Assembly: GCF_028702905.1 (NCBI RefSeq)
Contig: NZ_JAQVNX010000006.1
Span: 1 to 43,571, forward strand
DNA length: 43,571 nt
Direction: 5' to 3'
From: Methanofollis sp.
GTDB taxonomy: Archaea; Halobacteriota; Methanomicrobia; Methanomicrobiales; Methanofollaceae
Both the position numbers and the translations under genes were made by a program. Positions 1 to 43,571 of this stretch are shown here, in pieces (positions within the stretch are counted from its first letter, which is position 1; each line of letters opens with the position of its first letter). The notes beneath the pieces were generated by a model that made no database searches, had not been told where the DNA came from, and saw nothing but the letters and a program-made list of their open reading frames with translations.

Positions 1-270
1 GCCGATCTTCCGGTCCCCTTCGAGCATATGCATATGGTTGCCGGTGAGGATCGCAACTTCGACCTCTTCGCCCCGCTCTTTCAGTTCGTCATAGGTTTTT
101 ACCGCCTGAAAAATGGCGTTGACGTCTGAATCTTCGGGGTCGGCGAGTGCAAGTGCGCTGGCCGCGTTCAGGCACGCCTCCCGTCCGACTACCGGACTTG
201 CGAGACCTGCCTTGTACCCGAGGTCGTCGTCCCGGTCGATGCACAGGATTAGTGTAGTGCCCTCAGCCAT
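1..270 (-). CDS. DUF373 family protein (N-terminal 90 residues)
   Basis: The gene begins with ATG at 270 and runs off the left end of the window, so only the first 90 residues are present. It opens MAEGTTLILCIDRDDDLGYK and continues with PVVGREACLNAASALALADPEDSDVNAIFQAVKTYDEL split over about residues 25-66. The early Asp-rich segment (CIDRDDD) followed by a DPEDSD motif is the pattern of the archaeal DUF373 family, whose usual members are longer and carry several membrane helices after this soluble part; none of those helices is visible here. Function is not established. A TATA-like TTATTAG (294-300, minus strand) lies about 26 nt before the ATG, so the transcript is probably leaderless. It starts only 57 bp after the end of the upstream coiled-coil gene, with a T-tract between them. 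Confidence 0.8.
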   Translation of the reverse strand, partial: MAEGTTLILCIDRDDDLGYKAGLASPVVGREACLNAASALALADPEDSDVNAIFQAVKTYDELKERGEEVEVAILTGNHMHMLEGDRKIG

Positions 271-316
271 CTGATTAGAAAATTACACTCAAACTAATAA
301 ATGGTTGCGCATACAC

Positions 317-324
317 AAAAAAAA
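317..324 (-). terminator. T-tract terminator after the coiled-coil gene
   Basis: Eight consecutive T on the minus strand start 4 bp after the stop codon of the coiled-coil gene. Archaeal RNA polymerase commonly ends transcription at such U-runs without a strong hairpin. The promoter of the next gene lies immediately beyond it. Confidence 0.6.
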
Positions 325-327
325 GTA

Positions 328-1191
328 TTAAAGGAGTTTGGACCGCTGCAGAAGGAGGATGTCCTCGGTCGTGAGTTTCTCCCCGCCCTTGAAGAGCTGG
401 AAGATGCGCTCGGCCTCCTGCCTGACCTCGCGCTGCTCCTTGGTGACCTTTGTCTTCTTCTTCTTGTTGCGGAGACCGGAGATGACTTTGTCATAGTCGC
501 GGAGTTCCTTCTGGCAGGTGATGAATGCCTTGTGTTCCTCGTCAGCGGCTTCCTGCGCCTCGACAAAGGCCTTGTGCTCGGTGTCGGCGGCCTCACGGGA
601 CTGGTCGGCCTTCCGGTAGAACTCGACCATCATGTCGTGGTGCTTCTGCGCGAGTTCTGCAACTTCGGTCACCCTGTCGTGGATGTCTGAGGCTTCCTTA
701 CGAAGGTCACGGGCGCTCTGGAGTTTGGTCTTGAGGTCCTTGTTCTGCTCAAGTTCGTCCTCCTGCTCCTTGATAGTGGCCTTCATGTGCTTGATCTTGT
801 CGATCAGCTCCCTCTCTTTGTCGGTAGAGAAGACCTCGGTCTGCTGGCGGAACTCCATCGCCTCGATCTGGCGCTGGATTTCTTTGATGCTTGCATTCTT
901 CTGGAAGGCGGAGTGATCCTTCTTGAAGGATTCGATCTCTTCGAAGTACTCGTTGGCCTTGGCGTTGAGCTGGTTCCGCTCGTCCTTCAGCCGGTGGACC
1001 TCATTATTGGACTGGTCCCGGAGCTCCTTATTCTTCTGGGCCTCCTCGACAAACTCCCGGGTCTGGGTGTTGAGCTGGTTCCGCTCACGAGCACGGGTGC
1101 TCGCAAGGGCGTTAAGCTCGTTGCGCCGATTTTTATGCTGTTCAGACTCGGAAAGTGATTTTTTTCTCTTTTCGATCAGTTCATCCAACAT
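328..1191 (-). CDS. Archaeal coiled-coil protein (COG1340-like)
   Basis: This 287-residue protein is almost entirely charged and helical (runs of E, K, R, Q with heptad-like spacing from residue 1 to about 250), with no signal peptide or membrane segment. It matches the look of the uncharacterised archaeal coiled-coil family COG1340: MLDELIEKRKKSL at the start, repeated 'RNQLN' turns near residues 37 and 72, a basic KKKKTKV patch near residue 245, and a short compact tail (FQLFKGGEKLTTEDILLLQR) that could be a small folded module. It is likely cytosolic; the role is unknown. The start is ATG at 1191, with a TATA-like CCTATACAG about 34 nt upstream. It stands alone between the ftsZ and DUF373 transcription units, both on the same strand. 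Confidence 0.75.
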   Translation of the reverse strand: MLDELIEKRKKSLSESEQHKNRRNELNALASTRARERNQLNTQTREFVEEAQKNKELRDQSNNEVHRLKDERNQLNAKANEYFEEIESFKKDHSAFQKNASIKEIQRQIEAMEFRQQTEVFSTDKERELIDKIKHMKATIKEQEDELEQNKDLKTKLQSARDLRKEASDIHDRVTEVAELAQKHHDMMVEFYRKADQSREAADTEHKAFVEAQEAADEEHKAFITCQKELRDYDKVISGLRNKKKKTKVTKEQREVRQEAERIFQLFKGGEKLTTEDILLLQRSKLL

Positions 1192-1594
1192 GCTTTACCA
1201 ATCCTTGAGTTCTGATACCGCTGTATAGGCCACCGGGTCTGATGATGCACGGGAGATGCCGCAGAATGGGAGGAAACAGAGGGAAATGATACTACAAAAG
1301 TGCCGTCCAGAACAGAGACTGCTTCTCTGATATCTGTGTTCGTAGCGCTGTTCATGATATTCAACTCCTATACCCTCTGGCGCATCCGGCTATGCCGACG
1401 CACCTGCCGCACCGTGGAGATCCGCGGTGGATATACCAGGATTTCTAATAGTTTGCGTCATCTTTGGTATTAAGCATTTCGCCGGACCTGCGCCGGTTCA
1501 GGCGTATTTTTTTGGTGTGTCTTTTGAGAGATGAACCGATCCGGCCGGCTGTGATGAATGGCCCGGACATGGTGCACGTGAAAAAAAGAAGATA
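1192..1594. other. 403-bp gap between coiled-coil gene and ftsZ
   Basis: No convincing gene is present. The section 1370-1440 is rich in short inverted repeats (for example GGC-TAT-GCC near 1388-1396, and CACCG/CGGTG arms near 1411-1429), and on the plus strand a GC-rich inverted-repeat segment at about 1480-1505 is followed by seven T at 1508-1514, which would suit the end of a small plus-strand transcript. I could not fold it into a known RNA class. Confidence 0.35.
1581..1587 (-). terminator. T-tract terminator after ftsZ
   Basis: Seven T on the minus strand lie 8 bp beyond the ftsZ TGA (1595-1597), the expected position for ending the cdrS-ftsZ transcript. Confidence 0.55.
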
Positions 1595-2749
1595 TCAGAG
1601 GAAATCGATGAGGTGGCCGCTCGTCTGGTCCCGTGCGAAACTCCGCTGGGGGGCTGCCGACCTGCCGCCCGGCATGGGTGCGGGCTTGCTCGCGGGGATG
1701 AAGTTGCTCTGCCTGCCGCCAAGGATCTGGGCGCTCTTGACGCCGGTCATGATTGCCATGACTCTGACCTTCCCTTCGTAGTCGTTGTTCACGCGTGCGC
1801 CCCAGATGACGTCGGCGTGGGGGTCGAGTTCGTAGGTGAGGGAGCTTGCGATCTCCTCGGCGTCCTGGAGGGTGAGGTCGCTGCCGCCGGTGATGTGGAT
1901 GAGGCTGCCCGTGGCGCCGCGGTAGTCGATGTCCAGCAGGGGGTGGGAGAGGCATTCGTGGACGACGCTCTCGGCCTTGTTCTGCTGTTTGCTCTCGCCG
2001 ACGAGCATGCAGGCGACGCCGCCCTTGCTCATGATCGCCCGCACGTCTGCGTAGTCGATGTTGATGAGGGAGGGCTGGGTGATCGTCTCGGAGATGCCCT
2101 TCACCGTCTCGGCGATGAGCTGGTCCATCACCGAGAAGGCCTGGCCAAGGGGCAGGTTGGGGACATAGTTGATGAGCCGGTTGTTGTCGAGGACAATCAC
2201 CGAGTCGGCGTTGCTGGCGAGTTGCTGGAGGCCGTCCTCCGCGCGGAGCAGGCGTGCCTTCTCGACCTGGAAGGGGTAGCTGACCATGCCGACGACGATG
2301 GCGCCCTGTTCCTTGGCAATCTGTGCAACAACGGGGGCGACGCCTGTGCCGGTGCCGCCGCCCATGCCGGCCGTGATGAAACAGAGATCGGCTGTCTCAA
2401 GGAGTTTTTCCAGAGTGGGGCGCGCCATCTCCGCGGCCCTCTTGCCGACGTCGGGGAACCCGCCTGCGCCAAGGCCCTTGGTGAGCGACTTGCCGATGAG
2501 GATGCGCTTGTCGGCCTGGATCATGTCGAGATGCTGCTTGTCGGTGTTGATCGCGATCGTCTCGGCTCCACAGACCTGCATGTGGTAAAGCCTGTTGATC
2601 GTGTTGTTGCCGGCGCCTCCGCAACCGACGATGACGATGCGCGGCTGGCCGAGGAAATCGTCTTCGTCGCCGATGATACCGTCCTGACTATTCAGTGTTT
2701 TCTCGCGTTCAGCGTTTTTCATTGCCTCGTTGATGATTGTTTGCATCAT
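1595..2749 (-). CDS. ftsZ: Cell division protein FtsZ
   Basis: FtsZ is the tubulin-like GTPase that builds the division ring. The 384-residue product has an N-terminal extension of about 35 residues, then the Rossmann start [17 protein letters not shown] (37-53), the tubulin signature GGGTGTG (130-136) that binds GTP phosphates, and the T7-loop segment NIDYADVR (230-237) that supplies catalytic acid residues to the neighbouring subunit. The C-terminal domain follows to about 350, then a flexible tail rich in P, G and S ending TSGHLIDFL. Length and motifs are full. It lies 7 bp downstream of a ribbon-helix-helix gene in the same direction; in haloarchaea this arrangement (cdrS-ftsZ2) marks the FtsZ2 type, so an FtsZ2-like role is likely but inferred. 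A T-tract follows the stop codon. Confidence 0.96.
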
Positions 2750-2756
2750 GTGCCTC

Positions 2757-2933
2757 CTAAACCTTGAATGACACCTGGTCGCTCTCCCTCATTGCCCGGT
2801 CTCCACGCTTTTCGACGAGTTCCCGTACCGCGTGTCGTACCGCCTCTGACACGGTGGGAAATTCGCCGCCGTCAACAAGCCTTTGCAGCATATCGACCTG
2901 CTGTTTGGGGAGTCTGATCGTGATCCGCTCCAT
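2757..2933 (-). CDS. cdrS: CdrS-like ribbon-helix-helix regulator
   Basis: This 58-residue protein begins [20 protein letters not shown], a classic ribbon (RITIRLP) followed by two helices with the [11 protein letters not shown] second helix; such proteins bind DNA as dimers through the paired ribbons. An upstream GTG at 2957 would add 8 residues, but I prefer the ATG at 2933: it has GAGG on the minus strand about 7 nt ahead, it matches the family's MER start, and the GTG lies inside a perfect palindrome that looks like an operator. The gene ends 7 bp before ftsZ. In Halobacterium and Haloferax, CdrS is a short RHH protein cotranscribed with ftsZ2 and regulating cell division genes; the same role is inferred here. 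The basic/acidic tail after residue 45 is short. Confidence 0.85.
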
Positions 2934-2948
2934 CTTCCGCCTCGGGGG

Positions 2949-3021
2949 GTCTGACACTTGTCAGACGTTTGTCTGTCTCATGCCAGACGGGGGGATGCTC
3001 TACGTCTGATCCTGCACCAGA
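2949..3021 (-). promoter_or_regulatory. Operator array and promoter of cdrS-ftsZ
   Basis: Three 18-bp units with GTCTG...CAGAC ends lie upstream of cdrS: a perfect palindrome at 2949-2966 (arms GTCTGACA and TGTCAGAC, 2-nt centre), an imperfect one at 2971-2988, and a weaker one at 3004-3021 ending CAGA. The first two start 22 bp apart, about two helical turns. A TATA-like TTTTTATAG on the minus strand at about 3044-3052 would place transcription start near 3020, within the outermost unit. RHH proteins typically bind such short inverted repeats and repress their own promoter. Confidence 0.65.
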
Positions 3022-3127
3022 TGAATGAACTAATACGAGCATCCTATAAAAAGATTCTCAATTGATTTTTTCTGAAAGCGTATTCTTATATGCCATGGAA
3101 TGCCAAATTTGCGTGATATTCGTCAAT

Positions 3128-4126
3128 ATGTCAGGGACGTATCCCCGCCGGATCGAACACGGCGGCAGACTCAGGTGGCACAGGCGGCATTCGGGAGAAA
3201 ATATTCTTGATTTTAGTGCAAGCATCAACCCTTTCCCTCCGCATGTCCCCTTCTCCACCCCGGAAGAGGCGATTGCGTCCTACCCCGATGACGGATATGA
3301 AACCCTGAAAGAGGCGATCGGGCAGGTGTTTCACCGTGACCCCGCGGAGATCACGGTGGGAAACGGGTCTGTCGAGGTGATCCGCGCGTTCTGTGTCGCC
3401 GCTATCAGGCCCGGCGAGAGCGGTGCGATCAGGCCTCCGACCTTCGGGGAATATGAGATGGCGGTCAGACTCTGCGGAGGCAGGGTGACCGATGATGCGG
3501 CCGGTGCGGCTGTCAGGTTCCTCTGCAACCCGAACAACCCTGACGGTGCGCTCACCGCGCGGGAGGCGGTGCTCGCCATCCTCGACACCCTCAAACCCGG
3601 CCAGCGCCTTTTTGTCGACGAGGCCTTCATTGAACTTGCCGACCCGGCCGCAAGCGTCTCTAACGTCAGGGACCCAGCGCTCTTCGTCTCACGCTCGATC
3701 ACCAAGTCCTTTGCCGTCCCCGGCCTCAGGTTCGGTTTCGGCTTCGGCGATGCCGACCTTGTCGCGGAGATCGAGGCGCGCCGCCTTCCCTGGACGGTGA
3801 ATGCCTATGCCGAGAGTTTTGCCCTGGCCGCACTGGACAGGTATGCCGACCTTGGCGAATCCCGGAGGCTTATCGAGATCGAGCGGGCCTGGCTTGCAGG
3901 GCGACTCCGCGACCTCGGTCTCTCTCCCCTGCCGTCCACGGCAAACTACATCCTGGTCCCCCTTCCCTGCCATGCGTCGGCACTTACGGAACGCCTCCTC
4001 CTCTCCCACGACATTCTTGTCCGTGACTGCACCTCTTTTGGCCTGCCCGGGATGATCCGGGTTGCGGTGCGGAGGCGTGACGAGAACATGCGCCTTGTGG
4101 AGGCACTTGCGGCATGCTTGCCCTGA
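3128..4126 (+). CDS. cobD: Threonine-phosphate decarboxylase, cobalamin synthesis
   Basis: A PLP enzyme of the histidinol-phosphate aminotransferase fold. From the chosen ATG (3128) it starts MSGTYPRRIEHGGRLRWHRR and continues ILDFSASINPFPP; the HGG plus DFSxxINP pattern is typical of CobD, which makes (R)-1-amino-2-propanol phosphate for the cobalamin nucleotide loop, rather than of HisC. The PLP lysine is in SRSITKSFAVPGLRFGF, preceded by the CNPNNPDG turn. The frame is open back to 3062, but a TATA-like TTATAT at about 3085-3092 lies between the two starts, favouring 3128. The end overlaps the following cobY gene by 13 bp, which strongly supports a cobamide role. HisC function remains the main alternative. 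Confidence 0.85.
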   Translation: MSGTYPRRIEHGGRLRWHRRHSGENILDFSASINPFPPHVPFSTPEEAIASYPDDGYETLKEAIGQVFHRDPAEITVGNGSVEVIRAFCVAAIRPGESGAIRPPTFGEYEMAVRLCGGRVTDDAAGAAVRFLCNPNNPDGALTAREAVLAILDTLKPGQRLFVDEAFIELADPAASVSNVRDPALFVSRSITKSFAVPGLRFGFGFGDADLVAEIEARRLPWTVNAYAESFALAALDRYADLGESRRLIEIERAWLAGRLRDLGLSPLPSTANYILVPLPCHASALTERLLLSHDILVRDCTSFGLPGMIRVAVRRRDENMRLVEALAACLP

Positions 4127-4725
4127 TCCTTGCCGGGGGCCAGGGCTCCCGCCTCAATATGGGAGAAAAACCTCTCGTGACAATCTGCGGGCGGCCGATG
4201 ATCGCCTATGTCATCGACGCCTTTGCCGATGCGGGCTGTGAGATCATGGTCGTCTCCTCGCCCCGGACCCCGTACACCAGAAACTGGTGCCGGGCGCAGG
4301 GGATCGATCTCTATGCCGCCGGTGCGCGCGGATATGTCGCAGATATCGTCGAAGCGGTGACCGCACTTGGCGAGGCGGGGCCGGTCTTCACCTCGGTCTC
4401 TGACATCCCCTGTATCAGGGGAGAGATTGTGGAGAGAATACGGGATGCGTACATCTCTGCAGGCACCGACGCCCTCGCCACCTGGGTGCCGTCGGCCCTC
4501 TGTCGCGGCTCTTCTTTTCGCGCCGCCTACCAGGAGACGGTCGACGGTGTCCCTGCCTGTCCTGCCGGGGTAAACATCCTCCTCGGTGCGCGGATCGAGG
4601 AAGAACAGGAAGAATCGCGCCTCCTCCTCGACGAACCCGCGCTCGGCTTCAATGTCAATACACAGGACGACCTTGCCCGTGCGGTGCGTTTTATCTGTGC
4701 CGGAAAAAAGCGGCATTCTGCCTGA
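4114..4725 (+). CDS. cobY: Adenosylcobinamide-phosphate guanylyltransferase
   Basis: The 203-residue protein begins MLALILAGGQGSRLNMGEKP, the nucleotide-binding loop of NTP-transferase (GT-A-like) enzymes, followed by KPLVTICGRPMIAYVIDAF. Its length and lack of a kinase domain fit archaeal CobY, which transfers GMP to adenosylcobinamide phosphate and replaces bacterial CobU. A later SVSDIPCI segment is in the position of the metal-binding acidic motif, and LGFNVNTQDDLARA near the end is typical of the fold. It overlaps the cobD stop region by 13 bp, so the two are translationally coupled and contribute adjacent steps in assembling the nucleotide loop. The organism needs cobamides for the methyltransferase Mtr, which makes the pair expected. 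Confidence 0.85.
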   Translation: MLALILAGGQGSRLNMGEKPLVTICGRPMIAYVIDAFADAGCEIMVVSSPRTPYTRNWCRAQGIDLYAAGARGYVADIVEAVTALGEAGPVFTSVSDIPCIRGEIVERIRDAYISAGTDALATWVPSALCRGSSFRAAYQETVDGVPACPAGVNILLGARIEEEQEESRLLLDEPALGFNVNTQDDLARAVRFICAGKKRHSA

Positions 4726-4793
4726 ATTCACCCGGATTCCCCGCAAATGCCAGAAAGGAAACCATATTAACCGCCGCAGCCGATATTCTTAGC

Positions 4794-6032
4794 ATGCAGA
4801 TCTCCCGGGAGATAGAACTGGAAGGGCATATTATCGATTCAGGTATCATGACCCTTGTCTTCGACCGGATCATGGATATGGGCGGGAACTTCGAGATTCT
4901 TACCTTCGACGTGGGGAAGAAAAAGACCGACGCGAGTTATGCCCGCCTGAAGGTGAGTGCTGCTGACGAAACGCAGCTTGAGGCGATCCTCAGCGAACTC
5001 TACCGTCTTGGCGCTCATCTCCCGGTGGTGGCCGACGCGCGGCTGGTCCCTGCCGAAGGCGACCGCATCGTCCCCAAGGATTTTTACTCGACGACCAACC
5101 ACCGGACCTATGTGAAATATGAGGGCGAATGGCTCTCTGTCGAGGACATCGAGATGGACTGTCTCATTGTCGTGGACCCGGTCGCGCAGCGCGCCTGCTG
5201 CACTCCTCTCTCCAAACTGACGAAGGGCAGTCTTGTCGTCGTCGGCGAGGACGGCGTCAAGGTGGACTATCCCGAACGCCCGCGTGAGAAGAGCCGGTTC
5301 GAGTTCATGCAGGGAACCGTCTCACCCGAACGCCCGTCTGAGACCCTGATCGAGAAGATCGCGACGGAGATCGTCGAGGTGAAGCGGTCTGGCGGGAAGA
5401 TCGTCCTTGTCGGCGGCCCGGCGATCATACACACCGGAGGCGGCCCTGCCCTTGCGAAACTCGTTCATGACGGCTACATCGACGCCCTCTTTGCCGGGAA
5501 CGCCCTCGCGACCCATGACATCGAGTCGAACCTCTTCGGCACCTCCCTCGGCATGGACATCAAGACCGCGAAACTCGTCACCGGCGGGCACAAGCACCAC
5601 ATCTATGCGATCTCCGAGGTGATGCGCGCGGGGTCGATCAAGAATGCGGTCGAGCAGGGCATCGTCACCGGCGGCGTGATGTACGAGTGCGTCAGGCACA
5701 ATGTCCCCTTCGTTCTCGCCGGTTCGATCCGCGACGACGGCCCCCTCCCTGACGTGATCACCGATGTCATGGAGGCGCAGGACGCAATGAGAAAGCATCT
5801 CAAAGGCGCGAAGATGGTGCTGATGGTGGCGACCCTCCTCCACTCGGTGGCCGTCGGGAACTGTCTCCCCTCGAGCGTGAAGACACTCTGCGTCGACATC
5901 AACCCGGCCTCCCTGACCAAGCTGATGGACCGCGGCACCTCGCAGGCGATTGGCATCGTCTCCGATGCGGGCACTTTCTTCCCGATGCTTGCGAAAAAAC
6001 TGGACGAACTCTCGGAAAAAATCAACGGGTGA
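4794..6032 (+). CDS. TIGR00300/LOR-SDH-like ornithine cyclodeaminase
   Basis: This 412-residue protein has two parts: an N-terminal LOR/SDH-type domain (MQISREIELEGHIIDSG to about residue 175, with LPVVADARLVPAEGD and YSTTNHRTYV) and a C-terminal nucleotide-binding part with VGGPAIIHTGGGPALAKLV and FAGNALATHDIESNLFGTSLG. This matches the archaeal TIGR00300 family, related to the C-terminal part of cyanobacterial AgrE/ArgZ, for which conversion of ornithine to proline plus ammonia is reported. A role in proline synthesis is therefore the best guess; substrate specificity cannot be read from sequence. A TATA-like ACCATATTAACC at about 4760-4771 lies 25-30 nt before the ATG, suggesting a leaderless message. 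Its 3' end overlaps the convergent RaSEA gene by 11 bp. Confidence 0.75.
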   Translation: MQISREIELEGHIIDSGIMTLVFDRIMDMGGNFEILTFDVGKKKTDASYARLKVSAADETQLEAILSELYRLGAHLPVVADARLVPAEGDRIVPKDFYSTTNHRTYVKYEGEWLSVEDIEMDCLIVVDPVAQRACCTPLSKLTKGSLVVVGEDGVKVDYPERPREKSRFEFMQGTVSPERPSETLIEKIATEIVEVKRSGGKIVLVGGPAIIHTGGGPALAKLVHDGYIDALFAGNALATHDIESNLFGTSLGMDIKTAKLVTGGHKHHIYAISEVMRAGSIKNAVEQGIVTGGVMYECVRHNVPFVLAGSIRDDGPLPDVITDVMEAQDAMRKHLKGAKMVLMVATLLHSVAVGNCLPSSVKTLCVDINPASLTKLMDRGTSQAIGIVSDAGTFFPMLAKKLDELSEKING

Positions 6033-6999
6033 GGGGCATGGACCAGGGCTTCTCGTGCCCGAGGACATATTCCCACTCTTTTTTGCACGCGCATTCGATC
6101 TCCGCGAGGGCGCGGATCAGTTCCACGTCGCCGGTGAGGGCGTACTCGTTGATACCGTCGATGATATCGCGGTCGCACTTCCCGCAGTTGTGCGGGCCCC
6201 TGATATGGCCGCCGCCGACCGGGTCGCAGAAGACCGGGACGTCGGGATCGACATTTCCAAGCACTTCAAGGATGCTCCAGAGGTACGGCGGGCGGTAGGC
6301 CTGCTCCTTCCAGAGATGTTCGAGTTCTGTCCTTTTCTGGACGGTGCAGGCGTTCATCGAGATCATGCCGCAGTACGGCGCCACGTCCATGATGGAGGTC
6401 TTCATGTCCTCGATGGCCTCCTTCTCGGTGAGGAAGAGCGGCTTTAAGAGGAGGTAAGCCTTCACTCCCGCGCCCGCCGCCTTCGCTCTCTTCGATGCCT
6501 CGATGAAGTCGGCAAAGCTGAACCCCTTTCTGATCGACTTCTCCCTGATGACGTCGTCTGTCGTCTCAAGCCCCATCGCCACGTGGATGGGGGAACCGAG
6601 AGCCTCAGCCATCTCCGCGAGTGCATCGGTTTCCACATACTCGGGCCGCGTCTCGACGACGACAACCTTCCCGGCAAAGGCCCGCGCGATCTCTTCCCTG
6701 AAAGCCGGCGGCACCTCGACAGGGTCCAGGAAACTGCCCGACGTGAAGATCTTCACCATCCCGACCTGCGAGAGGTCGAAGTTCTCCTGCACCCAGGCGA
6801 GTTGTCCCCTGAGAGCGGCAAGGACCTCCTCAGTTTGAGCCCCGAAATAGCCTTCAAAACGGTAACCGCACATCAAGCAGCGCCGGTATGAGCATCCCCC
6901 ACTTTTAAAGATTACGGTCAGGGAATCAAGGATATCATTCTCATAACGGTCTTTTCCTTTCCACGCTGCCAATGGCTTGATAGATTGTATAGATAACAT
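6022..6999 (-). CDS. raSEA: Archaeosine radical SAM enzyme RaSEA
   Basis: The protein begins (from ATG 6999) MLSIQSIKPLAAWKGKDRYE and carries a CX4CX2C cluster motif (GGCSYRRCLMCGYRFEG, Cys 36, 41, 44), which is unlike the usual CX3CX2C and typical of the RaSEA/Elp3-like group. Later segments TSGSFLDPVEVP, VVVETRPEYV and GLETTDDVIREKSIRKGF are the family's conserved core, and a CGKCDRDI motif sits near the end. RaSEA works with ArcS to convert preQ0-derived lysine adduct in tRNA position 15 to archaeosine. A GTG at 7005 would add two residues. It converges on and overlaps the preceding gene by 11 bp, and is divergent from the secreted-protein gene, with TATA-like elements for both in the short gap. 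ArcS is not in the window. Confidence 0.85.
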   Translation of the reverse strand: MLSIQSIKPLAAWKGKDRYENDILDSLTVIFKSGGCSYRRCLMCGYRFEGYFGAQTEEVLAALRGQLAWVQENFDLSQVGMVKIFTSGSFLDPVEVPPAFREEIARAFAGKVVVVETRPEYVETDALAEMAEALGSPIHVAMGLETTDDVIREKSIRKGFSFADFIEASKRAKAAGAGVKAYLLLKPLFLTEKEAIEDMKTSIMDVAPYCGMISMNACTVQKRTELEHLWKEQAYRPPYLWSILEVLGNVDPDVPVFCDPVGGGHIRGPHNCGKCDRDIIDGINEYALTGDVELIRALAEIECACKKEWEYVLGHEKPWSMPLTR

Positions 7000-7028
7000 T
7001 AACACTTATTTCGTTGATCTATATTGTT

Positions 7029-8123
7029 ATGAAAATATCTATGATGAGGATTGCACTCCCCCTGCTCTGCCTCCTCTGTTGCCTTGCAGCTCCGGCAGCG
7101 GCGGCATTCATCGAGATCACAACCCCCGATTCCATCAATGCGGGCCAGCCCCTTGAGGCGACCGGGGGGACCATTGCAGTGAAGTCCGGTTATGTCGTCG
7201 ACATCGTCCTCTATGACACGACATCTTCAAAGAGCGAGGTCGACCGTCAGGCCGTCGTGATCCAGGGCGACGGGACTTTTACGGTGATCTTCGAGACCGA
7301 AAATCTCAGGTCTGGCACCTATTCGGTTGAGGTCCAGTCACGCGGCGAGAACATCTTTGGCAGCAGTTCGAAGAAAGTTAAAATCTTCAAGATAGTGAAC
7401 AGGAACGATGAACTTACCCTCACCTCCCCGAAGACGCAGGACTATGACGGGATCCTTGAGGTGGCAGGCACGCTTGCAAAGTACGGTGATGCCGGTCTCA
7501 GGCTCACCGTGACCGATGCGGAGAAAGAGACTGTCTATGGCCCGAAGTGGATCGAGACCGATGCAGGCGTTTTCTCTGCCTCTGTCCCCATCACCTCAGG
7601 CGGCACCTATTGGGCCGAGATTGCGGACAACACCAGTTATGTCTGGACAACTCAGTTCACCGTGAAGGGCGGCGAGGTGCCGGTCACGCCGACGGGGACG
7701 CAGACGCCTGGCCCCACCTACTCGGCTTCGGCCCCGGCCTCCCGCGGGAACCCGGCATATTTTGCCATTGATACCCTCGGCGGCCCGGTGACGATCAGCA
7801 CCTCCACCGGGATCGACTGGGTGCTCGAGTACATCGACGAGAAGGGCGAGCGGTCGATGGTGAACAGCCAGGGTACCACGGCGCCGGAGAGCGTCACACT
7901 CCAGACGACCGGCGGCACTGTCTATGTGAAGGTCACCCCCCAGCTCTACACCGAGACCGGCACGGTGACGGTCGCGGCCGAGAATATCAAGAAGATCTCG
8001 GTCGATGCCACGGTGGCGGGCAAGTTCGGCGACCCTGTCCCGACGACGGCCCAGAGCCCGATGCCCCTCGGCCTTGTGCTTCTTGCCCTTGGTGCAGTCT
8101 TCCTCCTTTTCAGGAAGATCTGA
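7029..8123 (+). CDS. Secreted, C-terminally anchored surface protein
   Basis: From ATG 7029 the protein is 364 residues. A signal peptide is clear (MKISMMRIALPLLCLLCCLA, then APAAAAF, cleavage near residue 26). The body is beta-rich and polar: two tandem Ig-like stretches (about 30-125 and 128-215), the first with a GTYSVEV turn and the second with GTYWAEI, then a P/T linker (VTPTGTQTPGPTYSASAP) and a third beta domain (about 240-335). The end has TTAQSPMPLGLVLLALGAVF followed by LLFRKI: a linker, a hydrophobic stretch and basic residues, the layout of archaeal CTERM sorting signals (a PGF-CTERM-like tail without PGF). It probably sits on the outer face of the membrane or in the S-layer zone. 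Ligand or partner unknown. A longer TTG start at 7014 is less likely. Confidence 0.75.
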   Translation: MKISMMRIALPLLCLLCCLAAPAAAAFIEITTPDSINAGQPLEATGGTIAVKSGYVVDIVLYDTTSSKSEVDRQAVVIQGDGTFTVIFETENLRSGTYSVEVQSRGENIFGSSSKKVKIFKIVNRNDELTLTSPKTQDYDGILEVAGTLAKYGDAGLRLTVTDAEKETVYGPKWIETDAGVFSASVPITSGGTYWAEIADNTSYVWTTQFTVKGGEVPVTPTGTQTPGPTYSASAPASRGNPAYFAIDTLGGPVTISTSTGIDWVLEYIDEKGERSMVNSQGTTAPESVTLQTTGGTVYVKVTPQLYTETGTVTVAAENIKKISVDATVAGKFGDPVPTTAQSPMPLGLVLLALGAVFLLFRKI

Positions 8124-8142
8124 ACCCCTTAACCACAGCATC

Positions 8143-8149
8143 TTTTTTT
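8143..8149 (+). terminator. T-tract terminator after the secreted-protein gene
   Basis: Seven T lie 19 bp after the stop codon and just ahead of the tRNA gene, in a position that would separate the two transcripts. Confidence 0.5.
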
Positions 8150-8176
8150 ACCTGGCAGTACAATAGGTAATGGCGT

Positions 8177-8260
8177 GCCGGGGTAGTCTAGTCCGGGAAG
8201 GCGGCGGCCTTGAAAGCCGCTGGTGCTCGCACCTCGGGAGTTCAAATCTCCCCCCCGGCG
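8177..8260 (+). tRNA. tRNA-Ser (anticodon UGA)
   Basis: The 84-nt sequence folds as a class II tRNA. Acceptor arms GCCGGGG (8177-8183) and CCCCGGC (8253-8259) pair fully, with discriminator G8260. The anticodon arm reads GCGGC-CTTGAAA-GCCGC, giving anticodon TGA. The long variable arm (GGTGCTCGCACC) and the T arm GGGAG-TTCAAAT-CTCCC are typical of serine tRNA. No intron is visible and CCA is not encoded, as is common in archaea. Confidence 0.96.
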
Positions 8261-8755
8261 CTCTTTGTTCTCATCGGTTTCTTTTTCGGTCACATCTGTC
8301 CCTGTGTGGTTCTCTGTGTTATGGTGACCCTGGAGAATCGCTCATGAAACGAAGTTTCAGGCGGTTCTTTGAAAATCCCTTCAGTGGTTTTCATGGTAAA
8401 TCTCCCAGATCCTATCCTGTGGTGCCGCATGTCAGGGCGTGAGGATGTGGCCCGCTGGACACGGCCCGGGTCAAATACACCCGTATCTACCTCCAATCGG
8501 GGGATCACACCACCTATTCCGGGCCGTACCGGGGAGATCCGGCGATCCGGGCATACCGGGGGCCGGGGGCAAAACAGAATGAAATCCGGCAGGACTCAAC
8601 GCCCCCAGGCCGCCGTTATGAGTGCAGGTAATGTCTCCTTCTCCTGGCCCCCCCTGGTGCCGGGGAGGGGGAGGGAGTGGGGTTGGAAATTGTCCCGATC
8701 TGGGCTCCGGAGATGCCTCAGTATGAGGATCTGAAGACGAGAGACGAGGGGATTT
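8261..8755. other. 495-bp gene-free region after tRNA-Ser
   Basis: No coding sequence is convincing. It holds a small perfect hairpin GAAAC-GAA-GTTTC (8346-8358), and a 13-bp TTTTCATGGTAAA (near 8391-8403) that recurs twice inside the 13.2-14.1 kb element, followed by TCTCCCAGATCC resembling the inner flank there. The rest (about 8500-8700) is G/C-rich with short CCGGG-type repeats. It may be the remains of the same repeat family. Confidence 0.4.
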
Positions 8756-9226
8756 TCAGCCCCGCGGCGCCTCTGCCGCTTTCATGGCCGCCTTCATGAT
8801 GAGTGCATGGTCTTCCTCGGTGATCGCTCTCATCGCCTGCCCCTTGATGTGCTCTGACCACTGCTTTTTTTCGGTGATGAATTTCAGGCGAGGGATCAGG
8901 GGCGTGAACTCCACGGGCGGGTCGAAGACCGCGATCGTCTTTAGTCTGAACCGGAGCGGAAAGACCTCGTTCCCGAGTTTTCTGGGGGCGGTGAAGATCG
9001 GATCTGTGTCCTCATAGACGCCGGAGACGATCTCGAAGCACCCGGTGATCGCGGGCGGGAGGGTGATGTCCTTATCGATCTCTTCATGCCCGACATAGAC
9101 GAGCAGGGTGTCGCCTGGCCGGATCCTGTTGATCTGGCTGATATCCCTCTTCGGGACGCCCCAGATCTTCTTTCGTGTCACGACGTCTGCATTCTCACGG
9201 GTGGAGGTGGCAAGCCAGCGGGTCAT
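8756..9226 (-). CDS. EVE-domain protein (DUF55, PUA-like fold)
   Basis: The 156-residue protein is a single EVE domain: it begins MTRWLATSTRENADVVTRKK, then IWGVPKRDISQINRIRPGDTLLVYV, and later an ITGCFEIVSGVYED segment and PLRFRLKTIAVFDPPVEF. The early Trp, the GVPKR loop and the GDTLLVYVG strand form the aromatic pocket that in this PUA/ASCH-related fold recognises modified bases in RNA or DNA. Some EVE proteins are fused to or placed beside restriction genes, others are housekeeping RNA binders; here it stands alone between a tRNA gene and recQ, so no clear assignment is possible. ATG at 9226 gives the natural N-terminus. The gene is divergent from recQ. Confidence 0.8.
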   Translation of the reverse strand: MTRWLATSTRENADVVTRKKIWGVPKRDISQINRIRPGDTLLVYVGHEEIDKDITLPPAITGCFEIVSGVYEDTDPIFTAPRKLGNEVFPLRFRLKTIAVFDPPVEFTPLIPRLKFITEKKQWSEHIKGQAMRAITEEDHALIMKAAMKAAEAPRG

Positions 9227-9456
9227 GGAGTGGCAATATAGTTCGTGGTTGGAAAAAGGTATCGGGAGAGGGGGTTAGGCGGAATCATAGCCTGATGCTG
9301 AATGTGCGACAGATTGCTGCATAGAAGGGAATTCATCTTCATCTTCAACGAAGGGTGCGGCATCTGGAATGAGGGGAAGAAATAACGCGATGAAACAGAG
9401 GAGACGGCACACCTTCACCACCCGAACCGAACCTTCAACACCCCCTCTCCCCCACT

Positions 9457-11271
9457 ATGAAGAGAAATACCATGGCCGCCGTCGACGAACTCCTGAAAAA
9501 ATACTGGGGGTATACCTCTTTTCTCCCGCACCAGCGGGAGATCATCGCGTCGGTCCTGGAGGGGCGGGACACGGTGGCGATCATGGCGACAGGGGGCGGA
9601 AAGTCCCTCTGCTATCAGGTGCCCGCCCTGTACCTCGGCGGCCTGACCCTTGTCGTTTCCCCTCTCATCTCGCTTATGAAGGACCAGGTGGACGACCTGA
9701 ACCTGCGGGGGATCCCCGCGGCCGCCTACACCGGCTCTCTCACGTACAGGGAGAGGGCGGAGGTCGAGAGGCAGTTGACGGACAACACCCTCAGGCTGCT
9801 CTTCCTCTCGCCGGAGAAGTGCATGCAGTCAGGTTTCCTGAAATCCCTCGGCCGTTTCCCGGTCTGCCTCATCGCCATCGACGAGGTGCACTGCATCTCC
9901 GAATGGGGCCACAACTTCAGGCCCGAGTACAGGCAACTGTCCCGGCTGAAGAAACACTTCCCCAATGTTCCCATCGTCGCGTTGACGGCCACTGCAATCC
10001 CCGAGGTCAGGAAAGATATCGCCCGGCAGCTTGGCCTCTCGGATCCCCGCGAATTCGTCGGGAGTTTCAACCGCACAAACCTCCGGTATAGCGTCGTCCC
10101 GAAGGAGAAACCGATGGCCCTGCTTCTCGCCTGCATCAACCGACACAGGAAAGAGTCAGGGATCGTCTACTGCTTCAGCAAGAAAGAGACAGAAGAGATC
10201 GCCCGAGACCTCGGGAGATATGGGTACAGGGCGCTCGCCTACCATGCCGGCCTCCCGAACAGTGCCAGGGAGAAGGTCCAGGACGATTTTCTCTCCGGCC
10301 GCGTGCAGATCGTCTGCGCCACCGTTGCCTTTGGCATGGGCATAGACAAGCCCGACGTCCGCTATGTCGTCCATTACGACCTGCCAAAGACTGTCGAGTC
10401 CTACTACCAGGAGACAGGCCGGGCAGGGCGGGACGGCCGGGAGAGCGAGTGCGTCCTCTTCTACAGCCCGGAGGAGTCTGGCAGGGTCAGGTCCATGCTC
10501 GAACACGACAGACAGGACGAACGCAACATCCGCATTGCGGTCCGCAAATTGCAGGACATGGTCGACTATTGTGAGATGACCGGATGCCGTCGGAAATACC
10601 TGTTGAACTACTTCGGGGAGGAGTATGCCCGGGAAAACTGCGGCATGTGCGACACCTGCGACCATCCCGGGCAGACGATAGACGGCACCGAATACGCGAG
10701 AAAGATCCTCGGGTGCGTGGGGCAGTTGCCGGCGCACTTCGGGGTCGACCTCATTGCCGACGTGCTGAGGGGTTCGAAGAACGCAAAAGTCAGGGAGAAC
10801 CGCTTCAACCTCCTCCCTGCCTATGCGACAGGTGCGGAGAAGAGCAAAAAGCAGTACAGGATATGGGTCCAGGATCTTGTCAGGCAGGGGTATCTGGGGC
10901 GGACTGGCGACAGATCTCCGGTCATCTGCCTGACCGGGAAGAGCGCCGCGGTCATGAGGGGGGAGGTACGGGTCATGCTCCCGGCGCCAGACGGCGGCGT
11001 GAAGAAGAGTCCGGTCGCTGGCGTCGACGCCCTGAGTGCCGATGACCGGGAACTGTTCGTTGCGTTGAAGGCCCTGCGCACGTCGATTGCAGGCCGTGAC
11101 AGTGTGCCCCCCTCTGTCGTCTTCCCGGACAAAATCCTGGGGGAGATGGCCCGTTGCCGCCCCTGCGACCGTGATAGCCTGGGAAACATCGCCGGCGTCG
11201 GCACGAAGCGGCTGGAAAAATATGGCCCTGACTTTCTCTCCGCCATCAGGCACCAGGACAAAGAGGCCTGA
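9457..11271 (+). CDS. recQ: ATP-dependent DNA helicase RecQ
   Basis: RecQ unwinds DNA 3'-5' in recombination and fork repair. The 604-residue protein has motif 0 with Q26 (TSFLPHQREI), Walker A MATGGGKS (43-50), DEVH box (142-145) within the aromatic-rich loop CISEWGHNFRPEY, SAT-type motif ALTATA, then the second RecA domain with FGMGIDKPDVRYVVH and QETGRAGRDG. A zinc-binding region follows (MTGCRRKYLLNYFGE, then CGMCDTC), a winged helix with a weakly conserved sequence, and a C-terminal HRDC domain (about 530-598, with IAGVGTKRLEKYGPDFL). The DEAH-to-DEVH change is conservative. A second in-frame ATG lies 15 nt downstream. RecQ is patchy in archaea and more bacterial in origin, so ancient transfer is possible; base composition is like its neighbours. 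Confidence 0.95.
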   Translation: MKRNTMAAVDELLKKYWGYTSFLPHQREIIASVLEGRDTVAIMATGGGKSLCYQVPALYLGGLTLVVSPLISLMKDQVDDLNLRGIPAAAYTGSLTYRERAEVERQLTDNTLRLLFLSPEKCMQSGFLKSLGRFPVCLIAIDEVHCISEWGHNFRPEYRQLSRLKKHFPNVPIVALTATAIPEVRKDIARQLGLSDPREFVGSFNRTNLRYSVVPKEKPMALLLACINRHRKESGIVYCFSKKETEEIARDLGRYGYRALAYHAGLPNSAREKVQDDFLSGRVQIVCATVAFGMGIDKPDVRYVVHYDLPKTVESYYQETGRAGRDGRESECVLFYSPEESGRVRSMLEHDRQDERNIRIAVRKLQDMVDYCEMTGCRRKYLLNYFGEEYARENCGMCDTCDHPGQTIDGTEYARKILGCVGQLPAHFGVDLIADVLRGSKNAKVRENRFNLLPAYATGAEKSKKQYRIWVQDLVRQGYLGRTGDRSPVICLTGKSAAVMRGEVRVMLPAPDGGVKKSPVAGVDALSADDRELFVALKALRTSIAGRDSVPPSVVFPDKILGEMARCRPCDRDSLGNIAGVGTKRLEKYGPDFLSAIRHQDKEA

Positions 11272-11329
11272 AAAGTCGCAGGCCGCGCCCGGCCAAACCT
11301 TATATGGCAGGCCGCCCACTCATCCCCCC

Positions 11330-11854
11330 ATGCCGCCACGCATCCTCGTCGCCTATGCGACAAAGCACGAGACCACGCGGGAGATCGCCGACGCCATCGC
11401 TGCAACCCTCAGGGATGAGGGCCTCGACGTCGAGGCCGTGCCTGCCGGGAAGGTGACGTCAGTCGCCGGATACGACGCCATCGTCATGGGTTCGCCCCTT
11501 TACATGGGAAAGATCCTGAAGGAGGCAAAGCAGTTTGTCGACCATTTCGCCGACGCCCTTCAGGAAAAACCGGTCGCGGCCTTTGTCGTCGGTATGAGCT
11601 GCAAAGACCTGACCGATGAGAATCGCAGGAAGGTGAAGGCGGCGATGGAGCCCATCACCGCTCGCATCCGCATCAGGGGGGAGATGGGGATGTTTGCCGG
11701 GAGGATGAACCCTTCTTATATCCCGGTGCTCGGCCTTTTCATGCGATATGACGAGGCAAAGACCGAGGACGCCCGGGACTGGGAGGCAATCCGGGTGTGG
11801 ACCGGGAGACTGCCCGCCAGTCTCGGCATCGCTATGCATCCCATTCCTGCCTGA
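11330..11854 (+). CDS. Flavodoxin-domain protein (Flavodoxin_5-like)
   Basis: From ATG 11330 the 174-residue product begins MPPRILVAYATKHETTREIA; the T-K-H-E-T-T loop is the FMN phosphate-binding loop of flavodoxins. It continues with YDAIVMGSPLYMGKILKEA (flavin ring loop) and VAAFVVGMS. Overall it resembles the Flavodoxin_5 group that includes HemG-type protoporphyrinogen oxidases; archaeal members are usually electron carriers of unknown partner. The open frame extends back into recQ (to 11087) but a TATA-like CTTATATGG (11299-11307) lies about 26 nt before 11330, which both fixes the start and implies a leaderless message independent of recQ. Confidence 0.8.
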   Translation: MPPRILVAYATKHETTREIADAIAATLRDEGLDVEAVPAGKVTSVAGYDAIVMGSPLYMGKILKEAKQFVDHFADALQEKPVAAFVVGMSCKDLTDENRRKVKAAMEPITARIRIRGEMGMFAGRMNPSYIPVLGLFMRYDEAKTEDARDWEAIRVWTGRLPASLGIAMHPIPA

Positions 11855-11858
11855 CGGT

Positions 11859-12923
11859 TCAGTGCGGGACCATGGGCACGACGAAGAGCAGGACCTCCAG
11901 GGCGATCAGGATGATCACCACCCACTCGAGGTAATTCGAGTGCTGGAGGTTTACCCCATCGGAGAGCATCGCGTATGTCTGGCGGATGATGGCGATCTTC
12001 CTGCCGACACTGTCGCTCCACTGCTGGCAGTTCATGACCCTGAGGCTCATCGCATAGATGCGGCCATAGTAGACGTCCTCGGTCACCTTGATCAGGTTGT
12101 TGACTTTTTCTGTGATCTCCGAGATCTCGGCCTGCGTCTGCATCAGTCCCATCATGATCGCGCGGTACTGCCTGATCCGGTAGAAGAAATAGAGGCGGTC
12201 GGCCATCTCGATGTCATCGTACATCTTCTCCATCTGGCGCGTCAGTTCGCTGTCATAGAAGCGCAGTTCGAGGAGTTGCACGTTTGCGTACTCGATCAGT
12301 TCGATCAGGTCTGAAGGCGGTTCGGTGTTGACGAGGATGGCGCTGTCCCGTGTGAGGATTGCCCGGTCGTCCTCACTGTAACTGAGGGCGTTCTTGAGGG
12401 TCTCCTGCCGCGTCTCCGCGGAGAACGCTGTCGTATCCCCGAGCAGTATCCGTGTCGGGTCGAGGGAATCGTCGAGGGCGTGGGTTATGTAGATGGCGTA
12501 GTCCTCATAGAACTCCTCGTCGACCGTCCTCTCGCCGATCGCCGGCCTGAGGGTCGCAAGGAGACGTGCGATGGTGGCGGTGAAGATAGTATCCAGGCCT
12601 CTCTGGCCTGCGAAGCGGAGGGCGGTCTCCTCCAGCTCCCGCGGGGTGCCCTCAAACTCTTCGTGGATGAGGCAGATGCTGATCGCACCGATATCGTACA
12701 CCCGTGCGTCGATGCGAAAGGTGTAGGTCTTTCCGTCCTGTTCGAGGGTCACGGGATCGATCCTGAGCAGGAGGGGGGCATGCTTGATGATGATCGCCCG
12801 TGGCTTCACCCGGACGAACCGCGCCCTGCTGATGGTCATGCTCTCCGAGAGAGCCCTTTCGAGGGAGGCGAGGTCTATCTCTTTCCCGATGTCGTAGATT
12901 CGGTAAAAACGGATTGCAAACAT
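11859..12923 (-). CDS. RMD1/DUF155-like membrane-tethered protein
   Basis: The 354-residue protein has the features of the RMD1 (DUF155) family: an N-terminal alpha/beta part (MFAIRFYRIYDIGKEIDLAS; later RVYDIGAISICL), a helical middle with YANVQLLELRFYDSELTRQM and a run of heptads (about 230-310), and a C-terminal segment NYLEWVVIILIALEVLLFVV with one membrane helix just before the end. In yeast relatives this tail anchors the protein in an organelle membrane; here the body should face the cytoplasm. Biochemical activity is unknown. The minus-strand promoter may be the CTTATAT near 13010-13017; the leader then holds a TGATCC/GGATCA inverted repeat (12971-12988). It converges with the flavodoxin gene (4-bp gap). 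Confidence 0.7.
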   Translation of the reverse strand: MFAIRFYRIYDIGKEIDLASLERALSESMTISRARFVRVKPRAIIIKHAPLLLRIDPVTLEQDGKTYTFRIDARVYDIGAISICLIHEEFEGTPRELEETALRFAGQRGLDTIFTATIARLLATLRPAIGERTVDEEFYEDYAIYITHALDDSLDPTRILLGDTTAFSAETRQETLKNALSYSEDDRAILTRDSAILVNTEPPSDLIELIEYANVQLLELRFYDSELTRQMEKMYDDIEMADRLYFFYRIRQYRAIMMGLMQTQAEISEITEKVNNLIKVTEDVYYGRIYAMSLRVMNCQQWSDSVGRKIAIIRQTYAMLSDGVNLQHSNYLEWVVIILIALEVLLFVVPMVPH

Positions 12924-13193
12924 AGTTTCCGGTCACTCTGAGGAGGCCGTTCCTGAGGGGAAGGGGCCTTTGATCCTGTTCTGGATCAGATCGCGTATCA
13001 TCGTATAGGATATAAGGGTGCGTCAGCGAGCAGGGGAGCGTGCGGCAGAATCCGGCAGGCTCTGGCGTATCCGGGACAGGCGCGGCGCGTACGACTGATA
13101 CGGAGAAATGGGGTTGTGAAACCCTCACCCTTTCTTCGGGGTGATCCCTGCATAGAGATCGGTCCTGAAGACGTCAACAATACCAAAAAAAGG
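12924..13193. other. Upstream region of the RMD1-like gene
   Basis: This stretch holds the leader and promoter of the RMD1-like gene. A TGATCC-6 nt-GGATCA inverted repeat sits at 12971-12988, and a TATA-like element (CCCTTATATCC, minus strand) at about 13008-13018. The run CAAAAAAAGG at 13184-13193 is the left flank of the inverted-repeat element that follows. No gene is visible. Confidence 0.45.
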
Positions 13194-14109
13194 GCTCTGT
13201 AGAATCAGGCATGAGTCGGGAGCACGCCTCAGGCATACCGCATGAAAATTGTTCTGAGGAGATTCGTCTGGTCGACGTGCCTTCTCGCACGCTCGCGCCG
13301 GGGGCGCTGCCCCCGGGCCCCCTGGATTGCGATAGGGCGGACCTTTCTGAAGGTGGTTTTGCCCTCTCCATCTCCATCATGGGGTGCTCGTTGAGAGTCA
13401 AAACCTCATGAAAACCCGGAGAACTGATTTTCTGGATCATTTTCATGGTAAACCCTCGCGTGAGAGTACTTCCTGGAGTGATAACTGGAGACATCCTGTT
13501 CTTGTGTGCTGGTTCCGGGGGGCTGCCGCCCCCCGGACCCCATGCCATCAGGATAGAGACGGGATGGCAATCCCCCTCTCAATTTTCCGGCCCAGTCTTC
13601 CCAGGACCAATCCTGAGCGGGGGTCCGGGGGCGTAGTCCCCCGGCGAACTGTAGGGGGAAGGCAGTGGATCAGCACGCACACCACGAGATCAAAGAGGAG
13701 ACATCAACCTGAGTCTGGGAGTTTACCATGAAAATGATCCAGACGTTCAATTCTGGAGTTATGGATGAGAATTTGAACACACAGATTTCTCTCATACCCG
13801 ATATACGGAGAACAAAACCGTCCTCAGAACGATCAGGCTCTCTGCCTTCCCGCCCCTATCTTCGTCCCGGGGATCCGGGGGCAGCGCCCCCGGCGTGAAG
13901 ATGTGGGAAGGGGTGATGATCAGGCGTGCCGCCCCGACCGCAGAATCTTCACCGCCGTCTCGCACCGAGGGGCGGCAATTGAACAGTATCCTTCAGGTGC
14001 CCTGTTGCAAGGAGAGGAATCAAGTATCCCTCCGCACTCAGGAGAACTGCAACGAGAAATTTTCATCACGTATGCGTGAGCCAGGGGTTCATGCCTGATT
14101 CTACAGAGC
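13194..14109. mobile_element. 916-bp element with 21-bp terminal inverted repeats
   Basis: Positions 13194-13214 and 14089-14109 are exact inverted copies (21 bp; ends GCTCTGTAGAATCAGGC). Directly outside lie identical 10-bp direct repeats CAAAAAAAGG (13184-13193 and 14110-14119), as a target-site duplication would look. The likeness continues inward more loosely (GCATACCGCATGAAAATT against GCATACGTGATGAAAATTT when the right end is reversed). Within is a second, 22-bp exact inverted pair (13432-13453 and 13721-13742) flanking a GC-rich dispersed repeat. No transposase or other coding sequence is seen, so it would be a non-autonomous, MITE-like element. The right flank is the T-tract behind the stop of the 14121-15665 gene. 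Confidence 0.7.
13511..13674 (+). repeat. Dispersed GC-rich intergenic repeat, copy R1
   Basis: This unit begins with a hairpin (9-bp arms, CCGGGGGGC at 13515-13523, loop TGCC), then AGGATAGAG, GGATGGCAATCCCCCTC, CCAATCCTGAGCGGGGG and a second hairpin with 7-bp arms CCGGGGG (13625-13631) and loop CGTAGT, ending GGGGGAAGGCAGTGGATC. The same order of blocks occurs near 18.3-18.6 and 31.4-31.6 kb. This copy has the shortest (6-nt) loop in the second hairpin. Related single hairpins of the GGGGGC/GCCCCC type are at about 13310 and 13885. Confidence 0.75.
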
Positions 14110-14110
14110 C

Positions 14111-14117
14111 AAAAAAA
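14111..14117 (-). terminator. T-tract after the membrane protein gene
   Basis: Seven T on the minus strand begin 3 bp after the TAA stop. The same tract appears again, in the same orientation, at 13185-13191 on the other side of the inverted-repeat element, which suggests the element inserted into this terminator and duplicated it. Confidence 0.5.
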
Positions 14118-14120
14118 GGA

Positions 14121-15665
14121 TTATGTCTGGTTCTGCGCCTTCAGCCGCGCTTCAAGTCTGTCAAGGAGTTTCCTGATCTCCTCGATCTCCTGGATCGTGA
14201 CCTCGCCATCATCCTGGCCAGGCGTCTTGCCGGAGACCCCACGCCACTGGGTGAGGACGTCGTCCAGGCTGGTGCCGACAAAGGTCTCGCCGCCGTGGGC
14301 CACGACCAGTCCAATCTCCATCATCTCGCCGGTCTGGGAGATGACCGGGATGATCCAGACTTCCTGGCCGTCGAGGACGTACATGATCGGCTGCACGACC
14401 TCGAGGCCCGTGGCCATGGCCACCTTCTGGTGCTGCTGGACATTGGCCGCAGCGCCGAAGTCGTTGTAGTAGCCGGGGGCGTTGTAGAAGGTGAAGGTGC
14501 CGTCCTGGACATCGCAGAGGACATAGCCGACCATCGATGAGTCCTTGCCCGGCGTCGTGATGGCGGTGAACCAGTACTGGTTGCCGTCTGTGCCCTGGAC
14601 CAGGTAGACGTCGGGGTCGCCCGAGGAGAGGGTCGCCCCGGCCTCGCCGTGCTCGACGTACACCTCGCCTGTCGGGTACTTCAGGTTGCGCTGCCCCCAC
14701 CAGGAGTTGATCCAGCCGTCCGAGTACGTGCCCCACCAGCCAAGATAGGTCTCGGTGAGGTCCTCGTCATAGACCCGCTGGATCCAGGCGGGCTGTGTGC
14801 CGAGGTCGAAGAACTCGTTGGTGCCGGTGACCGGGTCGGTGACGACGACGCCCTCGGGCGTCTCGCCTATGATGCCGTACAGGGCGGGCCGGGAGAGGAG
14901 GGTGACCCACCGCGGGCTGCCCTCCTCGTCGAGCTGGAAGACGGGTTTATGGATGACATAGGTGGGATAGTCCTCCCAGATATGGCGGGTCAGGTCGTAC
15001 TCCAGGATCGCATGCGGGGTGTAGTGCATCTGAAGTCCTGTGACCCGTCTGGGTTCTGCTTTCGGGTTTTCTGACGAGACGATCACGTATCCGTCCGTGC
15101 CTTCGCCGGCATAGATAAGGGCCTTGTCCAGAGTGGTGTAGTCCAGGGGGACCAGCCAGACCAGTTCGCCCCTGAGGAACTGGACGTCAGGCGTGAAGAC
15201 GCCCACCTTGTATCCCAGGTTCCCGATGACCTTGTCTGCCCGCCAGAGGGCGGTCTTGGCCGAGGTCAGCCTGATGTGGTCGGTATCGATGAGGTCGGTG
15301 ACATTGTCCACGGTCTTGACCTGCGGTATGGCGGCGAGGTCCTGTGCGCCGATGACCTGCGCCCCCGCGGTGAGCATCGGGATGCCGAGGATGGCGAGGG
15401 TCAGGATGGCCCCGCCGGCAACGCGCATCTTTTCGGCGCCATGGATGTACGAGGCGGCGATCCCGCTCACGGCAAGAGAGACCGCGAGGTAGAGGAGGAC
15501 ATTCATCAGGACCAGTGCCGGCGTCCGGATGTACAGGGCGACCCCTGAAAAGATGGCGCCGAGAGCGATGAGGCCGGGGTGGTTGAACTTCAGTGTTTTG
15601 TCTTCGATACGGACGGCCCAGAAGGCTGTCATGATGAGCCAGAAGACGATGAGAAATATATTCAT
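14121..15665 (-). CDS. Membrane protein with large exported domain
   Basis: I do not recognise the family with certainty. The 514-residue protein starts MNIFLIVFWLIMTAFWAVRI and shows about four hydrophobic helices in the first 115 residues (about 1-18, 30-46, 50-70, 82-103). The remaining 400 residues are polar and beta-rich with many aromatic residues (a GWWGTYSDGWINSWWGQRN stretch near 325; QYWFTAITTPGKDSS near 385), and probably lie outside the cell. The last 35 residues form a charged helix (EVTIQEIEEIRKLLDRLEAR), a likely coiled coil. No catalytic motif was identified. It begins with ATG at 15665, stands alone, and ends at a T-tract (14111-14117) that abuts the inverted-repeat element. 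Confidence 0.65.
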   Translation of the reverse strand: MNIFLIVFWLIMTAFWAVRIEDKTLKFNHPGLIALGAIFSGVALYIRTPALVLMNVLLYLAVSLAVSGIAASYIHGAEKMRVAGGAILTLAILGIPMLTAGAQVIGAQDLAAIPQVKTVDNVTDLIDTDHIRLTSAKTALWRADKVIGNLGYKVGVFTPDVQFLRGELVWLVPLDYTTLDKALIYAGEGTDGYVIVSSENPKAEPRRVTGLQMHYTPHAILEYDLTRHIWEDYPTYVIHKPVFQLDEEGSPRWVTLLSRPALYGIIGETPEGVVVTDPVTGTNEFFDLGTQPAWIQRVYDEDLTETYLGWWGTYSDGWINSWWGQRNLKYPTGEVYVEHGEAGATLSSGDPDVYLVQGTDGNQYWFTAITTPGKDSSMVGYVLCDVQDGTFTFYNAPGYYNDFGAAANVQQHQKVAMATGLEVVQPIMYVLDGQEVWIIPVISQTGEMMEIGLVVAHGGETFVGTSLDDVLTQWRGVSGKTPGQDDGEVTIQEIEEIRKLLDRLEARLKAQNQT

Positions 15666-15961
15666 GATAGATGCCTGATCGATCTATGTGTTAAGGGCAC
15701 TTTACATATTGTGCTGTTCTCTCCACATGGACGGGGATTTTTCCTCCCTGCCGTGGCTCTCGCGGATATACGCGCATGGAATCCCCCCTGATGGGGGACC
15801 TGGACGGCATGACCGGTGATGCCTGGCAGGGCACCCCTGTCATCGTGCTCATCTGATGCAGACCCCCGGCCAGCGAGGTGAACAGCATGCCCGCTGTGGT
15901 GCATCGCCGCCGGAAAGACAGGCCCGCGCCTCTCTTATACCCTCCCTGCCTACAGACATGC

Positions 15962-16453
15962 ATGGACAATTCCGCCGGACCCGAGTTCTCGGATGACACC
16001 CTTCCTGTCGAGATCGATGTTGCACCCTCCCCTGAAGTGCTCGAATGTGCCGTCGACAACGACCTTGACAGCCTCACCACCCTTCTCTTTCAGGGGCAAT
16101 CACAAAAGGTCAGGGAGGACGCCGCCCTTGCCATTGGCATGCTGATGGGGGAGGAGGCAGTCGGGGCCTTCATCGGGCTCTTCGCCGAGGATGACCGCAA
16201 CCTGCGGATGGCCGCTTCGTGGGGGCTCTCCGCGATCGGGACGCCGGCCATCGACGGCCTCATCGCCGCGCTCTCTGCGGAGGACGCCGCCACCAGAATG
16301 TGGGCGGCCTATACTCTCGGCGCCATCGGGCACTGCAAGGCCGAGGTTGCACTCGGAAAGGTGCTGAAGGACGATGACGCCGGCGTCAGGTGGTGGGCGT
16401 CCTGGGCCCTGGACCAGATTTTGCAGAGGCACGGCTGCTGCAACGGGTGCTGA
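15962..16453 (+). CDS. HEAT-repeat protein
   Basis: From ATG 15962 the product is 163 residues. After a short acidic leader (MDNSAGPEFSDDTLPVEIDV) it consists of HEAT-like helical pairs of about 31 residues: VREDAALAIGMLMGEEAVGAF, LRMAASWGLSAIGTPAIDGL, TRMWAAYTLGAIGHCKAEVA and VRWWASWALDQILQ. Each has the Ala-rich first helix and buried hydrophobics of PBS-lyase-type HEAT repeats, generally a protein-binding scaffold. It ends with a cysteine cluster CCNGC, which could bind metal or an electron cofactor. The open frame extends to 15878, but TTATAC at 15935-15940 sits about 25 nt before 15962, marking a leaderless start. Partner unknown. Confidence 0.75.
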   Translation: MDNSAGPEFSDDTLPVEIDVAPSPEVLECAVDNDLDSLTTLLFQGQSQKVREDAALAIGMLMGEEAVGAFIGLFAEDDRNLRMAASWGLSAIGTPAIDGLIAALSAEDAATRMWAAYTLGAIGHCKAEVALGKVLKDDDAGVRWWASWALDQILQRHGCCNGC

Positions 16454-16562
16454 TGCCCGCGGCAACCCCGGCAAGAGGGAGGGACAGATCCTCTCGTCAT
16501 CGCTTCTTCGGGAGAGGATAGGGTTTATATTCCATGCTGCCTTTCCGGCAGAGGGAGGAATC

Positions 16563-16859
16563 ATGACCGAGATCAGGATCGCGCCGGCGGTGTATGCCAT
16601 GCCGGACGAAAACCACGAAAATCTCCATATCGAGATAGAATTGCCCGGCGTCGACAAGAAGGACATCACGCTCAGAATGCACGACGACAGTTTCTTTGTC
16701 CAGGCATCGAAGGAGGGGACCAGGTATGCAGGCTCCTATGCCACCTGCTGCCCGATCGATTATGAGAAAGCGAAGGCATCCTATCACAACGGCCTGTTGA
16801 TCGTGGACGTTCCGTACAAAAAGCCTCAGGCACGGGGCATTGAGATTCCCGTTCAGTGA
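16563..16859 (+). CDS. Small heat-shock protein, Hsp20/alpha-crystallin
   Basis: The 98-residue product is an alpha-crystallin domain with almost no N-terminal arm: LHIEIELPGVDKKDITLRMH (strand pair with the conserved ELPGV...DI pattern), then DSFFVQASKEG, and AKASYHNGLLIVDVPYKKP matching the family's A-x-x-x-n-G-v-L signature, where the final L-V-V is replaced by LLIVDV. Such proteins hold unfolding proteins in solution; the missing N-terminal arm suggests small oligomers. The ATG at 16563 has GGGAGG at an ideal distance upstream, and a TTTATAT box lies near 16524. A strong hairpin follows the stop. The frame is open further upstream but the ribosome site decides the start. Confidence 0.85.
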   Translation: MTEIRIAPAVYAMPDENHENLHIEIELPGVDKKDITLRMHDDSFFVQASKEGTRYAGSYATCCPIDYEKAKASYHNGLLIVDVPYKKPQARGIEIPVQ

Positions 16860-16871
16860 CCCGATGTGGGA

Positions 16872-16893
16872 CAGAACCGGAGTGCCGGTTCTG
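16872..16893 (+). terminator. Hairpin downstream of hsp20
   Basis: A perfect 9-bp stem (CAGAACCGG / CCGGTTCTG) with a 4-nt loop AGTG lies 12 bp after the stop codon, followed by a pyrimidine-rich stretch (CCTCCATCTCTC). It may end transcription or protect the 3' end of the message. Confidence 0.5.
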
Positions 16894-17096
16894 CCTCCAT
16901 CTCTCACAATTGTGCGGCTTTTCTGTAGGCCCGGGTGTCCTCTCTGCCCGGCGCGGGGTTTTTCCGGATCAATTCCGGATCTCTCTCGTTATCTCCAGCA
17001 TGATGGCATATATTATCTCTTTAAGAATAAATCAAAACAAACAGAAATCCAAAGGTTTAATACTGGTTTCCAGATAATCTATGGAGAGACGATCAT

Positions 17097-18128
17097 ATGG
17101 AGAAAACTGATGAGGGGAGGGTCGGCGCCGCTTCAGGGGCCCTTGGCTATTCTGACCCAGGGATACTCTGGCAACGGATATTTGACGCCATAGAAGACCC
17201 TGTCTTCATTCAGGACCGTGAGGGTATCATTCTCCGGGCAAACCGGGCCACGGGCAACCTTCTCGGCGTCGATGCCGAAGAGGTTGTCGGGAAGCCCTGT
17301 TATGCCGTGATCCACCAGACCCCGACATTCATCGCGGGCTGTCCCTTTGTCAGGTCGAAGACCTCGAGAAAGAGGGAGAGATACACCCTCTGGATGTTTG
17401 GCCGGTGGTTCAGGGTCTCGATCGACCCGATCCTCCACCCTGAGCACGGCGTCATAGGGGCCATCCATATCATCACCGACGTCTCCGACATCAAGAGGAT
17501 CGACGAGTTGAGGTCCAGGCTTGCATCGATCCTTGAGACGAGCGAGGACGCCATCATCGGCGCCTCTGCCGAGGGCCAGGTCACCTCCTTGAACGGTGCA
17601 GCCGTCGTCCTCCTCGGCACCACGCCCGACGATGCCATCGGCCTGCCGGTCTCGCACTTTGTCCCCGGTCCTCTTTTCAAGACATGGGAGGAGACGGCAC
17701 AGGCCGTCGGCGGCGGCAGGGCAGGTCGGCGCTTTGAGTCCGAGATTCTCCGTCCGGATGGCACGGCTCATGAGGTCTCTGTCGGCATCTCCCCCATCCG
17801 TGATGAACGCAGTGTTGTGTCCGGCTACTCCTGTCTTATCCACGACCTCACCCCCCAGAGGAAGGCCGAACGTGCCCTTGTCGCCTATGTCGCCGAGGCC
17901 GCCCTGAGGATGAAGGTGCCGCTCGGCGGCGTCGCGCATGAAATAGGCAATGTCGCCGCCCTGCTGGACTCGGGACACGTCAGACCCGAGGACGCGGCCA
18001 CCATTCTCCGGGTGCAGAAGGCCCACCTCGACCAGATCCTCCAGAACCTCGCCGACCTCGACCGTGCGGTTGCCGAGTCTGCCGAAGAGATCCCCGAGGC
18101 CTACCGCTGCTTCCTCTCCGGGAAATAA
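17097..18128 (+). CDS. PAS-domain sensor protein
   Basis: The 343-residue cytosolic protein has two PAS domains. The first (about 22-135) contains IFDAIEDPVFIQDREGIIL and an IGAIHIITDVSDIKR end; the second (about 140-262) contains ILETSEDAIIGASAEGQVTS and VSGYSCLIHDLTPQRKAE. The last 80 residues are helical (AALRMKVPLGGVAHEIGNVA) and look like a worn histidine-kinase dimerisation segment, with a His in VAHEIGN, but no ATP-binding domain follows. It may therefore be a stand-alone sensor or a degraded kinase. The first PAS carries a Cys in a FIAGCPF segment of a kind seen in haem or Fe-S binding PAS domains; ligand unknown. Its ATG (17097) is preceded by GGAGA, and a T8 run follows the stop directly. 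Confidence 0.8.
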   Translation: MEKTDEGRVGAASGALGYSDPGILWQRIFDAIEDPVFIQDREGIILRANRATGNLLGVDAEEVVGKPCYAVIHQTPTFIAGCPFVRSKTSRKRERYTLWMFGRWFRVSIDPILHPEHGVIGAIHIITDVSDIKRIDELRSRLASILETSEDAIIGASAEGQVTSLNGAAVVLLGTTPDDAIGLPVSHFVPGPLFKTWEETAQAVGGGRAGRRFESEILRPDGTAHEVSVGISPIRDERSVVSGYSCLIHDLTPQRKAERALVAYVAEAALRMKVPLGGVAHEIGNVAALLDSGHVRPEDAATILRVQKAHLDQILQNLADLDRAVAESAEEIPEAYRCFLSGK

Positions 18129-18136
18129 TTTTTTTT
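18129..18136 (+). terminator. T-tract terminator after the PAS gene
   Basis: Eight T begin at the first base after the TAA stop of the PAS gene. Confidence 0.55.
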
Positions 18137-18173
18137 GGACCCTGGAAAATTTCTGTTCGGAGTGTCCGGGTCG

Positions 18174-18620
18174 TGGGACTACCTCGAGATCCTTCGGTCT
18201 TCAGCGAAACCTCCGGTTTCTATAACTCGCTATCGCTCGCACAGCGAAGACCTGTCTTCTCATGCTCACGCCGTTCGCAACCCCCTTAGGATAGGTGGAG
18301 TGGCTATCTCCTCCACAGAACCTCCTGTTCTCTCTTCCCCGGACCAATCTTGAGCGGGGGTCCGGGGGCAACGAGCGATAGCGAGTTCGAGAAAATCTTT
18401 GATTTTCGAGTGACGACCGAAGGGAGTCGAGAAGGTCGAAGACCTTCGCTGTAGTCCCCCGGCGAACAGTATGGGGGAAGGCGGTTGATCGGTGTCCTGT
18501 GCCGGGGGACTACCGCCCCCGGCCCCCCGGTACAGGATAGGTGTGGATGGCAATCTCCCCCTCAGGGTTTTCTGCTCTATCTTTCCCTGCCCTTATCCTG
18601 AGCGGGGACAACCGTGTCAA
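18174..18620. repeat. Dispersed repeat copy R2 with hairpin modules
   Basis: The right part (about 18335-18620) repeats the R1 blocks: GGACCAATCTTGAGCGGGGG, the CCGGGGG/CCCCCGG hairpin arms (18362-18368 and 18456-18462), GGGGGAAGGCGGTTGATC, a further GCCGGGGG hairpin, AGGATAGGTG and GGATGGCAATC. Here the loop of the CCGGGGG hairpin is 87 nt instead of 6 and holds two modules, GAAAATC-TTT-GATTTTC (18391-18407) and GAAGGTC-GAA-GACCTTC (18431-18447), each preceded by a CGAnCG...GAG stretch. The left part (18174-18300) carries similar modules in the opposite direction (GAAACC/GGTTTC at 18206-18220; GAAGAC/GTCTTC at 18246-18259). A 14-bp inverted pair, CGAGCGATAGCGAG and its complement, links the two halves (18226-18239, 18372-18385). 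No gene lies between 18129 and 18830. Confidence 0.75.
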
Positions 18621-18830
18621 GACGGTGGAAAGTGCGGGGCATTTTCCGGTTCAGGCAAATCTGTGATCTGCCATGGACTGATCAACCTCATTCCGGGACA
18701 TCTCCCTATTTCTGCCTACTGGGGCTTCTTTTCACCGTCCAACCTGGAATTTTCCCTTTGATCCCGGCCATGTCACTTCAGAAGGTGTTTTTATGATCAG
18801 CACCCTACACCTTACCAGAGGGAATGCTGA

Positions 18831-19055
18831 ATGTGTGTTGCAGTTCCTGCCGAAGTAATCGAGATCAAGGACGACAAGACCGGTGTCGTCGACTATGGCG
18901 ACCTCAGGCAGGAGGTAAGGCTTGATCTCGTCGATGTCAAAGTAGGCGAGTTCGTCCTCGTCCATGTCGGCTTTGCTATCCAGAAACTCAGCCGCGAGGA
19001 GGGCCTGTCGACAAGAGAACTCTTTAAAGAAGTCTACGCAGCGATGGAAGAGTAA
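18831..19055 (+). CDS. hypC: Hydrogenase maturation protein HypC
   Basis: HypC carries the Fe(CN)2CO precursor with HypD and delivers it to the large subunit of NiFe hydrogenase. The 74-residue protein begins MCVAVPAEVIEIKDDKTGVV; the invariant Cys2 that binds the iron unit is present, and the beta-barrel with DLVDVKVGEFVLVHVGFAI is complete. It heads a tight hypC-hypA-hypE-pyrC run: its TAA overlaps the hypA ATG by one base. Methanogens need this for F420-reducing, Mvh and Ech-type hydrogenases. The gene is separated from the upstream repeat region by about 200 bp with no other gene. Confidence 0.95.
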   Translation: MCVAVPAEVIEIKDDKTGVVDYGDLRQEVRLDLVDVKVGEFVLVHVGFAIQKLSREEGLSTRELFKEVYAAMEE

Positions 19056-19396
19056 TGCACGAGTACAGCATTGCGTACGACATCTTTGCCACAGCCCAGC
19101 GCGCCGCCGTCGAGAACCATGCAACGCAGGTGAAGGCGGTCAAGGTCGACGTCGGCGAATTTGCGATGGTCAACCCCGAACAGGTGAAGTTTCTCTTTGA
19201 GGTCATAGCGGAGGACGACCCTGTCTTTGCAGGCGTCTCTATGGAGTGCCGGACCGTGAAGGTACGCACCCGCTGTGACTGTGGCTATGAGGGCGACGAG
19301 AAGTTCGTCTGCCCCACGTGCGGAGGTCTCCCGCACATTGTCGAGGGAAAAGAGATTGTAGTCACCAAAATAGAGATAGAAGTGAACGATTCATGA
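19055..19396 (+). CDS. hypA: Hydrogenase nickel chaperone HypA
   Basis: HypA brings nickel to hydrogenase precursors together with HypB. The 113-residue protein begins MHEYSIAYDIFATAQRAAVE; the N-terminal Met and His2 form the nickel site. The zinc site is near residues 69-90: CDCGYEG, then CPTCGG, so the first pair is C-x-C rather than the common C-x2-C. The gene overlaps hypC by one base and hypE by four (ATGA), pointing to coupled translation. HypB is not in the window. Confidence 0.93.
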   Translation: MHEYSIAYDIFATAQRAAVENHATQVKAVKVDVGEFAMVNPEQVKFLFEVIAEDDPVFAGVSMECRTVKVRTRCDCGYEGDEKFVCPTCGGLPHIVEGKEIVVTKIEIEVNDS

Positions 19397-20388
19397 AAGT
19401 CAACCTGATGCACGGCGCCGGTGGCGAGGTGATGGGCGAGCTTCTCAAGGTGCTCACGAAGTTCACCCACAACAATGCCGGCGGGATAGGCCTTGAGTCC
19501 CTGGACGACGGGGCGGTGTTCCCGGTCGGGGACCAGCAGATCGTGTTTACGACCGACAACCATGTCATCCACCCGATATTTTTCCCTGGCGGGGATATCG
19601 GCAGGATTGCCGTATCCGGCACCATCAACGACCTTGCGATGATGGGCGGTCGCCCGATCGCCCTTTCCTGCGGCATGGTCATTGAGGAAGGCTTCGAGGT
19701 TTCTGATCTGGAGCGGATCGTCGCCTCCATGGACGAAGCGCTCGGCGAGGTCGGAGCATCGATCGTGACCGGCGACACCAAGGTGCTGGAGAAGGGCGCC
19801 CTCGACGGTATCGTCATCAACACCGCGGGTATCGGCGTCGTAAACCACGTCGTCAGGGACAATGGGCTCAGGCCGGGCGACGTGATCATCGTCTCGGGCA
19901 CCATCGGCGACCACGGGCTTGCGATCCTCTCCCACCGCGAGGGTTTCGACCTCGGCGAGCAGATCCTCTCCGACGCCGCCCCCCTCTGGGGCATGGTCGA
20001 GCGCGCCCTTGCCGCCGGCGATATCCACGCGATGAAGGACCCGACCCGCGGCGGATTTGCCAATGCGATCAACGAGATGGCGAGAAAGAGCGGTGTCCAC
20101 GTCGAGATCGATGAAGAAGCCCTCCCGATCCGGAAGAGCGTCAGGAGCGCCGCCGCCATGCTCGGGATCGACCCCCTCGAAGTCGCAAACGAGGGGAAGG
20201 TCGTCATGGGCGTCGCACCCGGCGATGTCGACGCGGTCCTTGCCGCCCTGAAGTCGCACCACTATGGGAAAGATGCGGCGGTCATCGGCCGCGTCACCGA
20301 GGGTTCCTCCGTTGTCATGAAGACCTCGATCGGCGGCGAGCGCTTCATCGAACCGCCGGTCGGCGATCCTGTGCCGAGAGTCTGCTGA
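19393..20388 (+). CDS. hypE: Hydrogenase maturation protein HypE
   Basis: HypE dehydrates a carbamoyl group on its own C-terminal cysteine to a thiocyanate that becomes the cyanide ligand of NiFe hydrogenase. From ATG 19393 it is 331 residues: a PurM-like AIR-synthase fold with HGAGGEVMGELL at the start, LDDGAVFPVG (ATP-binding aspartates), VSGTINDLAMMGG, DPTRGGFANAINEMA, and the C-terminal PRVC whose last residue is the reactive Cys (usually PRIC). The frame is open 75 nt further upstream, but the ATG overlapping the hypA stop fits the family start MKVNLMHGAGGE. The pyrC ATG follows after one base. Confidence 0.95.
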   Translation: MKVNLMHGAGGEVMGELLKVLTKFTHNNAGGIGLESLDDGAVFPVGDQQIVFTTDNHVIHPIFFPGGDIGRIAVSGTINDLAMMGGRPIALSCGMVIEEGFEVSDLERIVASMDEALGEVGASIVTGDTKVLEKGALDGIVINTAGIGVVNHVVRDNGLRPGDVIIVSGTIGDHGLAILSHREGFDLGEQILSDAAPLWGMVERALAAGDIHAMKDPTRGGFANAINEMARKSGVHVEIDEEALPIRKSVRSAAAMLGIDPLEVANEGKVVMGVAPGDVDAVLAALKSHHYGKDAAVIGRVTEGSSVVMKTSIGGERFIEPPVGDPVPRVC

Positions 20389-20389
20389 T

Positions 20390-21652
20390 ATGATCGGGGA
20401 GGAGACGGTCGTCCTGAAGGGCGTCACACTGCCGGGCGGCAGGGTGGCAGACCTCACCCTCGGCGAGGGAAGGGTCGTCCATGTCGGCGCCGTGGGGAGG
20501 GCCGACGACGTGATCGACGCGGCCGGCCTCCTCTGCGTCCCGGCCGCGGTGGATATGCACACCCACCTGCGGGGCGGGGCCACACAGGGGGCGAAGGAAG
20601 ACTGGGCAAGCGGGACCGCGAGCGCGCTCTCTGGCGGGGTGACGGTCGTCGTCGACCAGCCAAACACCGTGCCCCCTCTCACGACACGCGAGGCCTTCCG
20701 CGCCCGTGTCAGCGAGGCCCGCGATCATGCCCTCTGCCGTTTCGCGATCAATGCCGGTGTCGTCCCAGGCGCCGACCTTGCAGGGCTCTGGCAGGAGGGG
20801 GCGATGGCCTTCGGCGAGATCTTTGCCGGTCCGTCCAGTTACGGCGCTGCCGTCCCTGAAAATGTCCTGAAAAATGCGTTTCTCACCCTCAGGGATCTTG
20901 GCGCCCTGGCCACGGTCCATGCCGAAGATCCCCTCCCGGGCACTCCCGCGACCCTTGCCGACCACGACCGCCTCAGGCCCGCCGATACCGAGGCCAGGGC
21001 CGTCAGGACGGTCTCCTCCCTCCTCCCTCCCGGCGGGCGGATCCACTTCTGCCATATGAGCACGGCCGCCGCCGTCGATGCCGCCGTCGGCACTGTCGAG
21101 GTGACGCCGCACCACCTCTTCCTCTCCATTGACCGCTTCGCACCCGAAGACACCCATGCACGGGTGAACCCGCCCCTCAGGTCGGAAGAGGAGCGCCGCT
21201 GTCTCTGGAGCAGGTGGGAGAGGATCGACGTCGTCGCATCCGACCATGCCCCGCACACCGCCGGAGAAAAGGCCGTGTCCTTCGCCGCCGCCCCCTCCGG
21301 CATGCCGGGCGTCGAGACGATGGTGCCCCTTCTCATGGCCGCGGTGCGGGAGGGCCGGATCTCCCTTGCATCGGTCATCGAGAAGACCGCCATAAACCCC
21401 GCACAGATCCTCGGCATCCCTGCGGCCGGGTTTGTGCCGGGCGAGAGGGCTGATTTTGCCCTGTACCCTGCAAAGACGACGAAGATCGATCCCGCAGCCC
21501 TGCATACGAAATGTACCTGGACGCCGTACGAGGGCATGGAGGCAGTCTTCCCGGAGATTGTCGTCATGGGAGGCGCCTGTGTCGTGCGGGAGGGCGAGAT
21601 CGCCACCGGCACCGCCGGGTCCTGGATCCCGGGCAAGGGCTATATACGCTGA
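20390..21652 (+). CDS. pyrC: Dihydroorotase
   Basis: Dihydroorotase closes carbamoyl-aspartate to dihydroorotate in pyrimidine synthesis. The 420-residue amidohydrolase shows DMHTHLR (zinc ligands; usually DxHxHxR), AINAGVVPG, HAEDP (His ligand), HFCHMST (His ligand) and SDHAPHT (metal-binding Asp, substrate His), then the FVPGERADFALYP end segment. At the place where many type I enzymes have the carboxylated bridging Lys (F-K-[IV]-F), this one reads FGEIFAGPSS, i.e. Glu seems to stand in for Lys. It is one base behind hypE, so it is probably cotranscribed with hydrogenase maturation genes although the pathways differ. A TATA-like TATATA near its 3' end (21641-21646) appears to serve the next transcript. 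Confidence 0.9.
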   Translation: MIGEETVVLKGVTLPGGRVADLTLGEGRVVHVGAVGRADDVIDAAGLLCVPAAVDMHTHLRGGATQGAKEDWASGTASALSGGVTVVVDQPNTVPPLTTREAFRARVSEARDHALCRFAINAGVVPGADLAGLWQEGAMAFGEIFAGPSSYGAAVPENVLKNAFLTLRDLGALATVHAEDPLPGTPATLADHDRLRPADTEARAVRTVSSLLPPGGRIHFCHMSTAAAVDAAVGTVEVTPHHLFLSIDRFAPEDTHARVNPPLRSEEERRCLWSRWERIDVVASDHAPHTAGEKAVSFAAAPSGMPGVETMVPLLMAAVREGRISLASVIEKTAINPAQILGIPAAGFVPGERADFALYPAKTTKIDPAALHTKCTWTPYEGMEAVFPEIVVMGGACVVREGEIATGTAGSWIPGKGYIR

Positions 21653-21670
21653 CCGCCAAACTATAGAGGC

Positions 21671-21755
21671 CGATACATGCACATCCATAGGTCCCCGGGC
21701 GATCGATTGGCAGAGCCTGGATATGAGCTGCGGGACAACCCGGATGTGCGACAGG
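21671..21755 (+). ncRNA. Candidate H/ACA guide RNA
   Basis: Between pyrC and the DUF167 gene the sequence can form a lower stem GCACATCC/GGATGTGC (21679-21686 with 21742-21749), a small internal loop (ATAG on one side, AACCC on the other), an upper stem GTCCC/GGGAC (21691-21695 with 21732-21736) and a further CGGGC/GCCTG hairpin with GA-rich unpaired bases. The trinucleotide ACA (21751-21753) follows the lower stem by one base and lies 14 nt from the top of the internal loop, as expected of archaeal H/ACA RNAs that guide pseudouridylation. TATATA at 21641-21646 would start transcription near 21670. No target was checked, and no canonical kink-turn was proven. Confidence 0.45.
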
Positions 21756-21839
21756 CGCGCCCGGTGCGAGGGTTTAAGACCAGGTGAAGAACGGCACATG
21801 CCACTGATGATCCATGGTCGTTAGCACCGGGCCACACCG

Positions 21840-22169
21840 GTGATTCCCGTGACCTCTCTTGACGACGCAGTAACAGGCCCGGACAAGTGTGTCGTGCTCA
21901 CTCTCGACATCTCTGCCGGGAGTAAGAAGGACTCTTTTCCTGCAGGCTACAACCCCTGGAGGCATGCCCTTGTCTGTCAGGTCGCCGCTCCGGCAGTGGG
22001 AGGGAAGGCAAACCGTGCCATCGTCGCTCTGGTTGCGGAGACGATCGGCGTTCCGAAGTCTGCAGTCGGTATTGTTTCCGGTGCCACCTCAACGATCAAG
22101 CGGGTCGAGGTGAGGGGCATATCAAGAGATCAGGCAATACAGCGTTTATCCTCTCTTCTTCCCGGATAA
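21840..22169 (+). CDS. DUF167 (YggU-like) protein
   Basis: A small protein of the DUF167 family (about 100 residues), whose members have one alpha/beta domain of unknown role. Family marks seen: VVLTLDISAGSKKDSFPAGY, NPWRHALVCQVAAPAVGGKA then NRAIVALVAE, and VGIVSGATSTIKRVEV. The tentative start is GTG at 21840, with another GTG at 21849; neither has a strong ribosome site, so the N-terminus is uncertain by three residues or so. A TTTAAGA near 21773-21779 could be its TATA element. It sits alone, after the candidate guide RNA and ahead of dnaG. Confidence 0.75.
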   Translation: MIPVTSLDDAVTGPDKCVVLTLDISAGSKKDSFPAGYNPWRHALVCQVAAPAVGGKANRAIVALVAETIGVPKSAVGIVSGATSTIKRVEVRGISRDQAIQRLSSLLPG

Positions 22170-22299
22170 TTCTCTGGATTCATCCACAATGGTGCGCGCA
22201 TACCCAAAGGTGGATATATAAGTACTCCGGGATATATCTACTACCATTGTCTATGGGCCGTCATCGTATTTCTCATATGACAGATTCCGGAGGCTTATC

Positions 22300-23526
22300 A
22301 TGTATTCATCAGATACGACCAAGTATCTCATTCACATTAATCTCCACGCAGAGGGGGTGGTCGAGAAACCCGACGTAGTCGGTGCCATATTTGGCCAGAC
22401 TGAAGGGTTGCTCGGCGAAGACCTTGACCTCCGCGATCTCCAGCGGACCGGGCGGGTCGGCAGGATTGATGTCCACATCATGAGTAAGAAGGGCGAGACC
22501 AGGGGAGAGATCCTCATCTCCTCCTCCCTCGACCGTGCGGAGACGGCGATCCTTGCGGCGTCCCTGGAGACGATCGACCGGGTCGGCCCCTGCGTCGCAC
22601 ATGCCACAGTCGAGCGGATCGAGGACATCCGCGTGACAAAGAGGAAGCAGATCGTGGAAAGGGCAAAGGAACTGCTGATCACCCACTTTGATGAGTCGGC
22701 GATCGACTCCACCGAACTGCTCGACACTGTCAGGGAGTCGCTGCGGATCGAGAAGATCAGTGTCCTCGGCGAGGAACGGGTGCCTGCAGGCCCGAATGTG
22801 CTCGACTCGGACGCGATCATCGTCGTGGAGGGTCGGGCCGACGTGATCAACCTCCTCAGGTACGGGATCAAGAATGCCGTTGCCGTGGAGGGGACGAAGG
22901 TCCCGGCAGTTATTACGAAACTCTGCGAGATCAAGACGGCTACGGCCTTCTTCGACGGCGACCGCGGCGGCGACCTCATCCTGCGCGAACTCCTCCAGGT
23001 CGCCGAAGTCGACTATGTCGCCTTCTGCCCGCGGGGCAAGAGCGTCGAGGAACTGACACGAAAAGAGGTCATCAAGTCCCTGAGAAACAAGGTCCCGACA
23101 GAGTACATCAGGGACCAGCTGACCGATACAAAGGAAGAGGCCCCTGCAGAGGCGATCCCTCTTCAGGAAACGATGCCGGTCATTGTCAGCGAGGTGAAAG
23201 AGCCCGAAGAGGCGGCTAAGAGCATACCCACGGCACAGCCTGTCATGACCCTCGAACAGCAGATCCTGGAGGTCGAAGGGAGGGGCATGGCACGTTTCCT
23301 GACCTCGGATTATACACTGGTGAGCGAGGCGAAGGCCGGCGATGTCGAACGCGCCGTTGAAGAGGTCGATTCGGATACGGCCGGCGTGATCATCGACCGT
23401 CCGGTCGATCAGAAACTTATCGATGTCTTCCTTGCGAAGGGACTGGAGTTCATTGCCGCTCCGGAGTTCAGGGATATCGTGAAGAGACCTTTATCTCTCA
23501 GGCTCATGAAAATTCGGAAGGCATAG
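22300..23526 (+). CDS. dnaG: Archaeal DnaG primase-like protein
   Basis: Archaeal DnaG is a Toprim protein found with the RNA exosome as well as in primase assays. The 408-residue protein starts [20 protein letters not shown]; the Toprim domain runs from about 170 to 250, with the catalytic Glu in [12 protein letters not shown] (Glu177) and the DGDRGGD motif (219-225). An N-terminal region binds exosome cap protein Csl4 in relatives, and the stretch 270-320 is rich in E, A and P, likely flexible. It lacks the zinc-finger domain of bacterial DnaG, as archaeal members do. Start: ATG 22300 with GGAGG 7 nt upstream; TATA box GGATATATAAG at 22209-22219. The gene is monocistronic, 55 bp before the UPF0058 gene. 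Confidence 0.93.
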
Positions 23527-23581
23527 ATGGGAGCAAATATATTTATAATAAAATTTCCTATTTCTCTTTCGGGGTTTGGAC

Positions 23582-23872
23582 ATGCATAAAGAAGAACTGA
23601 TTACCCTGCACCAGATCCTTGTCGAGATCAAGGATTATTTCGAGATGATGAATGCCGAGTTGAAGTTCCCGCAGTATTATGCGCTCAAGATCAATCCGTC
23701 CCAGATCCACAAGAGCAAACTTGAACACAAACACGCGATCTTCGTCCTCGGGCAGGAGCTCGCCAATGCAATGAAAGATATCGACTATAATGCCTCGTCC
23801 CGCATCTCCGCCAGAATGAAGGAACTCTCCGAGAAGACCGAGCGGGAACTCGAAAAGAGTATTGAGCAGTAA
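23582..23872 (+). CDS. UPF0058 family protein
   Basis: A 96-residue helical protein, starting MHKEELITLHQILVEIKDYF at ATG 23582. The segments QYYALKINPSQIHKSKLEHK and AIFVLGQELANAMK are diagnostic of UPF0058, a small archaeal family of unknown function; the rest is a charged helix (ARMKELSEKTERELEKS). A TATA-like TTTATAATA lies near 23544-23552. A TTG start 6 nt upstream is possible but less likely. It is in the same direction as dnaG but has its own promoter; the role of the pair, if any, is not known. Confidence 0.8.
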   Translation: MHKEELITLHQILVEIKDYFEMMNAELKFPQYYALKINPSQIHKSKLEHKHAIFVLGQELANAMKDIDYNASSRISARMKELSEKTERELEKSIEQ

Positions 23873-23904
23873 AGGGGGGCATGTCCCGAACCCCCCGGGT
23901 AGGT

Positions 23905-24699
23905 CTATGACCTCAGCGCCTGTTCCTTTTCGATCAGGTGACGGGCAAGCATTTTTGGAATAGGGGCCGCCATACAGTGCCAGTTCGGCGTGCCGTTCAC
24001 TTCAAGAACCGTGTAACTCCCATTCTCGACGAGCAGATCGACGCCGCAGTAATCGGCACCGACGGCGTCGGCCGCACCGCCGGCGACCTCCTGCATCTCG
24101 TGATCGATCTCGATCGGCGTCCCGGTCCCTCCCTGGTGAATATTGTGGGTGAGGTGGGCCGACTGCCGGCAGATGGCACCGACGGCCTTTCCTTCGATGA
24201 CGAAGACCCTGAAGTCCCGGTCGTTTTGCACATATTCCTGGAGATAATAGGGGGCTTCGCCGAACTCGTCGGGCGTGGTGACGAGACGGACGTCGATGCC
24301 GTCATAGCCGTAGACCGGTTTGGAGACCGCCTTCCCGTGCCGTGCAAGGAAGTCGGCGGCAAGTTCCCGGGACGCGGTAAAGAGCGTTTCAGGAGAAGGT
24401 ATCCCTTTTTTGAGAAGGAGCGCCGTCGTCTTGACCTTGCTTGCGCAGGTCGCGATTGCGTCGGGCGAGTTGACGACGAGGTTCTCAAGGGCGAGGACAT
24501 CCAGACACTCGAACTGGTGAATGTCCTGCTTCATGCCGCATACCCAGATGAGGTCGCCGGCGATGGACGCCGAGAGGGGATCGATGGCGTCGAGGTCAAG
24601 GAGGGCATATTCCGTTCCCGCCCGTTTGAGTTCAGAGAGCACCGCAGCAGTCGAGTTGTCGTCGTGGGTGTCTGTCGGTTTGGGTACAATGCGAATCAT
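23905..24699 (-). CDS. RimK-type ATP-grasp ligase (MptN/CofF-like)
   Basis: A 264-residue ATP-grasp enzyme of the RimK family, which joins an amino acid (usually glutamate) to a carboxyl group with ATP cleavage. Seen: KGIPSPETLFTASRELAADF, then KPVYGYDGIDVRLV (Lys and Gly-rich ATP loop), YLQEYVQNDRDFRVFVIEGK (adenine-binding linker and metal region), and VLEVNGTPNWHCMAAPI, holding the metal-binding Glu and Asn. In methanogens the group includes MptN (tetrahydromethanopterin to sarcinapterin), CofF (terminal glutamate of F420) and true RimK. I cannot tell these apart from sequence alone. M. jannaschii MptN (MJ0620) lies beside MJ0619, the Tes gene; here a Tes-like gene is 1.7 kb away, which favours MptN somewhat. 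It starts at ATG 24699. Confidence 0.7.
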   Translation of the reverse strand: MIRIVPKPTDTHDDNSTAAVLSELKRAGTEYALLDLDAIDPLSASIAGDLIWVCGMKQDIHQFECLDVLALENLVVNSPDAIATCASKVKTTALLLKKGIPSPETLFTASRELAADFLARHGKAVSKPVYGYDGIDVRLVTTPDEFGEAPYYLQEYVQNDRDFRVFVIEGKAVGAICRQSAHLTHNIHQGGTGTPIEIDHEMQEVAGGAADAVGADYCGVDLLVENGSYTVLEVNGTPNWHCMAAPIPKMLARHLIEKEQALRS

Positions 24700-24774
24700 G
24701 GTCTATCCCCGGTCGGGCGGCGATGTCGGCCGCTCTCAGTAAGAGTAGTCTTGCGGGGGAGGGGATGAAGATAT

Positions 24775-25368
24775 CTATATTTTTTCTCCGCCGATCTCGC
24801 CCAGACTTGCCTCGGCTTTCTCGACTATCAGCTGCATGGCCTGGATCTTCGTCCGGGCAGTGAGTGTTTCTCCTTTTTTCAGGGCGTCTGATGCTTCCTG
24901 GTATAACTTCTCAGCCCTTTCCACCCGCCTTTCCGGTCGCCCCACATCTTCCCCCTTGATCTTGAGAAGGTCGATCTCCTCCCTGACAGCCAGGAGTTCC
25001 CTGAAGATATCATGGAGTTCCATGCCGATATCTGCCGTGGCAGGCAGACCTTCATCTCCGGCATCGAGCATCGCCCTCATCTCGTCGTCAATGTCGGTGA
25101 CCCTCTCGGCGACGAGGAGGGCAAGCGGTGTCGCCTCTCCTGTCGTAAGCCCCTGGCCCTGGAAGGAAACCTCGAGGTCGGGGCCGGAGAGCCTCACCGC
25201 GATCTGCCCCTTTTCCTCCCCACAACTGATGGTCATTGGCGAACGGGCCTTCTCCCTCTCGAAGAGCACACTGATGCCGTTCGATTCCAGATCTTCGGCA
25301 AGGCGATCCAGGAAAGTGGAATAGGCGCCGGCAAGGCCCCGGGCGTAGTGGATATATGATATGGACAT
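24775..25368 (-). CDS. Hypothetical protein, unknown family
   Basis: I do not recognise this 197-residue protein. It starts MSISYIHYARGLAGAYSTFL. The first 100 residues are alpha/beta, with SPMTISCGEEKGQIAVRLSG and EVSFQGQGLTTGEATPLALL; the second half is charged and helical (IFRELLAVREEIDLLKIKGE; then KLYQEASDALKKGETLTART), compatible with a coiled coil or TPR-like helices. There is no signal peptide or membrane segment. It lies between the ATP-grasp gene on the same strand (76-bp gap) and the divergent alanine dehydrogenase gene. Codon use is like its neighbours. Confidence 0.55.
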   Translation of the reverse strand: MSISYIHYARGLAGAYSTFLDRLAEDLESNGISVLFEREKARSPMTISCGEEKGQIAVRLSGPDLEVSFQGQGLTTGEATPLALLVAERVTDIDDEMRAMLDAGDEGLPATADIGMELHDIFRELLAVREEIDLLKIKGEDVGRPERRVERAEKLYQEASDALKKGETLTARTKIQAMQLIVEKAEASLGEIGGEKI

Positions 25369-25491
25369 CCCCCGATCCTAAAATATCCCTTTAGGTGATA
25401 AGCGTTCCGCCTGCGGTCTGTCATCGCCATTCAGGCACAGGAGGTGGAGGGCCGCACAAGGGTTTTATCCCGGCGGATCGATGTGCCGGCC

Positions 25492-26427
25492 ATGCGCTAC
25501 TATCCTGCAGGAACAGATCTCCCCTCACCACACGAAGTCAACCTGGCCGTCGAGGAGGCGTTCAGGGAATACGGGGAGGGGCGGGTTCAGATGCCGCCGA
25601 AGATCTATGTGACCTTTGAAAAGGGGGATTTCAGGACGATGCCCGCGTACCTGCCGGGCATCGGTATGGCGGGCGTCAAAATTGTCAATGTCCACCCGGA
25701 AAACCCGAAGATCGGGTTGCCGACAGTGATGGCCCTCACGGTCATCCTCGACCCCGCCACAGGCATGCCTGAAGCAATCTTGAATGCCACGGCCCTCACC
25801 GACCTGCGGACAGGTGCGGCCGGTGCCCTTGCCGCACGCTACCTCTCCCCGAAACGCCGGATCGTTCTCGGCGTCATCGGGAGCGGGAGACAGGCCGCGG
25901 CCCAGGTGAACGCAATCGCCGACGTCCTGGAGATCACGGAGGTCAGGGTCTGGAGCAGGACCCCTGCGAATGCGGAGGCCTTCTGCCGCCGGTGCGAGGG
26001 CCATGCCTGCGACGCCGTCTCCCTGGAAAAGGCCTGCGACGCCGACGTCATCGTCACGACGACGCCGGTCAGGACGCCGATCATCAGGTCTGAATGGGTC
26101 CATGAGGGGACGCACATCAATGCCATCGGTGCCGACGCACCCGGCAAGGAAGAACTCGACCCGGCTATCCTCCTCCGCTCACGCGTCTTCGTGGACGATC
26201 CTGCACAGGCCTTTCATTCAGGCGAGATCAATGTGCCGGTCTCTTCCGGACTCTTCACCGCAGAGATGATTGCGGGCACTCTCGGGGACATTGTCTGCGG
26301 GAGAAAAAAAAGGGAGAAAAGAGATGAGATTACGCTCTTTGACTCGACCGGCCTTGCGGTCCAGGACCTTGCCATAGCGGCCCTGGTGATGAAGAAGGGG
26401 GACGGGATTGCCCTGCCCTTCCCCTGA
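25492..26427 (+). CDS. Alanine dehydrogenase, ornithine cyclodeaminase family
   Basis: From ATG 25492 the product is 311 residues and belongs to the ornithine cyclodeaminase/mu-crystallin family, to which archaeal NAD-dependent alanine dehydrogenase (AF1665 type) also belongs. The catalytic Lys is in AGVKIVNVHPENP, the NAD fold carries VLGVIGSGRQAAAQVNAIAD, and INAIGADAPGKEELDP is the conserved late motif. Alanine dehydrogenase interconverts alanine and pyruvate with ammonia; ornithine cyclodeaminase is the chief alternative. An ORF extension to GTG 25444 exists, but TTTTATCC near 25463-25470 lies about 25 nt before 25492, suggesting a leaderless start. The 3' end meets the convergent Tes-like gene with one base between them. 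Confidence 0.75.
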   Translation: MRYYPAGTDLPSPHEVNLAVEEAFREYGEGRVQMPPKIYVTFEKGDFRTMPAYLPGIGMAGVKIVNVHPENPKIGLPTVMALTVILDPATGMPEAILNATALTDLRTGAAGALAARYLSPKRRIVLGVIGSGRQAAAQVNAIADVLEITEVRVWSRTPANAEAFCRRCEGHACDAVSLEKACDADVIVTTTPVRTPIIRSEWVHEGTHINAIGADAPGKEELDPAILLRSRVFVDDPAQAFHSGEINVPVSSGLFTAEMIAGTLGDIVCGRKKREKRDEITLFDSTGLAVQDLAIAALVMKKGDGIALPFP

Positions 26428-26428
26428 T

Positions 26429-27901
26429 TCACTCCTCTTTCGGGAGGGGCCGGGCAAACTTCTTCCAGACCTCCTCCCTGTACACCGGCCCCGAGTTGTA
26501 GGTGCAGAAGGGGATCAGTCTGCCGTCTGGCGTGGCATAGTGGATGCAGCAGCGCTGGACACGGCTGATGTCGTAGTTGTAGTTGTCCATGAAGTGCATC
26601 GTGCCGATGAAAAGCGCGTTCCAGTGGAAGTCCCGCAGGGCGTCGAAATTCTGCGAAACGAGCGTTTTCCCGAGGAGCGTCCAGAACTGTGTCGCACCGC
26701 CGTGTTCGCCGTTCGATGCGGAGACGCTCATGTCCCTGACGCCCTCGATGAGCGCCCGGTACTTGTTGATGGTCCCGCCGTCCTTCAGCCTGTCGGTCAT
26801 CGTCCTGATGGCCTCGAAGAACCCGTCGACGTCGACCATCTCGTTGATCGGGACAAGTCCTTCCTCAGTCACGAAGACATAGGTCGCGGCGCCGCAGTGC
26901 TGGTGGGTGGTGAACCTGACCTGCGGTTTTCCGGTGTACGTCTCGACGAGGTCAGAGATCGGGACGACGCAGGGGACAGGGTAGAGGTAACTCTTCTTGA
27001 TGATGCCGCCGGTCTGCTCCTCTATCTTCTCGGCAAGGTCGGGGATGGTGATCCGCTCTCTTTTGATGTCGTCCTCGCTTGCGGCACCGGTGAAGGCCAC
27101 CGGCTGGAAGTTGACGCCACGCACGACCTGCACGCGGTCTGCGGCAAACCTGAGGATTGCACCGATCTCATGGTCGTTTCTCCCATTGATGATCGTCGGG
27201 ACGAGCACGACGCCGAGGCCGACCTTTGCGCAGTTTTTCACGGCATTCAGGCTTGCCTGAAGGATCGGGTTCGTTTCCAGGGTGATGCCGTCGAAGTGCA
27301 GATAGACTGTGCTCAGGCCGGCGTCCCTGAGTCCCTGTGCATATGCAGGATCCATTGCGATCTTGATCCCATTCGTTGCGATCTGGACCTGTGAGAACCC
27401 GAGTTCCTTTGCCTTTCTGATGATATCGAAGAGGTCGTCGCGCATCGTCGGTTCGCCGCCAGAAAACTGGACGGCCGGCGTGGGAACCGGCTTTTCGCTC
27501 TTGAGCATCTTCATCATCTCGACGACCTCGTCGAAGGACGGTTCATAGATAAACCCGCATGCCTGAGCATTGGCGAAACAGAAGTCGCAGTGGAGGTTGC
27601 ACCGGTTTGTCAGGTCGATATTGGCAAGAAGAGTGGTCGACCTATGGCCTGAGCATATCCCGCAATTTGCCGGGCAGGTGTCGGGTACGGTCTCTTTCTG
27701 GGGGTTGGAGACACCGTTTCCCATCTCCTCGAATGCATCGAACCGCCTGTACATCTCTGCATCCGACCAGTAGAGGTGTTTCGCCTCTCCATGCTCCGGG
27801 CAGGTACGGGAGATCCAGACCTTCCCGTCCTCCTCGCAAATGTCTGCGTCAAGCACCATTTTGCAAACGGGGCAAAGACTCTTGGTTTTTTTCAGAAGCA
27901 T
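26429..27901 (-). CDS. tes: Tetraether lipid synthase, radical SAM (Tes-like)
   Basis: A 490-residue radical SAM protein of the MJ0619 type. It has an N-terminal zinc-like part (C10, C13 of CPVC; C34 of CPEHG), more cysteines at 76, 80 and 83 (CPANCGIC), the radical SAM cluster CX3CX2C at Cys101, 105, 108 (TNRCNLHCDFCF), QFSGGEPTMRDD, and a C-terminal CCIHYATPDGRLIPFC for an additional cluster. MJ0619 was first proposed in methanopterin methylation and later shown to join two archaeol chains into GDGT membrane lipids (Tes); the latter role is preferred. The gene is divergent from carS, also a lipid gene, which supports this. ATG 27901 has GGTGGATGAG about 6 nt ahead. Confidence 0.85.
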   Translation of the reverse strand: MLLKKTKSLCPVCKMVLDADICEEDGKVWISRTCPEHGEAKHLYWSDAEMYRRFDAFEEMGNGVSNPQKETVPDTCPANCGICSGHRSTTLLANIDLTNRCNLHCDFCFANAQACGFIYEPSFDEVVEMMKMLKSEKPVPTPAVQFSGGEPTMRDDLFDIIRKAKELGFSQVQIATNGIKIAMDPAYAQGLRDAGLSTVYLHFDGITLETNPILQASLNAVKNCAKVGLGVVLVPTIINGRNDHEIGAILRFAADRVQVVRGVNFQPVAFTGAASEDDIKRERITIPDLAEKIEEQTGGIIKKSYLYPVPCVVPISDLVETYTGKPQVRFTTHQHCGAATYVFVTEEGLVPINEMVDVDGFFEAIRTMTDRLKDGGTINKYRALIEGVRDMSVSASNGEHGGATQFWTLLGKTLVSQNFDALRDFHWNALFIGTMHFMDNYNYDISRVQRCCIHYATPDGRLIPFCTYNSGPVYREEVWKKFARPLPKEE

Positions 27902-28013
27902 ATCTCATCCACCGGCATATCTTTACAATAGCGTTTCATATATTGGTTACCTGTGCTATACAGTGATGACACAATGTTTAGAGCGAATTGAGATTTAAAC
28001 TTAAGTAGAAATT

Positions 28014-28577
28014 GTGGGGAGAATAATTATTATTATCGATTCGATTATATCCGGTCTGATCGTGGCGATCTGGGTGATGCTGCCGGCCTATGTGCCTAAC
28101 TCGGCCGCCGCCGCCCTCGGAGGCGGTGCACCCGTGGACATGGGGAAGACCTGGAGCGACGGCCGCAGGGTCCTTGGCGACGGCAAGACCTGGCGGGGTT
28201 TTATCCTCGGCGTCGCATGCGGTGTCGCCGTGGGTATCGTCCAGATTGCGGCGAGGGACACCTTCGGGCTCACCTCTCTCCCCGAGCATACGCTCATAAC
28301 GGTGTGCCTCCTTGCCTTCGGGGCGCTTCTTGGCGATATGGTAAAGAGTTTTATCAAAAGGCGGCTTGGAAAGGAGAGCGGAGAGCAATGGCTCATCGCC
28401 GATCAGTATGACCTCGTTGCCGGATCTCTCGGTCTCTTGCTTGTCTTCCAGTACGGCTGGGTCATGGAGAATGTGACTCTCGGGGTCTTTGTCTGGATTC
28501 TCATCCTCACGCCCCTCCTCCACCGTGCTGCAAACATCATCGGATATCTCATCGGAGTGAAGAAAGTACCATGGTAA
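28014..28577 (+). CDS. carS: CDP-archaeol synthase
   Basis: CarS activates digeranylgeranylglyceryl phosphate with CTP, the branch point to archaeal polar lipids. The 187-residue membrane protein has about five hydrophobic segments (6-24, 62-82, 92-112, 132-150, 152-172) and the family motif around WSDGRRVLGDGKTWRGFILG, with GDGKTWRG the most conserved stretch, and LLGDMVKSFIKRRLG later. The start is GTG at 28014; other in-frame starts nearby are worse. A TTTAAACTTA element at about 27992-28001 fits an archaeal promoter with little or no leader. The end overlaps the pyrE ATG by 7 bp, so carS is the first gene of a run with pyrE, purD and argF. Confidence 0.92.
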   Translation: MGRIIIIIDSIISGLIVAIWVMLPAYVPNSAAAALGGGAPVDMGKTWSDGRRVLGDGKTWRGFILGVACGVAVGIVQIAARDTFGLTSLPEHTLITVCLLAFGALLGDMVKSFIKRRLGKESGEQWLIADQYDLVAGSLGLLLVFQYGWVMENVTLGVFVWILILTPLLHRAANIIGYLIGVKKVPW

Positions 28578-29083
28578 AGGAAATTGCAGAACTGCTCAAA
28601 GATCACGGGGCCATTGAGATCGGGGACTTTGTCCTGGCGTCCGGGGCGCGGAGTTCGTATTATCTCGACATCAAGACGGCGATCACCGACCCCGCTCTCC
28701 TCCGCCGGATAGGCGAGGCATTTGCAGAGGGGTTCATGTTCGATGTCGTCGCAGGCGTTGCGGTGGGTGCGGTGCCCCTTGCGGTCGCCACCTCGCTTGT
28801 ATCGGGAAAACCGTACGCCATCATCAGGAAGGAGCAGAAGGACCACGGCAAGAGCGACCTCGTCATCGGCGACGTGAAGGGGAAGGCAGTCCTCCTTGTC
28901 GAGGACGTCACCACGTCAGGGGGGTCCGCGCTCTTCGGGGTCAGGGTGCTCAGGGATGCAGGGGCGCGGGTCGTTGCCGTGGCCTCGGTCGTGGACCGGG
29001 AGAGCGGGGCGTCCGATACTTTTGCACGGGAGGGGGTGCCCCTCGTCCCGTTGACGACGGCCTCAGAGATGATGAACCTGTAA
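28571..29083 (+). CDS. pyrE: Orotate phosphoribosyltransferase
   Basis: PyrE joins orotate and PRPP to make OMP. The 170-residue protein carries the PRPP loop VLLVEDVTTSGGSA (107-120), the catalytic-loop Lys/His stretch RKEQKDHGKSD (86-96) and SSYYLDIKTAITDP, the orotate-contacting start. It overlaps carS by 7 bp and precedes purD by about 25 bp. PyrC is about 7 kb upstream in a different transcription unit, so pyrimidine genes are scattered here. Confidence 0.93.
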   Translation: MVKEIAELLKDHGAIEIGDFVLASGARSSYYLDIKTAITDPALLRRIGEAFAEGFMFDVVAGVAVGAVPLAVATSLVSGKPYAIIRKEQKDHGKSDLVIGDVKGKAVLLVEDVTTSGGSALFGVRVLRDAGARVVAVASVVDRESGASDTFAREGVPLVPLTTASEMMNL

Positions 29084-29107
29084 TCATTTATGGGGGAGAG
29101 GCATATA

Positions 29108-30403
29108 ATGATGGACATGAAGATTCTTGTTGTGGGCGGTGGCGGCCGGGAGCACGCGATTGCACGGGCCCTATCCTGCAACAGTGGTGTAAAACTCTAT
29201 ACGGCAATGGCCCGGCACAACCCTGGCATTGCGTCTCTCTCTGAGGGCGTTCTCCTCGAAAAAGAGACCAATGTAGGGGCTGTCGCGGATTTTGCAAAGA
29301 AGAGCGGTGTCGACTTTGCCATCATCGGGCCCGAGGCACCACTCGAGGCCGGCATTGCCGACACCCTCCAGGAACAGGGTGTCCCCTGCGTCGGACCGAC
29401 GCGGATGGCGGCACGGCTTGAAACGGACAAGGCGTTCTGCCGTAACATGATGGAGAAGCACGGCATCGCCGGGTGTCCGCACTACCGCGTCTTTCAGGAC
29501 CCCGGGGAGGCCTGCGAGTACATCGACGCCTATGACGGCGACCTTGTGGTCAAACCGATCGGTCTGACCGGTGGAAAAGGGGTCAAGGTCATGGGCGAGC
29601 AGGTGGACCGTGAGGGTGCGAAGAAATATGCCCGCACTCTCCACGGCGTCGTCGTCCTTGAGGAACGGCTTATCGGCGAGGAGTTCACCCTCCAGGCCTT
29701 TGTCGACGGGAACCACCTGGTGCCGATGCCCCTTGTGCAGGACCACAAGAGGGCGTACGAAGGGGATAGCGGCCCGAATACCGGGGGAATGGGGACGTAC
29801 TCCCTTGAGGATCATCTCCTGCCCTTTGTGACGCCGTCAGACTACCGCGACGCCCTTGAGATCATGCGGAACGCCGTTGCGGCGATGATCGCCGAGGGCC
29901 AGCCGTACCGCGGCATTCTCTACGGTCAGTTCATGAACACGCGGGACGGCCCGAAGGTCGTGGAGTTCAACTCGCGCTTCGGCGACCCCGAGGCGATGAA
30001 TGTCCTCTCTCTCATCAGGAGCGACTTTGCCGAGGTCCTCTGCCGGATCATCGACGGGACGCTCTCGCCCGCTCATGTGGACTTCGCAAAGCAGGCGACG
30101 GTCTGCAAGTACCTCGTGCCTCAGGGTTATCCTGACACACCGGTCGCCGGAGCGCCGATCGAGGTCGGGGACTATGGCGACGCCCTGCTGTACTATGCGA
30201 ATGTCGGCGAAAAGGACGGGAAGCTGACGACCCTCACTTCACGGACGATGGCCTTCGTCGGGCTCGGCGACAGCCTTGAAGAGGCCGAGGCAAAGGCCGA
30301 AAAGGCGGCGGCGGCGGTGAAAGGCGGCGTGTGGTACAGACACGATATCGGCAAGACCTCCCTCCTCGACAGGAGGATTGCACATATGAAGGGGATACGA
30401 TGA
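29108..30403 (+). CDS. purD: Phosphoribosylamine-glycine ligase
   Basis: PurD (GAR synthetase) joins phosphoribosylamine and glycine with ATP in purine synthesis. From ATG 29108 the protein is 431 residues: N domain [19 protein letters not shown], then [14 protein letters not shown], the ATP-grasp domain with [24 protein letters not shown] and [20 protein letters not shown] (metal-binding Glu/Asn), and a C-terminal domain with a [12 protein letters not shown] tail. A GGGGGAGAGG sequence lies 8 nt before 29108; ATGs at 29111 and 29117 are alternatives, and an ATG at 29090 would bury that ribosome site. It ends in ATGA overlap with argF, indicating coupled translation. Confidence 0.93.
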
Positions 30404-31308
30404 AGAAGGATTTTCTGACGCTTCTTGACGCGGACGCCACCGAGATAGAGGAGATCCTCGACGAGGCCGAGAGGCTCAAGGCGCTCAGGGCAGAGGGAAC
30501 TCCTCATACCCTTCTGGCCGGGAAGAGCCTTGCCATGATCTTCGAGAAGGCCTCGACGCGGACGCGTGTCTCTTTCGAGGCAGGGATGCACGACCTCGGG
30601 GGCCATGCCCTCTTCCTCAACCCCCACGACCTCCAGCTCGGCCGGGGCGAAATGCTCAGGGACACGGCGCGTGTGCTCTCCAGGTATGTCTCGGCCATCA
30701 TGATCCGGGCCTACAAGCACAGCACCCTCGAAGAGTTCGCGAAGTATTCGTCGGTGCCGGTCATCAACGGCCTCTCCGATATCGCACACCCCTGCCAGGT
30801 GCTTGCCGACCTCCTGACCTTGCGCGAGCGCTTCTCCTCCCTGGACGGACTGAGGCTTGCATGGATCGGGGACGGGAACAATGTCTGCAACTCGATGCTC
30901 CTTGCCGCGGCCTATACGGGTATGGAACTGAGGATCGCATGTCCTTCGGGATATAACCCCGACGCCGGGATCCTGGAGGAGGCCAGGGTGCGGGGTGCGA
31001 AGGTTGCATTCTTCTCCACGCCTGAAGAGGCGGCAGAGGACGCACACGCCCTTTACACCGACGTATGGGTCTCGATGGGCAACGAGGCCGAACGGGAAGA
31101 GCGTCTCAGGGCCTTCCAGGGCTATACGATCACCTCCGGCGTCGTGGCGCGTGCCGAACCCGACGCCGTGGTGATGCACTGCCTGCCCGCCCACCGCGGC
31201 GAGGAGATCGCCGAAGATGTGCTGGAAGGGCCGCAGAGCATTGTCTGGGACCAGGCCGAGAACCGTCTCCACGCCCAGAAGGCGCTTCTCGTCAAACTGA
31301 TCCGGTGA
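30400..31308 (+). CDS. argF: Ornithine carbamoyltransferase
   Basis: ArgF makes citrulline from ornithine and carbamoyl phosphate. From ATG 30400 the 302-residue enzyme contains the carbamoyl-phosphate motif STRTR (52-56), [24 protein letters not shown] in the ornithine domain, and [17 protein letters not shown] with the reactive Cys. The length and motifs are full. The gene overlaps purD by 4 bp (ATGA) and closes the carS-pyrE-purD-argF run. A strong hairpin and T-rich tract follow. Carbamoyl phosphate also feeds pyrimidine synthesis, which may explain its company with pyrE. Confidence 0.95.
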
Positions 31309-31312
31309 ACGG

Positions 31313-31350
31313 GGTCGCACCTCAGGTGCGACCGCGTTTTATCTTTTTTA
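31313..31350 (+). terminator. Hairpin-plus-T terminator after argF
   Basis: A perfect 9-bp stem GGTCGCACC/GGTGCGACC with a 3-nt loop TCA begins 5 bp after the argF stop and is followed by TTTT and TTTTTT runs. It is the clearest terminator in the window and ends the carS-argF operon. Confidence 0.7.
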
Positions 31351-31378
31351 AGTCAAAGATTTTCTCGACTGTTTTTAG

Positions 31379-31588
31379 GGTAGGCGGTTGAGCGGCATCC
31401 TCCACTGGGGGGCTGCCGCCCCCCAGACCCCCGCTATTAGGATAGGGGTGGAGAGCAGCCTCCTCTTCAAAATGCAGGGCTTACCCATTCGAAGCCCAAT
31501 CCTGAGCGGGGACGAACGGAGTGAGCACAAGAAAATCTCTGATTTTCGGCGTAGTCCCCCGGCCTGTGTTCAGGGGAAGGCGATGAAT
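31379..31588 (+). repeat. Dispersed GC-rich repeat, copy R3
   Basis: The block order of R1 returns: GGCGGTTGAGCGGCATCC, a hairpin with arms CTGGGGGGC/GCCCCCCAG (loop TGCC), AGGATAGGGGTGGAGAGCA, CCAATCCTGAGCGGGG, GTAGTCCCCCGG and GGGGAAGGCGATGAATCAG. Compared with R1 (CCGGGGGGC/GCCCCCCGG) the first stem shows a paired C-to-T and G-to-A change that keeps pairing. The second hairpin's loop contains ACGAACGGAGTGAGCA and the module GAAAATC-TCT-GATTTTC (31531-31547). The remaining bases to 31708 contain nothing recognisable. Confidence 0.75.
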
Positions 31589-31708
31589 CAGAAGGATACT
31601 TTGATCTGAACATGAGAATATCTCCCCGTCCCGATTTTCCCGATCAAGCGGACCTCTGACCCCCCCTGAAACGCAGGTTTTCGAGCAGGCGCCTTCTGCT
31701 CTTCCTGC

Positions 31709-31718
31709 AAAAAAAAAA
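31709..31718 (-). terminator. T-tract terminator after the mmp14 pair
   Basis: Ten T on the minus strand lie 3 bp after the stop of the small gene downstream of mmp14. Confidence 0.6.
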
Positions 31719-31721
31719 GAA

Positions 31722-31958
31722 TTAGTCGGAGCCGATGAAATCCTTGACCTGTGCTACCATGTCCTTTTCCGCTTTCTGGAGAACGTCCATCTTGCCGCGG
31801 AAGGCAAGGAGGTTTCGCATGTCGCCGTCCATGTTTGCAAAGGAGAGCCTTTGCGGGCTGTCAACCAGTTCGACGTCGTACTTGCCGATGATATCCCGGA
31901 TCACGCTTCTCGGGACACCTGGCGGGATGACCAGATCATAGAGTTCTTCTTCTGCCAT
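31722..31958 (-). CDS. Small protein downstream of mmp14
   Basis: A 78-residue soluble protein starting MAEEELYDLVIPPGVPRSVI, followed by RDIIGKYDVELVDSPQRLSF and a helical second half (KMDVLQKAEKDMVAQVKDF). I do not recognise the family. The frame extends upstream to 32060, but that part overlaps mmp14 in another frame; ATG 31958 sits 8 bp after the mmp14 stop and is preceded by a ribosome-site-like GTGAGG, so this start is preferred. The tight spacing suggests it works with marker 14, possibly as a small subunit or regulator; this is inference. Confidence 0.65.
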   Translation of the reverse strand: MAEEELYDLVIPPGVPRSVIRDIIGKYDVELVDSPQRLSFANMDGDMRNLLAFRGKMDVLQKAEKDMVAQVKDFIGSD

Positions 31959-31966
31959 GGGATTCC

Positions 31967-33469
31967 TCACTTTCCTATCTTGATACGCCTGCCCATGATG
32001 CACGGACCGCCCCTCACGCCGCCCAGGGGGTTCTTCGGCTTGCCGAGGGAGTTCATGCACCGCCCCATCAGGGCGGCGCCGCGTGCAAGCCCGTCGTCCA
32101 CAAAGACCACATGGTTTTGCGGGTCTTTAAAGAGACCGCGCTCGGTGATCCCGTCAAGGATATACTGCGGTTTTCTCCCTGATATCGCCGCCCGTCCGGT
32201 GAACCCGATGGAGGCGTTTTCCGGGACCATGGTGTGTTCGACCGCAACATCGATGAGCCTGAGGGCCATTCTGGCGCAGACGTGGTCGATCACATCGACG
32301 AGCAGTCCTTTGCCGTACTTCTCATAGATCTCTGCACCGATCGTATTGAGTGCTCCGGTTTCGCTCCCGTTCACCCCGACATCGCACCCGATCAGGGCGA
32401 CTCCCGAGTCATGGGCGACCTTCGCGCTGACCGGCACCCGGCCGAAACGGCTGCGGTCGGGCGGGACGACCCTGATGTCGATGTGACGGTGTGCCTGTTC
32501 CACATAGTCCTCGACGGTTGCCGCGCTCCTCCCGAACCGCGACAGCCCCTCGATGACACTTTTGTCACCGAACATGTCGAGGGCCGTGCCGGTCCTCCCC
32601 TCGACCTGGCCTGTCCCCCTGACGATAGCGTCAGGGATCGCTCCTGCAAGGCCGCAGAAGTTTCCGATGGTATGTGCAAAGGGGTTCTCGGCCGCAGGGT
32701 CGACGTCAGAGGTGATCCTTCCATCGAGGGTCGTCCCGAAGTCTATCGAGAGACAGGGGTTGCGGAAATCGATCGGTGTACCCTTTGCGCCCTCCTTGAT
32801 CCCGGCCATCGCGAGTTCGCCCTCCATCTCGTTGGCGACCATCTCGACCCCCGAGCTTCCGACAGGGGGGATCACGCCGGCGACCGCCCCGACAAAGACA
32901 ACCTTGTCGGCAAAACTGTAGTGCTGCAGTTTTTTCGAGAGGTTCTCCTTCGACATCGGGGGCGTCATCTTCCTGGGGGGGACTCCCGCGGCAAGGCAGC
33001 CATTGGCGAGAGCGATCACGAACTCGCCCACCTGGTCGGGAGAGTCCATGGCGGCGACGACACCGGTGCTCCGCACCACAAAGTCGAGGTCGTCCTTGAT
33101 TGAGAGGCCCGCCTCCCTGTGGCACTCGATAAGGGTGTCACGCACCAGTTCGGTGACAGACTCGCGGGTGAGTTCTGTGCCGTCGAGGGTTGCCCCGAAG
33201 ACATCCTCCCCGGGTTTTGGCGGCCTGACGTCGCGGCTCATCTTCACCGTCTTGTTGATGACATAGGTCATGCCGGTGTCGAGGTCGGTGCCGGTGAGGA
33301 TGCATTTCGTCGTTGTGTTCCCCATTTCGACCGATGCGACGATGAAGTACGGCCTGGTCTTGTATTCAGGGACCACCATCCCGGCGCCGTGGGAGATCGA
33401 GGGTGGCGGGATACTTTCCACGATATACGGCTTTGGTCTGAAAAAGCGGTCCAGAAAACGGGCGCACAT
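31967..33469 (-). CDS. mmp14: Methanogenesis marker 14 protein
   Basis: A 500-residue ASKHA-fold protein. It has FIVASVEMGNTTTKCILTGT (about 44-63), the phosphate-1 loop of the actin/Hsp70/sugar-kinase fold, TVKMSRDVRPPKPGEDVFG, MTPPMSKENLSKKLQHYSF, then PCLSIDFGTTLDGRI (the second nucleotide loop) and ALIGCDVGVNGSETGALN. This matches the TIGR03285 methanogenesis marker 14 family, present in nearly all methanogens and absent elsewhere; the exact role is not known, though ATP-dependent activation or assembly of a redox protein is plausible from relatives such as 2-hydroxyacyl-CoA dehydratase activators. It starts at ATG 33469, heads a two-gene unit with the small protein and is 26 bp from the regulator gene upstream. 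Confidence 0.85.
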   Translation of the reverse strand: MCARFLDRFFRPKPYIVESIPPPSISHGAGMVVPEYKTRPYFIVASVEMGNTTTKCILTGTDLDTGMTYVINKTVKMSRDVRPPKPGEDVFGATLDGTELTRESVTELVRDTLIECHREAGLSIKDDLDFVVRSTGVVAAMDSPDQVGEFVIALANGCLAAGVPPRKMTPPMSKENLSKKLQHYSFADKVVFVGAVAGVIPPVGSSGVEMVANEMEGELAMAGIKEGAKGTPIDFRNPCLSIDFGTTLDGRITSDVDPAAENPFAHTIGNFCGLAGAIPDAIVRGTGQVEGRTGTALDMFGDKSVIEGLSRFGRSAATVEDYVEQAHRHIDIRVVPPDRSRFGRVPVSAKVAHDSGVALIGCDVGVNGSETGALNTIGAEIYEKYGKGLLVDVIDHVCARMALRLIDVAVEHTMVPENASIGFTGRAAISGRKPQYILDGITERGLFKDPQNHVVFVDDGLARGAALMGRCMNSLGKPKNPLGGVRGGPCIMGRRIKIGK

Positions 33470-33495
33470 GGATCTTATCTCTCCTCCTGAATTGT

Positions 33496-34302
33496 TTATA
33501 TCTTTCTGTCTGTGTGTTCACCTTTCTGTCCGCAACCCGGCAGGGATGCGGAGATCCGGGCGATGCCCCTCAGGACACGGTATCCTGAGGCGGTGAGTTC
33601 GTACTCGCCCCGTTCGTACCTCTGGGAGATCAGGCCTGCACCTTCCAGTTTTTCGAGGTGGAAGAGAAGGTTTCCTCCCCGCAGGCCGGTGGTCGCGGAG
33701 AGGCCCGAGAAGGTACGGGAGTCCGCGGCGAGTTCCATCAGGATGCCGAGGCGCGGGATGCTTGCCGTGGGTTCGAGCACCTTTTTCACCGTCTCTTTCA
33801 CCGGGATCGATATGATGGAGGGTTCATCCTCCTGTTCCCTGAGGATCCCGAGCGACCCTGCAATCTCCTCCTGTTTATTGAGTATTCTGGTCGCCTCCTC
33901 GAAACATGGAGTACAGGACGGCGGGGCCGCCTTTTTGAGGTCCCTGATACGGTGGTGATAGCGGGCCAGTTCCTCCCTCGTGGCCCTTCCGTCGGTGATC
34001 GTCCCGACACTCTCCATGATCTGGTGAAAAAAGGTTTCAATGCACTTTTCTCGCTCAGGACAGGTCCTTTCCAGTTTTTTTTCCAGTCCTGCACGTGCGC
34101 TCTCCAGATGAGCGCCGATGGCGACCCGCCCGAATTCTCGCTGCATCGCCGCAAGGACGCCGTCGTTCTGGAGGCGGTTGCGCCCTTCTGAGAGGTCATG
34201 CACCTCTTTCCTGAGCGCCCGTAGTTCTTCTCTGATCTCACGCACAGGATCGTCCGCCGTGCCTACGGAATCTTCTTTGCTATAGAATTCTGTATCTGGC
34301 AT
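33496..34302 (-). CDS. Cys-rich winged-helix transcription regulator
   Basis: From ATG 34302 (MPDTEFYSKEDSVG) this is a 268-residue protein. The N-terminal 50 residues form a coiled coil (REIREELRALRKEVHDL), followed by a helical region with two cysteine pairs, CPEREKC (about residue 80) and CTPC (about 129), that could bind a metal or react to redox state. The last 90 residues are an ArsR/MarR-like winged helix: IPRLGILMELAADSRTFSGL, SATTGLRGGNLLFHLEKLEG, then YELTASGYRVLRGIA. The start lies 30-40 nt downstream of a minus-strand TATATA (34330-34341); an ORF extension to 34365 would overlap the divergent gene's promoter. It faces away from two PPOX-type flavoprotein genes that it may control. 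Confidence 0.75.
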   Translation of the reverse strand: MPDTEFYSKEDSVGTADDPVREIREELRALRKEVHDLSEGRNRLQNDGVLAAMQREFGRVAIGAHLESARAGLEKKLERTCPEREKCIETFFHQIMESVGTITDGRATREELARYHHRIRDLKKAAPPSCTPCFEEATRILNKQEEIAGSLGILREQEDEPSIISIPVKETVKKVLEPTASIPRLGILMELAADSRTFSGLSATTGLRGGNLLFHLEKLEGAGLISQRYERGEYELTASGYRVLRGIARISASLPGCGQKGEHTDRKI

Positions 34303-34367
34303 CCGGAAGTATATTTTTGTAACACGCAGGTATATATCTGCTGATGTAGAGAGGGATATGATCAACT

Positions 34368-34784
34368 ATGGTCAAACTGGTAGAAGAAATGAAAGAGGCC
34401 TTCTCGAAGGTCAGGGTCTTCCCGGTGGCGACTGCCTCGAAAGACGGCATCCCGAATGTTGTCCCGATCGGTTTCTGCATGCTCATGGACGACGAGACAA
34501 TCTGGATCGCCGACAACTTCATGAAAAAAACCCTGGCCAACCTGAAGGAGAACCCCCATGTCGCCATCTATATCTGGGGTCCCGACATCAAGGGCTGCTT
34601 CCAGGTGAAGGGCGACGTGACGATCTTCACCGAGGGCGAGGACTTCCAGAAGATGCGGGAGATCGTGCTGTCCAAGATGTCTCAGGCGCCTGCAAAGAGC
34701 CTGATCGTCGTGAAGATCACCGAAGTCTTCTCCTGTACTCCTGGACCGGGCGCGGGGGAGCGTATCCACCTGGTCAATCCCTGA
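34368..34784 (+). CDS. PPOX-type FMN-binding split-barrel protein (1)
   Basis: The 138-residue protein is a pyridoxamine-5'-phosphate-oxidase-like split barrel. It begins MVKLVEEMKEAFSKVRVFPV and contains ATASKDGIPNVVPIGFCMLM, the strand pair with DDETIWIADNFMKKTLANLK in which the basic residues meet the FMN phosphate, and VAIYIWGPDIKGCFQVKGDV. Members bind FMN, haem or F420 and reduce unknown substrates. It is one of two adjacent paralogues, similar over the whole length. A plus-strand TATA-like GGTATATATC (34330-34339) shares space with the divergent regulator's promoter; the ATG at 34368 follows. Confidence 0.8.
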   Translation: MVKLVEEMKEAFSKVRVFPVATASKDGIPNVVPIGFCMLMDDETIWIADNFMKKTLANLKENPHVAIYIWGPDIKGCFQVKGDVTIFTEGEDFQKMREIVLSKMSQAPAKSLIVVKITEVFSCTPGPGAGERIHLVNP

Positions 34785-34881
34785 ACCGGCGTAAAGCAAT
34801 TTTTCTCTATCTCAAAACCTCCTTTTTTCCGGAACATCCGTCAGATTCATCTGCACCGGGGTCGAAAGGGGTGTGATCCCT

Positions 34882-35286
34882 ATGGTACAACTGACACCAG
34901 AGATGAAAGAGGCCTTTTTGAAGGCGCCGGTCTATCCGCTTGCGACCGCTTCGAAGGCCGGCGAACCGAATGTCGTTCCGATGAAGTCGGTCTGGCTTGT
35001 CGACGACGAGACGGTCTGGATCGCCGACAACTACATGAAAAAGACGCTGGCAAACCTGCAGGAGAACACAAGGGCGGCGATATTCCTCTGGGGGCCGGAG
35101 ACGAAGGGCTGCCTTCAGATCAAGGGGGACATCGAGATCCTCACCTCGGGCCCTGACTATGAGAAAATGCGGGCGACGGTGAAGGCGAAGTCCGAGAAGT
35201 ATCCGGCGAAGTCCCTGATCGTCTTCAAGATCACCGATGTCTTCACCTGCTCCCCGGGAGACGGGGCAGGGAAGAAGATGATGTGA
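34882..35286 (+). CDS. PPOX-type FMN-binding split-barrel protein (2)
   Basis: The second paralogue, 134 residues from ATG 34882 (MVQLTPEMKEAFLKAPVYPL). It follows the same plan: ATASKAGEPNVVPMKSVWLV, DDETVWIADNYMKKTLANLQ, AAIFLWGPETKGCLQIKGDI and KSLIVFKITDVFTCSPG. It is clearly related to protein 1 along its whole length, so a tandem duplication is likely. A 97-bp gap separates the two genes. A GTG at 34873 would add three residues. A T6 run shortly after the stop may end the transcript, just before the restriction island. Confidence 0.8.
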   Translation: MVQLTPEMKEAFLKAPVYPLATASKAGEPNVVPMKSVWLVDDETVWIADNYMKKTLANLQENTRAAIFLWGPETKGCLQIKGDIEILTSGPDYEKMRATVKAKSEKYPAKSLIVFKITDVFTCSPGDGAGKKMM

Positions 35287-35358
35287 TCTGGTCTTCTCTT
35301 TTTTCTCATAATGAGAGATGGGAAATCCCAGATCAGGACCCCCGTCCAAACAGAATCT

Positions 35359-38300
35359 TCAACCTGTACCGCTCAGCAACTGGGTATAGATCCGGTTGAA
35401 CATGTAGTTCTTGAAGAGCAGGGCAAATGCATTGTCGTCGTTGATCCTTTTGAAGATCTCCTTGTTGGTAGAGAGCATCTCAACCAAGGTATCATCGAAA
35501 AAGTTGTTGAAGGCGATTTTGATATTGTCCCGGGAGTTGATGTCTGGATTGAATGTCTGTTGGAGCGCCGTGTTTCCGATCAGGCGTTTTTCCATATCGT
35601 CGGCGAAGTATGCGATCTTGTCCTCATCGGTGAAATCAGTCCCGAAGTTTTCATTGATATATTCGATGATCTCGGAGAGGGGGGCGCACTCTTCAGGTAG
35701 TGCCTGTGTGGGGCGGTCGTCAGGCTGCTGGAGTGTTCCGTCGGCGTTGATCATGATCTGCCCGTTCGATGTTTCACGGATGGAATAGGACTCCATGTTG
35801 ATGTTTTCAATAACATCGATCGGGAGTCTGTCGTCGTCCTTTGGAAGGGCTTTTTTGAGGTACCTCGCGAACTGGTAATATTTTTCCAGCGGGACGTCCT
35901 GGAAGGTGATGATCTGTGAGAGGAAGGCATACAGGTTGACGAACTGCCGGAGAGTCTTTTTGAAATCGTCACGGTCCTCTTTTTCCAGATAGATATACTG
36001 CCCGACGACCTCTTTTATAATAGCCTGGAGTTTTTCCTGTCGACCCTTTCTGGAGAAGTACTCGTTTCCAAAGGCTTCCACCTGTTCGGGGGTGTAGATG
36101 GAGTAATGATCGAGGCGATACTGGAGATCGTAGAGTTTATTCGGGTCTGTCGGCTCGTCCAGGAGGGTCTTCTGGAAGTAGGGGGCGAACGCCTTCTCGA
36201 TCTCATCTGCACCGTTTGCGAAGTCGAGGACCATCGTCTCCGTCTTCTGCGGGTGAATGCGGTCGAGCCGACTGAGAGTCTGGACTGCTGCGACACCTGA
36301 GAGCTTTTTGTCGACGTACATGGTATGAAGGAGAGGTTGGTCGAAGCCTGTCTGGTATTTGTTCGCCACGATCAGGATACGATTTTCCTGCTTCTCAAAC
36401 TCGGCAGCGGTCTGCCGCTCGGAGAACCCGTTCATACCTGATTCGGTAAACTTTTCATTGAGGTCGGGGTCGACGACTTCACCGGAGAATGCGACGAGTG
36501 CCTTGAAGGGGAGGCCCTGATCACGGATAAAACGGTCGATGGTCTGCTTGTACCGTACGGCATGAAGACGGGATCTGGTGACGATCATTGCCTTGGCCTG
36601 ACCGCCGATCCGATGCATGGTCTCATGCGTGAAGTGGTCGAGGATGATCTCGCACTTTTTGTTGATGGCGTGCTCGTGGAGGTCTACATAGGACCGGATA
36701 AGAGCGGTGGCCTTCCGCTTGGGGTACTGCGGATCGTCTTTGATCCGTTTGAGGAGTTCGAAATAGACCTTGAAGGTGGTGTAGTTCTCCAGCACGTCGA
36801 GAATGAAGCCTTCGGCGATGGCCTGTTGCATGGTGTAAAGATGAAAGGCCTCAAAGTTTCCGTACCTGTTTTTCCGCCCGAAGAGTTCCAGGGTCTTCTG
36901 TTTTGGTGTGGCGGTGAAGGCGAAGAACGAGACATTGGGAAGGCGCTGGGTCTTTTTGATATATTCTTCAACCGTGGTATTGATGGCGTCTTCACTGTCC
37001 TCGTCTTCTGTGTCTTCGGTCTCGGCATCCTGTAGTGAGGCAGGCGAGAGGACTTCCTTGACACTCCGGGCGCTCCGGCCGCTCTGGGAGGAGTGAGCCT
37101 CGTCGATTATGACGGCGAAGCGGTTGCCCGGGCGTCTGCTGATCTCTTCGACGGCATGGGGGAATGTCTGGACGGTGACAACGATGATGTCTTTGTTTTC
37201 GCTGAAAGCTTCGGAGAGATTTTTTGCCTTACGACCTGAGATGGTGGAGACGACGCCCTTCACCTGCTCGAACTGTCTGATGTTCTCCTGCAACTGCTGG
37301 TCGAGGACTCTGCGGTCGGTGATGACGATGACCGAGTCGAAGAGACGGCGGTCTTCGTGGTCATAAAGAGAAGTGAGATAGTACGCGAGCCATGCGATGG
37401 TGTTGCTCTTGCCGCTGCCTGCGCTGTGCTGGACGAGGTAGGCCTGCCCCGCTCCTGCGGCATGTGTATGGGTGATGATGCGGCGGACGGCGTCGAGCTG
37501 GTGGTAGCGGGGGAAGATAATCTTCTTGCCGATTTTTTTGCCGTCTTTGTCGTGTTTATCCACTTCCTGAACGAAGTGCTCGATGATGTCGAGGACGCTT
37601 TTTGGGTTCCAGACTTCTTCCCAGAGGTAGGCTGTGGCATAGCCGTCGGGATTTTTCGGGTTCTCCTCTGGGTGATCCCGGTCCAGGGGGTCGCCGCGGT
37701 TGAAGGGGAGAAACCTTGTTTCATCGCCTTCGAGCTGGGTGGTCATGGAGACCCTGAGGGGATCGACGGCAAAGTGGGCGAGGCAGCGGCCGTACCTGAA
37801 GAGAGGCTCTTTTGGGTCACGGTCTTTTCTGTATTGTTGTATGGCATTGTTCACCGTCTGGCCTGTGAGGGGGTCCTTGAGTTCGGCGGTGAAGATGGGG
37901 ATGCCGTTGACGAAGATGGCGAGATCGAGAGACTTCTCGCTTCTGGTGGAAAAGTGGAGTTGTCTGACGACCGAGAAGATGTTTGAGCGGTAAAGGTGTT
38001 TGTGTGTCTCGTTGAGGCCGGAGTTCGGCTTGAAATAGGCGAGGTGAAAGGTGCAGCCGAGGTCTTTTATTCCCTTTCTGAGGACGTCGATAGTGCCGCG
38101 TTTTTCGATCTCCGACTTCAACCGTCTGAGAAACGCATGCCGTGTGTCGGCACCACGCTGTGCTTTGAGTTTCTCCCACTCTTCTCCCTGCGTTGCGTAG
38201 ATGAAGGCGCAGAGGTCTTTGGGGATGAGGCAGAGGTTGCGGTCGTAGTCTGCGCTTGTCCTGATGGTGTAGGTCGCCCGCGGGTCGACGAAGGGGTTCT

Positions 38301-38385
38301 CCTCGTCGAGGGTGCGGGTCCGGGCGCCAGCGAGAGTCGTGACGATGGTGGTCTCGAAGTCAGCTTCAGATATGGTTGCAGTCAT
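35359..38385 (-). CDS. hsdR: Type I restriction enzyme subunit R (HsdR)
   Basis: HsdR translocates and cuts DNA in a complex with HsdM and HsdS. The 1008-residue protein has an N-terminal nuclease domain with DLAIFVNGIPIFTAELK (Asp154, Glu168, Lys170 in the D-x(n)-ExK pattern), then Walker A HSAGSGKSN (320-328), VITDRRVLDQQL, DEAH (428-431), FFAFTATPKQKTL, and the second RecA domain with IVANKYQTGFDQPLLHTMYV and SRLDRIHPQK. A helical C-terminal domain follows and would bind HsdM. Length and motifs are full, so it is likely active. The gene is separated from hsdM/fic/hsdS by the oppositely oriented DUF4145-like gene, so it needs its own promoter, probably in the 89-bp divergent gap upstream. 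Confidence 0.95.
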   Translation of the reverse strand: MTATISEADFETTIVTTLAGARTRTLDEENPFVDPRATYTIRTSADYDRNLCLIPKDLCAFIYATQGEEWEKLKAQRGADTRHAFLRRLKSEIEKRGTIDVLRKGIKDLGCTFHLAYFKPNSGLNETHKHLYRSNIFSVVRQLHFSTRSEKSLDLAIFVNGIPIFTAELKDPLTGQTVNNAIQQYRKDRDPKEPLFRYGRCLAHFAVDPLRVSMTTQLEGDETRFLPFNRGDPLDRDHPEENPKNPDGYATAYLWEEVWNPKSVLDIIEHFVQEVDKHDKDGKKIGKKIIFPRYHQLDAVRRIITHTHAAGAGQAYLVQHSAGSGKSNTIAWLAYYLTSLYDHEDRRLFDSVIVITDRRVLDQQLQENIRQFEQVKGVVSTISGRKAKNLSEAFSENKDIIVVTVQTFPHAVEEISRRPGNRFAVIIDEAHSSQSGRSARSVKEVLSPASLQDAETEDTEDEDSEDAINTTVEEYIKKTQRLPNVSFFAFTATPKQKTLELFGRKNRYGNFEAFHLYTMQQAIAEGFILDVLENYTTFKVYFELLKRIKDDPQYPKRKATALIRSYVDLHEHAINKKCEIILDHFTHETMHRIGGQAKAMIVTRSRLHAVRYKQTIDRFIRDQGLPFKALVAFSGEVVDPDLNEKFTESGMNGFSERQTAAEFEKQENRILIVANKYQTGFDQPLLHTMYVDKKLSGVAAVQTLSRLDRIHPQKTETMVLDFANGADEIEKAFAPYFQKTLLDEPTDPNKLYDLQYRLDHYSIYTPEQVEAFGNEYFSRKGRQEKLQAIIKEVVGQYIYLEKEDRDDFKKTLRQFVNLYAFLSQIITFQDVPLEKYYQFARYLKKALPKDDDRLPIDVIENINMESYSIRETSNGQIMINADGTLQQPDDRPTQALPEECAPLSEIIEYINENFGTDFTDEDKIAYFADDMEKRLIGNTALQQTFNPDINSRDNIKIAFNNFFDDTLVEMLSTNKEIFKRINDDNAFALLFKNYMFNRIYTQLLSGTG

Positions 38386-38474
38386 AGGATTTCCGCCTCT
38401 GATTGGTACGCTGGGGTGTCGATGGTTGATGATATCTCTTGAGATCTGATGAATCTATTGTTTCTGAAGGGTGG

Positions 38475-39236
38475 ATGCCGATTCTGACCATCCAGACCGG
38501 AAGAACGGATCGATTTGTGCTTATGGAGTGCCAGGGTTTAACTATGCCGCTGTCTGCCGATGGGTTCAGGGATGCCATGGAGCAGATCTTCCAGAAAAGC
38601 ACCAAGGCCGGAGGGTCGTCGGTGACGATCCGATCGGGCGACCTCCATAGAGCACTGGGGGGATATCCAGGCAAGAGCCATCATCAGATGCCAGTCTGCT
38701 GCTCGGTGATGTATCAGCTGATGGAGATGGGCGACGAGATCCTGCAGGCTCCGCCAAAGGGGAATGGGGCCACTCTTGAGATCGCCTATACTCTCCCCCG
38801 CCCGGAGCCGCGGGAGGTCAGGCCAAGACTCAAACAAGCGCTTCCCTGGAGGCCGGAGCCGCAGGTCTTTGCCGATCTGGAAGACCGGGTGCGCCGCCAT
38901 CCCTCCTATGCAGGACTCGATCAGGTCCGTGACCTCGCCACCGCCACGCCGGCCACGGCAATCGCCGTCGCCCGTTCAATCGCTGAGGGAGTGACGAAGA
39001 TGGTCTGCACCACCCACGACCTCCCGACCAATGGGGAGACCTTCGACGAGATGTGCGGCATGATGAAGGCTCACAATCTCCTCGACCGCCGTGTGCTAGG
39101 CTATGTGAACACGATCCGCAGCATGGGGAACAAGGCGATGCATGGAGGGGCGACGTTCAGGGAGGAGGACCGTATGATCATCGCGGCGATCCTCCGTGAG
39201 TATCTCCTTGCCGTGGCTGAAAAGGGGATGGGCTGA
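38475..39236 (+). CDS. DUF4145-like protein inside the RM island
   Basis: From ATG 38475 (MPILTIQTGRTDRFVLMECQ; GAAGGGTGG just ahead) the product is 253 residues. The first part (about 20-105) has a compact pattern: VTIRSGDLHRALGGYPGKSH, HQMPVCCSVMYQLMEMGDEI, then APPKGNGATLEIAYTLPRPE; I have a sense of it from bacterial restriction and HNH-nuclease proteins but cannot name the domain. The last part (about 165-250) is helical, with RSIAEGVTKMVCTTHDLPTN and TIRSMGNKAMHGGATFREED, resembling the DUF4145/HEPN-like C-terminus (R-x4-N-x3-H pattern). HEPN-type proteins are often RNases in defence. It is transcribed against the hsd genes, divergent from hsdR, and convergent with the DUF2513 gene. Confidence 0.6.
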   Translation: MPILTIQTGRTDRFVLMECQGLTMPLSADGFRDAMEQIFQKSTKAGGSSVTIRSGDLHRALGGYPGKSHHQMPVCCSVMYQLMEMGDEILQAPPKGNGATLEIAYTLPRPEPREVRPRLKQALPWRPEPQVFADLEDRVRRHPSYAGLDQVRDLATATPATAIAVARSIAEGVTKMVCTTHDLPTNGETFDEMCGMMKAHNLLDRRVLGYVNTIRSMGNKAMHGGATFREEDRMIIAAILREYLLAVAEKGMG

Positions 39237-39302
39237 AAAAGAAATATTTCCACAAAAAAAGAGGATACAGTGTTCTCATTCACACAATAAGATGATTTGT
39301 GC

Positions 39303-39686
39303 CTATAATAATGCCGTTAATGCCGGAATAGCCTGAGATTTCATGATTTCCTCAAGAAGCATGTTGATTATGTTGAATGAGGCACCTTTAAGATTTTTAT
39401 CGATTATTTTCTTCGCTTTCTGCCATCTTCCCTCATCCCGGCAGGCGTCGAGGAAGTCGTGACCGGCCCAGGTCATACGGTAGATCGCATAACCCGCTGG
39501 TTTCACGGTGTCCATACCATACGATATGTGGCCTTCAATCAGCTTTGCATCTAAGAGCAGATAGACGTGATATGTTATCTCTTCATGGGAACAGTTCTCT
39601 ACCGGGAGGTTGTGTATTTCTGAATCTCCATCATACTCTTCAATCTTAAGGAGAATCTGACGGATCAGATCCATATCCCGCTTCAT
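39303..39686 (-). CDS. DUF2513 protein in the hsdS operon
   Basis: A 127-residue protein starting MKRDMDLIRQILLKIEEYDG, the start motif of DUF2513, a winged-helix-like family common in phages and near restriction or toxin genes. It continues HEEITYHVYLLLDAKLIEGH and MTWAGHDFLDACRDEGRWQK, both typical. The ATG overlaps the hsdS stop codon by 4 bp (ATGA), so it is translated together with hsdS. The family has no assigned function; DNA binding or regulation of the module is a fair guess. Local DNA is AT-richer than the surrounding genome. T-rich runs (minus strand) follow the stop. Confidence 0.8.
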   Translation of the reverse strand: MKRDMDLIRQILLKIEEYDGDSEIHNLPVENCSHEEITYHVYLLLDAKLIEGHISYGMDTVKPAGYAIYRMTWAGHDFLDACRDEGRWQKAKKIIDKNLKGASFNIINMLLEEIMKSQAIPALTALL

Positions 39687-41095
39687 GTAACTTCCACCTC
39701 CTCACGCACGTCGATCCTCCCGGTGACAGCGGCAGAGATGAGAGCGGTGCGGTATTCTTGAAGTTTCTCGATCTGTCGGTTGATGGTGTCGATGATGGTG
39801 TCGATGCGGCTGGTCTCACGGTCAAGGAAAGAGGTGATAGCGTGTTGTTCGAGAAGGGGTGGCAGTACAACATACCATGCTTTCACAATACCTTGTGATA
39901 TCTTCACCATCGATCTACTCGATCCACGGGCATCTCTTTTTATCTGGTAGCGACCGGTTCGGCTTAACATCCAGTATTTAATATACGCTGGATTCACAGT
40001 GCTTAGATTGTAGTTTAGTTTAAAAACGAGATCCGAAATAATCAACTTCCTATTACCTGTCTGATCAACAAGGCATACATCCCCAACGAGATCTGGAGTA
40101 TTCGAACGAGTAATTAAAAAATCACCAATATTGATGGTCCATCTGTCCTCAGGGCTATAGTCTCCCGTGAGAACCTTATGCTCTAAGGGAAGGAATTTCC
40201 CTTTCGAAACAGCATTGAGTTTTATAACCGCCCATTCATCTATTTCTGCAATTCGGTCTTCAGCCTGTGGACTCCACCCCTGATCAATAGAATCTATCAG
40301 TTGCCCATGTTTTATGACATTCCAACCAACAGGCACCTCTCCGAGCCACTCCACCCCCGAATCTTTCATCTCCACTGAGGGGTCGAGGCCCTTCGTGACG
40401 GCACGGGTGATCAGCGCCTGTCGCTTCTCTTTGAGGAGATCGATGAGGCGCCGCTTCTTCTCGACGAGGGCATCGATGCGGGCGGTCTCCCGGTTGAGGA
40501 AGGCGGCAATGGCGCGTTGTTGAGGAATGGGAGGGACATATGATAGAGCAGATTTTATGGCGGATATTGTTAGCCCAAAGCGTGTCACACCATTCGCAGC
40601 ACAGACAAACTGATCACGTATCTTTGAGGATGAGAGAACCCAAAATAAATATTGCCCCTCTAATGTTACCGTATCAGGCCTTAATATTGCCAGATGATAG
40701 CCACAGATTACATTGGTCAGATCTTCGACAACAATCGCTGGACTTGCAATATCTTCACGAGTTTCGGAGTCCTTTGTAATGATAACATCATCTTTCTTTA
40801 ATTTGAACTTTGAAATCTCAGAGGTTTTCGCTGAAGCGCACATGAAGTCAAAAGTATTATCAACCCGCTCATTTTTCCACACATCGATGTAATTACACAG
40901 CAAAATGGGATTCTCCCCATCTTCAGTTTTTTTATCTGCATTGCTCACGGTGATAGTGCATATATTCGATAATTTTTTTACATCCCACCCTTCCGGCACC
41001 TCCCCTAGCCACCCCACTCCCGAATCCTTATACGCCGGGTACCGCTTCCACTCCTTCACCACCGTGAAGTCGATCGTGACGGCAGGTTCGCTCAT
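39683..41095 (-). CDS. hsdS: Type I RM specificity subunit HsdS
   Basis: HsdS decides which DNA sequence is methylated or cut. From ATG 41095 (MSEPAVTIDFTVVKEWKRYP; GAGGTG about 9 nt ahead) the 470-residue protein has two target recognition domains (about 30-200 and 260-430). Each opens with the same phrase (KDSGVGWLGEVPEGWDVKKL; KDSGVEWLGEVPVGWNVIKH) and each is followed by a long helix with FLNRETARIDALVEKKRRLI and FLDRETSRIDTIIDTINRQI. The two halves are pseudo-symmetric and share near-identical DNA (40331-40365 against 40994-41028, 29 of 35 positions), which could allow domain exchange. TRD regions are AT-rich. It follows fic across a 100-bp gap that holds two palindromes. Confidence 0.93.
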   Translation of the reverse strand: MSEPAVTIDFTVVKEWKRYPAYKDSGVGWLGEVPEGWDVKKLSNICTITVSNADKKTEDGENPILLCNYIDVWKNERVDNTFDFMCASAKTSEISKFKLKKDDVIITKDSETREDIASPAIVVEDLTNVICGYHLAILRPDTVTLEGQYLFWVLSSSKIRDQFVCAANGVTRFGLTISAIKSALSYVPPIPQQRAIAAFLNRETARIDALVEKKRRLIDLLKEKRQALITRAVTKGLDPSVEMKDSGVEWLGEVPVGWNVIKHGQLIDSIDQGWSPQAEDRIAEIDEWAVIKLNAVSKGKFLPLEHKVLTGDYSPEDRWTINIGDFLITRSNTPDLVGDVCLVDQTGNRKLIISDLVFKLNYNLSTVNPAYIKYWMLSRTGRYQIKRDARGSSRSMVKISQGIVKAWYVVLPPLLEQHAITSFLDRETSRIDTIIDTINRQIEKLQEYRTALISAAVTGRIDVREEVEVT

Positions 41096-41121
41096 GCCCG
41101 CACCTCGTTGTCCCTCATCGG

Positions 41122-41201
41122 TGTCGCACAAGATCGTTTGTGCGACATATTTCGCGTTTCATGTCGCACAAAATTTTTTGTGGGACATGGATGTCTCACA
41201 A
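41122..41201. promoter_or_regulatory. Tandem palindromes between fic and hsdS
   Basis: Two 26-bp inverted repeats with 10-bp arms and 6-nt spacers: 41122-41147 (arms TGTCGCACAA/TTGTGCGACA, perfect) and 41162-41187 (TGTCGCACAA/TTGTGGGACA, one mismatch), centres 40 bp apart. A further half-copy, TGTCTCACAA (41192-41201), overlaps the end of fic. They may be operator sites for a dimeric regulator or form hairpins in the message between fic and hsdS. Confidence 0.65.
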
Positions 41202-42305
41202 CCGTCCCTCCTCGGTGATGGCGATCAGGCGGGGGAAGATGTACATCGCGGGTTTCCTCCCCTCTTTTTCGGCGAGCACGTCGACAATTCCGGCCTCGCT
41301 TAACTGCGTGAGGATGCGCTCAGCAGTCTTCCTGGGGATTGTTGAGTTCTGGTAAAACTCCGAGGAGGTGAAGATCGGCGTTCGGAAGATCGCATCGATG
41401 GCAGCGACGGAATACTGCGACTTGGCGATCTCCGGCACCGTCTGCTTCATTTCATTATAGAGTTTCAAGATCGCCTTCGCCTTGTGGCCATTGTCCTCTG
41501 CCTGCTCCTCAATTGCCCCAAGGAAGAACGCGATCCAGCCATTCCAGTCTCCTTCTCGGGAAATGCCGAGGAGATGGTCATAATAGGTCGGCCTGTTCCG
41601 CTCCAGATAGGCGCTGATATAGAACATCGGACTTGACAGCAGGCCCTTGCCAAAGAGGATCAGCGGGACGAGCATGCGCCCGATACGGCCGTTCCCATCA
41701 CAGAAGGGGTGGATCAACTCGAACTGCGCCTTGAGCACGGCAAGCTGCACCAGAATGTCCTTCTCGTCGCTGTGCAGGTACCCCTCCCAGTTCTCCAGCG
41801 CCCCGGGCACGTCAGCCGGTGCAGGGGGAACGAAGACGGCGTGCTCGATGTATGAGTCGCTGCCGATGAAGTTCTGGATCGTCCTGATGCATCCGGGCTC
41901 GCGGTCCCTCCCGCGGACGCTGGTGAGTAGGATCCGATGAAGGTCGCAGATCATCTGGATATCCAGGGGCTGTGTCCCAAGTCTCTCCACCGCAACCTTG
42001 AGGGCCTCCCGGTAGTTGATGATCTCCTGGATGTCGGCGCGGATCGCATCGGTGATCTGCTCCTTCGGGTTCGCCTCGAACCTGAGCACATCGGTGAGTG
42101 AGGCCTGCGTACCCTCAATCTTGGACGAGAGCACGGCCTCCTGGGTCAGGAGCGGGGAGAGCAGGATCTCGGGGTCTGGTATGGCGATGAGCGTCCCATC
42201 ATAGCGAGCAAGGGCGCGGTTTGCCGACGCGATCTGCGGAATATGGACCTCCCACTCGATGCAGTCCAGGGGCAGAGTGTCGGGAATATAGGGCCGGACC
42301 TTCAT
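41196..42305 (-). CDS. fic: Fic family protein (AMPylator-like)
   Basis: Fic proteins attach AMP or related groups to proteins. The 369-residue product has the active-site motif HPFCDGNGRIGR (199-210) with catalytic His, and the N-terminal inhibitory motif SSKIEG (60-65, pattern S/T-x3-E-G/N) whose Glu blocks ATP in class II Fic proteins, so activity is probably self-restrained. An N-terminal Fic_N region (IPQIASANRALARYDG) precedes it and a winged-helix-like C-terminus follows (STIPRKTAERILTQLSEAGI). The start overlaps the hsdM stop by 4 bp, placing it inside the hsd operon between hsdM and hsdS. Fic genes are known to sit in some type I RM operons; the target in this setting is not known. 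Confidence 0.92.
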   Translation of the reverse strand: MKVRPYIPDTLPLDCIEWEVHIPQIASANRALARYDGTLIAIPDPEILLSPLLTQEAVLSSKIEGTQASLTDVLRFEANPKEQITDAIRADIQEIINYREALKVAVERLGTQPLDIQMICDLHRILLTSVRGRDREPGCIRTIQNFIGSDSYIEHAVFVPPAPADVPGALENWEGYLHSDEKDILVQLAVLKAQFELIHPFCDGNGRIGRMLVPLILFGKGLLSSPMFYISAYLERNRPTYYDHLLGISREGDWNGWIAFFLGAIEEQAEDNGHKAKAILKLYNEMKQTVPEIAKSQYSVAAIDAIFRTPIFTSSEFYQNSTIPRKTAERILTQLSEAGIVDVLAEKEGRKPAMYIFPRLIAITEEGRL

Positions 42306-43571
42306 CCCATCATCTCCTTTACCATATCAATGATATCCGCTTCCAGTACCTTGATATCCTTTTCTATCTCTTCCAGCGGTCGCGGGGGCGTGTAGGTATA
42401 GAAATAACGGTTGAAATTGATCTCATAACCCACTTTTCCGACGCCACCGTCCTTTTCATCGACGACCTCCTCGTTGATCCAGGCATCCGGCACATGCGGC
42501 CTCACCTCGCGCTCGAAGTACTCCCGGACAGATTCGCCGAGCGGCACATTTTCCGTATCACGGAGTTCGGGGTCGGCTTCGATCCGGCCCTTCGCATCAA
42601 GGCATGGCCCGGCCGTTTCGTCACGCTCGGAGAGGGCCGAGAGAACCGCCTTCTTCAGGGGTGCGCTGAGCTTCAGTCCATGACGCTTGAACCCGGCCAT
42701 GAGCGTCTTCTCGAACACCCGCCGGTCCAAAACGATCTGATCGCTCTCCATCTCGTGGAGGGTGCCGAGGATCCCATCCTGAAGACGCTTCCCCTCAGCG
42801 ACCACAGCAGCACCGGCGTCTCCCTTCTTTTTGCTGGTCGCAAGACTCTGAAAAGCGTTTTCGGACCGCAGACGTTCGATGCGCTCTGCCGAGATGCAGA
42901 AATTCAGGCGGAGAGGGCGTTCAACAGTGATCTTCCGATAGCCGAAATCGGTGGTGGAAAAGATCCGCACATGCTCCCTCTCCTCAAAGGCCTGGAACCA
43001 CGTCGTGATCTCCAGGATCTGGTCGTCTGTGATCTCATGGCGCTTGTCCCCCAGGCTTTTTCGCATCTTCTGGTAGCATGAGGTGGCATCGATGAGCTGC
43101 ACCTTCCCCAACCGCTCCTCTGTCTTACGGTTGGTCAGCACCCAGACATAGGTGTTGATCCCGGTGTTGTAGAAGAGCTGATCGGGAAGAGCCACGATCG
43201 CTTCCAGCCAGTCGTTCTCCAGGATCCAGCGTCTGATCTCGCTCTCGCCAGATCCCGCGTCCCCGGTGAAGAGGGGAGAACCGTTCATGACAATCGCGAT
43301 CCTGCTCCCCCCATCAGCAGGTGCATTCATCTTCGAGATCATATGTTGCAGAAAGAGAAGTTGTCCGTCGCTGATGCGCGGGAGACCGGCGTAAAACCTC
43401 CCTGCTGTTCCTCTGGCCGCTTCCGCCTTGATGAAGTCTTCCTCTTTTTTCCATGACTTCCCGTACGGCGGATTACAGATCATGTAGTCAAAGGTCTCGC
43501 CGGCATGCCCGTCCCTGGAGAACGAGGAGTCGGGCTTGATGTTGTCGGCATCCCGGCCGTCGCCCTTGATG
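42302..43571 (-). CDS. hsdM: Type I RM methyltransferase HsdM (3' part)
   Basis: HsdM adds a methyl group to adenine within the HsdS target. The window contains the C-terminal 422 residues; the gene starts beyond the right edge, so the first in-frame ATG at 43483 (MICNPPYGKSWK) is not its true start. The catalytic motif IV NPPYGKS is read at 43457-43477 and is preceded in frame by HAGETFDYMIC. Downstream come IVMNGSPLFTGDAGSGESEI, WLEAIVALPDQLFYNTGINT and WVLTNRK, all standard N6-adenine methylase segments, then a helical C-terminus for binding HsdS. The SAM motif I lies beyond the edge. Its stop overlaps the fic start by 4 bp. Confidence 0.95.
   Translation of the reverse strand, partial: IKGDGRDADNIKPDSSFSRDGHAGETFDYMICNPPYGKSWKKEEDFIKAEAARGTAGRFYAGLPRISDGQLLFLQHMISKMNAPADGGSRIAIVMNGSPLFTGDAGSGESEIRRWILENDWLEAIVALPDQLFYNTGINTYVWVLTNRKTEERLGKVQLIDATSCYQKMRKSLGDKRHEITDDQILEITTWFQAFEEREHVRIFSTTDFGYRKITVERPLRLNFCISAERIERLRSENAFQSLATSKKKGDAGAAVVAEGKRLQDGILGTLHEMESDQIVLDRRVFEKTLMAGFKRHGLKLSAPLKKAVLSALSERDETAGPCLDAKGRIEADPELRDTENVPLGESVREYFEREVRPHVPDAWINEEVVDEKDGGVGKVGYEINFNRYFYTYTPPRPLEEIEKDIKVLEADIIDMVKEMMG

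Follow-up and report, generated by a model that had tools for sequence, protein, structure and literature searches.

A helically phased array of palindromic boxes at the cdrS-ftsZ promoter of Methanofollis, a likely operator for negative autoregulation by CdrS

The window analysed here, a stretch of 43,571 nt from a Methanofollis contig, carries genes for tetraether lipid synthase and for methanogenesis marker 14 (TIGR03285), which identifies its host as a methanogen. Near one end, an ftsZ gene with its ATG at 2749 is preceded on the same strand by a 58-codon gene, cdrS, that ends 7 bp upstream. The proposal that a ribbon-helix-helix (RHH) gene and ftsZ form a pair of the cdrS-ftsZ2 kind is borne out both by the gene positions and by a Pfam RHH_1 match of E = 1.8e-7, above cut-off. 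The features of the locus are as follows.

1595-2749, minus strand: ftsZ, of the cdrS-linked FtsZ2 type (TIGR00065, 413 bits), 7 bp after cdrS
2757-2933, minus strand: cdrS, 58-aa RHH regulator (MERITIRLP...), from RHH_1 and CdrS models and orthologues
2948-2956, minus strand: box 4, TGTCAGACC, from a scan in 11-bp register
2959-2967, minus strand: box 3, CGTCTGACA, forming with box 4 the palindrome 2949-2966
2970-2978, minus strand: box 2, AGACAGACA, from the same 11-bp register scan
2981-2989, minus strand: box 1, CGTCTGGCA, forming with box 2 the imperfect copy 2971-2988
3003-3011, minus strand: upstream box, GATCAGACG, seen in the sequence, an element that recurs in relatives
3015-3023, minus strand: CATCTGGTG, a weak partner to the box at 3003-3011 at a spacing of 12 bp
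3044-3053, minus strand: TATA box, TTTTTATAGG, of the cdrS-ftsZ promoter, seen in the sequence

The CdrS protein of the window matches the NCBIfam CdrS model with an E-value of 6.8e-18 and 64.4 bits, below the cut-off of 100 bits; this equivalog model was built from haloarchaea, and the sub-cut-off score marks a difference of clade, all listed methanogens of the order scoring 57-70 bits. Judged by synteny, the protein is a CdrS orthologue that lies outside the haloarchaeal equivalog. Its AlphaFold monomer has the two predicted RHH helices at residues 10-21 and 28-53 (pLDDT 84). Of the 232 genomes of the order, 213 have an orthologue of CdrS, and ftsZ lies downstream at 100/100 cdrS loci. A second FtsZ gene of the window genome, ftsZ1, is located on another contig (C102). 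Two further neighbours may be mentioned. A coiled-coil protein of the DUF7121 family is encoded at 328-1191 (minus strand), downstream of ftsZ in the same direction, and a divergent gene at 3128-4126 (plus strand) starts upstream of the cdrS promoter; the nearest model for the latter is CobD, threonine-phosphate decarboxylase (246.5 bits, sub-cut-off). In H. volcanii, knock-down of cdrS affects cobalamin genes (PMC8406309), a correspondence that is perhaps coincidental.

Comparison of the regions upstream of cdrS orthologues indicates that the unit behind the palindromes of this promoter is a 9-bp odd palindrome, TGTCWGACA (TGTCNGACA), repeated with a period of 11 bp. The earlier note had described a perfect 18-bp palindrome, an imperfect copy 22 bp away and a third, weaker copy at the presumed transcription start. 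The first of these, GTCTGACACTTGTCAGAC at 2949-2966, is present and exceeds chance, the window containing two matches to the palindrome at up to three mismatches where 0.11 would be expected, but it consists of two perfect 8-bp arms around an asymmetric CT centre. The second lies at 2971-2988 as described, the 22 bp being the distance from start to start and the gap only 4 bp. Both are pairs of 9-bp boxes, so that the two palindromes amount to four consecutive boxes, and the 18-mer that spans them (2960-2977) matches too. The third, at 3003-3023, does lie near the start predicted from the TATA box; it is made up of half-boxes 12 bp apart, of which the inner one, 22 bp or two turns from box 1, is in the 11-bp register of the array. 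In relatives the boxes of this upstream pair are separated by 10-12 bp. Scored as four boxes at a period of 11 bp, the cdrS promoter reaches 26 of 32, compared with 19 for the next-best position in the window and at most 18 for any other period. When the window was shuffled 200 times with dinucleotides preserved, the highest score was 23.

The TATA box predicts a transcription start for cdrS at approximately 3015-3022, near the extra upstream pair, and boxes 1-4 therefore fall in the predicted transcribed leader. The same arrangement is apparent in relatives, where a TATA-like element (present in 55/60) has its start at a median position of -116 relative to the cdrS ATG. The array spans approximately -57 to -14, and thus follows the TATA box and falls for the most part within the leader predicted from it.

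Conservation of the array extends across the order, so that the refutation named in the earlier note, a lack of conserved palindromes in related genomes, fails decisively. Among 49 non-redundant upstream regions of the order, distances between boxes fall on multiples of 11 bp, with 83 pairs at 11 bp (0.45 expected), 94 at 22 bp (0.15 expected), 70 at 33 bp (0.1 expected), and 31 and 33 at 44 and 55 bp, respectively (expected values in the range 0.1-0.45). With a 4-box score of at least 22 taken as the threshold, an array of period 11 is found at 58/60 loci of the order and at 9/10 loci of other methanogens, against none of these 60 and 10 loci at periods 9, 10, 12 or 13 and none of 935 flanking windows. 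A profile of the array, built from sequence with no structure (R1), detects it in 204/232 genomes of the order. In all 68 genomes compared by position, the best match stops 10-24 bp short of the cdrS start codon. Methanogen arrays range from 4 to 8 boxes, some having about 8 units as in genome G294, in whose family an array at E<1e-3 was found in only three genomes, each with a strong CdrS. That the palindromes should be functionless products of chance has next to no probability: one-mismatch two-box sites elsewhere in the genome do occur at background level only (8, compared with 5 for a reversed control), as chance would have it, but conservation, phasing and position across the order refute this explanation for the cdrS promoter. 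The array and CdrS also occur together, with an array in 203/213 genomes that have CdrS compared with 1/19 of those that do not. The joint absences are probably for the most part shared assembly gaps, and this co-occurrence is therefore to be read as linkage rather than function.

Within the genome the array is close to unique. It is the top R1 match in 12/12 genomes of the window's genus, where matches beyond cdrS are weak, and the R1 search of genome G000 yielded no other convincing array. The further copies near division genes for which a search had been proposed did not materialise, as the only convincing array of the genome is the one at cdrS and no box lies near ftsZ1 on contig C102; ftsZ1 was thus discarded as a CdrS target in the window genome. 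Those of the weak matches that were considered as further targets were mostly a different repeat, TATCGGACATT, or a site inside a coding region, and secondary matches in the genus of G047 include no conserved second target. The TATCGGACATT element is another 11-bp tandem repeat and not a CdrS box; two families of the order have it just 3' of an ORF that is conserved (MIESQNIEFKESWKDEYLKTLCAFANT...; L161:1473, L338:1483, L339:1473).

Two other occurrences of boxes were noted. The two-box site GTCAGACAAAGGTCATAC recurs at the ends of contigs C26 and C72 and in other genomes of the genus; in G000 (C26:72-89 and C72:39-56) these contig-end sites read GTATGACCTTTGTCTGAC, a site present in several places in the genus and without a match in Rfam. 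In another genus of the order (g34; loci L149-L159 and L166, e.g. L154:1474), a second array of 2-3 boxes in 11-bp register lies, in about ten genomes, upstream of a gene for a 106-aa protein (MSGEIYQAQVIRNFFECITG...) with no Pfam match above cut-off. In g34 this gene is thus a candidate for a second target of CdrS; its orthologues in the window's genus have no array.

Evidence as to which protein occupies the array comes from haloarchaea. ChIP-seq of CdrS in H. volcanii identified 18 sites that share a symmetric motif (Liao et al. 2021, PMC8406309). Among these is a site at ftsZ1, located 50 nt upstream of its transcription start (PMC8406309). In the 150 nt upstream of ftsZ1 at 80 named haloarchaeal loci, H. 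volcanii itself excepted, the best match to GTCTGAC-N4-GTCAGAC reaches at least 11/14 positions in 79/80 cases, the maximum in control windows being 10, and nearly all of these pairs are centred 53-58 nt before the ATG. In Haloferax the site is GTCAGACAGATGTCTGAC or a close variant, mostly centred at -58, and is the same 18-bp pair as found in the window; a TATA-like element places the start at about -8, and the site hence about 50 nt upstream of the inferred start. Since this is the position reported for CdrS by ChIP-seq, we take the box pair to be a CdrS site. The identification of the Haloferax pair with the CdrS motif is strong but indirect, as the H. volcanii motif is deduced from Haloferax relatives and the reported distance, at the ftsZ1 target only. 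On the protein side, residues R3, T5 and R7 of the beta-strand are invariant in 100/100 CdrS orthologues from methanogens and haloarchaea, and the residues at the equivalent positions of RelB (S3, D5 and R7) contact bases in a model of its DNA complex (PMC2812701).

The regulator of the array is almost certainly CdrS, and binding of methanogen CdrS to the array at its own promoter appears highly probable from these sequence comparisons. A different regulator, of the RHH type or not, could be imagined in its place, given that the protein known to bind the equivalent promoter in Halobacterium is CdrL, with no such binding known for CdrS (PMC7439475). We regard this as improbable, however, as CdrL has been reported from Halobacteria only (PMC7439475), the box of methanogens is identical to that of the pair at haloarchaeal ftsZ1, whose location agrees with the ChIP position of CdrS, and genomes of the order tend to have the array and CdrS together.

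Several adjacent sites in helical register, as they lie at the cdrS promoter, are a feature of the tandem operators of RHH proteins such as RelB, Arc and MetJ. Arc is an RHH autorepressor whose dimers bind adjacent half-sites of about 11-12 bp, and MetJ dimers bind cooperatively to arrays of met boxes, tandem short palindromes of 8 bp with a period of 8 bp. The cdrS array shares with the latter its tandem short palindromic boxes, but these are of 9 bp with a period of 11 bp, and no effector is known here. Likewise, RelB dimers occupy adjacent half-sites of about 11-12 bp on one face of the DNA and repress their own promoter (PMC2812701). Unlike RelB and Arc, which use two half-sites, cdrS has four to eight boxes, and neither a toxin nor a phage context is present. 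Among archaeal RHH proteins, SegB of Saccharolobus is comparable in having palindromic sites upstream of its own operon and a suggested feedback loop, but it differs in its motif (TCTAGASTCTAGA), in its many chromosome-wide sites and in its function in segregation (PMC12284271).

We propose that CdrS binds this phased operator at its own promoter and represses cdrS-ftsZ, a reading of negative autoregulation to which we assign a probability of roughly 0.74. The palindromes would be part of an operator presenting one TGTCWGACA box per 11 bp on one face of the DNA, on which CdrS dimers would sit side by side, one dimer per box, with R3, T5 and R7 of the beta-strand inserted into the major groove. 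As the array begins close to where transcription starts and extends along the leader until about 15 bp remain before the cdrS start codon, its occupancy should block initiation or early elongation, and repression of its own operon by CdrS would hold both CdrS and FtsZ at a set level. The suggestion that cdrS regulates itself is in this respect well supported as far as binding to its own promoter goes, the boxes being conserved and matching the haloarchaeal ftsZ1 pair; the sign is what we infer from their position. Archaeal factors bound upstream of a promoter usually activate, while those bound at or downstream of it usually repress (PMC8406309), and with the array placed 3' of the TATA box negative autoregulation is the likeliest outcome.

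The sign could differ from this, with CdrS binding the array but activating its own operon. When CdrS is lost, expression of ftsZ2 falls in Halobacterium (PMC7439475), as does that of ftsZ1 in H. volcanii (PMC8406309), and haloarchaeal CdrS has been characterised as an activator of ftsZ2 (PMC7439475), albeit not one found at its own promoter (PMC8406309). Such positive autoregulation seems unlikely to us, although slightly less so than the involvement of another regulator, since the haloarchaeal ftsZ1 pair lies upstream of the TATA box, the usual place of an activator, whereas the methanogen array lies downstream, a place linked to repression (PMC8406309). The location in the predicted leader would also suit repeats acting as RNA, with hairpins controlling translation or termination. 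Taken singly, leaders do fold more stably than their mononucleotide shuffles (mean z -3.6), and that of the window has z -1.66 relative to dinucleotide shuffles; quasi-palindromes, however, must fold in this way. RNAalifold returned no consensus pair across 35 arrays, neighbouring boxes have the same orientation in about a quarter of cases, the period of 11 bp is that of B-DNA, and the haloarchaeal ftsZ1 pair, being upstream of the TATA box, would not be transcribed from that promoter. A role as RNA is accordingly very improbable.

The expectation that division control in methanogens is close to the haloarchaeal scheme is supported for the locus and fails for its wiring. The CdrS-FtsZ2 loci of Halobacterium salinarum and Haloferax volcanii are alike in gene order, CdrS size and RHH fold (PMC7439475, PMC8406309), and haloarchaeal CdrS shares the strand residues R3, T5 and R7 and the recognition pair GTCNGAC-N4-GTCNGAC. 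The haloarchaeal circuit, however, includes CdrL, which combines an RHH domain with a zinc ribbon (PMC7439475), was mapped at the cdrS-ftsZ2 promoter of Halobacterium and is reportedly absent outside Halobacteria (PMC7439475). The sites mapped for haloarchaeal CdrS are at ftsZ1, dacZ, proteasome genes and others, and the H. volcanii ChIP-seq list has none at cdrS (PMC8406309). In methanogens, by contrast, an array of 4-8 boxes is found at cdrS itself, and ftsZ1 of the window genome has no box. A 4-box array of period 11 was found in 0/30 haloarchaeal cdrS promoters; these promoters (L035-L064) have instead paired boxes that differ by one base, GTAAGAC/GTCTTAC, in many cases at a spacing of 11 bp, which may be CdrL sites. 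A CdrL-like protein encoded upstream of one haloarchaeal cdrS locus has the strand KITFR, compared with R[IV]T[IL]R in CdrS. Binding of CdrL, the missing CdrS site and the variant box at haloarchaeal cdrS together argue that the wiring of methanogens is different.

It is tempting to speculate that the 11-bp array of CdrS boxes at cdrS-ftsZ represents an ancestral, self-limiting switch of division-protein supply in the phylum. Haloarchaea might then have lost the array when the promoter was handed over to the paralogous CdrL through a one-base change of the box (GTCAGAC to GTAAGAC, with R-T-R in CdrS and K-T-R in CdrL), freeing CdrS for a wider regulon that includes ftsZ1. Such a handover would explain both the variant box and the strand difference at haloarchaeal cdrS, but we put it forward as a tentative scenario, somewhat less probable than its opposite.

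No description of this array was found in the literature searched, and a phased operator array at the own promoter of CdrS, a known division regulator, appears to be new. Very few regulators are known that control the transcription of cell-division genes in archaea, and for one of them, CdrS, the array supplies a defined recognition box, repeated every 11 bp, outside haloarchaea. It leads to the prediction that methanogens limit their FtsZ supply by autorepression and suggests that the circuit was rewired between methanogens and haloarchaea, and its position would explain how the same protein may repress cdrS and activate ftsZ1.
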